From Acidimicrobiales bacterium (GTDB taxonomy: Bacteria; Actinomycetota; Acidimicrobiia; Acidimicrobiales; Palsa-688), in contig DASUWA010000026.1 of assembly GCA_036378675.1 (NCBI GenBank), forward strand, positions 1-53,339: DNA of 53,339 nt, given 5' to 3'. Shown here one piece after another: positions 1 to 53,339 of this stretch; the first letter of the stretch is position 1; every line of letters begins with the position of its first letter. Under the pieces are notes generated by a model. That model did not search any database and had not been told where the DNA came from. It saw only the letters and a program-made list of their open reading frames with translations. The translations under genes were made by a program, and so were the position numbers.

Positions 1-380
1 AGTTGAAGATCCCACCATCGGACGCCACCAGCCAGTAGCCACGGCCGTCGGGCGTGGCAGCCATGCCCACCACCGGGCTGTTGAGGTGCGACCCACCATG
101 CGATCCGAAGAACCCGGCATCTCCGTAGTTGAAGATCCCACCATCGGACGCCACCAGCCAGTAGCCACGGCCGTCGGGCGTGGCAGCCATGCCCACCACC
201 GGGCTGTTGAGGTGCGACCCGCCGTGCGATCCGAAGTATCCCGCTCCAGGGCCGAAGTTGAACACCCCGCCGTCGGCCCCAACGATCCAGTACCCGTGAG
301 CCTGAACTAGTTGGTTCTGTGCGGATGCGCTTCCCACGAAGTTGGTGTCACCGGAGTAGGTCGCAGAGATCGAGTGGTTA
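1..380 (-). repeat. Coding tandem repeat, 126-129 bp period
   Basis: The stretch beginning at base 1 recurs almost exactly at base 127 (period 126 bp, 42 codons), and a diverged copy begins at 256 (129 bp later). The repeats are in frame within the secreted protein and continue past the left edge. The near identity of the first two copies suggests recent duplication or gene conversion. Confidence 0.8.
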
Positions 381-2374
381 CCGACTGACAAGTTGCCGAC
401 GGAGCAGGTCGCGGTGCCGTCGGCCCCAAGAGGTTGTGCGGCACAACCGGCGATCGGCGCCTGGTTGTCGGCAAAGGCGACGCTCCCTGTCGGACTTGTC
501 GGCACCGGCGAGTTCGGCGTGACCGTGGCAGTGAAGGTCTGCCCCGCCGCCGCTGCCGAAACCGTCGAAGTCAAGCTGGTCGTGGTCGGTGCCTGGTCGA
601 CAGTCTGGGACGCTCCGGCAGCTGAAGTGGACTGGCTGTAGCTGCCGTCCCCCGAATAAGTGGCCGTGATCGTGTGCTTGCCGGCCCCCAGGGCATTGGT
701 GGCGCAGCTCGCAGTGGCGTTCTTTCCGCTCGGAGACACCGGCACGTTCGAGCAAATCGCTGTGCCGCCGTCAGCGAACGTGACCGTCCCGGTAGGCGCT
801 GATCCGCTCGACGGGGTGACTGTGGCGGTGAAGCTCACCGACTGCCCGTAGGTGGAGGGGCTCGGCCCGTTACCCGCGATCGTCGTGGTGCTTGGAATGG
901 TGTTCACGTTCTCCGAGAGGGCGCCCGACGGCGAGGACGGCGCGTAGTTGCTGTCTCCGTTGTAAATGGCCGTGATCGAGTGCATGCCTTTGGATCCGTA
1001 GGTGACGGTACAGGTGGCGGTCGTTCCCGCTGGGCCCGTGGAGACCGTGCGGGCGTTTGCTCCCGAACATGACGGGATGGCAGACCCGTTGTCCGAGAAG
1101 CTCATCGTGCCAGACGGGTTGGCCGTGCCAGCCGAAGGCGTTACGGCAGCCGAATAGGTCACGGGCTGGCCGACTGCTCCGGGATTCGAGTTGGACGTAG
1201 GAGTGGACACGGTTGTCGAGGCGGGATGAACCACATATCCGTTGGTGTTGGACGAACCCGAAGAGGTGGAGTAGTTGCCGTCTCCGCTGTAAGTGGCAGT
1301 GACCGTCTCGCCGGCAACGCCCGCGGTACCCGGAAGGTCCTTGGTGTTGCAAGTCGCCGTGAAGGGCGGCGCAGGCGGGGTTCCTATTCCGGTCAAGGTC
1401 GGGGCGTTGGCCCCGGAGCAGTCAGGCAGGTTCGAGCCCCCTGCCGCAAAGCCCACCGTGCCGGTTGGGCCGGAAACTCCAGCGTTGGTCGGAGTGACCG
1501 TCGCGGTGATGGTGACCTGCTGGGTGTAGTTGGAGGTGCTGGCCGGCGGGGAGACCGACGTGGTTGTGCCGGCCTTATTCACCGTCTGCGCAACACCAGG
1601 GGACAGTGACGAGGCGTAGTTGCCGTCACTGTTGTAGAAGGCAGTTACCGAGTCGGTCGCCCTGGGCAGGTCATGGGTCGTGCAGGTCGACGTGTAGGGG
1701 CTGCTGTGAGCAACCGGAACATTTACGCAGTCCGCCAGATGATTTCCGTTCGCGTTGAAGTTCGCCGAGCCGCCGAGCGGGAGCACGTTGGTAGACGGTT
1801 GATAAGCGGCAGGTGGCTGGGGGGTGATGGTCGCGGTGAAAGCCGCCGCCTGCCCATAATTGGTCGCGCTTGCCGGTGAGCTAGTAATGGCGATGGTCGT
1901 CGGCTGTGGGTTGACCTGCTGTGCGACGCTGCCATTGCCCCCGGCGTAAGTTGGGTCGCCAGAATAGGTGGCAGATACAGTGTCGGGCCCAGCTAGGAGC
2001 GCTGTATCAGGGATGCATGACGCTGTTCCGGTGTTGAGATTGACGGAGCCGGCGCCTCCGCAGGTCACCTGAAATACCGTGCTGCCGTTGTACCCATTGG
2101 TGTAGCTGAACGTCACGGTCCCGGTAGGGGTGGCGCCGGAACCAGTCACGCTCACCGTGAAGGTGATCTGGTCGCCGTAGACGGGCGGATTATTCGGGTC
2201 ACTTTTGCTCGAAGTGATATTGACCGTGCTCGGGGTCGTACCGACTGCTGCTGACGCCGGCGTAACCGGCAGCATCGCCGCGAACCCGCCTCCTGCACCG
2301 GCAATGAGGCCGACCGCTACCAAAACTCGAGTCGCTAAGCGACGCGAGCGAGAAAGACCGCCCATCTTGAGCAT
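1..2374 (-). CDS. Secreted Ig-like repeat protein with C-terminal 42-residue repeats (3' end beyond window)
   Basis: One uninterrupted minus-strand frame runs from an ATG at 2374 off the left edge, so about 791 residues are visible and the C-terminus is missing. The N-terminus is a Sec signal peptide: basic start, hydrophobic core, and an Ala-Ser-Ala cleavage region near residue 42. Next come about six Ig-like domains of the Big_3_5 type, each ending in a variant of ATYSGDGNY. The frame then enters repeats of about 42 residues with the pattern GYWLVASDGGIFNYGDAGFFGS. A GGAAGG stands about 10 bases before the ATG; a second in-frame ATG lies at 2365. I infer a cell-surface or adhesive role from the architecture; no catalytic domain is visible in the part shown. 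The same repeat occurs in the amidase at 6151-7731. Confidence 0.8.
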   Translation of the reverse strand, partial: MLKMGGLSRSRRLATRVLVAVGLIAGAGGGFAAMLPVTPASAAVGTTPSTVNITSSKSDPNNPPVYGDQITFTVSVTGSGATPTGTVTFSYTNGYNGSTVFQVTCGGAGSVNLNTGTASCIPDTALLAGPDTVSATYSGDPTYAGGNGSVAQQVNPQPTTIAITSSPASATNYGQAAAFTATITPQPPAAYQPSTNVLPLGGSANFNANGNHLADCVNVPVAHSSPYTSTCTTHDLPRATDSVTAFYNSDGNYASSLSPGVAQTVNKAGTTTSVSPPASTSNYTQQVTITATVTPTNAGVSGPTGTVGFAAGGSNLPDCSGANAPTLTGIGTPPAPPFTATCNTKDLPGTAGVAGETVTATYSGDGNYSTSSGSSNTNGYVVHPASTTVSTPTSNSNPGAVGQPVTYSAAVTPSAGTANPSGTMSFSDNGSAIPSCSGANARTVSTGPAGTTATCTVTYGSKGMHSITAIYNGDSNYAPSSPSGALSENVNTIPSTTTIAGNGPSPSTYGQSVSFTATVTPSSGSAPTGTVTFADGGTAICSNVPVSPSGKNATASCATNALGAGKHTITATYSGDGSYSQSTSAAGASQTVDQAPTTTSLTSTVSAAAAGQTFTATVTPNSPVPTSPTGSVAFADNQAPIAGCAAQPLGADGTATCSVGNLSVGNHSISATYSGDTNFVGSASAQNQLVQAHGYWIVGADGGVFNFGPGAGYFGSHGGSHLNSPVVGMAATPDGRGYWLVASDGGIFNYGDAGFFGSHGGSHLNSPVVGMAATPDGRGYWLVASDGGIFN

Positions 2375-2571
2375 GCCCCCTAACCCTTCCTGTATGTATT
2401 TATTTCGTGATGCTGGGTTAAGAGAGGCCGGGTTAGATATTGATACACACCGTTTCCAAAAAGATCTGGGGTCGTTTTGGCTGGCACCGGTTCCCGATCG
2501 GTCGGCTGACCAAGCCTGCTGGGCGCCCACTCCCAGCGCATTCAGCGACGATCCTTGGCTAACGTCCCCTC
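2375..2571. promoter_or_regulatory. Divergent intergenic region between the Ig-repeat protein and the MFS gene
   Basis: This 197-base gap is AT-richer than its surroundings, especially 2385-2470, and should hold promoters for both divergent genes. On the minus strand a TTGGAA followed about 14 bases later by TATCTA could be a promoter for the Ig-repeat gene. GGGTTA occurs twice (about 2414 and 2431) and its complement near the start codon. I see no recognisable riboswitch. Confidence 0.3.
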
Positions 2572-3777
2572 GTGGCGCTGGGGATGAAAGACGGCGGGAG
2601 CCGGTGGGGCCCGGTCATCGGCCTCGCGCTGGTCGCATCGGCCAACCAGATGCTCTGGCTCAACTTCACCCCTATCACGACCGGGACGGCGACCTCCTTG
2701 GGGGTGTCGAAGTCGGCCATCGGGTGGCTGTCAGAGATCTTTCCGTTGCTGTACGTCTTGTTCGCCATACCGGTCGGCAGGGCGCTGGATAGGTGGTTCC
2801 GACCGGCCCTGCTGGCCGGGGGAGGAGTGACCGCGATCGGCGCTCTGGTTCGCACGGTGGACCACCGTTACGCCGTCATCTTGGCGGGCCAGATGCTCAT
2901 CGCCCTGGGTCAGCCCGCCATCCTGAATGCGATAACCGGGACGGCTTCGAGGTATCTCGCCACCGATGACCGTCCACTCGGAATCGCAGTCGGATCCGCC
3001 GGGACGTTCGTCGGTTTCGTCGCAGCGTTCCTGCTGGGCCTCGGTTTTGGAGCCTCGGGGCTCGGCCGGATCCTGAATATCAGCGCCGCCTACTCGGTCG
3101 TCGCGTTCGTCGTGCTCGGGGTCACGCTCTACGGTCCGGTTCGGGAGATCGCGCCGCGGAGCGACCTCGAAGTGTCCTCACGGGCGTTGCGAGAACTGTG
3201 GGACGACAAGGTCCTGAGAACGCTCGCGGGGCTGGTGTTCGTCGGATTCGGGGCGTTCATCGCCTTCTCCACCTGGGCGGAGACCCTGTTGAAGCCGGCC
3301 GGAGTTTCGTCGAGGACAACGGACACGCTTCTTACGATCATGGTCGTCGCAGGGGTCGCCGGTTGTGCTGTCATACCTCCGCTGGTTGCAACCAAGGGAC
3401 TTCAAGCCGCCGTTTTGCTCGCATCCGCCGGGACCGCAGTCTTCTCGTGCCTTCTTCTCGCGATAACCCCAGGAGTGGCGGCGGGCGCAGTGGCGCTGCC
3501 CTTGCTGGGTCTTCTTCTGCTTCCGGACCTGCCCATAATCCTCGAGCTCGCGGAGCGCCGGGCAGGCCCCTCGGCCGGGGCGGTCACGGCAATCCTCTGG
3601 ATGGCAGGAAACGCAGGCGGCATCGTCGTCGCCCTGGTCGTTCAGGGCCTGCAGAGTCAACCTGCGTGGGCGTTCGTGGCGATTGCTGCGACCGGTGCTC
3701 TCGCGATCCCGTTGGCCATGGCGCTCGGGAGGCAGCTTCGCGGCGAATCACGGGCCGTCCCCAGACCCGTTAGTTGA
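2572..3777 (+). CDS. Major facilitator superfamily transporter
   Basis: A 401-residue integral membrane protein with about 11-12 hydrophobic segments and the MFS layout. The loop after the second helix carries a VGRALDRWFRP basic/acidic motif typical of MFS loop 2-3, and there is a central cytoplasmic linker around residues 185-215. The early segment NQMLWLNFTPI is reminiscent of the FLVCR-like branch, but the substrate cannot be told from sequence. The start used is a GTG at 2572; an in-frame ATG at 2584 with a close GGGG is an alternative. It is the only transporter in this envelope-related block and is followed by the sigma factor gene on the same strand. Confidence 0.8.
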   Translation: MALGMKDGGSRWGPVIGLALVASANQMLWLNFTPITTGTATSLGVSKSAIGWLSEIFPLLYVLFAIPVGRALDRWFRPALLAGGGVTAIGALVRTVDHRYAVILAGQMLIALGQPAILNAITGTASRYLATDDRPLGIAVGSAGTFVGFVAAFLLGLGFGASGLGRILNISAAYSVVAFVVLGVTLYGPVREIAPRSDLEVSSRALRELWDDKVLRTLAGLVFVGFGAFIAFSTWAETLLKPAGVSSRTTDTLLTIMVVAGVAGCAVIPPLVATKGLQAAVLLASAGTAVFSCLLLAITPGVAAGAVALPLLGLLLLPDLPIILELAERRAGPSAGAVTAILWMAGNAGGIVVALVVQGLQSQPAWAFVAIAATGALAIPLAMALGRQLRGESRAVPRPVS

Positions 3778-3868
3778 GCGGGGGCGGGAACCGGGGGCGG
3801 CCTACCCTGCGTCTAAATCGGTATATGCCTCGCGCTTCGCGCCGACACAAGTTCCCTTCATTAGCCTT

Positions 3869-4453
3869 TTGCCCATCGAAACGGGGGAGGAAAGAGTCGC
3901 CGACGACCCGGCGGTTGAGACTTCCCACACGGTCGCGGCCGCCCAAGGCGGTGATCGTTCCGCCCTGGAGTCGCTCCTGCGCGATCACTACGACAAGGTC
4001 TTCGCGGTGTGTCATCGGCTGGTCGGAAACGACGCTGACGCTGCCGACGCCGCACAGGAAGCAATGATCTCGGTGGTCCGAGGACTGGATCGCTTCGATG
4101 GCCGCTCGAGCTTCTCGACCTGGGCCTACAGGATCGCTTACAACGCATCCGTCGATCTCTTGCGCCGGCGCTCCCGCCGGGCCGCATCCTCCATCGATGA
4201 ACCCGGGCAGCCGTTCGACCATCCAACGATGGATTCGGTCGGTTCGGTAGACGACAAGCTGGATATCAGCCTGGCGCTTCAGGGTCTCCCCGTTGACTTT
4301 CGCGGTCCGGTCGTCCTGCGTGACCTGTGCGGGCTCGACTACGCCGAGATCGGCGAGGTGCTGAAGCTTCCCCCGGGAACCGTACGGTCAAGGATCGCCC
4401 GGGGTCGGGGAATGCTCGCGGATTCGATCAAGCCGGCGAGGAGCGAGAAGTGA
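3869..4453 (+). CDS. ECF-type RNA polymerase sigma factor
   Basis: The protein (194 residues with this start) has a sigma region 2 (from RDHYDKVFAV through the FSTWAYRIAYNASVDLLRRR core-binding and -10 recognition segment) and a region 4 helix-turn-helix (LDYAEIGEVLKLPPGTVRSRI) for -35 recognition. It would redirect RNA polymerase under control of the anti-sigma factor encoded next, whose GTG start overlaps this stop by four bases. The start is uncertain: the frame is open upstream to a TTG at 3683 inside the MFS gene. Between the strong GGGGGAGGAAAG near 3883 and the conserved domain there is no ATG, GTG or TTG. I chose the TTG at 3869 as the last ordinary start before region 2. Confidence 0.82.
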   Translation: MPIETGEERVADDPAVETSHTVAAAQGGDRSALESLLRDHYDKVFAVCHRLVGNDADAADAAQEAMISVVRGLDRFDGRSSFSTWAYRIAYNASVDLLRRRSRRAASSIDEPGQPFDHPTMDSVGSVDDKLDISLALQGLPVDFRGPVVLRDLCGLDYAEIGEVLKLPPGTVRSRIARGRGMLADSIKPARSEK

Positions 4454-5277
4454 GCCGCCAGGCCGACCACCTGGACGACGAGCGTCTCTCCGATCTGATC
4501 GACGGAGCCGGCTCCGACACCGACCGGGCTCACGTCGCCCACTGCGACAGCTGCAGGGCCCGGTGGGACGCTTGGAAGGAAGTCAGCCGAGCTGTATCGA
4601 CAAGGCCACAAGCCTCAGCTGAACAGCGGGAAGCCGCCATTCAGGCGGCTCTGTCGGGGGCCGAAACTCACGGTACCGAGAGGACTGGGGCGTCGGTAGT
4701 CGACCTCGCCCTGCGGCGAAAGCGGCACCGCGTTCGTGTTATCAGCCGAGCCGCAGCCGCCGCTGCGGCAGTGGCACTGATCTCGGGGGTTTCCGCCGCG
4801 TTGGTCTCCGGAGGCGGAGGAAACACGAGCCAACATGCCAGCACGGCAGCGCCGGCGTCCAGACTCCCTCCCGCCCGATCCGGTGGTCCGGCCGCCTCGC
4901 CCCTCGGGTTAGCACCGCCGGCCGCGACAGCACCTCTCATTGCTCTCGGCTCCGTCAACAGCGCGGCCCAGCTGGTGAACGCCCTCAAGGCCACAACTGG
5001 TTCTGCGACGTCTGGCAGCGCCGCCGGCGGCGGCGTCGCTGCTGGTGGCAGCGCCGCTGGATCCTCGTCCCCCGCCCCAGCCTCCGCGGTCAGCCCGACC
5101 CCCGGTGAGACAGCATGCACACCTCCGCCGAGCCTTGACGGAACTTTCGACGAGGAAGCGACTCTGGTCTGGAAGGGAACGCCGGCCGTTGCCTTCGTCT
5201 TCTTGAGTCCGAACGGACATCGTGCAGTAGTGGAATCCGACTCACGCTGCAAGGTGCTCGCGACAGTCCCCTACTGA
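4450..5277 (+). CDS. Zinc-type (ZAS) anti-sigma factor with one membrane helix
   Basis: A 275-residue protein starting with GTG at 4450, overlapping the sigma gene stop in a GTGA junction and preceded by AGGAG. The N-terminal cytoplasmic part has the HxxxCxxC signature of zinc-associated anti-sigma domains (His28, Cys32, Cys35). A single hydrophobic helix follows around residues 97-120. The outer part is a low-complexity Ala/Gly/Ser/Pro-rich linker and a small C-terminal region with two further cysteines (ACTPPPS and SRCKVL). By family knowledge it would bind and silence the ECF sigma factor until an envelope or redox signal releases it. The outer domain is not one I recognise. Confidence 0.8.
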   Translation: MSRQADHLDDERLSDLIDGAGSDTDRAHVAHCDSCRARWDAWKEVSRAVSTRPQASAEQREAAIQAALSGAETHGTERTGASVVDLALRRKRHRVRVISRAAAAAAAVALISGVSAALVSGGGGNTSQHASTAAPASRLPPARSGGPAASPLGLAPPAATAPLIALGSVNSAAQLVNALKATTGSATSGSAAGGGVAAGGSAAGSSSPAPASAVSPTPGETACTPPPSLDGTFDEEATLVWKGTPAVAFVFLSPNGHRAVVESDSRCKVLATVPY

Positions 5278-5331
5278 ACTTCTGAAAATTTTCGGTAGCC
5301 CGGGAACTGCAGGACGCGGATATTCCGTCGA

Positions 5332-6135
5332 ATGGGCATGAACCAAACTCGAACCGTCACAGCTCTATTGGCGTTCGGTGCCGCGTGCCTGGGGATCACT
5401 GCGTGCGGCGGACCGACCCATAACTCAGGATCCGGCCGGCAACCCGCGACGCCTAACCAAGTGGTACTCGCTGCTACCCACGACTCGGCCGTCAGCTCGC
5501 CGGGGTCGGCCGGCACGATCACGACCGTCGGCACGGGGACCGTGACCGGCGCGCCCGACACCTTGACGATCGGTATCGGCGTCTCAACTACCGCACCCCA
5601 CGCCGCGAGCGCTCTTTCTCAGAACAACGACATCGCAGGCAAGGTACAACAAGCTCTTGCGCACGACGGCGTCGCCGCGAAAGACATCCAGACCACTGGC
5701 CTGTCGCTCGGACAGGCCTACCCGGAAAGCGACGGCTACCAGGCGTCCGACGAGGTCACCGCGACGATCCACGACATCAGCAAGGCGGGAACGATCATCG
5801 ACGACGCGCTCGCGCCTGCGGGAGACGCCGGGCGCTTGGAGATGGTGAACTTCTCGTTGTCGAGCAGCGATCCGTACATGGCGTCCGCACGGCAGTCGGC
5901 GGTGGCTTCCGCGAAGGTGGAGGCCGAGCAGCTCGCCGCGGCGGCGGGAGCCCACCTCGGCGCTCTGATCTCGATCACCGACCAGCAGTCACCTACCTAC
6001 CCGCAAACGTACGGGGTCGCACTCGGCACTGCATCGGGAGGGCGGCCAGGGGCGGCGATGCCGGCTGTTCCCCTGCAAGCCGGGTCGCAGCAGGTCACCG
6101 TGAGCGTCACGACTGTCTGGGCCATCGCTCCCTGA
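5332..6135 (+). CDS. SIMPL (DUF541) domain lipoprotein
   Basis: A 267-residue exported protein. The N-terminal hydrophobic segment ends in a lipobox, GITAC, so it should be lipid-anchored at the Cys about 25 residues in. The mature part begins with the typical SIMPL/DUF541 strand (GTGTVTGAPDTLTIGIGV), then the ASALSQNNDIAGKVQQAL helix, and ends with the strand QQVTVSVTTVWAI. SIMPL proteins are periplasmic or surface oligomers linked to oxidative-stress tolerance and membrane organisation, with no known enzymatic activity. ATG codons at 5332 and 5338 are both possible starts. It follows the sigma/anti-sigma pair and converges with the amidase gene 15 bases on, so it could belong to the sigma factor's regulon (inference). 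Confidence 0.8.
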   Translation: MGMNQTRTVTALLAFGAACLGITACGGPTHNSGSGRQPATPNQVVLAATHDSAVSSPGSAGTITTVGTGTVTGAPDTLTIGIGVSTTAPHAASALSQNNDIAGKVQQALAHDGVAAKDIQTTGLSLGQAYPESDGYQASDEVTATIHDISKAGTIIDDALAPAGDAGRLEMVNFSLSSSDPYMASARQSAVASAKVEAEQLAAAAGAHLGALISITDQQSPTYPQTYGVALGTASGGRPGAAMPAVPLQAGSQQVTVSVTTVWAIAP

Positions 6136-6150
6136 GGTCAGCGAGCCTGA

Positions 6151-7731
6151 CTAGGCGAAGCCAATCAAGAACCGGGAGAGACCTTCGGCCAGTGCGGCGG
6201 CGGCGCCCTGCCGCCAGTTGGGGCTCGCAACGTTGGCCGAGTCCGTCGGGTTGCTCATATTGGCGCACTCGATGAAGGCCTTCGGAACCGTGGTCAGGTT
6301 CAAGGCGGCAAGATCGTTACGGGGCTCGAGACCGCCGACACCGTAGTAGTCGCTGACCGGTTCGTTCCCGACCGCTTCGAACAGGTCACGCACTTCGCCG
6401 GCGAGGTGGGCTGACGCATTGGTGACGGCGTTGTTCGGCCCATCGGCGACGGGCTCGAGAATTGTGAAGCCGCGTCCAGAGACGGGGCCGCCGTCGGCGT
6501 GGATGTCCAACGAGGCGTCAGCCCGGGCCGCGTTGATGATCGCCGCGCGCTGGTTCACGCAGGGTCCGACGCCGTTGTTGTCGCTTCTTGTGAGAACCAC
6601 CGTGGCTCCAAGGGCGCGCAGAACCTGGGAGAGGCGAACCGCCACATCGAAGTTGAACGATGCCTCGGTATAGCCGGCACCGGTTTCGGTGCCCGCGGTG
6701 TCGCACGGTTCGTACTGACGCCCGTTCCACACCGGCTGATTGATGATCCCCGGGTTGGCGCCGTTCGCCCCGTTGTGACCGGGGTCCAACCCTACGATCT
6801 GGCCGACCAGAGAGAAGCCGGTCGCGGCAACCGGCGGAGTGCCCATGTCGGGGGCGTTACCGAAAGCGCTGAGCTGTCCATTGCCCAGAGCTATCCAGTA
6901 GCCGTTGTTATCGGGTCCGGCAACCATTCCGATCACTGGCGCCGGTACGCTCGTCGCTCCGTCCGACCCGAAATAGGCGGCGTCCCCGAAGGTGAAGATG
7001 CCACCATCGCGCGCGACCAGCCAATAGCCACGCCCGTCCGGGGTGGGAGCCATGCCGACTACCGGCTGGTTCAACCTCATCGACCCGGTCGAACCGAAGA
7101 ACCCTGCGTCGCCAAACGTGAACACGCCACCATCGCGCGCGACCAGCCAGTAGCCACCCCCGTCCGGGGTAGGAGCCATGCCGACCACCGGCTGGTTCAA
7201 CCTCATCGACCCGGTCGCACCGAAGAACCCTGCGTCGCCAAACGTGAACACGCCGCCGTCACGGGCTACGAACCAGTAGCCCTTCCCCGAAGGCGTGCTC
7301 GCGATTTGGAGTGCCTGACCGTTCAGGTGTGTGCCGCCCATCGAGCCGAAGTAGCCCGCGTCACCGAAGGTGAACACACCCCCGTCCCCACCGAGCAGCC
7401 AGTAGCCGGCGCCCGATGGGGTCCGCGCCATCCCGACCAACGGTGCCGCGAGTTGCAACGCGGACAAGTCTCCGAAGGACTGGGCGTCGCCCTCGGGGGT
7501 GACCGTTCCCGTGGTGCTGGCCACCCAGAAACCACCCCATGTCCTCGACGCGACAACCGCAACAGGTGCGGATCCGCCCGAATAAGCGGCGAGGGCGGTA
7601 GGCCAGGTCGGAGCCGTCGCCGGGCTGTGGTGCTCGCTCCGATCGACTGATAGAGCAAACAATGCGGTTCCACATAGGGAGATGACAGCCAACGACGCGA
7701 TCGACCTCGACCGTCGATCAAACATTGCCAT
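6151..7731 (-). CDS. N-acetylmuramoyl-L-alanine amidase (Amidase_3) with N-terminal 42-residue repeats
   Basis: A 526-residue exported protein. The ATG at 7731 is preceded by GGGGAGGG at good spacing, so it is preferred over the upstream frame. After a signal peptide come six or seven repeats of about 42 residues (pattern GYWLVARDGGVFTFGDAGFFGS), which I infer fold as a beta-propeller. The C-terminal 190 residues are an Amidase_3 domain: zinc ligands in VGLDPGHNG, the Glu of YTEASFNFD, and the His of LDIHADGG, with the catalytic Glu in AFIECANMSN. The enzyme cleaves the bond between MurNAc and L-Ala of peptidoglycan stem peptides. The repeat is shared with the protein at 1-2374. Confidence 0.87.
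   Translation of the reverse strand: MAMFDRRSRSIASLAVISLCGTALFALSVDRSEHHSPATAPTWPTALAAYSGGSAPVAVVASRTWGGFWVASTTGTVTPEGDAQSFGDLSALQLAAPLVGMARTPSGAGYWLLGGDGGVFTFGDAGYFGSMGGTHLNGQALQIASTPSGKGYWFVARDGGVFTFGDAGFFGATGSMRLNQPVVGMAPTPDGGGYWLVARDGGVFTFGDAGFFGSTGSMRLNQPVVGMAPTPDGRGYWLVARDGGIFTFGDAAYFGSDGATSVPAPVIGMVAGPDNNGYWIALGNGQLSAFGNAPDMGTPPVAATGFSLVGQIVGLDPGHNGANGANPGIINQPVWNGRQYEPCDTAGTETGAGYTEASFNFDVAVRLSQVLRALGATVVLTRSDNNGVGPCVNQRAAIINAARADASLDIHADGGPVSGRGFTILEPVADGPNNAVTNASAHLAGEVRDLFEAVGNEPVSDYYGVGGLEPRNDLAALNLTTVPKAFIECANMSNPTDSANVASPNWRQGAAAALAEGLSRFLIGFA
6866..7495 (-). repeat. In-frame 126-bp tandem repeats inside the amidase gene
   Basis: Equivalent positions fall at 6992, 7118, 7244 and 7370, an exact 126-bp period (42 codons). 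The units at 6992 and 7118 are nearly identical over most of their length, the outer ones more diverged. Each encodes one GYW...DGG...FGDA unit. Confidence 0.8.
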
Positions 7732-7836
7732 CCGACCCTCCCCTTCACACCCGAGGAGCAACAGCGACAAAGGCTACACACGTGCGGCGCGCGACGTTGG
7801 CTGGACCGATCGCTGCCGCGACTGGGAGGATGGAGC

Positions 7837-8673
7837 GTGGCGAGCAACGACGTCCTGAACGGGTTCACGATCGGCATCACCGCCGACCGCCGGTCCGAAG
7901 ACCAGGCGGTCCTGTTCCGTCGCCTCGGCGCGAACGTCATCCACGGCGCGACGATGCGCACGGTTCCGCTCGCCGACGAGCCCGCTCTCCGCCAGGTCTC
8001 CCTCGATTTGATCGCCGAACCTCCCGTCTACCTCATCGCGAACACGGGGCTCGGAATCCGGACCTGGTTCGCCGCCGCGCAGAAGTGGGGCATCGAGGAG
8101 CAACTTCTGCAATCCCTGGCCAGTGCCACGATCCTGGCCAGGGGACCCAAGGCGTCCGGGGCCCTGACGTCAGCCAAGCTAAAGGTTGACTGGCGGTCGC
8201 CCACCGAACAGCTCTCCGAAGTCGCTGCGTACCTGACCGAACGGGGCGTTGCCGGACGGCGGGTGGCGTTTCAGCCGCACGGCGATGACCGGGACCCGAT
8301 CACGGCGACGCTCGAAGCGGCGGGAGCCAAGGTGGTGATAGTCCCCGTGTACCGCTGGAAGCTCCCAACAGAATCAGAGGCTGGACCCGCCCGCCAGCTG
8401 ATCGAGCTGTGCTGCGAAGGCAAGGTCGATGCCGTCACCTTCACAGCCGGACCGCAAGTGCGGCAGATGATGGAACTGGCCGAGGCAGACGGAAAGGGGC
8501 CAGACCTATTGGAGGCGTTCAACCGACGCGTTCCCATTGCGGCCTGCATCGGACCGGTCTGCGCCGGAGTCGCCCAGGAGGAAGGAATCGAGGAGCCCAT
8601 ATATCCCGAAAGCTGGCGACTCGGATCGTTGGTAAAGCTGGTGACGGCAACGCTCACCGAGCGGGCTAACTGA
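7837..8673 (+). CDS. hemD: Uroporphyrinogen-III synthase family protein
   Basis: A 278-residue protein of the HemD fold (two Rossmann-like lobes): GFTIGITADRR begins lobe one, and the lobes are joined around GRRVAFQPHGDD. The late VDAVTFTAGPQVRQMME and IGPVCAGVAQEEG segments match the conserved C-terminal half. The family cyclises hydroxymethylbilane to uroporphyrinogen III for tetrapyrrole synthesis. The GTG start at 7837 has GGGAGGA just upstream. No other heme genes are in view, and overall conservation in this family is weak, so a HemD-like regulatory protein is an alternative. It converges with the cyclase gene, overlapping it by eight bases. Confidence 0.72.
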   Translation: MASNDVLNGFTIGITADRRSEDQAVLFRRLGANVIHGATMRTVPLADEPALRQVSLDLIAEPPVYLIANTGLGIRTWFAAAQKWGIEEQLLQSLASATILARGPKASGALTSAKLKVDWRSPTEQLSEVAAYLTERGVAGRRVAFQPHGDDRDPITATLEAAGAKVVIVPVYRWKLPTESEAGPARQLIELCCEGKVDAVTFTAGPQVRQMMELAEADGKGPDLLEAFNRRVPIAACIGPVCAGVAQEEGIEEPIYPESWRLGSLVKLVTATLTERAN

Positions 8674-9463
8674 TTTTCGGTTCCAACTCCATAGTCACCA
8701 CTCTTTCTGCGATCCCTTTGAAGCGCCTCGCCCGCGGCTTGCCCCTTATTTGGACCCCCCGGGTGGGTCCCGCAGCATCGATCGCTTCCTGGGTCGCCAC
8801 CACACTTCCGCCGCGAGCCGTCTCCGCCACCCGCGCGGCGACGTTCACCGCATGACCGATCACGTCGTCGCTCGAGACGATCGCCTCCCCAACGTGGACG
8901 CCGGCGCGCAACCGCAACGGAGCGGGCGCGGTCCCGATGAGTCGCACCGCCGCCCGGAGACCGCCTTGCGGACTGCTGAAGGTGCACAAGAGCCCGTCGC
9001 CTATCCGTTTGACGATCCGGCCTCCCTCCTGGCGAATAACGGGTCCGGCAACGCGGTGGTGCTCCTTCAGAAGCTCGAGGGCCGCCGCGTCTCCGAACTC
9101 AGCGGTGTAGGACGTGAAGCCCTCCAAGTCGGTGAACACGACGGCCAGGGATTCCGCACGTCCGGACGGCGGCGCCAGCCGGCCCGCGAGGAGCTGGGCC
9201 GCCCCGAGCCCGAGCGACGAAAATCGTGACGGCCTCTGCTCGACTGCCCGCTCCCAGAATCGTTCGAGCACTTCGTAGGGACCGGATGTCGTGATCGGTA
9301 CCTTTCCCGGATTGTCCAGCCAGGTGCGATCTACCAGTCCGAGCTCGAGGGCGACACCGGCCGCCTCGGGATCACGCCGTATCAGCGACGCCGCCTGGCG
9401 CGCAAGCTTCCGCCGTAATGACTCGAGAGTCGCCGCGCCGACTTCGCGCGCCGACTCGCTCAT
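8666..9463 (-). CDS. Class III adenylate/guanylate cyclase
   Basis: With the ATG at 9463 the protein has 265 residues; the frame upstream overlaps the acyl-CoA dehydrogenase and is not used. The N-terminal 100 residues are helical and unrecognised. The catalytic domain starts at VVFTDLEGFTSYT, with the first metal-binding Asp. GGRIVKRIGDG carries the second Asp and a Lys typical of ATP specificity. GVHVGEAIVSSDDVIGHAVN has the substrate-selecting Asp, and NVAARVAE the transition-state Asn and Arg. All catalytic positions are therefore present, consistent with cAMP synthesis. There is no membrane segment. Two cyclic-nucleotide-binding proteins are encoded in the same window (17384 and 42541). 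Confidence 0.85.
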   Translation of the reverse strand: MSESAREVGAATLESLRRKLARQAASLIRRDPEAAGVALELGLVDRTWLDNPGKVPITTSGPYEVLERFWERAVEQRPSRFSSLGLGAAQLLAGRLAPPSGRAESLAVVFTDLEGFTSYTAEFGDAAALELLKEHHRVAGPVIRQEGGRIVKRIGDGLLCTFSSPQGGLRAAVRLIGTAPAPLRLRAGVHVGEAIVSSDDVIGHAVNVAARVAETARGGSVVATQEAIDAAGPTRGVQIRGKPRARRFKGIAERVVTMELEPKIS

Positions 9464-9519
9464 GTCTGGGTCCACCGGACCAACCCTACCGGTGCGGGAT
9501 TCTCCCTCCCCAGGCAGAT

Positions 9520-10779
9520 TTAGCCCTGGTCGGCTTGCAGCTCCCGCCAGGTCTTTCCCGCCACGGCGGCCGCCGGCTCTTTGGGTAACCCGAGCACCAT
9601 CTCCCCGATGATGTTGCGCTGGATCTGGGACGACCCGGCGTAGATGCTTCCCGCGCGGCTCATCAGGAAAGCCGTGACCCACGAAGCGCTGTCGTTCGGT
9701 GCACCCACATCATCCGCCTGGAAACCCGTTGACATCCGCCCAGTCGGAGCAAGGGCAGCCGCGCCGAGAATGTCAACGCCGAGTTCGGTGACGATCTTGT
9801 GGTACTCCGACCAGAAGAGCTTGAACGCTGACTCTGCCGGTCCGGGATGGTTGCCGGCGAGGAACTTGGTCAAGGTCCGCATGCCCAGGAACCGCATGAT
9901 CTCGACCCTTGAGTAGCACCACGCCAGCCGCTGGCGTATCAGCGGGTCGCTCGACGCTCCAGTGACTCTGGCGAGTTCGATGAGCCGGTCGATCTCCGCC
10001 TTGAACATGATCGGAAAAGTCGCGGCGGCCTCCCCTCGCTCGTAGCCGAGAAGGGTCATCGCGACGGCCCAGCCGTTGTTGACTCCGCCGACGACGTTGT
10101 CCTTGCCGGTCCGCGCGTCGGTGAAGAACGTCTCGTTGAACTCCGATAGGCCGGTCATCATCTTGATCGGCCTTATCTCGACGCCGGGCTGATCCATGGG
10201 CACCAGAAGAAAGCTGATGCCCTTGTGCTTCGGGGCGTCCGGTTCGGTCCGGGCGAGCACGAAGATCCAGTTGGCGAGGTGGGCAGCCGAAGTCCAGATC
10301 TTCTGTCCGTTGATGACCCACTCGTCCCCGTCCAGCACGGCTCGAGTGCCGAGGCTTCCGAGATCAGACCCGGCGCCGGGCTCCGAGTAGCCCTGGCACC
10401 AGACGTCTTCGCCCGAGAGGATTCGGGGCAGGTACCAGCGCTTCTGCTCCTCGGTTCCCCACTGAAGCAGGGTGTTGCCGACCATCTGGATGCTGAAGGT
10501 GTCGTTCGTACCGCCGGTTGGTACCCCTGCCCGGTAGAACTCCTCGGCAACCACGACCTGTTCGAGCGGCGACAGCCCGCCGCCGCCATATTCCTTCGGC
10601 CACGAAGCGGCCAGCAGACCGTTCTCGTACAGCGTTTTGCGCCAGTCGTTCGTAAACGACCGCACCTCGTCGTGATCCAGCGCTCCGATTCCGCTCCACC
10701 CCGACGGTAGGTGGTCGGCCAGAAACACCCTGATCTTGTCTCGGTATGCCTCGGCCTCAGCGGGATAGGTCGGGTCCAC
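9520..10779 (-). CDS. Acyl-CoA dehydrogenase
   Basis: A 419-residue flavoprotein of the acyl-CoA dehydrogenase family, which introduces the alpha-beta double bond into an acyl-CoA and passes electrons to ETF. It shows the N-terminal helical domain with WPKEYGGGGLSPLEQ, the FAD/substrate segment CQGYSEPGAGSDLGSLGTRA, the middle beta domain with INGQKIWTSAAHLANWIFVLART, and the C-terminal helical domain ending SSQIQRNIIGEMVLGLPKE. The GTG start at 10779 has no strong ribosome binding site. The chain-length or ring-substrate specificity is not evident. It is divergent from the cystathionine beta-synthase gene with 75 bases between, and its stop precedes the cyclase start by 56 bases. Confidence 0.88.
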   Translation of the reverse strand: MDPTYPAEAEAYRDKIRVFLADHLPSGWSGIGALDHDEVRSFTNDWRKTLYENGLLAASWPKEYGGGGLSPLEQVVVAEEFYRAGVPTGGTNDTFSIQMVGNTLLQWGTEEQKRWYLPRILSGEDVWCQGYSEPGAGSDLGSLGTRAVLDGDEWVINGQKIWTSAAHLANWIFVLARTEPDAPKHKGISFLLVPMDQPGVEIRPIKMMTGLSEFNETFFTDARTGKDNVVGGVNNGWAVAMTLLGYERGEAAATFPIMFKAEIDRLIELARVTGASSDPLIRQRLAWCYSRVEIMRFLGMRTLTKFLAGNHPGPAESAFKLFWSEYHKIVTELGVDILGAAALAPTGRMSTGFQADDVGAPNDSASWVTAFLMSRAGSIYAGSSQIQRNIIGEMVLGLPKEPAAAVAGKTWRELQADQG

Positions 10780-10854
10780 AGTGACGACGCTACCGCCGCA
10801 AGGCCCGCGGGCGCCCGCCGGCGCAGGCTGCTGTTAGTTTTCCAGCCAGCGCTT

Positions 10855-12573
10855 ATGGATGTCCTCGTAGTCGTTGACGACGCCCCCGTACCGGAACGGA
10901 TCGGTGTGAAGGCACGCCGAAGGGTGGACGTCCCTCACGGCGATCTTTCCTCCTCGACGGTCGCCGATTTGAGAGCCCACATACCTCGCGCGGTTGGAGT
11001 CATCGGAATGGACACCGACGAAGGGTTGTCCCACGCGGTCGGTGTCGCCGGGCAGCTCCACCGAGCCGGGCTTCCTGTGATCCTCTACACCGACCGTCCG
11101 GTGGACATGGCGGCAGGGATAGAGGTCGACTGGATCCACGACCCGGGGCCTCGCATCGACGCGGTGGATTCGCTCCTCGACCTCGTTGGCAACACCCCGC
11201 TCGTCCGGCTTGACCGAATCGCGCGCGACATCAGCGCGCAGGTGCTGGCCAAACTCGAGTTCCTCAACCCCGGCGGCAGCGTCAAGGACCGGCCGGCGAT
11301 GACGATGGTCGCCGCCGCCGAGCGTGAGGGTCTATTGACGAGGGGCGGCACGATCGTCGAGCCGACGTCCGGCAACACCGGAGTGGGTTTGGCACTGGTC
11401 GCCGCCCGGCGCGGATACCGCTGTATTTTTACGATGCCGGACAAGATCGCCAGCGAGAAGGTTGCACTTCTCCGCGCCTACGGAGCCGAGGTGGTTGTCT
11501 GCCCGACGGCGGTCGCACCTGAACACCCCGACTCCTACTACTCGGTGGCTCGAAGGCTCACCGACTCGACGCCGGGCGCGTTCATGCCCAATCAGTACGC
11601 CAACCCGCAGAACCCGGAGGCTCACTACCTGACCACCGGCCCTGAGATCTGGCGCCAGACCGCCGGGCGGGTCACCCACGTGGTAGTGAGCATCGGTACC
11701 GGCGGGACGATCAGCGGAGTGGGTCGGTACCTGAAGGAACGCAACCCCGACATACAGATCGTCGGCGCCGACCCCGAGGGATCGGTCTACTCGGGTGGGC
11801 AGGGGCGACCGTACCTCGTTGAAGGAATCGGTGAGGATTTTTGGCCCGACACCTACGACCGGCGCATCGCCGACCGGGTCGTGATGGTGTCGGACCGGGA
11901 CAGCTTCCTGAGCGCCCGCCGGCTGACGCGCGAGGAAGGGATCCTCGCGGGCGGGTCGTGCGGGACGGCGGTGTGGGCAGCGCTCGAGGTCGGTCGTGAG
12001 CTCGGTCCCGAAGCGGTCATCGTTGTGATCCTCCCCGACTCCGGGCGGGGTTATCTCTCCAAGGTGTACGACGACGGTTGGATGGCGGACCACGGTTTCC
12101 TCCGGGCCGGCGCGTCGGGCGGGGACACGGTGGAAGATCTCTTGGCCGCCAAGGTTCACGGACTTGCCAGCAACGGCGGCCCGTCGATCCCGCCGCTGGT
12201 GCACGTCCACCCCAACGAAACCGTCCGCGCAGCAGTGTCGATCCTTCGTGAGTACAACGTCTCTCAGATGCCGGTAGTCAAAGCGGAGCCTCCGCTGTCG
12301 CTTGCGGAGGTGGTCGGCACGGTGAGTGATCGGGAGCTGCTCGCGAAGATCCTTGCCGATTCTTCGGCTCTCGACGCCACGGTCGATTCGGTCATGGGGC
12401 CCCCGCTGCCGATGATCGGATCCGGCGAGCCGATCGACGTCGCGTCGGCGCGCCTGGCGGAGTCGGCGGCGGTGCTCGTGCTCGATGCGGGGCATCCGAC
12501 CGGAATACTCACCCGCAGCGATCTGCTCGACTTCTTCTCCGGACCGGGCCGGACTCGTGGGTCCAGCCAATGA
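10855..12573 (+). CDS. cbs: Cystathionine beta-synthase with N-terminal extension and C-terminal CBS pair
   Basis: A 572-residue PLP enzyme that condenses serine and homocysteine to cystathionine. The catalytic core starts near residue 103 (LLDLVGNTPLVRL), with the PLP lysine in NPGGSVKDRP, the SGNTG loop, and the phosphate-binding GTGGTISG. The last 130 residues are two CBS domains (PPLVHVHPNETVRAAVSILR and the ATVDSVMGPPLP segment), which bind adenosine nucleotides or SAM in relatives. About 100 residues precede the core and are unusual: an alternating hydrophobic pattern (MDVLVVVDD, AVGVIGMDTDEG, GLPVILYTD) suggesting a small alpha/beta domain. The ATG at 10855 is used. The gene sits 34 bases before a cystathionine gamma-synthase/lyase gene, completing transsulfuration. 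Confidence 0.88.
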   Translation: MDVLVVVDDAPVPERIGVKARRRVDVPHGDLSSSTVADLRAHIPRAVGVIGMDTDEGLSHAVGVAGQLHRAGLPVILYTDRPVDMAAGIEVDWIHDPGPRIDAVDSLLDLVGNTPLVRLDRIARDISAQVLAKLEFLNPGGSVKDRPAMTMVAAAEREGLLTRGGTIVEPTSGNTGVGLALVAARRGYRCIFTMPDKIASEKVALLRAYGAEVVVCPTAVAPEHPDSYYSVARRLTDSTPGAFMPNQYANPQNPEAHYLTTGPEIWRQTAGRVTHVVVSIGTGGTISGVGRYLKERNPDIQIVGADPEGSVYSGGQGRPYLVEGIGEDFWPDTYDRRIADRVVMVSDRDSFLSARRLTREEGILAGGSCGTAVWAALEVGRELGPEAVIVVILPDSGRGYLSKVYDDGWMADHGFLRAGASGGDTVEDLLAAKVHGLASNGGPSIPPLVHVHPNETVRAAVSILREYNVSQMPVVKAEPPLSLAEVVGTVSDRELLAKILADSSALDATVDSVMGPPLPMIGSGEPIDVASARLAESAAVLVLDAGHPTGILTRSDLLDFFSGPGRTRGSSQ

Positions 12574-12607
12574 GCAAGCGCGACGCGCAACATGAAGGAC
12601 TGATCGT

Positions 12608-13780
12608 TTGAGCTCCCGCGGCGGCGACGGTCTCGGATTCGAAACCCGCGCGATCCACGCCGGCCAGGAACCCGATCCGGTGACCGGAGCGGTTGTGCCG
12701 CCCGTGTCGTTTTCGACGACCTTCGCTCAGGAGGCGGTGGGAAAGCATCGGGGCTTCGAGTACGCCCGCAGCGCGAACCCCACCCGGGCCGCCCTCGAAA
12801 CCTGCATCGCCTCGCTCGAGGGAGGAGATCACGGGCTGGCGTTCTCGAGCGGCCTCGCCGCGGAGGACTGCGTCCTTCGGCTGTTGAAACCAGGCGATCA
12901 CCTGGTGATGCCCAATGACGCGTACGGCGGTACCTACCGGCTGGTCAGCCGGGTCTGGTCGCCTCTCGGGATCACTTATACGCCGGCGAATCTTTCCGAT
13001 CTGGGCGCCCTCGCGGCTTCCTGGCGGCCCGAGACTCGGATGGTCTGGGTCGAGACCCCTTCCAACCCCCTGCTGTCGATCGTCGACATCTGGGCGGTGG
13101 CGGCTTGGGCGCACGACCGTGACGCGTTGCTCGTGGTGGACAACACGTTCGCCACCCCGTACCTCCAGCAGCCTCTCGCGCTCGGAGCAGACATCGTGGT
13201 CCACTCGGCCACTAAATATCTCGGCGGCCATAGCGACGTGGTCGGGGGGCTACTGGTCACCAACGACGCTCGGCTTGCGGAGCAGCTGGCGTTCTTCCAG
13301 AACGCGGCCGGCGGTGTACCTGGCCCGCTGGACTGCTACCTCGTGCTGCGCGGAACCAAGACCCTTCCTGTTCGGATGGACCGCCACTGCTCCAATGCCT
13401 CCGCGATCGCGTCCCACTTGGAGCATCACCCGGCGGTGGAGAGTGTCCTCTACCCCGGCTTGCCTACTCATGCGGGCTACGAAGTCGCGGCGCGCCAGAT
13501 GAAGGGCTTCGGGGGGATGATCTCGTTCGTGCTCGCAGGGGGCGAGCCCGCAGCTCTCGAGGTCGCCCGATCCACGGAGATCTTCACCCTCGCCGAGTCC
13601 CTCGGCGCGGTCGAATCGCTGATCGAGCATCCTCACCGGATGACTCACGCGTCGGCGGCAGGCTCGCCTCTTGAAGTGCACCCTGGCCTCATCCGCCTCT
13701 CGGTTGGGATCGAGACGATCGACGACCTGATCGCCGACCTCGACGCGGCATTGAAGCAGGCTGCCACTGCCTCGCGCTGA
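12608..13780 (+). CDS. metB: Cystathionine gamma-synthase/lyase (Cys/Met PLP family)
   Basis: A 390-residue PLP enzyme of the Cys/Met metabolism family. It begins FETRAIHAGQEPDPVTGAVV, has the substrate-phosphate Tyr-Ala-Arg segment EYARSANPTR, the VVDNTFATPYLQQPL strand that holds the PLP-ring Asp, and the PLP lysine in HSATKYLGGHSDVVGG. Sequence alone does not separate gamma-synthase from gamma-lyase. The position just after cystathionine beta-synthase favours a gamma-lyase or reverse-transsulfuration role, so metB is only the family symbol. The TTG start at 12608 is supported by AAGGA eight bases upstream. A four-codon mini-frame (ATG AAG GAC TGA) precedes it. Confidence 0.85.
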   Translation: MSSRGGDGLGFETRAIHAGQEPDPVTGAVVPPVSFSTTFAQEAVGKHRGFEYARSANPTRAALETCIASLEGGDHGLAFSSGLAAEDCVLRLLKPGDHLVMPNDAYGGTYRLVSRVWSPLGITYTPANLSDLGALAASWRPETRMVWVETPSNPLLSIVDIWAVAAWAHDRDALLVVDNTFATPYLQQPLALGADIVVHSATKYLGGHSDVVGGLLVTNDARLAEQLAFFQNAAGGVPGPLDCYLVLRGTKTLPVRMDRHCSNASAIASHLEHHPAVESVLYPGLPTHAGYEVAARQMKGFGGMISFVLAGGEPAALEVARSTEIFTLAESLGAVESLIEHPHRMTHASAAGSPLEVHPGLIRLSVGIETIDDLIADLDAALKQAATASR

Positions 13781-13791
13781 TCCCGGCAGAA

Positions 13792-13809
13792 CCGGGCCCA
13801 CGCGCCCGG
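13792..13809. terminator. Hairpin between convergent genes
   Basis: CCGGGC and GCCCGG form a perfect six-pair stem with a six-base loop in the 30-base gap between the convergent metB-like and serA stops. There is no T-run, so termination activity is inferred only from position. Confidence 0.4.
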
Positions 13810-13810
13810 C

Positions 13811-15028
13811 TTACAGAACCCTGATTCGGATGGTCTCGTCCATGTGGGCGAGCCGGGTGAGCATGTCCTCGGTGAAGTCGCCGGCTATGTCGGTGATGAC
13901 GTAACCAATGTCGCCTCGGGTGCCGAGCGACTGACCTTCGATGTTGATGCGGTGGTCCGCGAAGATCGCGTTGATGGCCGCCAAGACCCCAGGCGTGTTG
14001 CGGTGAATGTGCACCAGGCCGTGCGTCCCGCCTCGTTCCGCCAGATCGACGTTCGGCAAATTCACCGACAGTGAGGTGCTGCCACGTCGCGCGTACGCGA
14101 CCAGCTTGTTGGCGACGAAATGGCCGATGTCCTCCTGCGCCTCCTCGGTGCTTCCGCCGATGTGAGGAGTAAGGATCACGTTCGGCAACCCCTGCAATCG
14201 GGACGTGAAGTTGGTGTCGTCGCCGGACGGCTCCTCGAAGAAGACATCAACCGCCGCACCAGCCAGTCGGCCTGACAGGATCTCCTCGCGCAACGCGCCG
14301 TGATCGACGACGAACCCGCGACTCAGGTTCAAGAACATTGCGCCGTCACGCATGGCAGCGAACTCGGACGCTCCGAACATGCCGCGGTTGCTCGGGTTGC
14401 CGTCGACATGCAGGCTGACAACATCGGCCCATCCGAGGAGCTCCTCGAGGCTGCCGCAACGTCGCGCGTTGCCTAGAGCGAGGCGGTCGGCTGTGTCGTA
14501 GAAGGCCACCGACATTCCCAGCCCTTCAGCGAGGACGGAGAGCTGTGAGCCGATGTTGCCGTAGCCGACGATCCCGAGTTTGCGTCCCCTGACCTCGTGT
14601 GCTCCGGAAGCGGACTTCGACCAGATGCCCGCGTGCATGTCGCGGTTCTTGTCGGTCAGGCGGCGCGTCAGGGCGACTATCTCTGCTATCACCAGCTCGA
14701 CCACGCTCCGAGTGTTGGAGAACGGCGCGTTAAAAACCGCGATCCCACGCCTGGTCGCCGAAGGGACGTCGATCTGGTTGGTTCCGATGCAGAAGGCGCC
14801 GATGGCCAGCAGGCCCTTCGACTTGTCGAGCACCGCCTCGCTGATCTGGGTGCGAGAGCGGATGCCCAGAACGTCTATCTCGCCGATCCGGTCGGCTAGC
14901 TGGCTTTCGTCGAACGCGCCCTTGGACACCTCCACTTCGAAGCCGGCTTCGGTCATGATCTCTGCCGCGCCGGGGTGGACGTTCTCCAGAAGAAGCGCTC
15001 GGCGGCGGGGGGGTCGCGCGTCGGGCAT
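13811..15028 (-). CDS. serA: D-3-phosphoglycerate dehydrogenase with ACT domain
   Basis: A 405-residue enzyme, the first step from 3-phosphoglycerate to serine. The NAD-binding domain has GIVGYGNIGSQLSVLAEGLGM. The catalytic Arg lies in FLNLSRGFVVD, the Glu in VDVFFEEP and the His in LTPHIGGSTEEAQ. The C-terminal 75 residues are an ACT domain (NTPGVLAAINAIFADHRINI), which binds serine for feedback inhibition. Its length matches the short E. coli-type enzyme rather than the longer actinobacterial form with an intervening domain. A TTG at 15034 is an alternative start; I prefer the ATG at 15028. Serine made here would feed the cystathionine beta-synthase next door. Confidence 0.9.
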   Translation of the reverse strand: MPDARPPRRRALLLENVHPGAAEIMTEAGFEVEVSKGAFDESQLADRIGEIDVLGIRSRTQISEAVLDKSKGLLAIGAFCIGTNQIDVPSATRRGIAVFNAPFSNTRSVVELVIAEIVALTRRLTDKNRDMHAGIWSKSASGAHEVRGRKLGIVGYGNIGSQLSVLAEGLGMSVAFYDTADRLALGNARRCGSLEELLGWADVVSLHVDGNPSNRGMFGASEFAAMRDGAMFLNLSRGFVVDHGALREEILSGRLAGAAVDVFFEEPSGDDTNFTSRLQGLPNVILTPHIGGSTEEAQEDIGHFVANKLVAYARRGSTSLSVNLPNVDLAERGGTHGLVHIHRNTPGVLAAINAIFADHRINIEGQSLGTRGDIGYVITDIAGDFTEDMLTRLAHMDETIRIRVL

Positions 15029-15040
15029 GCTCAAACGATT

Positions 15041-15670
15041 CTACGCCCCAGCCTGCAACGGACGGAGGTCGATGGTGCCTCGTTCACATACCGGCTGGCC
15101 GGGGCCTTGAGCGACGAAGAAGCGGGTGTCGTTCGGCGGGGTGATTTCGGTGCTCTGCGCAGTCGGTTGGCAGGTTGCGCCAGTCGAGTCCCCTTGGCCG
15201 GGGATGTCCGGGCTGAACTGCGTAATCGCGGACGCCGACTGGCCGGGAGCGAGGACTATGGTCGCCACCGAGCCGGGTTGGCGCACCACATTCGTTGGCG
15301 CGGGCGTTCCGTTGGCGTCCAGCAGCTGCATCCCCACGTAGCCGAACGTACGGCACGCGACGTGCGAGGAGTTGGTCAGCACGACCTTTGCCTCGATGTG
15401 CCCGGCCGACGCCGAACCGGGCACGACGGTGAAGCTGCCCTTCAAGTTCTCGACCGTGCAGAGCGCCACGCCGGGCGAACTGGTGGACGCTGCGCTGCTC
15501 GAAGGTGTCGAGCCGGTCGAGCCCGACGAGGTTGAGGCGGACGTGGGGATACTCGACGAGGTGGGGACCGTCGTGCTCCGTGCCCTTGCCGGCGAGCTGC
15601 TGCTGCATGAAGCAAGCACGCCGACTGCGGGACACAGCACAACCGCGATTGCCGCACGGGAGAAACGCAT
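15041..15670 (-). CDS. DUF4232 lipoprotein
   Basis: A 209-residue exported protein. The signal peptide ends with the lipobox VLASC, followed by a 45-residue Ser/Thr/Pro-rich linker. The remainder matches DUF4232: Cys in ALCTVENL, the AGHIEAKVVLTN strand, the VACRTFGYVGMQLLD segment and a C-terminal Cys. Four conserved cysteines could form disulfides outside the cell. Function unknown in the family; such proteins are surface-anchored in actinobacteria. A paralogue lies at 47425-48036. It sits between serA and the Fur-family gene on the same strand, with 17 bases to the latter's stop. Confidence 0.75.
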   Translation of the reverse strand: MRFSRAAIAVVLCPAVGVLASCSSSSPARARSTTVPTSSSIPTSASTSSGSTGSTPSSSAASTSSPGVALCTVENLKGSFTVVPGSASAGHIEAKVVLTNSSHVACRTFGYVGMQLLDANGTPAPTNVVRQPGSVATIVLAPGQSASAITQFSPDIPGQGDSTGATCQPTAQSTEITPPNDTRFFVAQGPGQPVCERGTIDLRPLQAGA

Positions 15671-15687
15671 GGTTTGAAACTACCCGG

Positions 15688-16134
15688 CTACTTGTCGCGG
15701 CAGGCTTCGCACAACCCGAGCACGGAGAAGTGGAAGGGTCGGATCTCGAACCCGAAACGCGACTTCGCTTCCCTCGCCAAACCGGCGAAGATCCGCTTGT
15801 CCGCCTCGAAGGACGCCCCGCACCGCTCGCAAACGAGGTGACCGTGCGCTTCGGCGGTCAACTGGTACGTCGCCGGTCCGTGCCCGAGGTGTGAGTGCAC
15901 GACCAGCCCGATTCGCTCGAGCTCGTCGAGGTTTCGGTACACGGTGGAGATGTGCACGTCGGGGGCCCGGGCTTGGACCTCCTCGGCGAGCTCCTCCGCG
16001 CTCCGGTGGGTCCCGCTCACCAGGGCCTCAAGAACAGCCCTCCTGCTCGAGGTCATCCGGTAGCCGAGTGAACGCAGGCGGGCGACGAGCACCTCGACCG
16101 CGTCGTTCGGTTCCTGCGGCGTGCTAGCTGCCAC
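15688..16134 (-). CDS. nur: Fur-family metalloregulator, probably the nickel regulator Nur
   Basis: A 148-residue regulator with the GTG at 16134 as start; a TTG at 16164 lies inside the operator and is less likely. The N-terminal winged helix is RMTSSRRAVLEAL ... HISTVYRNLDELERIGLV. The dimerisation half carries HSHLGHG and EAHGHLVCERCG (metal-ligand histidines) plus two CxxC pairs (CERC and CEAC) for the structural zinc. Fur, Zur and Nur cannot be told apart by fold. The assignment to Nur rests on the divergent nickel permease and on the intervening operator, which matches the Streptomyces Nur consensus. Expected action: nickel-bound protein represses the permease and possibly itself. Confidence 0.72.
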   Translation of the reverse strand: MAASTPQEPNDAVEVLVARLRSLGYRMTSSRRAVLEALVSGTHRSAEELAEEVQARAPDVHISTVYRNLDELERIGLVVHSHLGHGPATYQLTAEAHGHLVCERCGASFEADKRIFAGLAREAKSRFGFEIRPFHFSVLGLCEACRDK

Positions 16135-16147
16135 GAACAAAAGGCTA

Positions 16148-16164
16148 TTGCAACCTGGTCGCAA
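16148..16164. promoter_or_regulatory. Candidate Nur box
   Basis: The 17-base site TTGCAA-CCTGG-TCGCAA matches the Streptomyces Nur consensus tTGCaa-N5-ttGCAA at 11 of 12 half-site positions. It lies in the 42-base divergent gap between the Fur-family gene and the nickel permease, directly before the permease ribosome binding site (AGGTAGG, 16167-16173), where bound repressor would block transcription. Confidence 0.65.
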
Positions 16165-16176
16165 ATAGGTAGGTTT

Positions 16177-17331
16177 GTGTCGGTGTCAGTCGACCTGACC
16201 GAGCGAGAGCTAAGCCGCCTGGAGCGGTTGGCCGGGCGGATGACTCCGGTGGAATGGCGCCGGACCGCCGCAATGGTTGGATTCATCGTGTTCTTGCACG
16301 TGGCGGGGTTCGTGCTGCTATTCCTGGCTGTCCGGCATCACTTCCGCCTGGATAATGTCCGGACCTTCGGTATAGGGACCGGGCTGCTCGCCTACACCCT
16401 CGGAATGCGGCATGCGTTCGACGCGGACCATATCTCGGCGATCGACAGCACGACCCGGAAGTTGATGTCGGAGGGACAAAGACCTCTGTCGGTGGGCTTC
16501 TGGTTCTCGCTCGGTCATTCGAGCGTGGTGTTCATTCTCGCTGCGGCGCTCAACTTCGGGGTCCGGGCCCTCAACGTGCAGGTCCGCAATCCGGGATCGG
16601 GGCTCCACCGCTACACGGGCGTCATCGGGACGCTCGTCTCGGGTGGCTTCCTGTACCTGATCGCGGCGCTCAATCTGGTGATCCTGGTGTCGATAGTGAA
16701 GATCTTCTTCGCACTGCGGCGCGGCGAGTTCGACGGAGACGAATTGGAACGGCAGCTCAACGCCCGTGGTCTTCTCAACCGGTTCTTCGGGCCGCTCGCC
16801 CGGAGGATTGATGCAGCCTGGAAGATGTACCCGCTGGGTTTCCTGTTCGGCTTGGGGTTCGACACTGCCACGGAGATCGCTCTCCTGGTGATGGCGGGCA
16901 CGTCCGTCGCGGCGGGACTTCCGTTCTGGGCGATCCTGAGCCTTCCCATCCTCTTCGCGGCCGGGATGTCGCTGCTCGACACCGCGGACGGCTCGTTCAT
17001 GAACTTCGCGTACGGTTGGGCGTTCTCCAACCCGGTGCGCAAGGTGTACTACAACATCATCATCACCGCGCTGTCCGTTGGCGTGGCCTTCGTGATCGGC
17101 ACCATCGAGCTGCTTTCGGTGCTTCAGTCCCAGTTCAACCTGTCCGGGGGACTTTGGGATTGGTCGTCCAGGTTCGACATCAACAAGGCGGGCTACTTCA
17201 TCGTGGGGATGTTCGTGGTCACGTGGGTGATCGCCGTCGTGTTGTGGAGAATCGGCCGGGTCGAGGACCGGTGGAGCGACACCGCCGCTCGCATCGATGA
17301 CCTGGCCGAGATCGACGCGACCAATGTTTGA
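16177..17331 (+). CDS. NiCoT-family nickel/cobalt permease
   Basis: A 384-residue protein with eight predicted membrane helices. It carries the family signature RHAFDADHISAIDSTTRK in the second helix, which contains the His and Asp ligands of the HX4DH motif. The FSLGHSSVVF, LGFDTATEIALL and LFAAGMSLLDTADGSFMNFAY segments are the other NiCoT hallmarks. These one-component permeases import Ni2+ and/or Co2+ with high affinity using the proton gradient. The GTG at 16177 has AGGTAGG upstream; a second GTG at 16183 is possible. The adjacent Nur-like site and regulator point to nickel as the substrate. No nickel enzyme gene is visible in the window. Confidence 0.9.
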   Translation: MSVSVDLTERELSRLERLAGRMTPVEWRRTAAMVGFIVFLHVAGFVLLFLAVRHHFRLDNVRTFGIGTGLLAYTLGMRHAFDADHISAIDSTTRKLMSEGQRPLSVGFWFSLGHSSVVFILAAALNFGVRALNVQVRNPGSGLHRYTGVIGTLVSGGFLYLIAALNLVILVSIVKIFFALRRGEFDGDELERQLNARGLLNRFFGPLARRIDAAWKMYPLGFLFGLGFDTATEIALLVMAGTSVAAGLPFWAILSLPILFAAGMSLLDTADGSFMNFAYGWAFSNPVRKVYYNIIITALSVGVAFVIGTIELLSVLQSQFNLSGGLWDWSSRFDINKAGYFIVGMFVVTWVIAVVLWRIGRVEDRWSDTAARIDDLAEIDATNV

Positions 17332-17383
17332 CCGATCGGCCACGGCCGAGCGCGCGCCTTGCCGAGGGCGTATCCTCTAATTC

Positions 17384-17797
17384 ATGACGGTGGCACGAGA
17401 AGCAGTGGCGTCTGTCCCGCTGTTCGCAAGCCTCTCGAAGCGCGAGCTGAAAGAGTTGGCGAGCACCATGCACGAGTACAACTTTCCGGCGGGCAAGGAG
17501 CTGATGACGGAAGGCGAGGAGGGGATCGGGTTCTTCCTGATCGCTGACGGCGAGGCGCTCGTCACGCTGAGGGGGTCCGAGAAACGGACGCTTCACGCCG
17601 GCGACTGGTTCGGCGAGATGGCTCTGATCGACGGGGGAACCCGTACGGCCAGCGTCAAGGCGATCACGGACATGCGGTGCTTCAGCCTGACCAGCTGGGA
17701 GTTCCGGCCGCTGGTTCACCAGCATCCGGCGATCGCCTGGGCGGTCATGGAGACCCTGGTGAAGCGGGTCCGCGACGCCGAGGCGAACGCTACCTAG
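17384..17797 (+). CDS. Stand-alone cyclic-nucleotide-binding domain protein
   Basis: A 137-residue protein that consists of a single CNB domain. It opens with the VPLFASLSKRELKELAS helix, then the beta-barrel (FPAGKELMTEGEEGIGFFLIADGEALV) and the phosphate-binding cassette FGEMALIDGGTRTASV. The cassette keeps the Glu that contacts ribose and the Arg that contacts the cyclic phosphate. It ends with a C-helix but has no DNA-binding, kinase or channel domain. It should therefore bind cAMP, with an unknown output. It is 53 bases downstream of the nickel permease on the same strand and may be co-transcribed. It is paralogous to the protein at 42541-42966. Confidence 0.82.
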   Translation: MTVAREAVASVPLFASLSKRELKELASTMHEYNFPAGKELMTEGEEGIGFFLIADGEALVTLRGSEKRTLHAGDWFGEMALIDGGTRTASVKAITDMRCFSLTSWEFRPLVHQHPAIAWAVMETLVKRVRDAEANAT

Positions 17798-17801
17798 CCG
17801 A

Positions 17802-17913
17802 AGGGCCCCCCGCCGGGTGCATTAACACGGCCAGGCGTGGGGCAGGGGCCCCCACGCACCTCCAGAGGCAGGGGCCAAGTGGGTGTCATAGGGGCCCCCC
17901 GCCGGGCCAATTA
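17802..17913. repeat. Direct repeat pair flanking a hairpin
   Basis: A 15-base motif, GGGCCCCCCGCCGGG, occurs near 17803 and again near 17892, each followed shortly by an ATTA. The pair brackets the hairpin at 17835-17857 in the gap between convergent genes; the right copy touches the 3' end of argJ. Confidence 0.5.
17835..17857. terminator. GC-rich hairpin between convergent genes
   Basis: GCGTGGGG and CCCCACGC pair perfectly (eight pairs) around a seven-base loop. The position between the CNB gene and argJ suggests a bidirectional terminator, though no T-run follows. Confidence 0.5.
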
Positions 17914-19125
17914 CGTCGTGTAGTCGGCGTTGATCCGCACGTACTCAGCGGAGAGATCGCAGCCGTAGACGGTGGCTTCGGCTTCGCCGGTGTTGAGTTC
18001 GATCTCGATCTCGACGTGGTCGGCGGACATGATCTGGGCGAGCCGGTCGAGGCCGGCGACATCAGGCCTGCGCGGGTAGGTCTCCATTCCGCCGAATCGG
18101 ATCACCACCCCTTCGGGGTCGATGTCGGTCTCGTCCTGGCATTTGCCTATCGCCATCACGACTCTGCCCCAGTTGGGGTCTGCGCCGTGGACCGCGGTCT
18201 TCACGAGCGGTGAGTTGACTACAGCCTTGGCGACCCGCCTCGCCTGACGGGCCTCCCTCGCCGCCCGAACGGTAACGGTGAGCAGCTTCGTCGCGCCCTC
18301 GCCGTCCCTCGCCAGCTGAAGCGTCAGGTCGAGGCAGACTTCCCGCAGGGCGACGCCGAGAGCAGCCTCGTGGACCGGCCCCGCAGCACCGTTGGCGAAC
18401 ACGATCGCGGTGTCGGACGTCGAGGTGTCGGTGTCGACGCTCAGGCAGTTGAACGACTCGTCGACCGCGCGCCTCCACATGCCGTCGAGCAGCGCAGCGT
18501 CGACTTCTGCGTCCGTGAAAACGAAGGCGAGCATCGTGGCCATGTCGGGCTCGATCATCCCGACCCCTTTGGCCACTCCGACGACGCGTGCCGCCCCGGC
18601 CGGTTGCTCGGTGACCTTGGGGATCGTGTCGGTTGTCATGATCGCCCGGGCGACCCTGTAGGCGTCCGCGTCGAATACGGAGGTCGCCAAGCCGGCCAGG
18701 TGGGCGCGCAGGGCAGGCATGGGATAGGGGCGACCGATCACCCCGGTGCTGGCGACGAGGACTTCGTCGGGTTCGAGCCCCCTCGCTTCCGCGACCAGCC
18801 GGGTGATCTCCTCCGCGTCCCGTGCTCCGTCCGGTCCGGTGGCAACGTTCGCGTTCTTCGCCACGACCACGACTCCCCGGGCGTGGCCGGAGAGCGCCCT
18901 CTTCCGGCTCAGCGCGACGCTCGGCCCGGAGAACAAGCTCCTGGTGAAGACGGCAGCGGACGCGCATGGCCGGTCCGACACGATGACGCTGACGTCGTCT
19001 CCTTCACCCGGGTCCCGCAAACCGGCATACCCGGTGTGCGCAACGAACCCGGTCGGCAGCCGGAGCAGCCGTTCAGGTCCCAGGCGGGCGGGGCGATCCC
19101 CCTGCACGTCGACGTCCACCTCCAA
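17911..19125 (-). CDS. argJ: Bifunctional ornithine acetyltransferase/N-acetylglutamate synthase
   Basis: A 404-residue precursor of the ArgJ enzyme, which moves the acetyl group from N-acetylornithine to glutamate in the cyclic arginine pathway. The self-cleavage site is in MIEPDMATMLAF, between Ala and the Thr that becomes the nucleophile of the beta subunit. Other conserved segments are NVATGPDG, ASTGVIGRPYPM, CLSVDTDTSTSDTA and HGADPNWGRVVMAIG. The TTG at 19125 is the longest start; GTG codons at 19119 and 19107 are in frame, and the latter sits 11 bases after GGAGG. No other arg genes are in the window, so this is a detached member of the pathway, downstream of bldC. Confidence 0.88.
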   Translation of the reverse strand: MEVDVDVQGDRPARLGPERLLRLPTGFVAHTGYAGLRDPGEGDDVSVIVSDRPCASAAVFTRSLFSGPSVALSRKRALSGHARGVVVVAKNANVATGPDGARDAEEITRLVAEARGLEPDEVLVASTGVIGRPYPMPALRAHLAGLATSVFDADAYRVARAIMTTDTIPKVTEQPAGAARVVGVAKGVGMIEPDMATMLAFVFTDAEVDAALLDGMWRRAVDESFNCLSVDTDTSTSDTAIVFANGAAGPVHEAALGVALREVCLDLTLQLARDGEGATKLLTVTVRAAREARQARRVAKAVVNSPLVKTAVHGADPNWGRVVMAIGKCQDETDIDPEGVVIRFGGMETYPRRPDVAGLDRLAQIMSADHVEIEIELNTGEAEATVYGCDLSAEYVRINADYTT

Positions 19126-19165
19126 ATCATCGCACGTGCGTCGCTCCGCCCCCTTGAGATAAGCA

Positions 19166-19208
19166 GGGGGTGACCCAACCTCGTCTGCCCGCGGTTGGGC
19201 TCACCCCC
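19166..19208. terminator. Strong stem-loop between bldC and argJ
   Basis: GGGGGTGACCCAACC pairs with GGTTGGGCTCACCCCC over 15 pairs with one bulged base and a 12-base loop. It lies on the minus-strand path from bldC to argJ, so it may end the purine/bldC transcript or act as a processing site. No T-run follows on the minus strand. Confidence 0.5.
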
Positions 19209-19214
19209 AAGCTT

Positions 19215-19255
19215 CCCCCTGCCCCTTCTGCCCCTGCAAAATGCCCCCTGCCCCC
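19215..19255 (-). other. Potential G-quadruplex tract
   Basis: On the minus strand five runs of four or five G occur in 41 bases, separated by short loops (2, 9, 5 and 2 bases). This fits the intramolecular G-quadruplex pattern. It lies in the leader of argJ, next to the stem-loop at 19166-19208. Confidence 0.45.
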
Positions 19256-19337
19256 ACACTTGGTGGTCGTTCGGTGGCGATGAATCTCTCGGCCCGGCGG
19301 CGGCGCGAGTCTACCGGCGGTGACCGAAAGTCAAGCT

Positions 19338-19535
19338 CTAGAAGTCAGCGCGCTCCATCTCTTCGAGGCAGCGGCGGATCTCCGAAGCCCGGAAGCGGCG
19401 GTGCCCGCCGAGGGTCCGGATAGCGGTGATCTTGCCTGCCCGCGCCCAGCGCGTGACGGTCTTTGGGTTTACACGGAACAGCGCCGCCACCTCAGCTGGG
19501 GTGAGAAGCGCATCTGCGTGGGTATCGTCGGCCAT
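19338..19535 (-). CDS. bldC: BldC-family MerR-type DNA-binding regulator
   Basis: A 65-residue protein that is almost entirely one winged helix-turn-helix: LLTPAEVAALFRVNPKTVTRW, then ARAGKITAIRTLGGHRRFR. This closely matches streptomycete BldC, a small MerR-like protein that binds direct repeats as head-to-tail oligomers and times developmental gene expression. The ATG at 19535 is preceded by GGAAGGA; the frame extends 22 codons further but without family similarity. It lies 126 bases downstream of purM, an arrangement like that in Streptomyces, where bldC is close to purF and purM. Its role in a non-sporulating relative is unclear. Confidence 0.88.
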   Translation of the reverse strand: MADDTHADALLTPAEVAALFRVNPKTVTRWARAGKITAIRTLGGHRRFRASEIRRCLEEMERADF

Positions 19536-19660
19536 CTCTACGGGTTCCTTCCAAGTGTGCCTTTCGCACACAAGGTACGAGAAGACCCGATCTCGCACCA
19601 TGACCCGACCGGGTCAATTTTTTGGTCAAAACGGACTAGTCAGCCGTACCGGACAGGCGC

Positions 19661-20761
19661 CTATTTGATCTCCACCCGGCCGGTCCCGGCGATCAGGTGA
19701 CCGACGACCCGGGGCTCGAGGTCCGGGGCCGTAAGGGCTGCTAGCGCTGAGTCGGCGTCTCCGGGTGATACCGCTATGACCATGCCGAGCCCGAGGTTGA
19801 AGACCCGGGCCATCTCCTCCTCGCCAACACCCCCCGCGAGCCGGATCTCGTCGAAGATACGCGGCGTCTCCCAAGCGTCCGTATCGAACACCGCGTCGAG
19901 CCCGGGGCTCATCACCCGCGGGACGTTCCCCGGCAGCCCGCCACCGGTGATGTGCGCGATCGCGTGAACTCGAACCCGCTCCAACAGCCGGAGCACCGCC
20001 GGCGTGTATATGACCGACGGGCGCAGCAGCTCGTCGGCGAGCGTCCATGTATCTGACCCTGCCCATGCCGGTCCGGCAAGCGATCGCCCGGCGCGCTCAA
20101 GAAGCGCCTTGCGGGCCAGGGAGTAGCCGTTCGAGCGCAGGCCGGGCGAAGGCAGCCCGATCAGCACGTCGCCGTCGGCCGTGCGTGAAGGACCGTCGAC
20201 GATCTGGTCCCGGTCCACTATTCCGACCGCGAACCCGGCGACGTCGATCTCGCCCGGCTCGAGGAGCCCGGGATGCTCGGCGAGCTCGCCGCCGACGATC
20301 GCACACCCGGCCTGTCGGCATCCCTCCGCGATGCCACTCATCACTTCTCGGACCTGGTTCGGATCGATCCGGCCGAGGAGTTGGTAGTCCAGGAAGAAAA
20401 GGGGTCGGGCTCCGCAGCAGACCAGGTCGTCGACGACCATCGCGACCAGGTCGACACCGACTGTGTCGTAGCGCCCGGTCGCGGTCGCGATCGCCATCTT
20501 GGTTCCGATCCCGTCGGTGCTGGAGACGAGCACGGGACGCCTGTAACCGCGGGGAACCTCGAAGAGCCCGCCGAAGCCCCCGATCCCGCCGATCACGCCG
20601 GGAACATCGGCGGTTGAGTTCACCAGCCCTCTGATGGCCTCGACCGCTTCGTCCGCGGCGTCGATGTCCACGCCCGAGGCTGCGTAGGTCAGTCCGGGTC
20701 GTCCGGTTGTGTCGGGTCCGGCTTCCGCAGGCGTGGGCGGGCGGCCGGCCAGTTCACCCAA
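19661..20761 (-). CDS. purM: Phosphoribosylformylglycinamidine cyclo-ligase (AIR synthase)
   Basis: Converts FGAM plus ATP to AIR, step five of purine synthesis. Conserved segments are GVDIDAADEAVEAI, the Gly-rich GGIGGFGGLFEV, STDGIGTKM, GVDLVAMVVDDLVCCGARPLFFLDY, IVGGELAEHPG, SPGLRSNGYSLAR and HITGGGLPGNVPR. The start is unusual: family homology begins at LTYAASGVD, where the first codon is CTG (20692), and no ATG, GTG or TTG lies close before it. The TTG at 20761, overlapping the end of purF, would add about 23 residues and give 366 residues. Translational coupling to purF is likely either way. Confidence 0.9.
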   Translation of the reverse strand: MGELAGRPPTPAEAGPDTTGRPGLTYAASGVDIDAADEAVEAIRGLVNSTADVPGVIGGIGGFGGLFEVPRGYRRPVLVSSTDGIGTKMAIATATGRYDTVGVDLVAMVVDDLVCCGARPLFFLDYQLLGRIDPNQVREVMSGIAEGCRQAGCAIVGGELAEHPGLLEPGEIDVAGFAVGIVDRDQIVDGPSRTADGDVLIGLPSPGLRSNGYSLARKALLERAGRSLAGPAWAGSDTWTLADELLRPSVIYTPAVLRLLERVRVHAIAHITGGGLPGNVPRVMSPGLDAVFDTDAWETPRIFDEIRLAGGVGEEEMARVFNLGLGMVIAVSPGDADSALAALTAPDLEPRVVGHLIAGTGRVEIK

Positions 20762-22247
20762 CGTGCAGTCCGACCGGTGCCTCGCGAGAACCGCTGCGTT
20801 CGCTGACCAGCGGTACCGGAACGTCTTTCGGGTAGTCACCGGTGAGGCAGGCGTCGCAGAACCCGGCGTCGGGCGCGCCGGTCGCCTTTTTCAATCGGTC
20901 GAGGCTGAGGTACGCCAGGCTGTCCGCGCCGAGGTACTCGCAGATCTCCTGCTCGTCCATCCTCGCTGCGATCAGCTCCGCCCGGGTGCCGGTGTCGAGT
21001 CCGTAGTAGCAGGGCCAGCGGTACGGCGGGGATGAGATGCGGAGGTGGACCTCCTTGGCGCCCGCCTCACGCAGCATCTTGACCATCGCCCGCGTCGTGG
21101 TGCCGCGGACGATCGAGTCGTCGACGACGATCAGGCGTTGTCCGGCGATCGCCCCGCGCAGCGGGTTGAGCTTCCGGCGGACTCCCTGAGCGCGCTGGGC
21201 CTGGTCGGGGACGATGAACGTCCGGCCGATGTAGCGGTTCTTGACCAGCCCGTGGCCGTAGCGGATTCCGCTCCGCTTGGCGTAGCCCTCGGCGGCCGGC
21301 AGCCCCGAGTCGGGCACTCCCATGACCATGTCGGCGTCCACCGGCGCCTGCTCCGCCAGCATCTCGCCCATCCGGGTCCGGGCGCCGTGGAGCTCCTGGC
21401 CGTACAGCTGGCTATCCGGCCGGGCCAGGTACACGAACTCGAAGAGGCAGAGCTTGGCCTCGGCCAATCCCGGCCACAGCTGGTGGGAGACGGGGCCGTC
21501 GGGGGTGATCACGACCATCTCGCCGGGATCTACCTCTCTGACGAACTCGGCGCCGGTCACGTCGAGTGCGGGCGTTTCCGAGGCGAGGATCCACCCGCCT
21601 TCGGGGAGCCTGCCGATGCAGAGGGGCCGGAAGCCGCGAGGATCGCGGACCCCGATGAGCTGCCGGTGATCGAGGAGCACGAGGGAAAACGCACCCTGCA
21701 GTGTCGGCAGCACCTGGCTGAGGGCGGCGACGAGGTCGTCTGCCGGATGAGCGTCGAGGTGTTGCACCAGCAGCTCGGCGATCACGTCGCTGTCACTCGT
21801 GACCGTCCCGGGCAGCATGCCGACCTGCTCGGCAAGGGCATTGGTGTTGGTGAGATTCCCGTTGTGCCCGAGCGCGAACGCCAGGGCACTCTGCCGCTCG
21901 GAGTTCGGCGAGGTGATCCTGTAGACGGGTTGAGCGTTGTGCCAGCTCGACGCCCCTGTGGTGGAGTAGCGGGTGTGGCCGATGGCGAGATGCCCCTCGA
22001 GGCCGGCCAGCTTGTACTCGTTGAACACGTTGGTCACCAGGCCCATGTCCTTGACGACCATCATCTCCTCGCCGTCGCTGACCGCCATGCCGGCGGACTC
22101 CTGCCCGCGATGCTGCAAGGCGTACAGGCCGTCGAAGGTCATGTGGGCGACCTGCGTGCCGGGAGCGCACACGCCGAACACGCCGCACGCTTCCCGCGGC
22201 GAATCATGAGTCACTGCTAGGGGGTCTTGCCCGGGCACTTGATTCAT
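20754..22247 (-). CDS. purF: Amidophosphoribosyltransferase
   Basis: A 497-residue enzyme that makes phosphoribosylamine from PRPP and glutamine, the first committed step of purine synthesis. A propeptide of about 20 residues precedes the nucleophilic Cys in EACGVFGV, so the protein is of the processed type. The glutaminase domain has YALQHRGQESAG and GHTRYSTTGASSWHN. The PRPP loop is RLIVVDDSIVRGTTTR. Cysteines in YRWPCYYG and FCDACLTGDYP fit the 4Fe-4S ligands of B. subtilis-type enzymes. The ATG at 22247 is used. It is 82 bases after purL, and its stop overlaps the proposed purM start. Confidence 0.93.
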   Translation of the reverse strand: MNQVPGQDPLAVTHDSPREACGVFGVCAPGTQVAHMTFDGLYALQHRGQESAGMAVSDGEEMMVVKDMGLVTNVFNEYKLAGLEGHLAIGHTRYSTTGASSWHNAQPVYRITSPNSERQSALAFALGHNGNLTNTNALAEQVGMLPGTVTSDSDVIAELLVQHLDAHPADDLVAALSQVLPTLQGAFSLVLLDHRQLIGVRDPRGFRPLCIGRLPEGGWILASETPALDVTGAEFVREVDPGEMVVITPDGPVSHQLWPGLAEAKLCLFEFVYLARPDSQLYGQELHGARTRMGEMLAEQAPVDADMVMGVPDSGLPAAEGYAKRSGIRYGHGLVKNRYIGRTFIVPDQAQRAQGVRRKLNPLRGAIAGQRLIVVDDSIVRGTTTRAMVKMLREAGAKEVHLRISSPPYRWPCYYGLDTGTRAELIAARMDEQEICEYLGADSLAYLSLDRLKKATGAPDAGFCDACLTGDYPKDVPVPLVSERSGSREAPVGLHVG

Positions 22248-22329
22248 TCTCTCACGTACTGGCCGGGTTGCGGCGATCCGGGCAGGTGCCCCTTCCTGCT
22301 TTGCCGCCGGGGCAGTGCGGAGCGGGCCG

Positions 22330-24603
<2,274 letters not shown>

Positions 24604-24719
24604 CGAGACTAGTGGGTCCTAACACGTTCGCGATTCGATGGAAATTGGCCCATTCGATTCGAGAAGATTGGGTTTTGATCTTGTGCGCTCTTCACCGAAA
24701 ATGTTAAAAACACTGAGAT
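24604..24719. promoter_or_regulatory. Divergent promoter region, purL and the basic protein
   Basis: This 116-base gap is clearly AT-richer than its neighbours and separates divergent starts, so promoters for both are expected. I could not identify a known operator or a riboswitch. Confidence 0.35.
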
Positions 24720-25157
24720 ATGCCAGCTAAATCGACCCCCCGCAGACCACGGGCAACCAAGTCAGCAATGTCCGATGAGCACAAGCACGCTCTGGCCGTC
24801 GGACGGGAAGAGAGTCGGGCAGTACGCCGCTACCTGGAGGCGTTAGAAGCTCACAAGCCGAAGCGTGGACGCAAGCGGACCACTGAAAGCATCCAGTCCC
24901 GATTGCGCCAAATCGACGACCGTGTCGCCGGCGCGGATCCGCTCACTCGGGTTCATCTCGTGCAGGAGCGCCTCAACCTGGAAACCGAATTGGCCACCAA
25001 GGAGGAAGCGGTCGATTTGAAGGCTCTCGAGGAGGGATTCGTTGAGGCGGCGAAGAGCTACGGAGAGCGAAAGGGCATCACCTACGCGGCTTGGCGCGCC
25101 GCCGGAGTCGACGCCAACGTGCTGAGGAAGGCGGGGATCCCTCGCACCCGCGGCTGA
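24720..25157 (+). CDS. Conserved-looking basic helical protein of unknown function
   Basis: A 145-residue protein starting at ATG 24720. The first 60 residues are rich in Lys, Arg and Ser (PAKSTPRRPRATKS; AHKPKRGRKRTTES). A predicted helical or coiled segment follows (QSRLRQIDDRVAGADPLTRV ... LNLETELATKEEAVD). It ends in a compact region, YGERKGITYAAWRAAGV, with a KAGIPRTRG tail. The basic arm suggests nucleic-acid binding, and the C-terminus could be a small helix-turn-helix (inference). It lies on the strand opposite to the purine genes and splits purQ from purL. I do not recognise a named family. Confidence 0.7.
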   Translation: MPAKSTPRRPRATKSAMSDEHKHALAVGREESRAVRRYLEALEAHKPKRGRKRTTESIQSRLRQIDDRVAGADPLTRVHLVQERLNLETELATKEEAVDLKALEEGFVEAAKSYGERKGITYAAWRAAGVDANVLRKAGIPRTRG

Positions 25158-25169
25158 CAGCGGCATCGG

Positions 25170-25865
25170 TCAGGTCGAGGCGGCAGCGTCCGCGAGCCGT
25201 GCGCCGGCGGATGTGAGCAACGCACCCAGAAGCACCCGGCCGTCGGTCGAACCGAGCAACGGGTCGGACGCCCGCTCCGGATGCGGCATCAACCCGACCA
25301 CGTTTCCTGCCTCATTGCTGACGCCGGCGATGTCGTCCACCGAGCCGTTCGGGTTGTCGGTGTAACGCAGAACGATGCGCTCGTCTGCGCGGAGCTGGCC
25401 AAGCGTGCGCGAATCGCACGTGTAGTTGCCCTCGAAGTGATTGATCGGTACTTGCAACCGGGTACCGACCTGCACGCCCGCCGTCAGGACCGATCGCGCG
25501 CTGGCGACCTCGAGTTCGACGGTACGGCAGAGAAACGTGAGGCCCCGGTTCTTCTGGAGCGCACCGGGCAGCAGGTGCGCCTCGGTGAGAACCTGGAAAC
25601 CGTTGCAAATGCCAACGAGGGGTCCTCCTTCCGCGGCGAAAGCCTCCACCGCGGCCATGATCGGGGAGAACCTCGCGATGGCGCCGGGCCGGAGGTAGTC
25701 GCCATGGGCGAAACCTCCCGGGAGGATCACCGCGTCCACGTGCGCCAACGAGCGGTCGCCGTGCCAGACGATTTCCGCGTCAGCCCGGAGAGAGGTGACC
25801 GCTTCGACCACGTCGTGTTCGCAATTGGAGCCCGGGAACAAAACGACGCCGACACGAACGCTCAA
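25170..25865 (-). CDS. purQ: FGAM synthase glutaminase subunit PurQ
   Basis: A 231-residue class I glutaminase that feeds ammonia to PurL. It starts RVGVVLFPGSNCEHD, has the oxyanion region ILPGGFAHGDYLRPGAIA, the nucleophile Cys in VGICNGFQVLTEA, and the His/Glu pair in GLMPHPERASDP. The TTG at 25865 overlaps the purS stop (TTGA), indicating translational coupling; the longer upstream frame lies within purS. Its stop is 13 bases from the convergent basic-protein gene. Confidence 0.93.
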   Translation of the reverse strand: MSVRVGVVLFPGSNCEHDVVEAVTSLRADAEIVWHGDRSLAHVDAVILPGGFAHGDYLRPGAIARFSPIMAAVEAFAAEGGPLVGICNGFQVLTEAHLLPGALQKNRGLTFLCRTVELEVASARSVLTAGVQVGTRLQVPINHFEGNYTCDSRTLGQLRADERIVLRYTDNPNGSVDDIAGVSNEAGNVVGLMPHPERASDPLLGSTDGRVLLGALLTSAGARLADAAAST

Positions 25866-26128
25866 CGAGCGACCTCCGCGGCGACCAGGGTTACCTCCGC
25901 ATCCTCGATCACCGGGTTGCTGAGCAACCGCCGGCACAGGTCGTCGACCTCGCGCCGGGCGGCGGTCTCGTCGGGTGCTTCGATCGTGAAGCGAAACGCC
26001 TTTCCGGCTCTCACACCCGAGATCCCATCGAACCCGAGCGCGGGCAGCGCGCGCTCGATGGTTGCGCCCTGCGGATCGGCAATGCCTGGGCGGAGGGAAA
26101 CCTCCACCATCGCCGAGTAGAGACTCAC
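25862..26128 (-). CDS. purS: FGAM synthase subunit PurS
   Basis: An 88-residue protein matching PurS, which helps dock PurQ on PurL and channel ammonia. It has the VEVSLRPGIADPQGATIERAL start, the GFDGISGVRAGKAFRFTI strand and the CRRLLSNPVIEDAEV end, all family hallmarks. The GTG at 26128 is used; the alternative ATG at 26110 would lose the first strand. Four bases separate it from the purC stop, and it overlaps purQ. Confidence 0.9.
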   Translation of the reverse strand: MSLYSAMVEVSLRPGIADPQGATIERALPALGFDGISGVRAGKAFRFTIEAPDETAARREVDDLCRRLLSNPVIEDAEVTLVAAEVAR

Positions 26129-26132
26129 GTTC

Positions 26133-27080
26133 TCAGACTACCGGCCGGTCGCCTTCGTCCCCGAGTAGCCCAGGGTCTGGCGGCACCGGTCCTGCTCCGG
26201 GCCAGGAGGTGAAGCTCCGGGCGGTGAGCCGCTCGTACGCCTCGATGTAGCGCGCACGGGTGGCGTCCACGACCTCGGGCGGCAGCGGAGGTGGAGGCGG
26301 TGTCTTCGACCATCCGGTTTCCTCGAGCCAGTCGCGAAGCGGTTGTTTGTCGAATGATGGTGGAACCGTCCCGGGTTCCCACGCGTCCGCCGGCCAGAAG
26401 CGCGAGGAGTCGGGGGTGAGGACTTCGTCGCAGATTGCGAGACGGCCGTCGATGAGGCCCAACTCGAACTTGGTGTCGGCGATGACGATTCCCCGCCCGG
26501 TCGCGAGTGCAGCGCCCTTCTCGTACGCGGCGAGGCTTATCCGGCGAGCCTCTTCGGCGAGTTCCTTGCCGACCAGGTCGACCGCCGCGTCGAAGCTGAT
26601 GTTCTCGTCGTGCCCAGTCGCGGCTTTGGTCGAGGGGGTGAACACCGGTTCGGGTAGCTTCTCCGACTGGCGCAGGCCGGCGGGAAGAGGCTCGCCGTGC
26701 ATGGTCCGGCTCTTCTTGTACTCCGCCCAAGCCGAACCCGACAGGTACCCGCGCACGATGCACTCGACCGGAAGCATCTCGGCCTTCCGAACGACCATGA
26801 CCCGGCCTTCGAGCTCGCGCGCGTCGGCGTCGGACGCCGCGACACCTGGCGGGACGTCGACGCCGACGAGGTGGTTGGGAGCCACATCCTTCAGCTGGTC
26901 AAGCCAGAAGGCGGTTATGGCGGTGAGCACCCTGCCCTTGTCGGGTATCGGCTCGGCCATGACGACGTCGAAGGCGGACATCCGGTCGGACGTCACGAAC
27001 AGGAGGTGTTGCGCGTCGAGCTCGTAGATGTCGCGAACCTTTCCTGACGCGACGTGTGGGAGCTTCACCGTGTCGGTCAT
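26133..27080 (-). CDS. purC: SAICAR synthase
   Basis: A 315-residue ligase joining CAIR and aspartate to SAICAR with ATP. Conserved segments are [66 protein letters not shown] and [12 protein letters not shown]. It is of the longer, roughly 300-residue type. The ATG at 27080 overlaps the purE stop as ATGA, which decides the start over the GTG at 27089. Confidence 0.93.
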
Positions 27081-27526
27081 CGGGCCCACTCCGCCCGGAA
27101 CTCGGCAAGCCGCTTGGCGAGTTCGTCCTCGGTTATGGCGAGCATCTCGATCGCGAGAAGCGCGGCGTTCTGGGCGCCGTCCACCGCGACGGTCGCGACC
27201 GGTATCCCTTTCGGCATCTGCACGGTGGAGTACAGGGCGTCGATCCCTCCGATGGCGCCGCCGGACAGAGGCACGCCTATCACCGGGAGCGTGGTCTGAG
27301 CCGAAACCGCGCCGGCCAGGTGCGCCGCCATGCCGGCACCGCAGATGAGAACTCCGTACCCGGCCTCTCTTGCACCGCCAGCGAACTCCGCGACCTTCGC
27401 CGGCGTGCGATGCGCCGACATCACGTGCTCCGTGTAGTCCACGCCGAACGATGCAAGCGTCTCACCCGCCGGAGCCATCTTCGGCTGGTCGTTCGCAGAA
27501 CCCATGAGGATCGCGACCCGCTTCAT
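27077..27526 (-). CDS. purE: N5-carboxyaminoimidazole ribonucleotide mutase
   Basis: A 149-residue class I PurE, which rearranges N5-CAIR to CAIR. It shows [12 protein letters not shown] (usually GSxSDWP), VMSAHRTP with the catalytic His, [16 protein letters not shown], and [19 protein letters not shown]. Ser and Asn replace the usual Ser-Asp pair in the first motif, a small departure. The ATG at 27526 has a strong AGGAGGAGG upstream. No purK partner is visible in the window. Confidence 0.92.
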
Positions 27527-27541
27527 TTTGTCCTCCTCCTC

Positions 27542-28780
27542 TCAACCCGCGGCTCGCGCCGCGATGTCCGACCGATACTGCACACCCGAAAACGAGATCC
27601 GCCCCGCGCCCTCGTACGCCCTCTCTCTCGCTCGCCCGATCGTCTCCCCGAGGCCGGTAACCGCTAGCACCCGGCCTCCCGCAGTCGTCAGTCCCGGCCC
27701 GACTCCCGCGGCGTACAGGTGCAACGAAGGGTCGGCCTTCCACGAATCGAGCCCGTAGATCGGTTGTCCCGTCTTCGGGGCTGCCGGATAGCCCTCGGCC
27801 GCCAGCATGACGCACACCGCCGCGTCGGGTAGGAACTCAGGCGCCGCGACACTGTCGAGCCGCCCGTCCGCTGCCGCAGCAAGAATCTCCGAAACGTCCC
27901 CTTTCCATCGCGGCATCAGCGCCTCGGTTTCGGGATCCCCGAAGCGAACGTTGAACTCGAGGACTTTGGGACCTTCAGGTGTGAGCATGAGACCGGCGTA
28001 GAGAACGCCGCGGTAGTCGATGCCGATGTCGGCGAGGGCTTCGAGGGTCGGGGTGACGGCCCCGTTCATGATGGCTGCGACATCGTCGTCGTCGACCGCC
28101 GGCACCGGCGAGTAGGCGCCCATACCGCCTGTGTTGGGGCCCTTGTCGCCGTCGAGGGCACGTTTGAAGTCCTGGGCTGCGGCGAGGGGAACTGCTCGTT
28201 TTCCGTCGCATACAGCCATCAGCGAAAGCTCCGGCCCGGTGAGGCCTTCTTCGATCACCACTAGCCGGCCTGCCGCGCCGAACGAAACCCCTGCGAGCTT
28301 CGCCTCGACGTCGGCGCACGCCTCATCGAGGTCTTCGGTAACCAGTACGCCCTTGCCTGCCGCGAGGCCGTCGGTCTTGACCACCCAGGGCGGGCTGAGC
28401 GAGCGCAGGAATTCGATCGCCGGCCCCGCGCTGTCGAACACGCCGTAGGCCGCCGTCGGAACGTCCGCGCCCGCCAGCATCTCCTTCATCCACGCCTTGG
28501 AGCCTTCGAGCCGTGCGCCGGCGGCGCCGGGCCCGAACACGAGGTTGCCGGCGTCACGAAGGCGGTCGCCGATGCCATCGACCAGCGGCTGCTCGGGGCC
28601 TACGACGAACAGGTCGGCTTCGATGGTTTCAGGCGGCCGCGAAACACAGGCGATGCCGAGCGCCTGCATGCCGGGGTTGCCGGGACAAACAACCACATCC
28701 GCGGTCCGTTGCAGCGCGGCAGCGAGGGCATGCTCGCGGCCGCCCGACCCGACCACGCAAACCCGCAAACGAGCCGCCAC
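27542..28780 (-). CDS. purD: Phosphoribosylamine-glycine ligase (GAR synthetase)
   Basis: A 412-residue ATP-grasp ligase that joins phosphoribosylamine and glycine. It begins RVCVVGSGGREHALAAAL; the ATP-grasp core has KTDGLAAGKGVLV, VIEEGLTGPELSLMAVCDG and GPNTGGMGAYSP, and the metal-binding Glu/Asn region is FNVRFGDPETEALMP. The GTG at 28780 lies three bases after the purA stop. The frame upstream of it overlaps purA and lacks similarity, so it is excluded. Confidence 0.93.
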   Translation of the reverse strand: MAARLRVCVVGSGGREHALAAALQRTADVVVCPGNPGMQALGIACVSRPPETIEADLFVVGPEQPLVDGIGDRLRDAGNLVFGPGAAGARLEGSKAWMKEMLAGADVPTAAYGVFDSAGPAIEFLRSLSPPWVVKTDGLAAGKGVLVTEDLDEACADVEAKLAGVSFGAAGRLVVIEEGLTGPELSLMAVCDGKRAVPLAAAQDFKRALDGDKGPNTGGMGAYSPVPAVDDDDVAAIMNGAVTPTLEALADIGIDYRGVLYAGLMLTPEGPKVLEFNVRFGDPETEALMPRWKGDVSEILAAAADGRLDSVAAPEFLPDAAVCVMLAAEGYPAAPKTGQPIYGLDSWKADPSLHLYAAGVGPGLTTAGGRVLAVTGLGETIGRARERAYEGAGRISFSGVQYRSDIAARAAG

Positions 28781-28782
28781 CG

Positions 28783-30168
<1,386 letters not shown>

Positions 30169-32784
30169 CTACCGCAACACCAGCCGGTCGCTGCCCAACC
30201 CGTCCAGCGTGCCCTCCTCGTCCGATCCTGCAGAGCCGCGACCTCCCGGGCCACCACCCCCGGCCACGGCGCCACCCTCGAGACCGGCGCTCGACAACAC
30301 CGGCACCCCTTCCAGAGGCGCATCCACCGTGACGGTGTCACCGTCGGTGTAGCGACCCTCGAGAAGAGCAAGCGCCAACGGATCGGCGATCTCGCGTTGG
30401 ATGAGCCTCTTCAAGGGACGCGCACCGAACGCGGGGTCGTACCCCCGCTTCGCCAACCAGGCCTTCGCCGCGGGCGTCACGTCCAAGACGAGGCGCCGCT
30501 CCGCGAGGCGCTTCTCCAGGTCACGCAGCTGGATCTCCACCACGCCCTCGAGGTCCGCCTCGGTGAGCGCTCGGAACCTGACGATCTCGTCGATCCGGTT
30601 AAGGAACTCCGGCTTGAACGCGAGGCTCAGGTCGCCCTGGTGGTTCGAGGTCATGATGACGACGGTGTTGGAGAAGTCGACCGTGCGCCCCTGCCCGTCG
30701 GTCAGGCGCCCGTCGTCGAGCACCTGAAGGAGGATGTTGAACACGTCGGGGTGCGCCTTCTCGATCTCGTCGAGCAGTATCACGCTGTAAGGCCGTCGCC
30801 TCACGGCTTCGGTCAGCTGCCCACCCTCGTCGTAGCCGACGTACCCAGGAGGCGCGCCCACCAGCCGCGACACCGAGTGCTTCTCCATGTACTCCGACAT
30901 GTCGATGCGAACCATCGACCGCTCGTCGTCGAAAAGGAACTCCGCCAGCGCGCGCGCCAGCTCCGTCTTGCCGACACCGGTGGGGCCGAGGACCAGGAAC
31001 GACCCGATCGGCTTTCGTGGATCGGACAGGCCGCTTCGGGAGCGTCTGATGGCGTTCGCCACAGCCCGGACCGCTTCGTCCTGGCCGACGACCCGGTGAT
31101 GCAAGACGTCCTCCATGCGCACTAGCTTCGCCACCTCGCCCTCGAGCAGCCGCGACACCGGCACGCCGGTCCATTTGGACACGACCTCGGCGACGTCTTC
31201 CTCGTCGACCTCCTGCTTCAGCATCTTCTGGTCGTGCTGCAGGTCGTTGAGACGTGCGAGCGCCTCGTCCAGCTGGCGCTGCAGATCGGGTATCTGCCCG
31301 TATTGGATCTCCGCGGCCTTGGCCAGGTCGCCGTCACGGGTGAAGCGCTCCGCCTCGCCGCGCCGCGCCTCGATCTGCTCCTGGAGCGCGACGATCCCCT
31401 CGGACGCCTCCTTCTCGTTGCGCCACCGCATCGTCAACGCGTTCGATTGCTCCTGAAGATCCGCGAGCTCTGCCTCGAGCTTGGCGAGACGTTCCTTCGA
31501 CGCCTCGTCGGTCTCCTTCTCAAGTGCCAGACGCTCGATCTCCAACTGCGCGATCCGACGATCGACAACATCGATCTCGGTCGGCTTCGACTCCATCTCA
31601 ATCCGCAAGCGGCTCGCCGCCTCGTCCACCAGGTCGATCGCCTTGTCCGGCAAGAAGCGCCCGGTGATGTAACGGTTGGACAGCACAGCAGCCGCAACCA
31701 GCGCGGCGTCCTGAATCCGGACACCGTGGTGCACCTCGTAGCGCTCCTTCAAACCGCGAAGAATCGCGATGCTGTCCTCGACGCTTGGCTCCCCGACGTA
31801 CACCTGCTGGAAACGCCGCTCGAGGGCGGGGTCCTTCTCGATGTGCTTGCGGTACTCGTCGAGGGTGGTCGCGCCAATCAGGCGCAGCTCGCCACGGGCG
31901 AGCATCGGCTTCACCATGTTGCCGGCGTCCATCGCTCCCTCAGCCGCGCCGGCGCCGACGATCGTGTGCAACTCGTCGACGAAGGTGATGATCTCGCCCT
32001 CCGAGTCGGTGATCTCCTTCAGAACCGCCTTCAACCGCTCCTCGAACTCACCGCGGTACTTCGAGCCGGCGACCATCGATCCCAGGTCCAGCGCCAGGAT
32101 CCGCTTGCCCTTCAGCGAATCGGGGACGTCGCCGGCGACGATCCGGTTGGCCAGACCTTCGACGATCGCCGTCTTGCCGACGCCAGGTTCTCCGATCAGC
32201 ACAGGGTTGTTCTTGGTACGCCGCGACAACACCTGGATGACCCGCCGGATCTCCTCGTCACGCCCGATGACGGGATCGAGCTTGCCGGCGCGGGCGTCCG
32301 CGGTCAGGTCGCGCCCGTACTTTTCCAACGCCTGGTAAGAGTCCTCGGGATTCTGGCTGGTCACCCGATGGCTGCCGCGCACCTCGCGCAACGCCGCCAG
32401 AAGCTGCTCCTTCGACGCGCCCACCGCGTCAGCGAGCGCAAGGAGCAGATGCTCCACGGACAGGTACTCGTCGCCGAGCGCCTGCCGTTCCTGATCGGCA
32501 CGGTTGAACGCGTCGAGCGCGGCCCGACCGAGCTGCGGCTCACCGCCTCCACCGTACGTGCGAGGGAGCTTGGCCAGAGTGTCCTGCAAGCGGTTCCTCA
32601 GGCTCATCGGCGCTATGCCGACGCGCTCCAGCACCGGAAGTGTGATGGTGCCCTCCTGCCCGAGCATCGCGAACAGCAGGTGCTCCGGGGTGACCTCCGG
32701 GTTGTTGCTCGCGCCGGCGGCGTCGGCGGCTGCGCGCAGGGCTTCTTGGGTTTTAGCGGTCCAACGATTTGGATCGAGCGCCAT
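30169..32784 (-). CDS. clpB: ATP-dependent disaggregase ClpB
   Basis: An 871-residue Hsp100 chaperone that threads aggregated proteins with help from DnaK. It has the N-terminal Clp repeat domain ([16 protein letters not shown]), the first AAA module with [15 protein letters not shown], the middle coiled-coil domain around residues 410-520, and the second AAA module with [17 protein letters not shown]. The pore loops include [11 protein letters not shown] and [10 protein letters not shown]. The ATG at 32784 has AGGAGGG. It is 77 bases downstream of hspR, with a hairpin plus T-run in the gap. Confidence 0.95.
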
Positions 32785-32825
32785 CTAAGTGGCCCTCCTT
32801 GTTAAATCAGCTTGTACTTGTTCAG

Positions 32826-32855
32826 AAAAAGGCGGCCGGTGTCGCGCTGACCGCC
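32826..32855 (-). terminator. Hairpin with T-run between hspR and clpB
   Basis: On the minus strand GGCGG and CCGCC can pair around a 15-base loop (itself partly paired), followed directly by five T. It begins just after the hspR stop and may end or attenuate transcription before clpB. Confidence 0.45.
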
Positions 32856-32861
32856 GGAGAA

Positions 32862-33239
32862 TCAGTTGCGGGGTATCCACCGCTCTGGCGAGTTCTTCAC
32901 CGGAACCAGGTCACGCCGGTAATGACGGTGCACCCGGTCGATCTGCTCGGCAGCCTGCCTGCGCGCTTCCATCAGTTCGTTGCGCAAGCTGGCCAGCTGC
33001 TCCTCGAGCTCGATGACCCGCTTCACACCTTCGAGGTTCAGGCCGGCGTTCGTGAGGTCCTGGATCCGCCGCAACCTCTCAAGATCCATCTCGCTGTAGC
33101 GCCGGCTGCCGCCGACGGTTCGCGCAGGGTCGAGGAGACCTTTGCGCTCGTAGATGCGGAGCGTCTGAGGGTGAACGCCGGTCAGTTCGGCCGCAACCGA
33201 GATCACGTACACGGCGCGCTTCGAAGTTTCGCCGTTCAT
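32862..33239 (-). CDS. hspR: Heat-shock repressor HspR (MerR family)
   Basis: A 125-residue regulator. The MerR helix-turn-helix and wing read VYVISVAAELTGVHPQTLRIYERKGLLDPART, then VGGSRRYSEMDLERLRRIQDL. A coiled-coil dimerisation helix follows (LEGVKRVIELEEQLASLRNEL). By family knowledge HspR represses the dnaK operon by binding HAIR sequences, with DnaK as co-repressor. A HAIR is present upstream of dnaK at 37018-37038. The ATG at 33239 shares one base with the dnaJ stop (TGATG), which decides the start over the frame reaching 33254. Confidence 0.93.
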   Translation of the reverse strand: MNGETSKRAVYVISVAAELTGVHPQTLRIYERKGLLDPARTVGGSRRYSEMDLERLRRIQDLTNAGLNLEGVKRVIELEEQLASLRNELMEARRQAAEQIDRVHRHYRRDLVPVKNSPERWIPRN

Positions 33240-34378
33240 CACACCCCACTCCACAGGTGCTCGCGCAACGAATCACCCTTCATCAGGTCACCGAGCGCCT
33301 CAACCGTCTCGCGCTCCGAATCGGTCAAGTGTGCTGGCACCGAGACTTCGACCGTCACCAAGAGATCGCCCGCGCCCGAGCTCGCCGGAACGCCCTTCCC
33401 GCGAACGCGCAGCACCCGGCCCGACTTGGTACCGGCTGGGACCTTGAGGGTGACCGGGCGTTCGAGCGTCGGAACGGTGATCGTGGTGCCGAGCGCCGCC
33501 TCCGGGAAGGTGACCGGAGCGGTGATGGTGAGGTCCTTGCCCTTGCGGCCGAACACCGGATGATGGTCGACGTGCACGACGACGTAGAGGTTCCCCGGAG
33601 GCCCGCCTCGCCGGCCCGCGCCACCGCGCCCCTTCACGCGAATGCGCTGGCCGTCCTCCACGCCGGCGGGAATCCGCACCTTCACTTCGCGGGCGGCGTA
33701 CTCGACGCCGGCGCCCTGGCACGTCGGGCAGGGCGTCTCGATGCGCACGCCGGTTCCGCCGCATGTCTGGCACACTTCGCTGAACGAGAACAGACCCTGG
33801 TTGTCGCTCACGACTCCCCGGCCGCCGCAAACCGGGCAGGCTGCCGGTGCGGTTCCCGGTGCGGCGCCACTGCCGCCGCACGTGTGGCACGCAACTTCCG
33901 AGGTGACGTTGACGGTCGTGGTCAGACCGTTGACCGCGTCCAAGAACGACAGATGCAAACTCGCTTCGAGATCGGGACCGCGCTGGGGCCCGAGGGTGCT
34001 CGCCCCCGATCCTGCCCCGCCACGTCCGGATCTCCCCGTCGCCCGGCCGAAGATGTTTCCGATCAGATCGCCGAGGTCGTCCACCCGGAACGATCCGCCG
34101 AATCCGCCGGTGCCGCCAGCGGGCGCACCAGCGAAGATGTTGCCACCCGCTCCCAGCCTACGGACCTCGTCGTACTCCTTCTTCTTTTCCTGATCGCCGA
34201 GCACGTCGTAGGCGGCGGATATCTCCTTGAAGCGTTCCTCCGACCCGGGGTTCGCGTCAGGGTGGTACTGCTTCGCAAGCTTCCTGTAGGCGCGCCCGAT
34301 CTCCTTGGCGGTGGCGGTATCGCTCACGCCAAGCACCTTGTAGTAGTCCTTTTCGAACCACTCACGTTGGGGCGCCAT
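33239..34378 (-). CDS. dnaJ: Chaperone DnaJ
   Basis: A 379-residue Hsp40 co-chaperone. It has the J domain with the HPD motif (QYHPDANPG), a Gly/Phe-rich linker (GGTGGFGGSF), four CxxCxGxG zinc repeats between about residues 155 and 225, and the C-terminal peptide-binding domain. It stimulates the DnaK ATPase. The ATG at 34378 lies six bases after the grpE stop. Confidence 0.94.
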   Translation of the reverse strand: MAPQREWFEKDYYKVLGVSDTATAKEIGRAYRKLAKQYHPDANPGSEERFKEISAAYDVLGDQEKKKEYDEVRRLGAGGNIFAGAPAGGTGGFGGSFRVDDLGDLIGNIFGRATGRSGRGGAGSGASTLGPQRGPDLEASLHLSFLDAVNGLTTTVNVTSEVACHTCGGSGAAPGTAPAACPVCGGRGVVSDNQGLFSFSEVCQTCGGTGVRIETPCPTCQGAGVEYAAREVKVRIPAGVEDGQRIRVKGRGGAGRRGGPPGNLYVVVHVDHHPVFGRKGKDLTITAPVTFPEAALGTTITVPTLERPVTLKVPAGTKSGRVLRVRGKGVPASSGAGDLLVTVEVSVPAHLTDSERETVEALGDLMKGDSLREHLWSGV

Positions 34379-34384
34379 TAAGTC

Positions 34385-35106
34385 TTAGCCTCTTACCTTG
34401 ACCATCGCCGGCCGCAGCACGCGGCCCTTCCACTTGTAACCAGCGCGCAGAACCTCGGTGACTGTCTGCTCGCCGTGTTCTTCAGCGGGCTCGTGCACTA
34501 CTGCGTCGTGAAGCGTTGGGTCGAACGGCGATCCCTCGCCGGCAACTCTTTCCAATCCTTCTTTCTCCAACGCGCTCATCAGCGCGCCCGTCACCTGCTT
34601 GATGTCCTCACCGCCGCCGTGCGCGAGTGCAAGGTCGGCGGCATCCAGAACCGGCAGCAGCTTGTCGACGAGTTGCGCGGCCGCGCGCTCGAGGTACTCG
34701 GTCTGCTGCTTCAGCATCCGCTTCTTGTAGTTCTCGAAGTCGGCCTGCAACCTGATCAGCGCGTCGCGGTAGTCGTCCCGCTCCCTCAATGCCTCGCTCA
34801 ACGGATCGTCTCCGGGAAACTGGTCGTCGGGACCCGGCATCGACCCGTCCTCTCGTCCCTCCTTCCGAGGAAAACGTTCGGCCGACTCGACTGCCGGTTC
34901 CGTCGACTCAGTCCCGCCAGTCGCGCCACCGCGCTCCTCATCGCGCGCTGAGTTCGTCGCGAGGTCCTCACGCTCGGACCGCGACTCGGGCGAACCCCCG
35001 GCAGGGGGCTCGGAGTGCGAGTGGGCCGGTCGTTGTCCGGCGTCAGCCGGACCGCCGGTCCGATCGTCTCCGAGTCGACCTGTCGGGGTGTCGTTACCAG
35101 AATCAC

Positions 35107-35110
<4 letters not shown>
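34385..35110 (-). CDS. grpE: Nucleotide exchange factor GrpE
   Basis: A 241-residue protein. The first 100 residues are a charged, disordered extension, longer than in E. coli GrpE. The long dimerising helix begins at [20 protein letters not shown], and the C-terminal beta domain has [17 protein letters not shown] and [20 protein letters not shown]. It releases ADP from DnaK. The GTG at 35110 overlaps the dnaK stop in a GTGA junction, indicating coupling. Confidence 0.93.
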
Positions 35111-36966
<1,856 letters not shown>

Positions 36967-37017
36967 TGGGTGCCTCCTGATTACCTAGAGAACTCTGTGT
37001 GCTCCCAGGGTAACAGA

Positions 37018-37038
37018 GTTGAGTGTCTAACACTCAAG
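37018..37038. promoter_or_regulatory. HAIR operator (HspR-binding inverted repeat)
   Basis: GTTGAGT-N7-ACTCAAG matches the HAIR consensus CTTGAGT-N7-ACTCAAG with one mismatch. On the minus strand its TTGAGT could be the dnaK -35, with TTACCC 18 bases on as -10. On the plus strand TTGAGT lies 69 bases before the gpmA start and could serve likewise. HspR encoded at 32862-33239 should bind here. Confidence 0.85.
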
Positions 37039-37087
37039 AAATCTTCTAGTCGGCCCAAGTCAGGGTACCGGCGCTACCATCGGCGGG

Positions 37088-37831
37088 GTGGCAAGTCTCG
37101 TGCTGCTCCGCCACGGCCAGAGCCAGTGGAACCTCGAGAACCGCTTCACGGGCTGGTGGGACGTGGGGCTGTCGGATCAGGGTGAAAAAGAGGCCCGCTC
37201 CGCCGGCTCGCTCCTCGCCGGCGAGGGCATGGTGTTCGACGAGGCCCACACCTCGGTACTCACCCGGGCGATCAAGACCCTCGAGCTGGCTCTGGAGGAG
37301 ATGGGCCAGCTGTGGATGCCGGTGCGCCGGCACTGGCGTCTCAACGAGCGCCACTACGGGGCGCTTACTGGGCTCGACAAGGCCGAGACCAAGGCGAAGT
37401 ACGGCGAGAAGCAATTCATGGAGTGGCGCCGCAGCTACGCGATCCAGCCGCCTCCCATGCCGCCGGGCGACCCGTTCGACGTCCGCTCGGACGCCCGCTA
37501 CGCCCCGTACCCCGGGGACATCGTCCCCACGACCGAATGCTTGGCGGACGTGGTGTCCCGCATGCTGCCCTACTGGTTCGACTCGGTCGCTCCATCGTTG
37601 CTGGCGGGTCGGACGGTTCTGATCGCCGCGCATGGAAACAGCCTCCGGGCGCTGATCAAGCACCTCGAGGGGATCTCAGACGACGACATCACCGGGTTGG
37701 AGATACCGACCGGCGTGCCGATCGTCTACGAGCTGGACCGCGAGCTGAGGCCGGTCGGCAAGCGCGAGCTCGGCGACCCCGACGCGATCGCCGCGGCGGC
37801 CGAGGCAGTCCGCCGGCAAGGCGACCGGTAG
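37088..37831 (+). CDS. gpmA: 2,3-bisphosphoglycerate-dependent phosphoglycerate mutase
   Basis: A 247-residue glycolytic enzyme that interconverts 3- and 2-phosphoglycerate. The phosphohistidine is in [20 protein letters not shown]. Other hallmarks are the [15 protein letters not shown] segment, [18 protein letters not shown], and the second His in [17 protein letters not shown]. The start is the GTG at 37088. It is divergent from dnaK and shares the HAIR-bearing 121-base gap. glnD begins five bases after its stop, so the two are likely co-transcribed. Confidence 0.93.
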
Positions 37832-37835
37832 TCCC

Positions 37836-40193
37836 TTGAGCACCACTGCGGCGGCGCTGCGACAGGCGCGGGCGTCGCTGGTGGAGGACCGATCGGTTCG
37901 CGGCCAGGCGTGGTGCTCGCGTTACGCGTTCGCTTGCGACGAGTGGTTAGGCAACCTTCTCTTCGAAGCGGCGGGCGGGGACACGAAAGGTCTGGCGCTC
38001 ATGGCCGTCGGCGGGTACGGGCGAAGGGAGCTCGCGCCGGGCAGCGACGTTGACCTGCTGCTGGTGCACAACGGCAAGCGACGGCCCAAGGAATTGAAGA
38101 ACATCGCCGACGCGATCTGGTACCCGATCTGGGACACCGGCGTTCCTCTCGACCACAGCGTCAGGACTCCGAAAGAAGTGCGCGCGGCGATGGACGCAGA
38201 CATCAAGGTCGCGTTGGGGCTTCTCGACGCGCGCTTGGTCGCCGGCGACGAACAGCTCGCCTCGGAGGTGTTGAGCAAGGCTGCGCAGCTGTGGTCGACC
38301 CGTTCGGATCGGTGGCTGCCGGCTCTGTCGTTGATGGTGCGTGAGCGTCATGATCGCTTCGGGGATCTGGCCTTCCTGCTGGAGCCGGATCTGAAGGAGG
38401 CGCGCGGCGGGACGCGCGACCTGCACCTGCTCAGTTCCCTCGGCCGGGTGGTGCCCTTCCTCGTGGGACTGCTCGACGATCCGGGCGTGGCGCCGGCCGG
38501 CGAGGTGCTCACCGATGTCCGGGTGGAATTGCACCGCCTGACCGGCCGGGCCGGGAACCTTCTACTGCTTCAGGATCAGGACGGAGTGGCGTCGGCGCTT
38601 GGTTACCCCGACGCCGACGGGTTGATGGCCGCGGTGGCCGGCGCCGCTCGGGTGATCGCGTGGACGAGCGACGACGCGTGGCGGCGCATCGCTTCGTGGC
38701 TGGAAGGCCCGAAAGGACGAGGGGGTAGCGGTGACCGGGCTGTCGAGCCCGGTGTGGTCATCCGCGACGCCGAAGTGGTTCTGGCGGCCGGCACGCAGGT
38801 CGGCGACGATCCGTCGTTGGCGCTGAGGGTCGCGGCGGCCTCGGCTGAGCTCGACCTTCCCATTGCCAGGTCGACACTCGACCGCCTCGGCACGGAAGCT
38901 TTGGTGCCGTCAGGCGTGTGGCCGCCCGAGGTTCTGCACTCCTTACTGAGGCTGCTAGGCGCGGGGCTTACTGCGGTTGCCGCGATCGAGGCTCTAGACC
39001 AGAAGGGCTTGTGGGTCCGGTACCTGCCCGAGTGGGAGCCGGTGCGCAACCGTCCTCAGCGCAACGCATACCACCGTTTTACGGTCGACCGGCATCTCGT
39101 CGAGACTGCTGCCGGTGCGGCCGCGCTGCAGAGCCGCGTCTCGCGCCCGGACCTCCTTCTGCTCGGGGCGTTGCTGCACGACATCGGCAAGGGGCGCGGG
39201 GTCGATCACACCGAGGCCGGTATCGAAGTGGTTCGCGGTATGGCGCCGCGGCTGGGCTTGCCGCCGGCGGACGTGATGATGCTCGAGTCGATGGTGAGGC
39301 ATCACTTGCTCCTGCCAGACGTGGCGACCAGACGCGACATCGAGGACCCCGCCACAGCCGCGGCGGTGGCTGCCGCAGTCGGGGACAGGTTGACCCTCCA
39401 GCTTCTGGCTGCGTTGACCGAGGCCGACAGCATCGCGACCGGCCCTTCGGCTTGGGGGGTCTGGAAGGCGGGGCTGGTAGCGAAGCTGGTCGAGCGGACT
39501 TCGGCCGTGCTGGAGGGCCACCCTCCACCGGACCGCCGGGATCTCGAGCTCGGCCCGGAGCAGCGAGAACTTCTGGCTGGAGGACGCCTGGAAGTGCTGG
39601 TCGACGGTGGCCGGGTGACGGTCGCCGCGCCGGACCGGGCGGGGCTTCTCTCGACCGTCTCCGGTGTCTTAACACTGTCGGGGCTGACGGTGCGAAGCGC
39701 GAGCACCGTGTCGGACGAGCCTTCGCGCATGGCGCTGCTCAGCTTCGACGTGGCGCCGACCTTCGACCGTCTCCCGAACTGGACCAAGGTTCGCAACGAC
39801 CTCGAAGCCGCCATCGATGGGCGTCTCCCCCTCGGCGAGCTTCTGGACGAGCGTGAATCCCACTACGACCGGCTTAGGCGGAGGTCGTCGGCGCACCAGC
39901 CGGCGGTGGGTGTTTTCATCGACAACGACGCCTCGGTCGACTGCACGGTCGTCGAGGTGAGAGCGCCCGACCGGGGGCCGGTCCTTTACCGGCTGACCAG
40001 AGCGCTCACTGCGTGCGAGCTGATCATCCAGCGGGCGCTGGTGAACACTCTAGGGGCGGAGGCGGTCGACGTCTTCTACGTTCAGGACGGGTCGGGCGAG
40101 AAGGTCACCGACGGTACGTCGAAGGACCGGATAGCGAGAGCCCTCACCGACGCAGCCAAACAACAAGCGGGATCAGAGACGCTGATGAACTGA
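37836..40193 (+). CDS. glnD: PII nucleotidyltransferase GlnD
   Basis: A 785-residue sensor that modifies PII proteins according to glutamine. The nucleotidyltransferase motif is GGYGRRELAPGSDVDLLLV. A helical region with LKEARGGTRDLHLL follows. The HD domain (DRHLVETAAGA ... LLGALLHDIGKGRG) performs de-modification. Two ACT domains end the protein (VTVAAPDRAGLLSTVSGVL and VEVRAPDRGPVLYRLTRAL). In some actinobacteria this enzyme adenylylates rather than uridylylates PII. The TTG start at 37836 is five bases after gpmA. The likely target PII and amt lie just beyond, on the opposite strand. Confidence 0.92.
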   Translation: MSTTAAALRQARASLVEDRSVRGQAWCSRYAFACDEWLGNLLFEAAGGDTKGLALMAVGGYGRRELAPGSDVDLLLVHNGKRRPKELKNIADAIWYPIWDTGVPLDHSVRTPKEVRAAMDADIKVALGLLDARLVAGDEQLASEVLSKAAQLWSTRSDRWLPALSLMVRERHDRFGDLAFLLEPDLKEARGGTRDLHLLSSLGRVVPFLVGLLDDPGVAPAGEVLTDVRVELHRLTGRAGNLLLLQDQDGVASALGYPDADGLMAAVAGAARVIAWTSDDAWRRIASWLEGPKGRGGSGDRAVEPGVVIRDAEVVLAAGTQVGDDPSLALRVAAASAELDLPIARSTLDRLGTEALVPSGVWPPEVLHSLLRLLGAGLTAVAAIEALDQKGLWVRYLPEWEPVRNRPQRNAYHRFTVDRHLVETAAGAAALQSRVSRPDLLLLGALLHDIGKGRGVDHTEAGIEVVRGMAPRLGLPPADVMMLESMVRHHLLLPDVATRRDIEDPATAAAVAAAVGDRLTLQLLAALTEADSIATGPSAWGVWKAGLVAKLVERTSAVLEGHPPPDRRDLELGPEQRELLAGGRLEVLVDGGRVTVAAPDRAGLLSTVSGVLTLSGLTVRSASTVSDEPSRMALLSFDVAPTFDRLPNWTKVRNDLEAAIDGRLPLGELLDERESHYDRLRRRSSAHQPAVGVFIDNDASVDCTVVEVRAPDRGPVLYRLTRALTACELIIQRALVNTLGAEAVDVFYVQDGSGEKVTDGTSKDRIARALTDAAKQQAGSETLMN

Positions 40194-40197
40194 CGAA

Positions 40198-40229
40198 GAG
40201 ACCGTGAGCGCAACCAGGCTCACGGTCTC
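40198..40229. terminator. Bidirectional hairpin terminator
   Basis: GAGACCGTGAGC and GCTCACGGTCTC form a perfect 12-pair stem with an eight-base loop. It sits five bases after the glnD stop and 19 bases from the convergent small-membrane-protein stop. There is no long T-run. Confidence 0.7.
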
Positions 40230-40247
40230 GACGTCAGTAAACGAGCG

Positions 40248-40466
40248 CTACTTGTCCAGCTTGTTGTGCTGGTACCACAGCCACATGGCGATGGAGAACC
40301 ATCCGGCGGCGATGACACCCCACGCTGCGGCGAAGCCGGTCTTGCCGTTGGTGGCGGCGATGATCACGATTCCGATCGCGATGAGCGACATGAGCAGGAA
40401 TCCCCGCCACACCCACACGGACTGGACCGAGCGGGACTCCTGGACCGACCAGCGATCGTCTGGCAT
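40248..40466 (-). CDS. Small two-TM membrane protein
   Basis: A 72-residue protein with two hydrophobic helices (WRGFLLMSLIAIGIVIIAAT and AAWGVIAAGWFSIAMWLWY) joined by a short Asn-Gly-Lys loop and ending in a charged YQHNKLDK tail. The ATG at 40466, ten bases after the PII stop, is preferred to a GTG at 40493 that overlaps PII. It is the last gene of an amt-PII unit, so a link to ammonium transport or PII docking is possible, but no family is recognised. Confidence 0.65.
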   Translation of the reverse strand: MPDDRWSVQESRSVQSVWVWRGFLLMSLIAIGIVIIAATNGKTGFAAAWGVIAAGWFSIAMWLWYQHNKLDK

Positions 40467-40476
40467 CGGTGCCAGC

Positions 40477-42389
<1,913 letters not shown>

Positions 42390-42435
42390 GGCCCCTCCTG
42401 TAGCCGATGGGTTTCGAGAAGGCTAAGAAGCCGTT

Positions 42436-42473
42436 GTTTCCCTTCGTTGACCGTTGTGTTGCCGGCGTGTTAA
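42436..42473 (-). promoter_or_regulatory. Candidate GlnR-like operator upstream of amt
   Basis: Read on the minus strand, four near-direct repeats occur: TTAAC, GCAAC, TCAAC and GAAAC, spaced 11, 12 and 10 bases. The actinobacterial GlnR box is roughly gTnAC-n6-GaAAC repeated twice, which this resembles in phasing and in the conserved AC. It lies 47-84 bases before the amt start. Confidence 0.4.
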
Positions 42474-42540
42474 CAGGAGCTCTCACCGCAAAGAGACAAT
42501 TTCCGACGCCGACCATCCGGAGATATGTACAGTTCGCGCC

Positions 42541-42966
42541 ATGCCAGCCGATCGCAAGCTCGAGCATCTAGCCAACGTCCGCATGTTCTCGGCGCTCAGC
42601 CGCAAGGAGTTGAACATGGTCGCCAAGGCCGCGGACGTGGTGATCCTCAAGGCAGGGACCGAGATCGTCACCGAAGGCAGCACGGGGCACGAGTTCTTCC
42701 TGATCCTCGCCGGACAGGGGACGGTCCGCCGGGGCGGGCGCAAGGTCGCCACCCTCGGGCCGGGGGACTACTTCGGGGAGCTGGCGCTTCTGGACCGAAG
42801 CCCCCGCAACGCAACCATCGTCGCCGAGACCGAGATGGAAGTCGCCGTCATCGGCCAGCGGGAGTTCATGGCTGTCCTCGACCGGGTGCCGGCGGTGTCC
42901 CACAAGCTTCTCGTAACCATGGCGCACCGGCTCCGCGAGTCGGACACCAGGGCGGTATCGCACTAG
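42541..42966 (+). CDS. Stand-alone cyclic-nucleotide-binding domain protein
   Basis: A 141-residue, single-domain CNB protein. It has the N-terminal helix VRMFSALSRKELNMVAKAA, the barrel with LKAGTEIVTEGSTGHEFFLIL, and the phosphate-binding cassette FGELALLDRSPRNATIV, an almost canonical cAMP cassette with Glu and Arg present. It ends after the C-helix, with no effector domain. The ATG at 42541 is used. It is divergent from amt with 151 bases between and paralogous to 17384-17797. It probably binds cAMP and signals by protein contact (inference). Confidence 0.85.
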   Translation: MPADRKLEHLANVRMFSALSRKELNMVAKAADVVILKAGTEIVTEGSTGHEFFLILAGQGTVRRGGRKVATLGPGDYFGELALLDRSPRNATIVAETEMEVAVIGQREFMAVLDRVPAVSHKLLVTMAHRLRESDTRAVSH

Positions 42967-42978
42967 GCCGTCCCGCAG

Positions 42979-43017
42979 AGGCCAGGGCATCACGACTAGG
43001 GACGAGTGGCCTTTTTC
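42979..43017 (+). terminator. Hairpin with T-run after the CNB gene
   Basis: AGGCCA and TGGCCT can pair with a 22-base loop, followed by TTTTTCTAT. It begins 13 bases after the CNB gene stop. The long loop weakens the case. Confidence 0.5.
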
Positions 43018-43020
43018 TAT

Positions 43021-43491
43021 CTATAGCCCGTCCTCCAACGCCACGGTTAGCTCGATCTCGACTGCGCCGCCCCGTGGAAGCGCCGCCACCCCGATGGCAG
43101 AGCGCGTGTGGCGTCCGGCATCGCCGAAGATCTCGAACAGGACGGCACTCGCCCCATCGACCACGGCCGGCTGATCGTGGAACTCGGGTGCCGAAGCCAC
43201 GTACCCGGTGACGGTCAGGACCCGTTTGATTCGATCGAGAGTTCCGAGGTGCAGACGCAGAACCGACAAGGCGTTGAGCGCGCACACCAGAGCCGCGTCG
43301 GCTCCGGCCTCGACCGTGACGTCGATGCCCAACGTGCCCACGCACGTCAGCTGCCCTTCGATACGTGGCAGTTGTCCCGAGGTTCGAGCAGTACCGGCAT
43401 AGACCACCACCGCGTCGAGCGGGTCGTGCGGCAAGTGAGGCCCGTACAGCGTCAACCCGAGCTCGGTGACCCGACTCTCCCACGACGACAT
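43021..43491 (-). CDS. RidA-family protein
   Basis: A 156-residue protein of the RidA/YER057c/UK114 family. The second half has RVLTVTGYVASAPEFHDQP and VDGASAVLFEIFGDAGRHTRSAIGVAALPRGGAVEIEL, with the Arg and Glu that form the active-site pocket in deaminating members. RidA enzymes hydrolyse reactive enamine/imine intermediates from PLP enzymes, and several are encoded upstream. The longer N-terminus (SRVTELGLTLYGP) is typical of the group near 155 residues, whose activity is less certain. Start ATG 43491. Confidence 0.8.
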   Translation of the reverse strand: MSSWESRVTELGLTLYGPHLPHDPLDAVVVYAGTARTSGQLPRIEGQLTCVGTLGIDVTVEAGADAALVCALNALSVLRLHLGTLDRIKRVLTVTGYVASAPEFHDQPAVVDGASAVLFEIFGDAGRHTRSAIGVAALPRGGAVEIELTVALEDGL

Positions 43492-43576
43492 GGTGCATCG
43501 TATGTGAGGCCTTTCATCGGTTATGCCCCTACCGTTGCCCCTTTCCCACTATTGCTACCGGCGGTACGATTCGGAC

Positions 43577-44098
43577 ATGTTGGGCACGGACGAAGACGCC
43601 GTCCTGACTTGGCCGGTTCTGGTGGTGAGCCGTCTCCTGCCGGCCCTGCTAGTTGCGACCGGCGTAACCGTTCCCGCTGTTTTTTGGTCCCGACTTCCCC
43701 CCAGTAGGCCCGGTCCGCTCGGCTGGTCCATCGCAATCGGTGGTCTCGGTCTGATCCGCCTGGTCCCTCAGATTCGCCACCCGGTTGTAAACGACCCCGA
43801 GGTCTTCGAAGAGGCCTGGTACCTGGGTCTTTGGGTTCGCGCTCGGTTCGGACGATTGGCGACGGGCAACTTCACCCTCTCATTTGCCACGGCTTTGGCT
43901 GTGGGGTTGACCGTAACGAATGTCCACCTGACTGCCTGGCATGTTGGTCTTGGAACCGTAGTGACTGCCGGCGCCTGCTCGCTCGTCCCCGGCGTAAGCA
44001 GCGGCGTCATACTTCGCCGTTATGGACGCTCCTATCGAACAAAGCGTGTTATCGAAGCTCGTTCCAGACCGGCCGGGAGAATCGCGATTCGACCTTGA
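43577..44098 (+). CDS. Hypothetical membrane protein
   Basis: A 173-residue protein with four or so hydrophobic segments: VVSRLLPALLVATGVTVPAV, WSIAIGGLGLIRLVP, FATALAVGLTVTNVHLT and VGLGTVVTAGACSLVPGV. It has a basic C-terminal tail (LRRYGRSYRTKRVIEARS). The ATG at 43577 is preferred; an upstream frame from 43523 has no hydrophobic start. I recognise no family. It opens the accessory region and stands alone. Confidence 0.55.
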   Translation: MLGTDEDAVLTWPVLVVSRLLPALLVATGVTVPAVFWSRLPPSRPGPLGWSIAIGGLGLIRLVPQIRHPVVNDPEVFEEAWYLGLWVRARFGRLATGNFTLSFATALAVGLTVTNVHLTAWHVGLGTVVTAGACSLVPGVSSGVILRRYGRSYRTKRVIEARSRPAGRIAIRP

Positions 44099-44180
44099 CG
44101 CCGCGGACCGCGCGGCGGGAATGAGCGTTCCGGCTCCCGTGGCGTTGTCAACACCCTGAGGATGATGGGCGTGGGGGTAG

Positions 44181-44202
44181 TACTATCGCCCTACCTATAG
44201 TA
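44181..44202. promoter_or_regulatory. Inverted repeat in front of the MazEF-type pair
   Basis: TACTAT and ATAGTA form a perfect 6-base inverted repeat with a ten-base centre, 10 bases before the antitoxin ATG. Both arms resemble -10 hexamers (TACTAT, TATAGT). Such sites are usual targets of ribbon-helix-helix antitoxins. Confidence 0.5.
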
Positions 44203-44212
44203 GCATTCGAGT

Positions 44213-44428
44213 ATGAAAGTCAGTGTTAGCCTCCCTGACGAAGACATCGAGTTCCTCGATTCCTATGCCCAAGCTCAAGGTCTCCCGTCGAGGTCGGCGG
44301 TGCTTCACAAAGCGGTGCGGCTCATGCGCGGCGCCGAACTGGCTCCCGCCTACGAGCAAGCCTTCGCGTCATGGGACCCATCTGACGACGCAGCAGACTG
44401 GGACATCACAGCCGGCGACAACCTCTAG
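44213..44428 (+). CDS. Ribbon-helix-helix antitoxin of a MazEF-type pair
   Basis: A 71-residue protein. The first 45 residues form a ribbon-helix-helix DNA-binding fold (MKVSVSLPDEDIEFLDSYAQ, then SRSAVLHKAVRLMRG). The acidic tail (WDPSDDAADWDITAGDNL) would wrap the toxin. It ends five bases before the toxin gene. By analogy with MazE antitoxins of the actinobacterial MazF type, it neutralises the toxin and represses the operon through the inverted repeat at 44181-44202. Confidence 0.85.
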   Translation: MKVSVSLPDEDIEFLDSYAQAQGLPSRSAVLHKAVRLMRGAELAPAYEQAFASWDPSDDAADWDITAGDNL

Positions 44429-44433
44429 CCCCG

Positions 44434-44781
44434 ATGCTGCGTGGTGAGATCCGACTCGTGAACCTCGATTCAGTCATTGGGGCCGAAGCGAACAAGCGCC
44501 GACCAGCAGTCATCGTCAGTAACGACGGCGCAAACGCTACCGCCGCTCGCTTAGGCCGCGGAGTCGTGACCGTCGTACCGGTCACCTCGAACGTCGCTCG
44601 TGTCTATCCCTTCCAAGTCAGGCTGTCCGGCAAGGCGGCGGGCCTGCGCAAGGAGTCCAAGGCGCAAGCCGAACAGGTTCGCTCAGTCGCCGTTCAGCGC
44701 ATCGGCCCTCTCCTTGGACGGGTCCCAGCAGCCCTCATGGAGCAGATCGACGAAGCCCTCCGACTCCACCTCGCGCTCTAA
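44434..44781 (+). CDS. mazF: MazF-family endoribonuclease toxin
   Basis: A 115-residue protein of the PemK/MazF fold: RGEIRLVNLDSVIGAEANKR, then RPAVIVSNDGANATAARL, VVTVVPVTSNVARVYPFQV, and the final QVRSVAVQRIGPLLGRVP with the catalytic-region Ser/Gln segment. MazF toxins cut single-stranded RNA at short sites to arrest growth. All core elements are present, so it looks active. It follows its antitoxin by five bases. Confidence 0.88.
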   Translation: MLRGEIRLVNLDSVIGAEANKRRPAVIVSNDGANATAARLGRGVVTVVPVTSNVARVYPFQVRLSGKAAGLRKESKAQAEQVRSVAVQRIGPLLGRVPAALMEQIDEALRLHLAL

Positions 44782-44926
44782 CCAGGTTTCGTCGTTCTGG
44801 ATCAGACCCACCGCCCTTTTGGCGAACGGCGGCCCGGCGCAGTAGGACGATTTCGATCGCCGGCCAGCGAAGGCCAGTTAGCAGTTTGGGCGCGCGTTCG
44901 GAGCGGTGCGCTGATACCATGACACC

Positions 44927-45136
44927 GTGGCTAAGAACTTCACGGTGAGACTGCCCGATGACGTGGCCGCCGACGCCGAAGCTCTCGCTCGAGCGGAGGG
45001 CAAAAGCCTCAACGAGACCGTCAAGACCGCGCTCGTCGAGGCTGTCGAGCGCCGGCGCAACGATCCACAGTTCAAGAAGACCCTGAAGAAGATCATCGAA
45101 CAGGACCGAGAGCTGCTCGAACGCCTGGCTAGGTGA
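44927..45136 (+). CDS. Orphan ribbon-helix-helix (Arc-like) protein
   Basis: A 69-residue protein with a ribbon-helix-helix start (NFTVRLPDDVAADAEALARA, EGKSLNETVKTALVEAV) and a charged helical tail (FKKTLKKIIEQDRELLERL). It resembles DNA-binding antitoxins, but no toxin gene follows: the next gene, a VOC protein, converges on it. It is therefore an orphan antitoxin or a stand-alone regulator. The GTG at 44927 is the only suitable start. Confidence 0.72.
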   Translation: MAKNFTVRLPDDVAADAEALARAEGKSLNETVKTALVEAVERRRNDPQFKKTLKKIIEQDRELLERLAR

Positions 45137-45151
45137 CGCTGGTGTTATGCG

Positions 45152-45547
45152 TCAGTCGCGGATCGGCGTGTAAAGGTGGATCTCCTGCCCATCGGGGTTC
45201 GCAAGCACTAGGAGAGACAGGCGTGGAGTGTCGATGATCGGGCCATGGGTAACGCCGAGTGCGTCGAGGTGCGCAACCCATGCCTGAAGCGCCAGGCGGT
45301 CTGCGACAGCGAAATTGGCGATGGCAAATACGCCTAGACCGCGTGCCGCCACTGGGTCCTCACGCAGAGCTAGCACGTCGCCGATGCCCGGTAACTCCCC
45401 GTGCACGCCCCGGACGACTCCGTCGGCGTCTGGGAACTCGATCGTTGTCCGAAACCCGAACACCCGCTGGTACCAGTCGAGCGCTGTATGCAGGTCGGTC
45501 ACGGGGACCTTCACATTTCGCAGACCAAGGAGCTTCGGAACCGACAT
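45152..45547 (-). CDS. VOC-family (glyoxalase/bleomycin resistance-like) protein
   Basis: A 131-residue protein with two beta-alpha-beta-beta-beta units. The first is VKVPVTDLHTALDWYQRVFGF, the second ends LLVLANPDGQEIHLYTP, a typical VOC metal-site strand with Glu and His. Candidate ligands are limited, so activity (dioxygenase, lyase or drug binding) cannot be assigned. The ATG at 45547 is chosen; the frame extends upstream without similarity. Confidence 0.78.
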   Translation of the reverse strand: MSVPKLLGLRNVKVPVTDLHTALDWYQRVFGFRTTIEFPDADGVVRGVHGELPGIGDVLALREDPVAARGLGVFAIANFAVADRLALQAWVAHLDALGVTHGPIIDTPRLSLLVLANPDGQEIHLYTPIRD

Positions 45548-45735
45548 ATCGATCTGACCAAGAACCTTCTGAAGGGTATGGGCCGACGACAGTCTTTCCT
45601 TCCAGATCCACCGCGCACAACGAGCTGACGCCACTGGCCCATAGCGTCGATTCCAGCGTCCGCGGGCGGACAGGGCGGCGGTCGAGCTGGACGAGCGCTA
45701 GATGGAGCGTTCGGTGGTTCCAACGGGCGCGGCGA

Positions 45736-46071
45736 TCACCCTGGGGATAGAGCCCCTTCGACCGCGCCAGCACCAGCGACCTCTTGAACTGACACGACAG
45801 CGGCGCCTGTGAGGCGGCCATAGACATGAGGAAAGAGTTCCCCACCGGAAGCGGGTTCCCAGCGCACGTGCTTGAGCTGTTCGGAGTCGGGGGCGACTAG
45901 CACGAGTTCGGGTTCGCCGGCGAAAAACCGCAGCGCCGTCGCCCCGACTTGTTCCCGAGAGGAACAGTGAACAAATCCGCTCTCGTGGTCGAACGGCGAA
46001 CCGTCAAAGTGCCCGGCATCGTTGAACTCTGCCCACTCCGACGGTAACAGGACTTTGTAGATCACTCGCAT
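45736..46071 (-). CDS. DUF952 protein
   Basis: A 111-residue protein matching DUF952: starts VIYKVLLPSEWAEF, contains GFVHCSSREQVGATALRFF and ELVLVAPDSEQLKHVRWEP, and ends LFPHVYGRL. The His and Cys of FVHCS and the HVRWE/FPHVYG residues are the conserved set. The family has an ADP-ribosyltransferase-like fold, and its function is unknown. Start ATG 46071. Confidence 0.82.
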   Translation of the reverse strand: MRVIYKVLLPSEWAEFNDAGHFDGSPFDHESGFVHCSSREQVGATALRFFAGEPELVLVAPDSEQLKHVRWEPASGGELFPHVYGRLTGAAVVSVQEVAGAGAVEGALSPG

Positions 46072-46301
46072 ATCACGCCAAGGGCGCCACCCGAACTTTA
46101 TGTCCGTCGTACGTCGCTAAGCCACGAGCGTCTGGGCGTTCTGCACTTCGCACAATGAGTATGGGCACCTCGATGCGGTGCTCGATATCGCCGATTTCCC
46201 GGACGCATCGCGGAAGAGCAGCGACAAACCCGACTCGCTCGATGTGGATTGATATGTGCTGACGCAACGCCCGCGGCTGATACTCGATCCCTGGATCTTC
46301 A
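46072..46301. other. Gap with no convincing gene
   Basis: A 64-codon minus-strand frame (46073-46267, TTG start) is open here but has no recognisable domain and no ribosome binding site. I see no hairpin or operator of note. Confidence 0.4.
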
Positions 46302-46742
46302 CTACTTCCGAGACGACCGCATCGCTTTGACGACCTTCACTGCGATGCCCCGACTTCGGTGATCCCGTCCTTCGATAAGGGTGGCGTACTCGGGAGATTC
46401 TTTTGGGATCACCGCGAGCCTTCCATCGGCGTCGGCATGTATTCCCCACCCATACCGTTTCGCTAGGTCCGATGACCGCAGGCAGGCCCGCGGCCTGCTA
46501 TAGAACTCGCGGCGAGCACTGGCCCGTTGTCTTGTCGGGATCCCGCGGCGATCGGCGTAGACCTCAAAAATCACATCGCCCGAGGTGTAGCTGTACGGCT
46601 GTCCGGCAATCATGCGCCATGTTCGTGCTGCGACCGACTCCTCACCAGGTGGGACGATGCCAACCAGAGCGGGACAGTCGTCGGAGCAGGCGATAAAGGT
46701 GTCGGTGTAATCGACGGCCTCCACGGCTAGAGATTGTCCCAC
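46302..46742 (-). CDS. DUF6157 protein
   Basis: A 146-residue protein matching DUF6157: VDYTDTFIACSDDCPALVG, PPGEESVAARTWRMIAGQPYSYTSGDVIFEVYA, REFYSRPRACLRSSDLAKRYGWGIH, and the closing VKVVKAMRSSRK. The family is widespread in bacteria and of unknown function. The GTG at 46742 is the longest start; a GTG at 46724 is also possible. Confidence 0.78.
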   Translation of the reverse strand: MGQSLAVEAVDYTDTFIACSDDCPALVGIVPPGEESVAARTWRMIAGQPYSYTSGDVIFEVYADRRGIPTRQRASARREFYSRPRACLRSSDLAKRYGWGIHADADGRLAVIPKESPEYATLIEGRDHRSRGIAVKVVKAMRSSRK

Positions 46743-46874
46743 TTTGGGCTACTCTGCGTCGGGGAGCGACCCTGGCTTGCCTTCGAGGCCTCCGAACGCC
46801 GAATCCGTCGCGACCTCCGCGGGCTGGACCTGGTCCGAGATAACGAACTGCGCTGTCATTATGCGCACCCAAGG

Positions 46875-47363
46875 TCAGACGGACAGCGACGTGTTCTCGC
46901 GCGCCTTGGCTGTATCAGCGACCCCGGCTGGCACCAGCTCGGTGGCCGCGTCGAGGGCACCGACTGCGATCAGGGTGCGTACCTGCGAGGACGAGATGAA
47001 CCCTGTCTCCGGGTCCGAGGGGATGAGGAGGGTCGGAAGCCCTTCGCACCCGTTCAGGTAGGCCATCTGTTCTTCATCGACGTGTTCTTTGCCCGCGCTT
47101 CTCACCAACACAGTCGCCCCAACCTGGGCGGCGATGTCGATAAGCAACCCGCTGTGTGCGGCTACCCGCACGTTCCCGATGTCTTGACACGCAGCCGAAA
47201 GCATCTCTAGTCGTTCCTGCACAGAGAACATCGCGGTCCGCTTCTCTGGATTTGTGGCTACAACCACAACGAGCTGGTCGAGTTTCTCGGAAGCAGCGGC
47301 GATCAGCGCGATGTGCCCGAGATGGGCGGGGTCGAAGGACCCGGCGTAAAGTCCGACTTCCAC
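46875..47363 (-). CDS. coaD: Pantetheine-phosphate adenylyltransferase-like nucleotidyltransferase
   Basis: A 162-residue nucleotidyltransferase. The N-terminal nucleotide-binding motif is YAGSFDPAHLGHIAL (HxGH), and the C-terminal motif is FISSSQVRTL (ISSxxVR). LVRSAGKEHVDEEQMAYLN aligns with the substrate-binding segment of CoaD, which makes dephospho-CoA. HLGH instead of the usual TNGH, together with the accessory setting, suggests a paralogue or a transferred copy rather than the main CoaD. The GTG at 47363 is used. Confidence 0.72.
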   Translation of the reverse strand: MEVGLYAGSFDPAHLGHIALIAAASEKLDQLVVVVATNPEKRTAMFSVQERLEMLSAACQDIGNVRVAAHSGLLIDIAAQVGATVLVRSAGKEHVDEEQMAYLNGCEGLPTLLIPSDPETGFISSSQVRTLIAVGALDAATELVPAGVADTAKARENTSLSV

Positions 47364-47424
47364 ACTGAGAGCGTACCTAGAAGTAGCTCGCGGTGCGCGC
47401 GTTCTGCGCTTGATCAGCTTGCAT

Positions 47425-48036
47425 CTAACCGCTTGGCTGGGTGCCGCTCGTTCCCGGGACGAGGGGATGGATGAAAAGCCCCGAGCATCCTGGCATCGAC
47501 ATTGACAGGCGTGTCGATGTAGTCGTGTTCGGGGGTGTCACAAGTAATGCTGCATAGGAGGAACACAATGTGGCGGTTCCGACGGGATTATCCGAGCCCT
47601 CTAGAAGGGCGGACCCGGTTTGCCCAGGAGCTAAGACGACCTTTGGGAGAGAGGTGTCTGTGAACGCGAGGCCGCCGAGATATCCCTGGGGCGTTCGGCT
47701 CGCTTGCATGACCTGCCCCCCGTTGGAATCCAGTCCTGCGACTCCCGGGTAGCCCTGCAAGGTGCACGGACCTCTCCCGGTATTACGGAACAGGATCGGA
47801 AAACCGTAATGGCCGCCAGCGGCTCCCGGGCCGCTGGCTGACACCGCCACGGCGTGACCGAGGCAGTTCTGGGGGACCGATGCGAGCTTGGTGGTTGACG
47901 GGGACAGAACGATTGCCAATGAACTCACCGTCGATGTCGGCTCGGGTGAGCTGACGGTAGGGCGAGTTCCACCGGCTCGGTGGGATCCAGAGCTGCACGA
48001 GACGGAAACAACTGCGAGGATCACCAGCAGCGCCAT
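47425..48036 (-). CDS. DUF4232 lipoprotein, second copy
   Basis: A 203-residue exported protein with a short signal peptide (MALLVILAVVSVSC) ending in a lipobox Cys, a Ser/Thr-rich linker, then DUF4232: GHYGFPILFRNTGRGPCTLQ, GYPGVAGLDSNGGQV, VLAPGQTGSALLEG, and Cys residues near the end. It is distantly paralogous to 15041-15670. The ATG at 48036 is chosen because it places the signal peptide correctly; the longer frame has no signal. Confidence 0.72.
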   Translation of the reverse strand: MALLVILAVVSVSCSSGSHRAGGTRPTVSSPEPTSTVSSLAIVLSPSTTKLASVPQNCLGHAVAVSASGPGAAGGHYGFPILFRNTGRGPCTLQGYPGVAGLDSNGGQVMQASRTPQGYLGGLAFTDTSLPKVVLAPGQTGSALLEGSDNPVGTATLCSSYAALLVTPPNTTTSTRLSMSMPGCSGLFIHPLVPGTSGTQPSG

Positions 48037-48139
48037 CCGATGGCCAGGTTGGTTACCCCCAGCTTCCAATCCTCGTAGTGGTCGGTCCACATCCACAGCT
48101 AACCAAAGCCAGCGGCCCACAGCGCGATCGCCCCGAGCG

Positions 48140-48358
48140 ATCGATTCCGAGATCCTGCTTCCGGCGGAAGCGGCACGGCGTCTAGGGGTCCCAACTCGGG
48201 TGATCATTCAGGCGATGTACGAGAAGAAGTTGCCACGAGTACGGCTGTCTGATGGGACGCTGGGAGTCCCCACCAATGCTCTAGACGACTTTCAGGTTCC
48301 TGCTAGCCGACTCCGCGACTGCGGAGCGTTCGGGTGCCGCCGCCGCCCCTTTCCGTAG
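48140..48358 (+). pseudogene. Excisionase-type HTH frame without a normal start
   Basis: The translation EILLPAEAARRLGVPTRVIIQAMYEK, followed by KLPRVRLSDGTLGVPTNALDDF, looks like the HTH_17/excisionase DNA-binding fold. The frame is open far upstream, but there it is antisense to the DUF4232 lipoprotein, and no ATG, GTG or TTG falls between 48000 and the domain. It may be a truncated gene, or one using a non-standard start such as the CTG at 48155. Possible remnant of a mobile element. Confidence 0.35.
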
Positions 48359-48487
48359 AGCAATTCACCCGCTCCGAGCCCCGAGTACGAGCGCCAACTC
48401 GATCGACTCGCGTTCTGGATGAGCGCACATTCGGATCGTACGAGTCGACCTGTCTGATATGGACGGGGCTACAACTAGGGCTCGAGT

Positions 48488-49588
48488 CTAGGCGGCGGCG
48501 GTGATGCCTGATCTGGAGATCTTGAAGCCTTCTCCGTTGGCGAGACAGGTCATTCCCGCCGTGGCGGACGTACAGCTGAATGGACCTAGGCTGATGCGCT
48601 GCCCGTAGGGCAGTTCGATCTCATTCAGCGCCGGGTTGGCCAGGCAGCTCTCGCCGCTACAAGTGCGGTAGGTCCCGGTGTCGGACAGGGTGGCTGATTG
48701 GGGTGGCGCGGCACTGAAACAAAAGGCTCCGCTTGTCGAGTAAGGGGGTCCGTAGTCGATTTCGCAATGAATATTGCTGCTAGGTGAGCGGAACTCGATC
48801 CCGCTGGTGGGATTGGCGACGTCCGGGTTGAGCGTGGTTGTCGGTTCAGTACTGCTATTTGGGGTCGTGTCGACGCGAACACTGGCGAGGATCCCGCTGG
48901 TCTGGCGATGCCCTGTGACGTCGTCGAACGCGATACCGGCTGACGGCAGCCACCAGACCTCAGCGGTGAAGTTGTGTGTGACCGGAGCGCCGGGCGACCC
49001 ATTCAGAATGCAGGTCGCCGACCACTCATACCAGCGGTAAGCCACCCCACCCACGACCCGGTCGCCCTGGTCGACCAGGGTCCCGGGGGTAGGCACGACG
49101 TTGTTGGGCTGGGAACTCGGATATGGACAGGGCAGAACACCGTCGCTCATGTACCACGCCTGGCCAGGATTCTGGGGAAATGTTGGATGAGCCGGATCGC
49201 TCGTCGACGGCGAGACCCACACACCAGTACAGCCGAACCAACTGGGCGCATCACGCGGCGGGCTAGCCGGATGGGCGCATCGGTCCTCCGACCCCTCGAT
49301 GAGTGAGCTAAGGACCCATCCGGCCGGCAACCTGAACGACACACCCAACAAGTCGACTTTGGGTCCCCTCGAGGCGGCCAGCGTGGTCGACTCCGGCACC
49401 GTGGTCTCGCGAGTTGCGGTCGTCGAGGCAGACGTCACCGTCGTGGTCGAACCGGCGGACGTTCTCTTGGGCGATGCCGTACAAGCTGACAACCCGGTTA
49501 GCGCCAGCGAACAGGCTATTGCCGTGGCTGCACCAACCCGCGATCGGGCCAAGGAAACCCCCGCTCCCACGATCACGACAATAGACAT
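48488..49588 (-). CDS. Lipoprotein with C-terminal DUF6636-like domain
   Basis: A 366-residue exported protein. After the ATG at 49588, a hydrophobic segment ends in the lipobox LTGLSAC, then comes a Thr/Ser linker. A central region of about 170 residues (LLGVSFRLPAGWVLSSLIEG onward) has several Cys and Trp residues and no family I recognise. The C-terminal 100 residues resemble DUF6636: IEFRSPSSNIHCEIDY, ELPYGQRISLGPFSC, TAGMTCLANGEGFKISRSG. The domain is of unknown function and cysteine-rich, as in secreted actinobacterial proteins. Confidence 0.68.
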   Translation of the reverse strand: MSIVVIVGAGVSLARSRVGAATAIACSLALTGLSACTASPKRTSAGSTTTVTSASTTATRETTVPESTTLAASRGPKVDLLGVSFRLPAGWVLSSLIEGSEDRCAHPASPPRDAPSWFGCTGVWVSPSTSDPAHPTFPQNPGQAWYMSDGVLPCPYPSSQPNNVVPTPGTLVDQGDRVVGGVAYRWYEWSATCILNGSPGAPVTHNFTAEVWWLPSAGIAFDDVTGHRQTSGILASVRVDTTPNSSTEPTTTLNPDVANPTSGIEFRSPSSNIHCEIDYGPPYSTSGAFCFSAAPPQSATLSDTGTYRTCSGESCLANPALNEIELPYGQRISLGPFSCTSATAGMTCLANGEGFKISRSGITAAA

Positions 49589-49841
49589 CTCGCACCACAC
49601 CAGAAGGTTCCTTCGACCCAATCGCAACCAAAACCGAACCCGAACCGAGCTCCTAATCACCCGATCTGCGCCCCGACTTCCACTCAGATCCAGCCGCCCC
49701 AGACGAGTCCGGAACGACAGCTACCTCCCGAGCGCCTATCGCCGAATCCGCTCGGGCAGCGGCCGGACTGCGGGTGGCAGTTGATTCAATTCTGCGCTGA
49801 CGATATGTAGCGTGGAGACACCAGCCTTCCGATGCCCCAGG

Positions 49842-50102
49842 ATGTCCCCCGTGATTGATGCCGTCGACGCTCTTGTTCTCGATTTACTTGAGTGGGTCGG
49901 ACCAACATCTCGTCTCTACGGAGAGGTGATGGAGGCGTGGCGGACTTCCTGCCCGCGTCTGCCGGTATGGGAAGTCGCGAACGAGCGGGGCTTCCTCGAA
50001 CGGCGCTATGAACCCGAACGCGGGGCTGTCGTCGCAGTGACCGCTTGCGGACTACAGTACCTCCACCAGCATCGGTACCGTCCGGCTGAAGTCACCTCGT
50101 AG
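49842..50102 (+). CDS. Small conserved-type hypothetical protein
   Basis: An 86-residue protein: DAVDALVLDLLEWVGPTSR, YGEVMEAWRTSCPRLPVWEV, ANERGFLERR, ending VVAVTACGLQYLHQH. The layout looks like a compact winged-helix: helices followed by a hairpin around YEPERGAVVAVT. It recalls a conserved hypothetical family common in alphaproteobacteria, from memory only. ATG 49842 is chosen; GTG codons at 49812 and 49851 are alternatives. Confidence 0.6.
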   Translation: MSPVIDAVDALVLDLLEWVGPTSRLYGEVMEAWRTSCPRLPVWEVANERGFLERRYEPERGAVVAVTACGLQYLHQHRYRPAEVTS

Positions 50103-50260
50103 CCCCGTCCTGGTGGCGCCAAAGGTCCGGTGCAAGCGATCGCCGAATCCCGAGCGGCGAAGAGATCGGTCATCCGTGCGCCACCGCTCAGAATCTTAAG
50201 CGTTATGCGTCGTATCCAGAGACATGGTCGCTGGTTTGCCATCCGCATAGTCTCGCCGTC

Positions 50261-50836
50261 GTGGGAACCGTCCTTCACACTGACCGACTGATTCTGCGAC
50301 CTCTGCGGCAAACCGATCTGGCGGCCCTGAAGTTGCTGCACGCCGAGCCTTCGTTCTGGTGGTTCCCGCTGGGACGGGGTCAGAACGAGGATGAAACGGA
50401 AGCTTTCCTCGGTCGCGTTTTCGAGAACTACGAGTCGGGCGACCTCGGGTTGGAGGCCGTCGTTGTTCGCGATACCGGCGACCTAGCCGGATGGGCGGGA
50501 TTATCCGTGCCTGCCTTCTTGCCGGACATCCTTCCTGCCGTGGAGGTCGGCTGGCGACTTGGATCTGCCTGGCGGGGTCGGGGTTATGCCACAGAGGCTG
50601 GCGCCGCCTGGGTGCGCCAGGGCTTTGAGAACCTCGGGTTGGAGCGAATCGTGAGCATTTACGAAGTGGAGAACAGATCCTCTGGCCGAGTCATCGAAAA
50701 GTTGGGCTTCGAGCTAGATCGGATCGCGACGATTCCTACCAGTCAGGTCGAAGTGCATGTCACAGCCCTCAGCCTGCAACGCTGGACGCACCTACGTAGC
50801 GAACGCACCTGGCCCCTGCCACCGTCCGAAACCTAA
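50261..50836 (+). CDS. GNAT acetyltransferase (RimJ/RimL type)
   Basis: A 191-residue N-acetyltransferase. It begins LHTDRLILRPLRQTDLAAL, has VGWRLGSAWRGRGYATEAGAA with the acetyl-CoA loop (RGRGYA), and VENRSSGRVIEKLGFEL with the C-terminal Asn/Ser segment. RimJ/RimL-like enzymes acetylate N-terminal amines of proteins or small molecules; the substrate here is unknown. Start GTG 50261. Confidence 0.87.
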   Translation: MGTVLHTDRLILRPLRQTDLAALKLLHAEPSFWWFPLGRGQNEDETEAFLGRVFENYESGDLGLEAVVVRDTGDLAGWAGLSVPAFLPDILPAVEVGWRLGSAWRGRGYATEAGAAWVRQGFENLGLERIVSIYEVENRSSGRVIEKLGFELDRIATIPTSQVEVHVTALSLQRWTHLRSERTWPLPPSET

Positions 50837-50969
50837 CGTCGAATCGGGCGTGGTCGGGCATTCCCCTCTAGCTACAGTCCGCTCATGACCGTGCACATTA
50901 TGGACGTGCCCTCGGGGAATCCTGGCGCCTCCGAGACGGATGATCAGGCGACGGTGACAAGATGTCGTA

Positions 50970-51368
50970 ATGGGCAGGAGGTGCGCCGTCGCCGCACTTG
51001 GAGCATTGGGAACATTCCTGGCAGCGGGATGCGCCTCGTCTGCAACGTCGCATAACTCCGCCCGCGGGAACCTCGCCGGAGTGCTCGAGTTGTCCTCGGC
51101 GGTACCGGAAGGGTCCCCTCGCCCTGTGCCGGGGACGATCACGATGACGGCGGCTGACGGTACGACGCTGACTACAGCGGCGGGATCAGACGGGAGGTTC
51201 TTGGCGCGGATTGCCGCTGGGGCCTACAGCGTCACCGCACATAGCCCAATGTTCATCATCAACGGCGCCGACGGCATCTGCAGCGCCGAGTCAGACACTG
51301 GTCCGACTCCGGTCACGGTGACGGCCGGGAGAACCGTTTCTGTCACCGTCGTGTGCCCGACGAAGTAA
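50970..51368 (+). CDS. Small lipoprotein, carboxypeptidase-regulatory-like fold
   Basis: A 132-residue lipoprotein. The signal peptide ends in FLAAGC. The mature part has VPGTITMTAADGTTLTTA, then AGSDGRFLARIAAGAYSVTA, and a final GRTVSVTVVC strand. This is the pattern of a beta-sandwich related to carboxypeptidase regulatory-like domains. Two Cys (GICSAES and VVCPTK) may pair. Function unknown. Start ATG 50970. Confidence 0.65.
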   Translation: MGRRCAVAALGALGTFLAAGCASSATSHNSARGNLAGVLELSSAVPEGSPRPVPGTITMTAADGTTLTTAAGSDGRFLARIAAGAYSVTAHSPMFIINGADGICSAESDTGPTPVTVTAGRTVSVTVVCPTK

Positions 51369-51455
51369 CCGAACGCCGATTCGGCATCTGTCAAGTGGTG
51401 TTGGCGCTTCAAGGGCACAGAGCGCCATATGGAATCAATCGGCGTCGGTTGATCG

Positions 51456-51824
51456 TCAGTGTCGGCGGCTGCGCAGGAGTTCGACCATTTGGTGTTCGAC
51501 GTCGAGTCCGGCGGCCACTTTTACCAGTAGCGACGCGAAGTCGAGATCATCGGGTGGGAGCACGGTGGCACCGTCCTGGCCATTGCGGTCGAGGGTCCAC
51601 TTGGCCAGCAAGAAGGCCGTCCTCTTATTGGCTTCGCCGAACGCTTGCGCCCGCGCGACCCGATAGGCGACCACCGCCGCGGCCGTGATCGGGTCGTCGA
51701 CGTCATCGATGGCATCGAGCGCTCGTCGCAGCCGGTCGAGGTCGTCGGGCTCGTCAAACCATTCATCGTCCTGCCGGGCCAGACGATTGATCGCGATAGC
51801 CAACTCCAGGCTCGGTCGTATCAA
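51456..51824 (-). CDS. Fic/Doc-like protein with altered core motif
   Basis: A 122-residue protein of the Doc size class and helical pattern. The Fic core motif HPFxDGNKRTA is recognisable as AQAFGEANKRTAFL, but the catalytic His is Gln and the first Gly of the anion loop is Ala; Asn, Lys, Arg and Thr are kept. Fic domains transfer AMP, phosphate or other groups using that His, so this one is either inactive or chemically different. The TTG at 51824 overlaps the stop of a 41-codon gene (TTGA), a typical antitoxin-toxin coupling. Confidence 0.7.
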   Translation of the reverse strand: MIRPSLELAIAINRLARQDDEWFDEPDDLDRLRRALDAIDDVDDPITAAAVVAYRVARAQAFGEANKRTAFLLAKWTLDRNGQDGATVLPPDDLDFASLLVKVAAGLDVEHQMVELLRSRRH

Positions 51825-51946
51825 TGGTCGTGGAGGTAGGCGAGCAGTTCCCGGTAATTGGCTAACTGCTCTACGAGCCAGGCGCGCTCCTCTGAGGGCA
51901 GGTCGGCGAGAACCTTCTCAGCTCCAGTCCGCTCGGCGTGGCTCAC
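51821..51946 (-). CDS. 41-residue putative antitoxin partner of the Fic-like protein
   Basis: A short minus-strand gene from GTG 51946, reading MSHAERTGAEKVLADLPSEE, followed by a helix ending ELLAYLHDH. An in-frame stop (TGA) lies directly before the GTG, so this is its full extent. Its stop overlaps the Fic-like TTG by three bases. It is mostly helical and lacks a DNA-binding motif. I do not see the (S/T)xxxE(G/N) inhibitory motif of class I Fic antitoxins. Confidence 0.6.
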   Translation of the reverse strand: MSHAERTGAEKVLADLPSEERAWLVEQLANYRELLAYLHDH

Positions 51947-52196
51947 AGCTCAAGACTACCGGGTCCGTGCGCTGGCCGCCCTAACGGAACATTCTGGACG
52001 CCAGATTGGTCAGCTCGCCGGATCGATGACATTTCCGAGGTCCCCAGTTGGACGCTGATGAGGTCTGATGCTGCGTAGAAGGTGGGACGGTGGGATACAG
52101 ATCTTTATGGCGTGGGTGGTGCCTCGTGTCGGTGTAGACAATGAGTCGATGGAGGAACGACCGACGAGTTGCCGGCGGACGAGCCAGCGGGCGGCG
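51947..52196. other. Intergenic stretch before the APH-fold gene
   Basis: This 250-base region separates the divergent Fic pair and the phosphotransferase gene. An open frame continues upstream of the chosen phosphotransferase start to 52068 but shows no similarity. I see no RNA gene or clear operator. Confidence 0.4.
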
Positions 52197-53078
52197 ATGA
52201 GCGCGATGCCACCGGACCTGACCCTGGCATGGCTGCTCGGTGCACTCGATGTAGCTGAAGTGGTCAACATCGAGCCAATGCGGGGGAGTTCGACCTCGGA
52301 GTTGCATCGAGTAACTGTCCGCTCAGCCGGAGACGCCCAGATGCGAGTGGTCGTACGCCGGTACGTCTTGGCGGACGTTCTCGCGGAGAGTCTGGATATT
52401 GTCTCTCACGAGGTCAAGGCTTTGCGTCTGGCCGCTTCGGCAGCTGTTCCGACTCCGACGGTTCTCGCCGCAGACGCTCCTGGGGAACAGGCTGACGTTC
52501 CAACGGTGATCATGTCTTGGCTTGAAGGACGTCCCCGCTGGGAGTCCAAGGACCGCCGGCGGTTCCTGATCGACCTAGTCGACGCCATGATCGCAGTGTC
52601 AGCCGTCAAGGTCCCGTCCGACGTCTCGGTACGGCCGATCAGCGGGTACACCCAAAACAGCTACGACCCGCCCAGGTGGGCGACACGGCCAGTGGTCTGG
52701 CGGCGTGCTGTGGAGATCTTCCATGGACCGACCCCGATCACAGACTTGTGCTTCGTACACCGCGACTTCCATCCGGGAAATGTTCTTTGGAACAGGTCGC
52801 AACTCACTGGCTTGGTCGACTGGCAATCGGCCTGCATTGGACCATCATCGATCGAACCCGGCCACTGCCGGCTCAACATGCTTTACTACGACCCCGACAT
52901 GGCTGAGGAGCTACGGACTATTTGGGAACAACGCGCGCAGCGGATCTACGACCCCTGGGCTGATGTCATAGCCATCGTCGGAATGCTCGACCCAATGCGA
53001 AAACCCAAGAACCCGTCCAAGTCCAGAATGGCCATCGAAGATACCCTTGCCCGCGCGGTGGCAGACCTCTCCGGATGA
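52197..53078 (+). CDS. Aminoglycoside phosphotransferase (APH) fold kinase
   Basis: A 293-residue kinase-like protein. The catalytic loop is FVHRDFHPGNVLW (HxDxxxxN) and the metal-binding Asp is in LTGLVDWQSACIGP. An upstream VVVRRYV strand and the VSHEVKALRLAASAAVPTPTVLA segment complete the small lobe. The APH family phosphorylates antibiotics, choline, homoserine or other small alcohols; substrate unknown. ATG 52197 is chosen just before the domain; ATG 52206 is also possible. A hairpin with a T-run lies 124 bases after the stop. Confidence 0.82.
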   Translation: MSAMPPDLTLAWLLGALDVAEVVNIEPMRGSSTSELHRVTVRSAGDAQMRVVVRRYVLADVLAESLDIVSHEVKALRLAASAAVPTPTVLAADAPGEQADVPTVIMSWLEGRPRWESKDRRRFLIDLVDAMIAVSAVKVPSDVSVRPISGYTQNSYDPPRWATRPVVWRRAVEIFHGPTPITDLCFVHRDFHPGNVLWNRSQLTGLVDWQSACIGPSSIEPGHCRLNMLYYDPDMAEELRTIWEQRAQRIYDPWADVIAIVGMLDPMRKPKNPSKSRMAIEDTLARAVADLSG

Positions 53079-53201
53079 TCGAACACCCCTTGAATATTCT
53101 TTACCGCTGCTTCCGCACCTGGCCAAACGCCGACAGGCCCAGGCCAAATCACGGACGGCTCTAGGACCGACAGTTCCGCTTCCTCGGGGCGCGGGATGGA
53201 C

Positions 53202-53226
53202 GCCTCTTTGCGTCAAGAGGCTTTTC
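53202..53226 (+). terminator. Rho-independent terminator
   Basis: GCCTCTT and AAGAGGC form a seven-pair stem with a six-base loop, followed by TTTTC. It lies on the plus strand downstream of the phosphotransferase gene. Confidence 0.65.
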
Positions 53227-53339
53227 TGGCTCGGTTCTTCTGGTTGGTTGAGGTCTGGGCGCGCCTGGTGGTCTGTTGGGGTCGTAGGCTCTTGGCGGGT
53301 CCGGGAGTGGCTTGTCCGAAGAGCTGGTGTTCGGGGTGA
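53213..53339 (-). CDS. Possible C-terminal end of a minus-strand gene (edge)
   Basis: A minus-strand frame enters from the right edge and stops at 53213, encoding a 41-residue basic, Gln/Thr/Pro-rich tail (QLFGQATPGPAKSLRPQ ... NQKNRARKAS). The stop falls within the terminator hairpin. Low complexity and short length leave this unproven. Confidence 0.3.
   Translation of the reverse strand, partial: HPEHQLFGQATPGPAKSLRPQQTTRRAQTSTNQKNRARKAS

Follow-up and report, generated by a model that had tools for sequence, protein, structure and literature searches.

In the P1 Phd-Doc system the antitoxin gene lies upstream of doc, and Doc kinase toxins are paired with a Phd-type antitoxin that bears a DNA-binding domain. 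A different arrangement is seen in the class I systems FicT-FicA and VbhT-VbhA, in which a small antitoxin without a DNA-binding domain, carrying the inhibitory motif [ST]xxxE[GN], is encoded beside the Fic gene. Catalysis by Fic and Doc enzymes is generally ascribed above all to a histidine, which opens the published consensus of Doc, HxFx(D/N)(A/G)NKR (PMC4177925; this and the other papers cited here by PMC number are represented by parts of their text). An in silico study from 2015 described a clade of the Doc subfamily, D2, comprising 45 sequences in which the histidine is replaced by glutamine (motif Qx[FY]x[DE][GV]NKR), and suggested that these proteins are perhaps not dead (PMC4454073), so the glutamine substitution in Doc-like proteins is not new. 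In the PanA:Doc system of Corynebacterium doosanense, two C-terminal helices of PanA, named Phd-C, act on the active site of Doc; according to the same source, Phd-C alone neutralises only when a tag stabilises it (PMC10440598).

Here we describe a pair of genes with features of each of these systems, found in a window of 53,339 nucleotides (the whole stretch of DNA analysed) from an Acidimicrobiales bacterium. The features of the pair are listed in Table 1. We judge that the two genes probably form a compact toxin–antitoxin-like module, made up of a Doc-fold protein whose active site is altered and a minimal partner resembling Phd-C.

Table 1. Features of the gene pair (positions are those of the window)
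Feature	Position	Strand	Description and evidence
Doc-fold (Fic superfamily) protein gene	51456..51824	minus	122 aa, TTG start; ORF list, PF02661 31.7 bits, family alignment, model pLDDT 92.4, P1 Doc 3k33_A Z 15.8
Partner gene	51821..51946	minus	41 aa, GTG start; ORF list, predicted helices; without known family
TTGA overlap, Fic start TTG and partner stop TGA	51821..51824	minus	4 bases; compared across relatives
Active-site loop QAFGEANKRTA, Gln60 to Ala70	51615..51647	minus	Family alignment and alignment with P1 Doc

The Doc-like protein exceeds the Pfam Fic (PF02661) cut-off of 24 bits, whereas its score of 24.6 bits with the NCBIfam Doc model TIGR01550 is under the curated cut-off of 38.65; all 19 aligned family members match the latter model at E 0.01 or better. 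In an AlphaFold model built from the family alignment (A3; mean pLDDT 92.4), the protein has the Doc fold over its whole chain. The closest solved structure to the model is P1 Doc (rmsd 2.1 Å over 117 residues, 25% identity), Foldseek likewise puts Doc first and the best non-Doc chain listed is a Fic enzyme at Z 9.1. Resemblance to the class I toxins is lower, with Z 8.6 to VbhT and Z 7.2 to EcFicT against Z 15.8 to Doc.

The ORF translation of 51456..51824 contains AQAFGEANKRTAFL. A profile alignment places Gln60 (codon CAA, one base away from a His codon) opposite the motif histidine of P1 Doc, bearing out the initial annotation, which had read a glutamine in place of the catalytic histidine. 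The model sets Gln60 in a loop between helices 45-59 and 63-80. Residues N66-K67-R68 are kept, as in the NKR loop of P1 Doc, but unlike that protein the window protein has glutamine (Gln60) for His66 and glutamate (Glu64) for Asp70, in P1 Doc numbering. The glutamate is found in all 19 family rows, departing from the D/N of the Doc consensus, and the printed motifs of ordinary Fic/Doc control rows have Asp or Asn here: glutamate for aspartate is a real second signature of the family. The initial annotation also counted the alanine at the sixth motif position as loss of a conserved glycine. Glycine is present there in 16 of 19 family rows, but P1 Doc itself reads NDANKR and the consensus allows A/G (PMC4177925), ruling out the Gly-to-Ala change as a meaningful loss. 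Like clade D2, the family consists of single-domain Doc-like proteins, and 15 of the 19 rows fit the D2 motif (PMC4454073), although the window protein, with its alanine, is not a strict fit. Judged by motif, the family is probably clade D2 or close to it; a partner gene is not described in the parts of PMC4454073 covered here.

Relatives were sought in close relatives, in the class, order and phylum, and on contigs of named genomes. The order search gave matches at E 2.9e-32 or better in 9 of 397 genomes; behind these come two family remnants, at 2.5e-9 and 7.5e-9, and all other matches start at 1.3e-6, whilst ordinary Docs in the phylum sample reach 4.8e-9 at best. The family is a tight one, and its occurrence is patchy: with broken copies counted, the class sample has it in 9 of its 395 genomes. 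Thirteen of the 14 named loci are titled uncultivated actinobacteria, six of these Acidimicrobiaceae or Acidimicrobiia, and the other a Dormibacterota MAG. On viral contigs, none of 293 stretches that fit a pattern encodes a relative, and the window protein has no tblastn match at 1e-3 in plasmids and phages. In a phylogenetic tree the 19 aligned family rows fall on one side of a branch (support 94/92), opposite an outgroup of 14 hand-chosen rows.

Within the family the glutamine is close to invariant, being present at 23 of the 24 related loci that keep the motif; the window protein is thus not a lone mutant amongst histidine-bearing homologues, an outcome that the initial annotation had named as fatal to its reading. 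In alignment A3 the residue is found in 18 of 19 rows, across 36-78% identity to the window, and the five further motif-keeping loci with glutamine are L071 and the broken L022, L024, L033 and L074. The sole histidine-bearing member, L030 (genome G178), also has Asp for Asn66 of the NKR loop; it is unusual to see both changes together, and the existence of L030 means that glutamine is not strictly required in the family. With regard to a single origin of the glutamine, constrained trees that hold the 18 glutamine rows together, or that group L030 with L029, L031 and L032, both give an AU p of 0.42, so that neither is rejected. Amongst 66 control rows (other Fic/Doc proteins that match an ordinary-Doc profile at E 1e-6, a non-random sample in which many were drawn by the glutamine-family profile), 60 have His at the position, three have Gln, two Tyr and one Arg. 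Histidine is therefore lost occasionally elsewhere, but nearly the whole glutamine family is without it.

Several of the proteins outside the family merit brief mention. Glutamine for histidine is seen in three Doc-like proteins (L045 in G647, 1312-1725; L047 in G691; L120 in G247), and the ORF before L045 looks AbrB-like by eye, so Gln-Docs may occur with ordinary DNA-binding antitoxins too. Tyrosine occupies the position in the ordinary Docs L048 (G609) and L117 (G229), and arginine in L039 (G619); L039 and L048 look like lone losses, their near relatives keeping the histidine. The window's own genome encodes a second Fic protein, ordinary and about 338 aa long (L010; G000 contig 2, 56853-57179), whose motif reads HPFLDGNGR and whose N-terminal part contains STALEGN, in agreement with the self-inhibition motif.

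The gene for the Doc-like protein is under purifying selection. When the window copy is paired with each of three close relatives, Nei-Gojobori counting gives omega values of 0.12, 0.17 and 0.14, and the range over all six pairs of these four is 0.10-0.20; values between near-copies, where changes are few, run from 0.08 to 0.81, and those for the partner are noisy (0.10-0.80, one pair undefined). The gene might instead have lost catalysis and be in the course of disappearing, a reading under which one would point to the broken Fic genes at 11 of the 29 family loci found (L022, L024, L025, L031, L032, L033, L074, L091, L129, L131 and L132) and to the single histidine losses of ordinary Docs (6 of 66 control rows). 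With the glutamine kept across the family, low omega amongst the four close relatives and both partner and overlap conserved, we find this scarcely credible. The proposal that the altered Fic protein is conserved rather than decaying stands, on the family alignment and the omega values alike.

A tiny GTG-started gene ending within the TTG start of the Fic gene had been noted from the window sequence, and comparison of relatives shows this arrangement to be fixed. All 18 intact relatives have the TTGA overlap, the most distant of them, L023, at 41% identity; GTGA replaces it at two loci with a broken Fic gene, L031 (frameshift) and L032 (different C-terminus). At each of the 20 loci examined (the 18 with intact Fic genes plus these two) the start of the Fic gene thus coincides with the end of a small ORF. 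The initial annotation had asked whether the glutamine and the short partner co-occur and had named lack of conservation of the upstream frame as grounds for rejection; both points were settled in its favour by the intact relatives. The final residue of the partner is H, N or R because the last base of its codon is also the first of the Fic start codon and must be T or G; a functional role for this residue was considered and dropped, since the overlap accounts for it.

Beyond the pair itself, little is shared between loci. None of the three genes adjoining the pair in the window matched anything in 23 family loci (tblastn, 1e-4). When flanks of 0.3-3 kb per locus were compared for shared ORFs, a flanking ORF clear of the pair was common to just 3 of 212 locus pairs with any protein match (L017/L018, L019/L020 and L035/L071), all of them near-copies, and on this basis the unit is two genes. 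A promoter scan of 51300-52200 found none, with 0.1 expected. The locus seems to be a conserved two-gene unit rather than a decaying gene. The best-ranked matches of mostly open-access literature contained neither a description of the mini-partner and its fixed overlap nor experimental work on Gln-Docs.

What kind of protein is the partner? In line with the initial annotation, which held that it lacks a DNA-binding domain, Pfam and NCBIfam recognise none in it. The best Pfam match of the window copy has E 0.065, below cut-off, and NCBIfam gives none; over 20 members the best Pfam match is RskA_N (E 0.0049, in 2 of 20), and amongst solved structures the best E is 0.14, matches that we take as chance. 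With 41 aa, no family over cut-off and two predicted helices (3-15 and 18-40; pLDDT 87.6, pTM 0.52), it does not have the make-up of a Phd-type DNA-binding antitoxin. Its small size and place beside a Fic gene recall instead the class I antitoxins, but the motif [ST]xxxE[GN], already reported missing from the window pair, is absent from all 20 partner rows (and from all 19 Fic rows), which rules out a class I identity. The first partner profile gave E 0.13-0.68 for L028, L035, L029 and L030 and no match for L023, and because these values are not significant, kinship of the partner at the remotest loci rests on place and pattern.

A likeness to the C-terminal segment of Phd is suggested by the spacing of hydrophobic residues. 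In the 73-aa Salmonella Phd, binding to Doc is carried by six residues, F56, I59, M60, H63, L67 and L70 (as described in the portions covered of PMC9207808 and PMC10728895), which lie at offsets 17, 14, 13, 10, 6 and 3 from the C-terminus. The partner is hydrophobic (Ala and Cys included) at offsets 17, 10, 6 and 3 in 20 of 20 sequences and at offset 13 in 19 of 20, a count from which L024 was left out as frameshifted and to which L023 was added; the L023 partner, found by position alone, fits the same five offsets. Offset 14 does not match the hot spot (hydrophobic in 4 of 20), and offsets 4 and 7 are hydrophobic too (20 of 20 and 18 of 20). With the two C-termini in register five hot-spot positions are shared, whereas shifts of 1-3 give at most three (hypergeometric p 0.013, with helix periodicity ignored). 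The match was noticed after the fact and any amphipathic helix yields part of it, and we regard it as moderate evidence for Phd-C likeness. The partner may on this evidence be read as a stand-alone Phd-C-like antitoxin that would neutralise the Doc-like protein. It would then be comparable to PanA:Doc, where two Phd-analogous C-terminal helices neutralise Doc, but Phd-C is there part of a Panacea antitoxin (PMC10440598) whilst the partner is encoded by a separate gene. From P1 Phd-Doc the pair differs in that the partner has no recognised DNA-binding half and the toxin start codon lies inside the partner's stop codon.

The broken loci offer a view of how the two genes depend on one another. 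An intact Fic gene without partner was seen at none of 18 loci, whilst an intact partner is kept at 7 of the 11 loci with a broken Fic gene (all but L022, L024, L074 and L091). Three of the seven (L129, L131 and L132) were found by the partner search, and when these are set aside the figure is 4 of 8; each of the three has an intact partner beside a Fic frame that loses family likeness a short way past the N-terminus (E 0.17, 0.003 and 4e-6 with the profile, the first a weak remnant). Some of the frameshifts in MAGs may be sequencing or assembly errors. That order-wide search gave hits at nine places, in 7 of 288 genomes; each of the nine adjoins a Fic gene or apparent remnant, six of them an intact gene. 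Genome G843 has a second Fic remnant, L091 (contig 9), which is truncated, follows immediately on an ORF that by eye resembles hisF, and retains just the tail of a partner. Loss of the toxin before the antitoxin is what a toxin–antitoxin pair predicts, and the gene architecture as a whole (upstream partner, overlap, broken-Fic loci) fits a type II module. The invariant pairing (18 of 18) might also be explained if the pair were one enzyme, the small protein being an obligate subunit that completes the Doc fold in a working complex, for example one that reverses a modification, and no toxin–antitoxin system at all. Phd inhibits Doc by what has been termed ‘fold complementation’ in the literature excerpts covered, and a Fic toxin–antitoxin complex is reported to act as a deAMPylase (PMC13327609). 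We nevertheless consider an obligate subunit unlikely: it leaves unexplained the intact partner at four Fic-broken loci not found through the partner (L025, L031, L032 and L033), and the partner's conserved pattern of hydrophobic positions looks like that of an inhibitory segment.

If the pair is a toxin–antitoxin-like module, its working might be pictured as follows. The Doc-fold protein would be without the general-base histidine (Gln60), but would keep the loop residues that bind phosphate and Mg (E64, N66, K67, R68). The partner would correspond to the C-terminal two-helix neutralising segment of Phd, free-standing and minus the DNA-binding half, and may dock along a Doc-like surface to silence the Doc-like protein. 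Expression would be set by translational coupling, the antitoxin being read first and the toxin restarting at the weak TTG within the antitoxin stop. By analogy with Doc, a kinase of EF-Tu, the protein may be toxic through a target in translation, possibly EF-Tu itself, acting either via an altered or much slower group transfer or via stoichiometric binding of nucleotide and target.

Two other readings of the altered site need to be set against this. The protein could still be an active Doc kinase, with Gln60, or a group of the substrate or water, standing in as a weak base, and its module could operate like an ordinary phd-doc. The remainder of the loop is intact, and the authors of the D2 study supported their case by citing a His-to-Gln alcohol dehydrogenase with residual activity; the same text, however, states that the histidine is essential in Doc (PMC4454073). 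A DocH66Y variant was used for the crystal structure 3dd7, as its title says, and the glutamate for aspartate in 19 of 19 rows implies that more of the site has shifted, so that we hold a kinase of the ordinary kind to be rather improbable. On the second reading the protein is a decoy: a dead Doc retained because it captures the antitoxin, or the target, of an incoming active Doc in anti-addiction or anti-phage defence. A Doc fold without its histidine is how a dominant-negative Doc might be expected to look, but this protein has a dedicated partner of its own, and we think a decoy very unlikely. The sole other Fic-family match in the window's genome, which may be incomplete, is the 338-aa ordinary Fic protein, not a Doc; a Doc-model search of that genome at E 1e-5 missed the window's own protein too and so is no evidence on the decoy.

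Our fuller proposal, which we offer tentatively and with the odds somewhat against it, is that a Doc lineage swapped its catalytic His/Asp for Gln/Glu and stayed toxic by a new mechanism (another kind of group transfer, or tight binding to a translation factor in stoichiometric amounts), its antitoxin being cut to bare neutralising helices and its regulation to coupling via the fixed TTGA overlap. AvrB, whose catalytic motif diverges from that of other Fido proteins, proved to be a glycosyltransferase (PMC10866546). Should this reading be true, the partner would be a natural minimal antitoxin consisting of the neutralising segment alone, and a conserved, paired Doc lineage without the histidine opens to direct test the question whether the fold can arrest cells without it.
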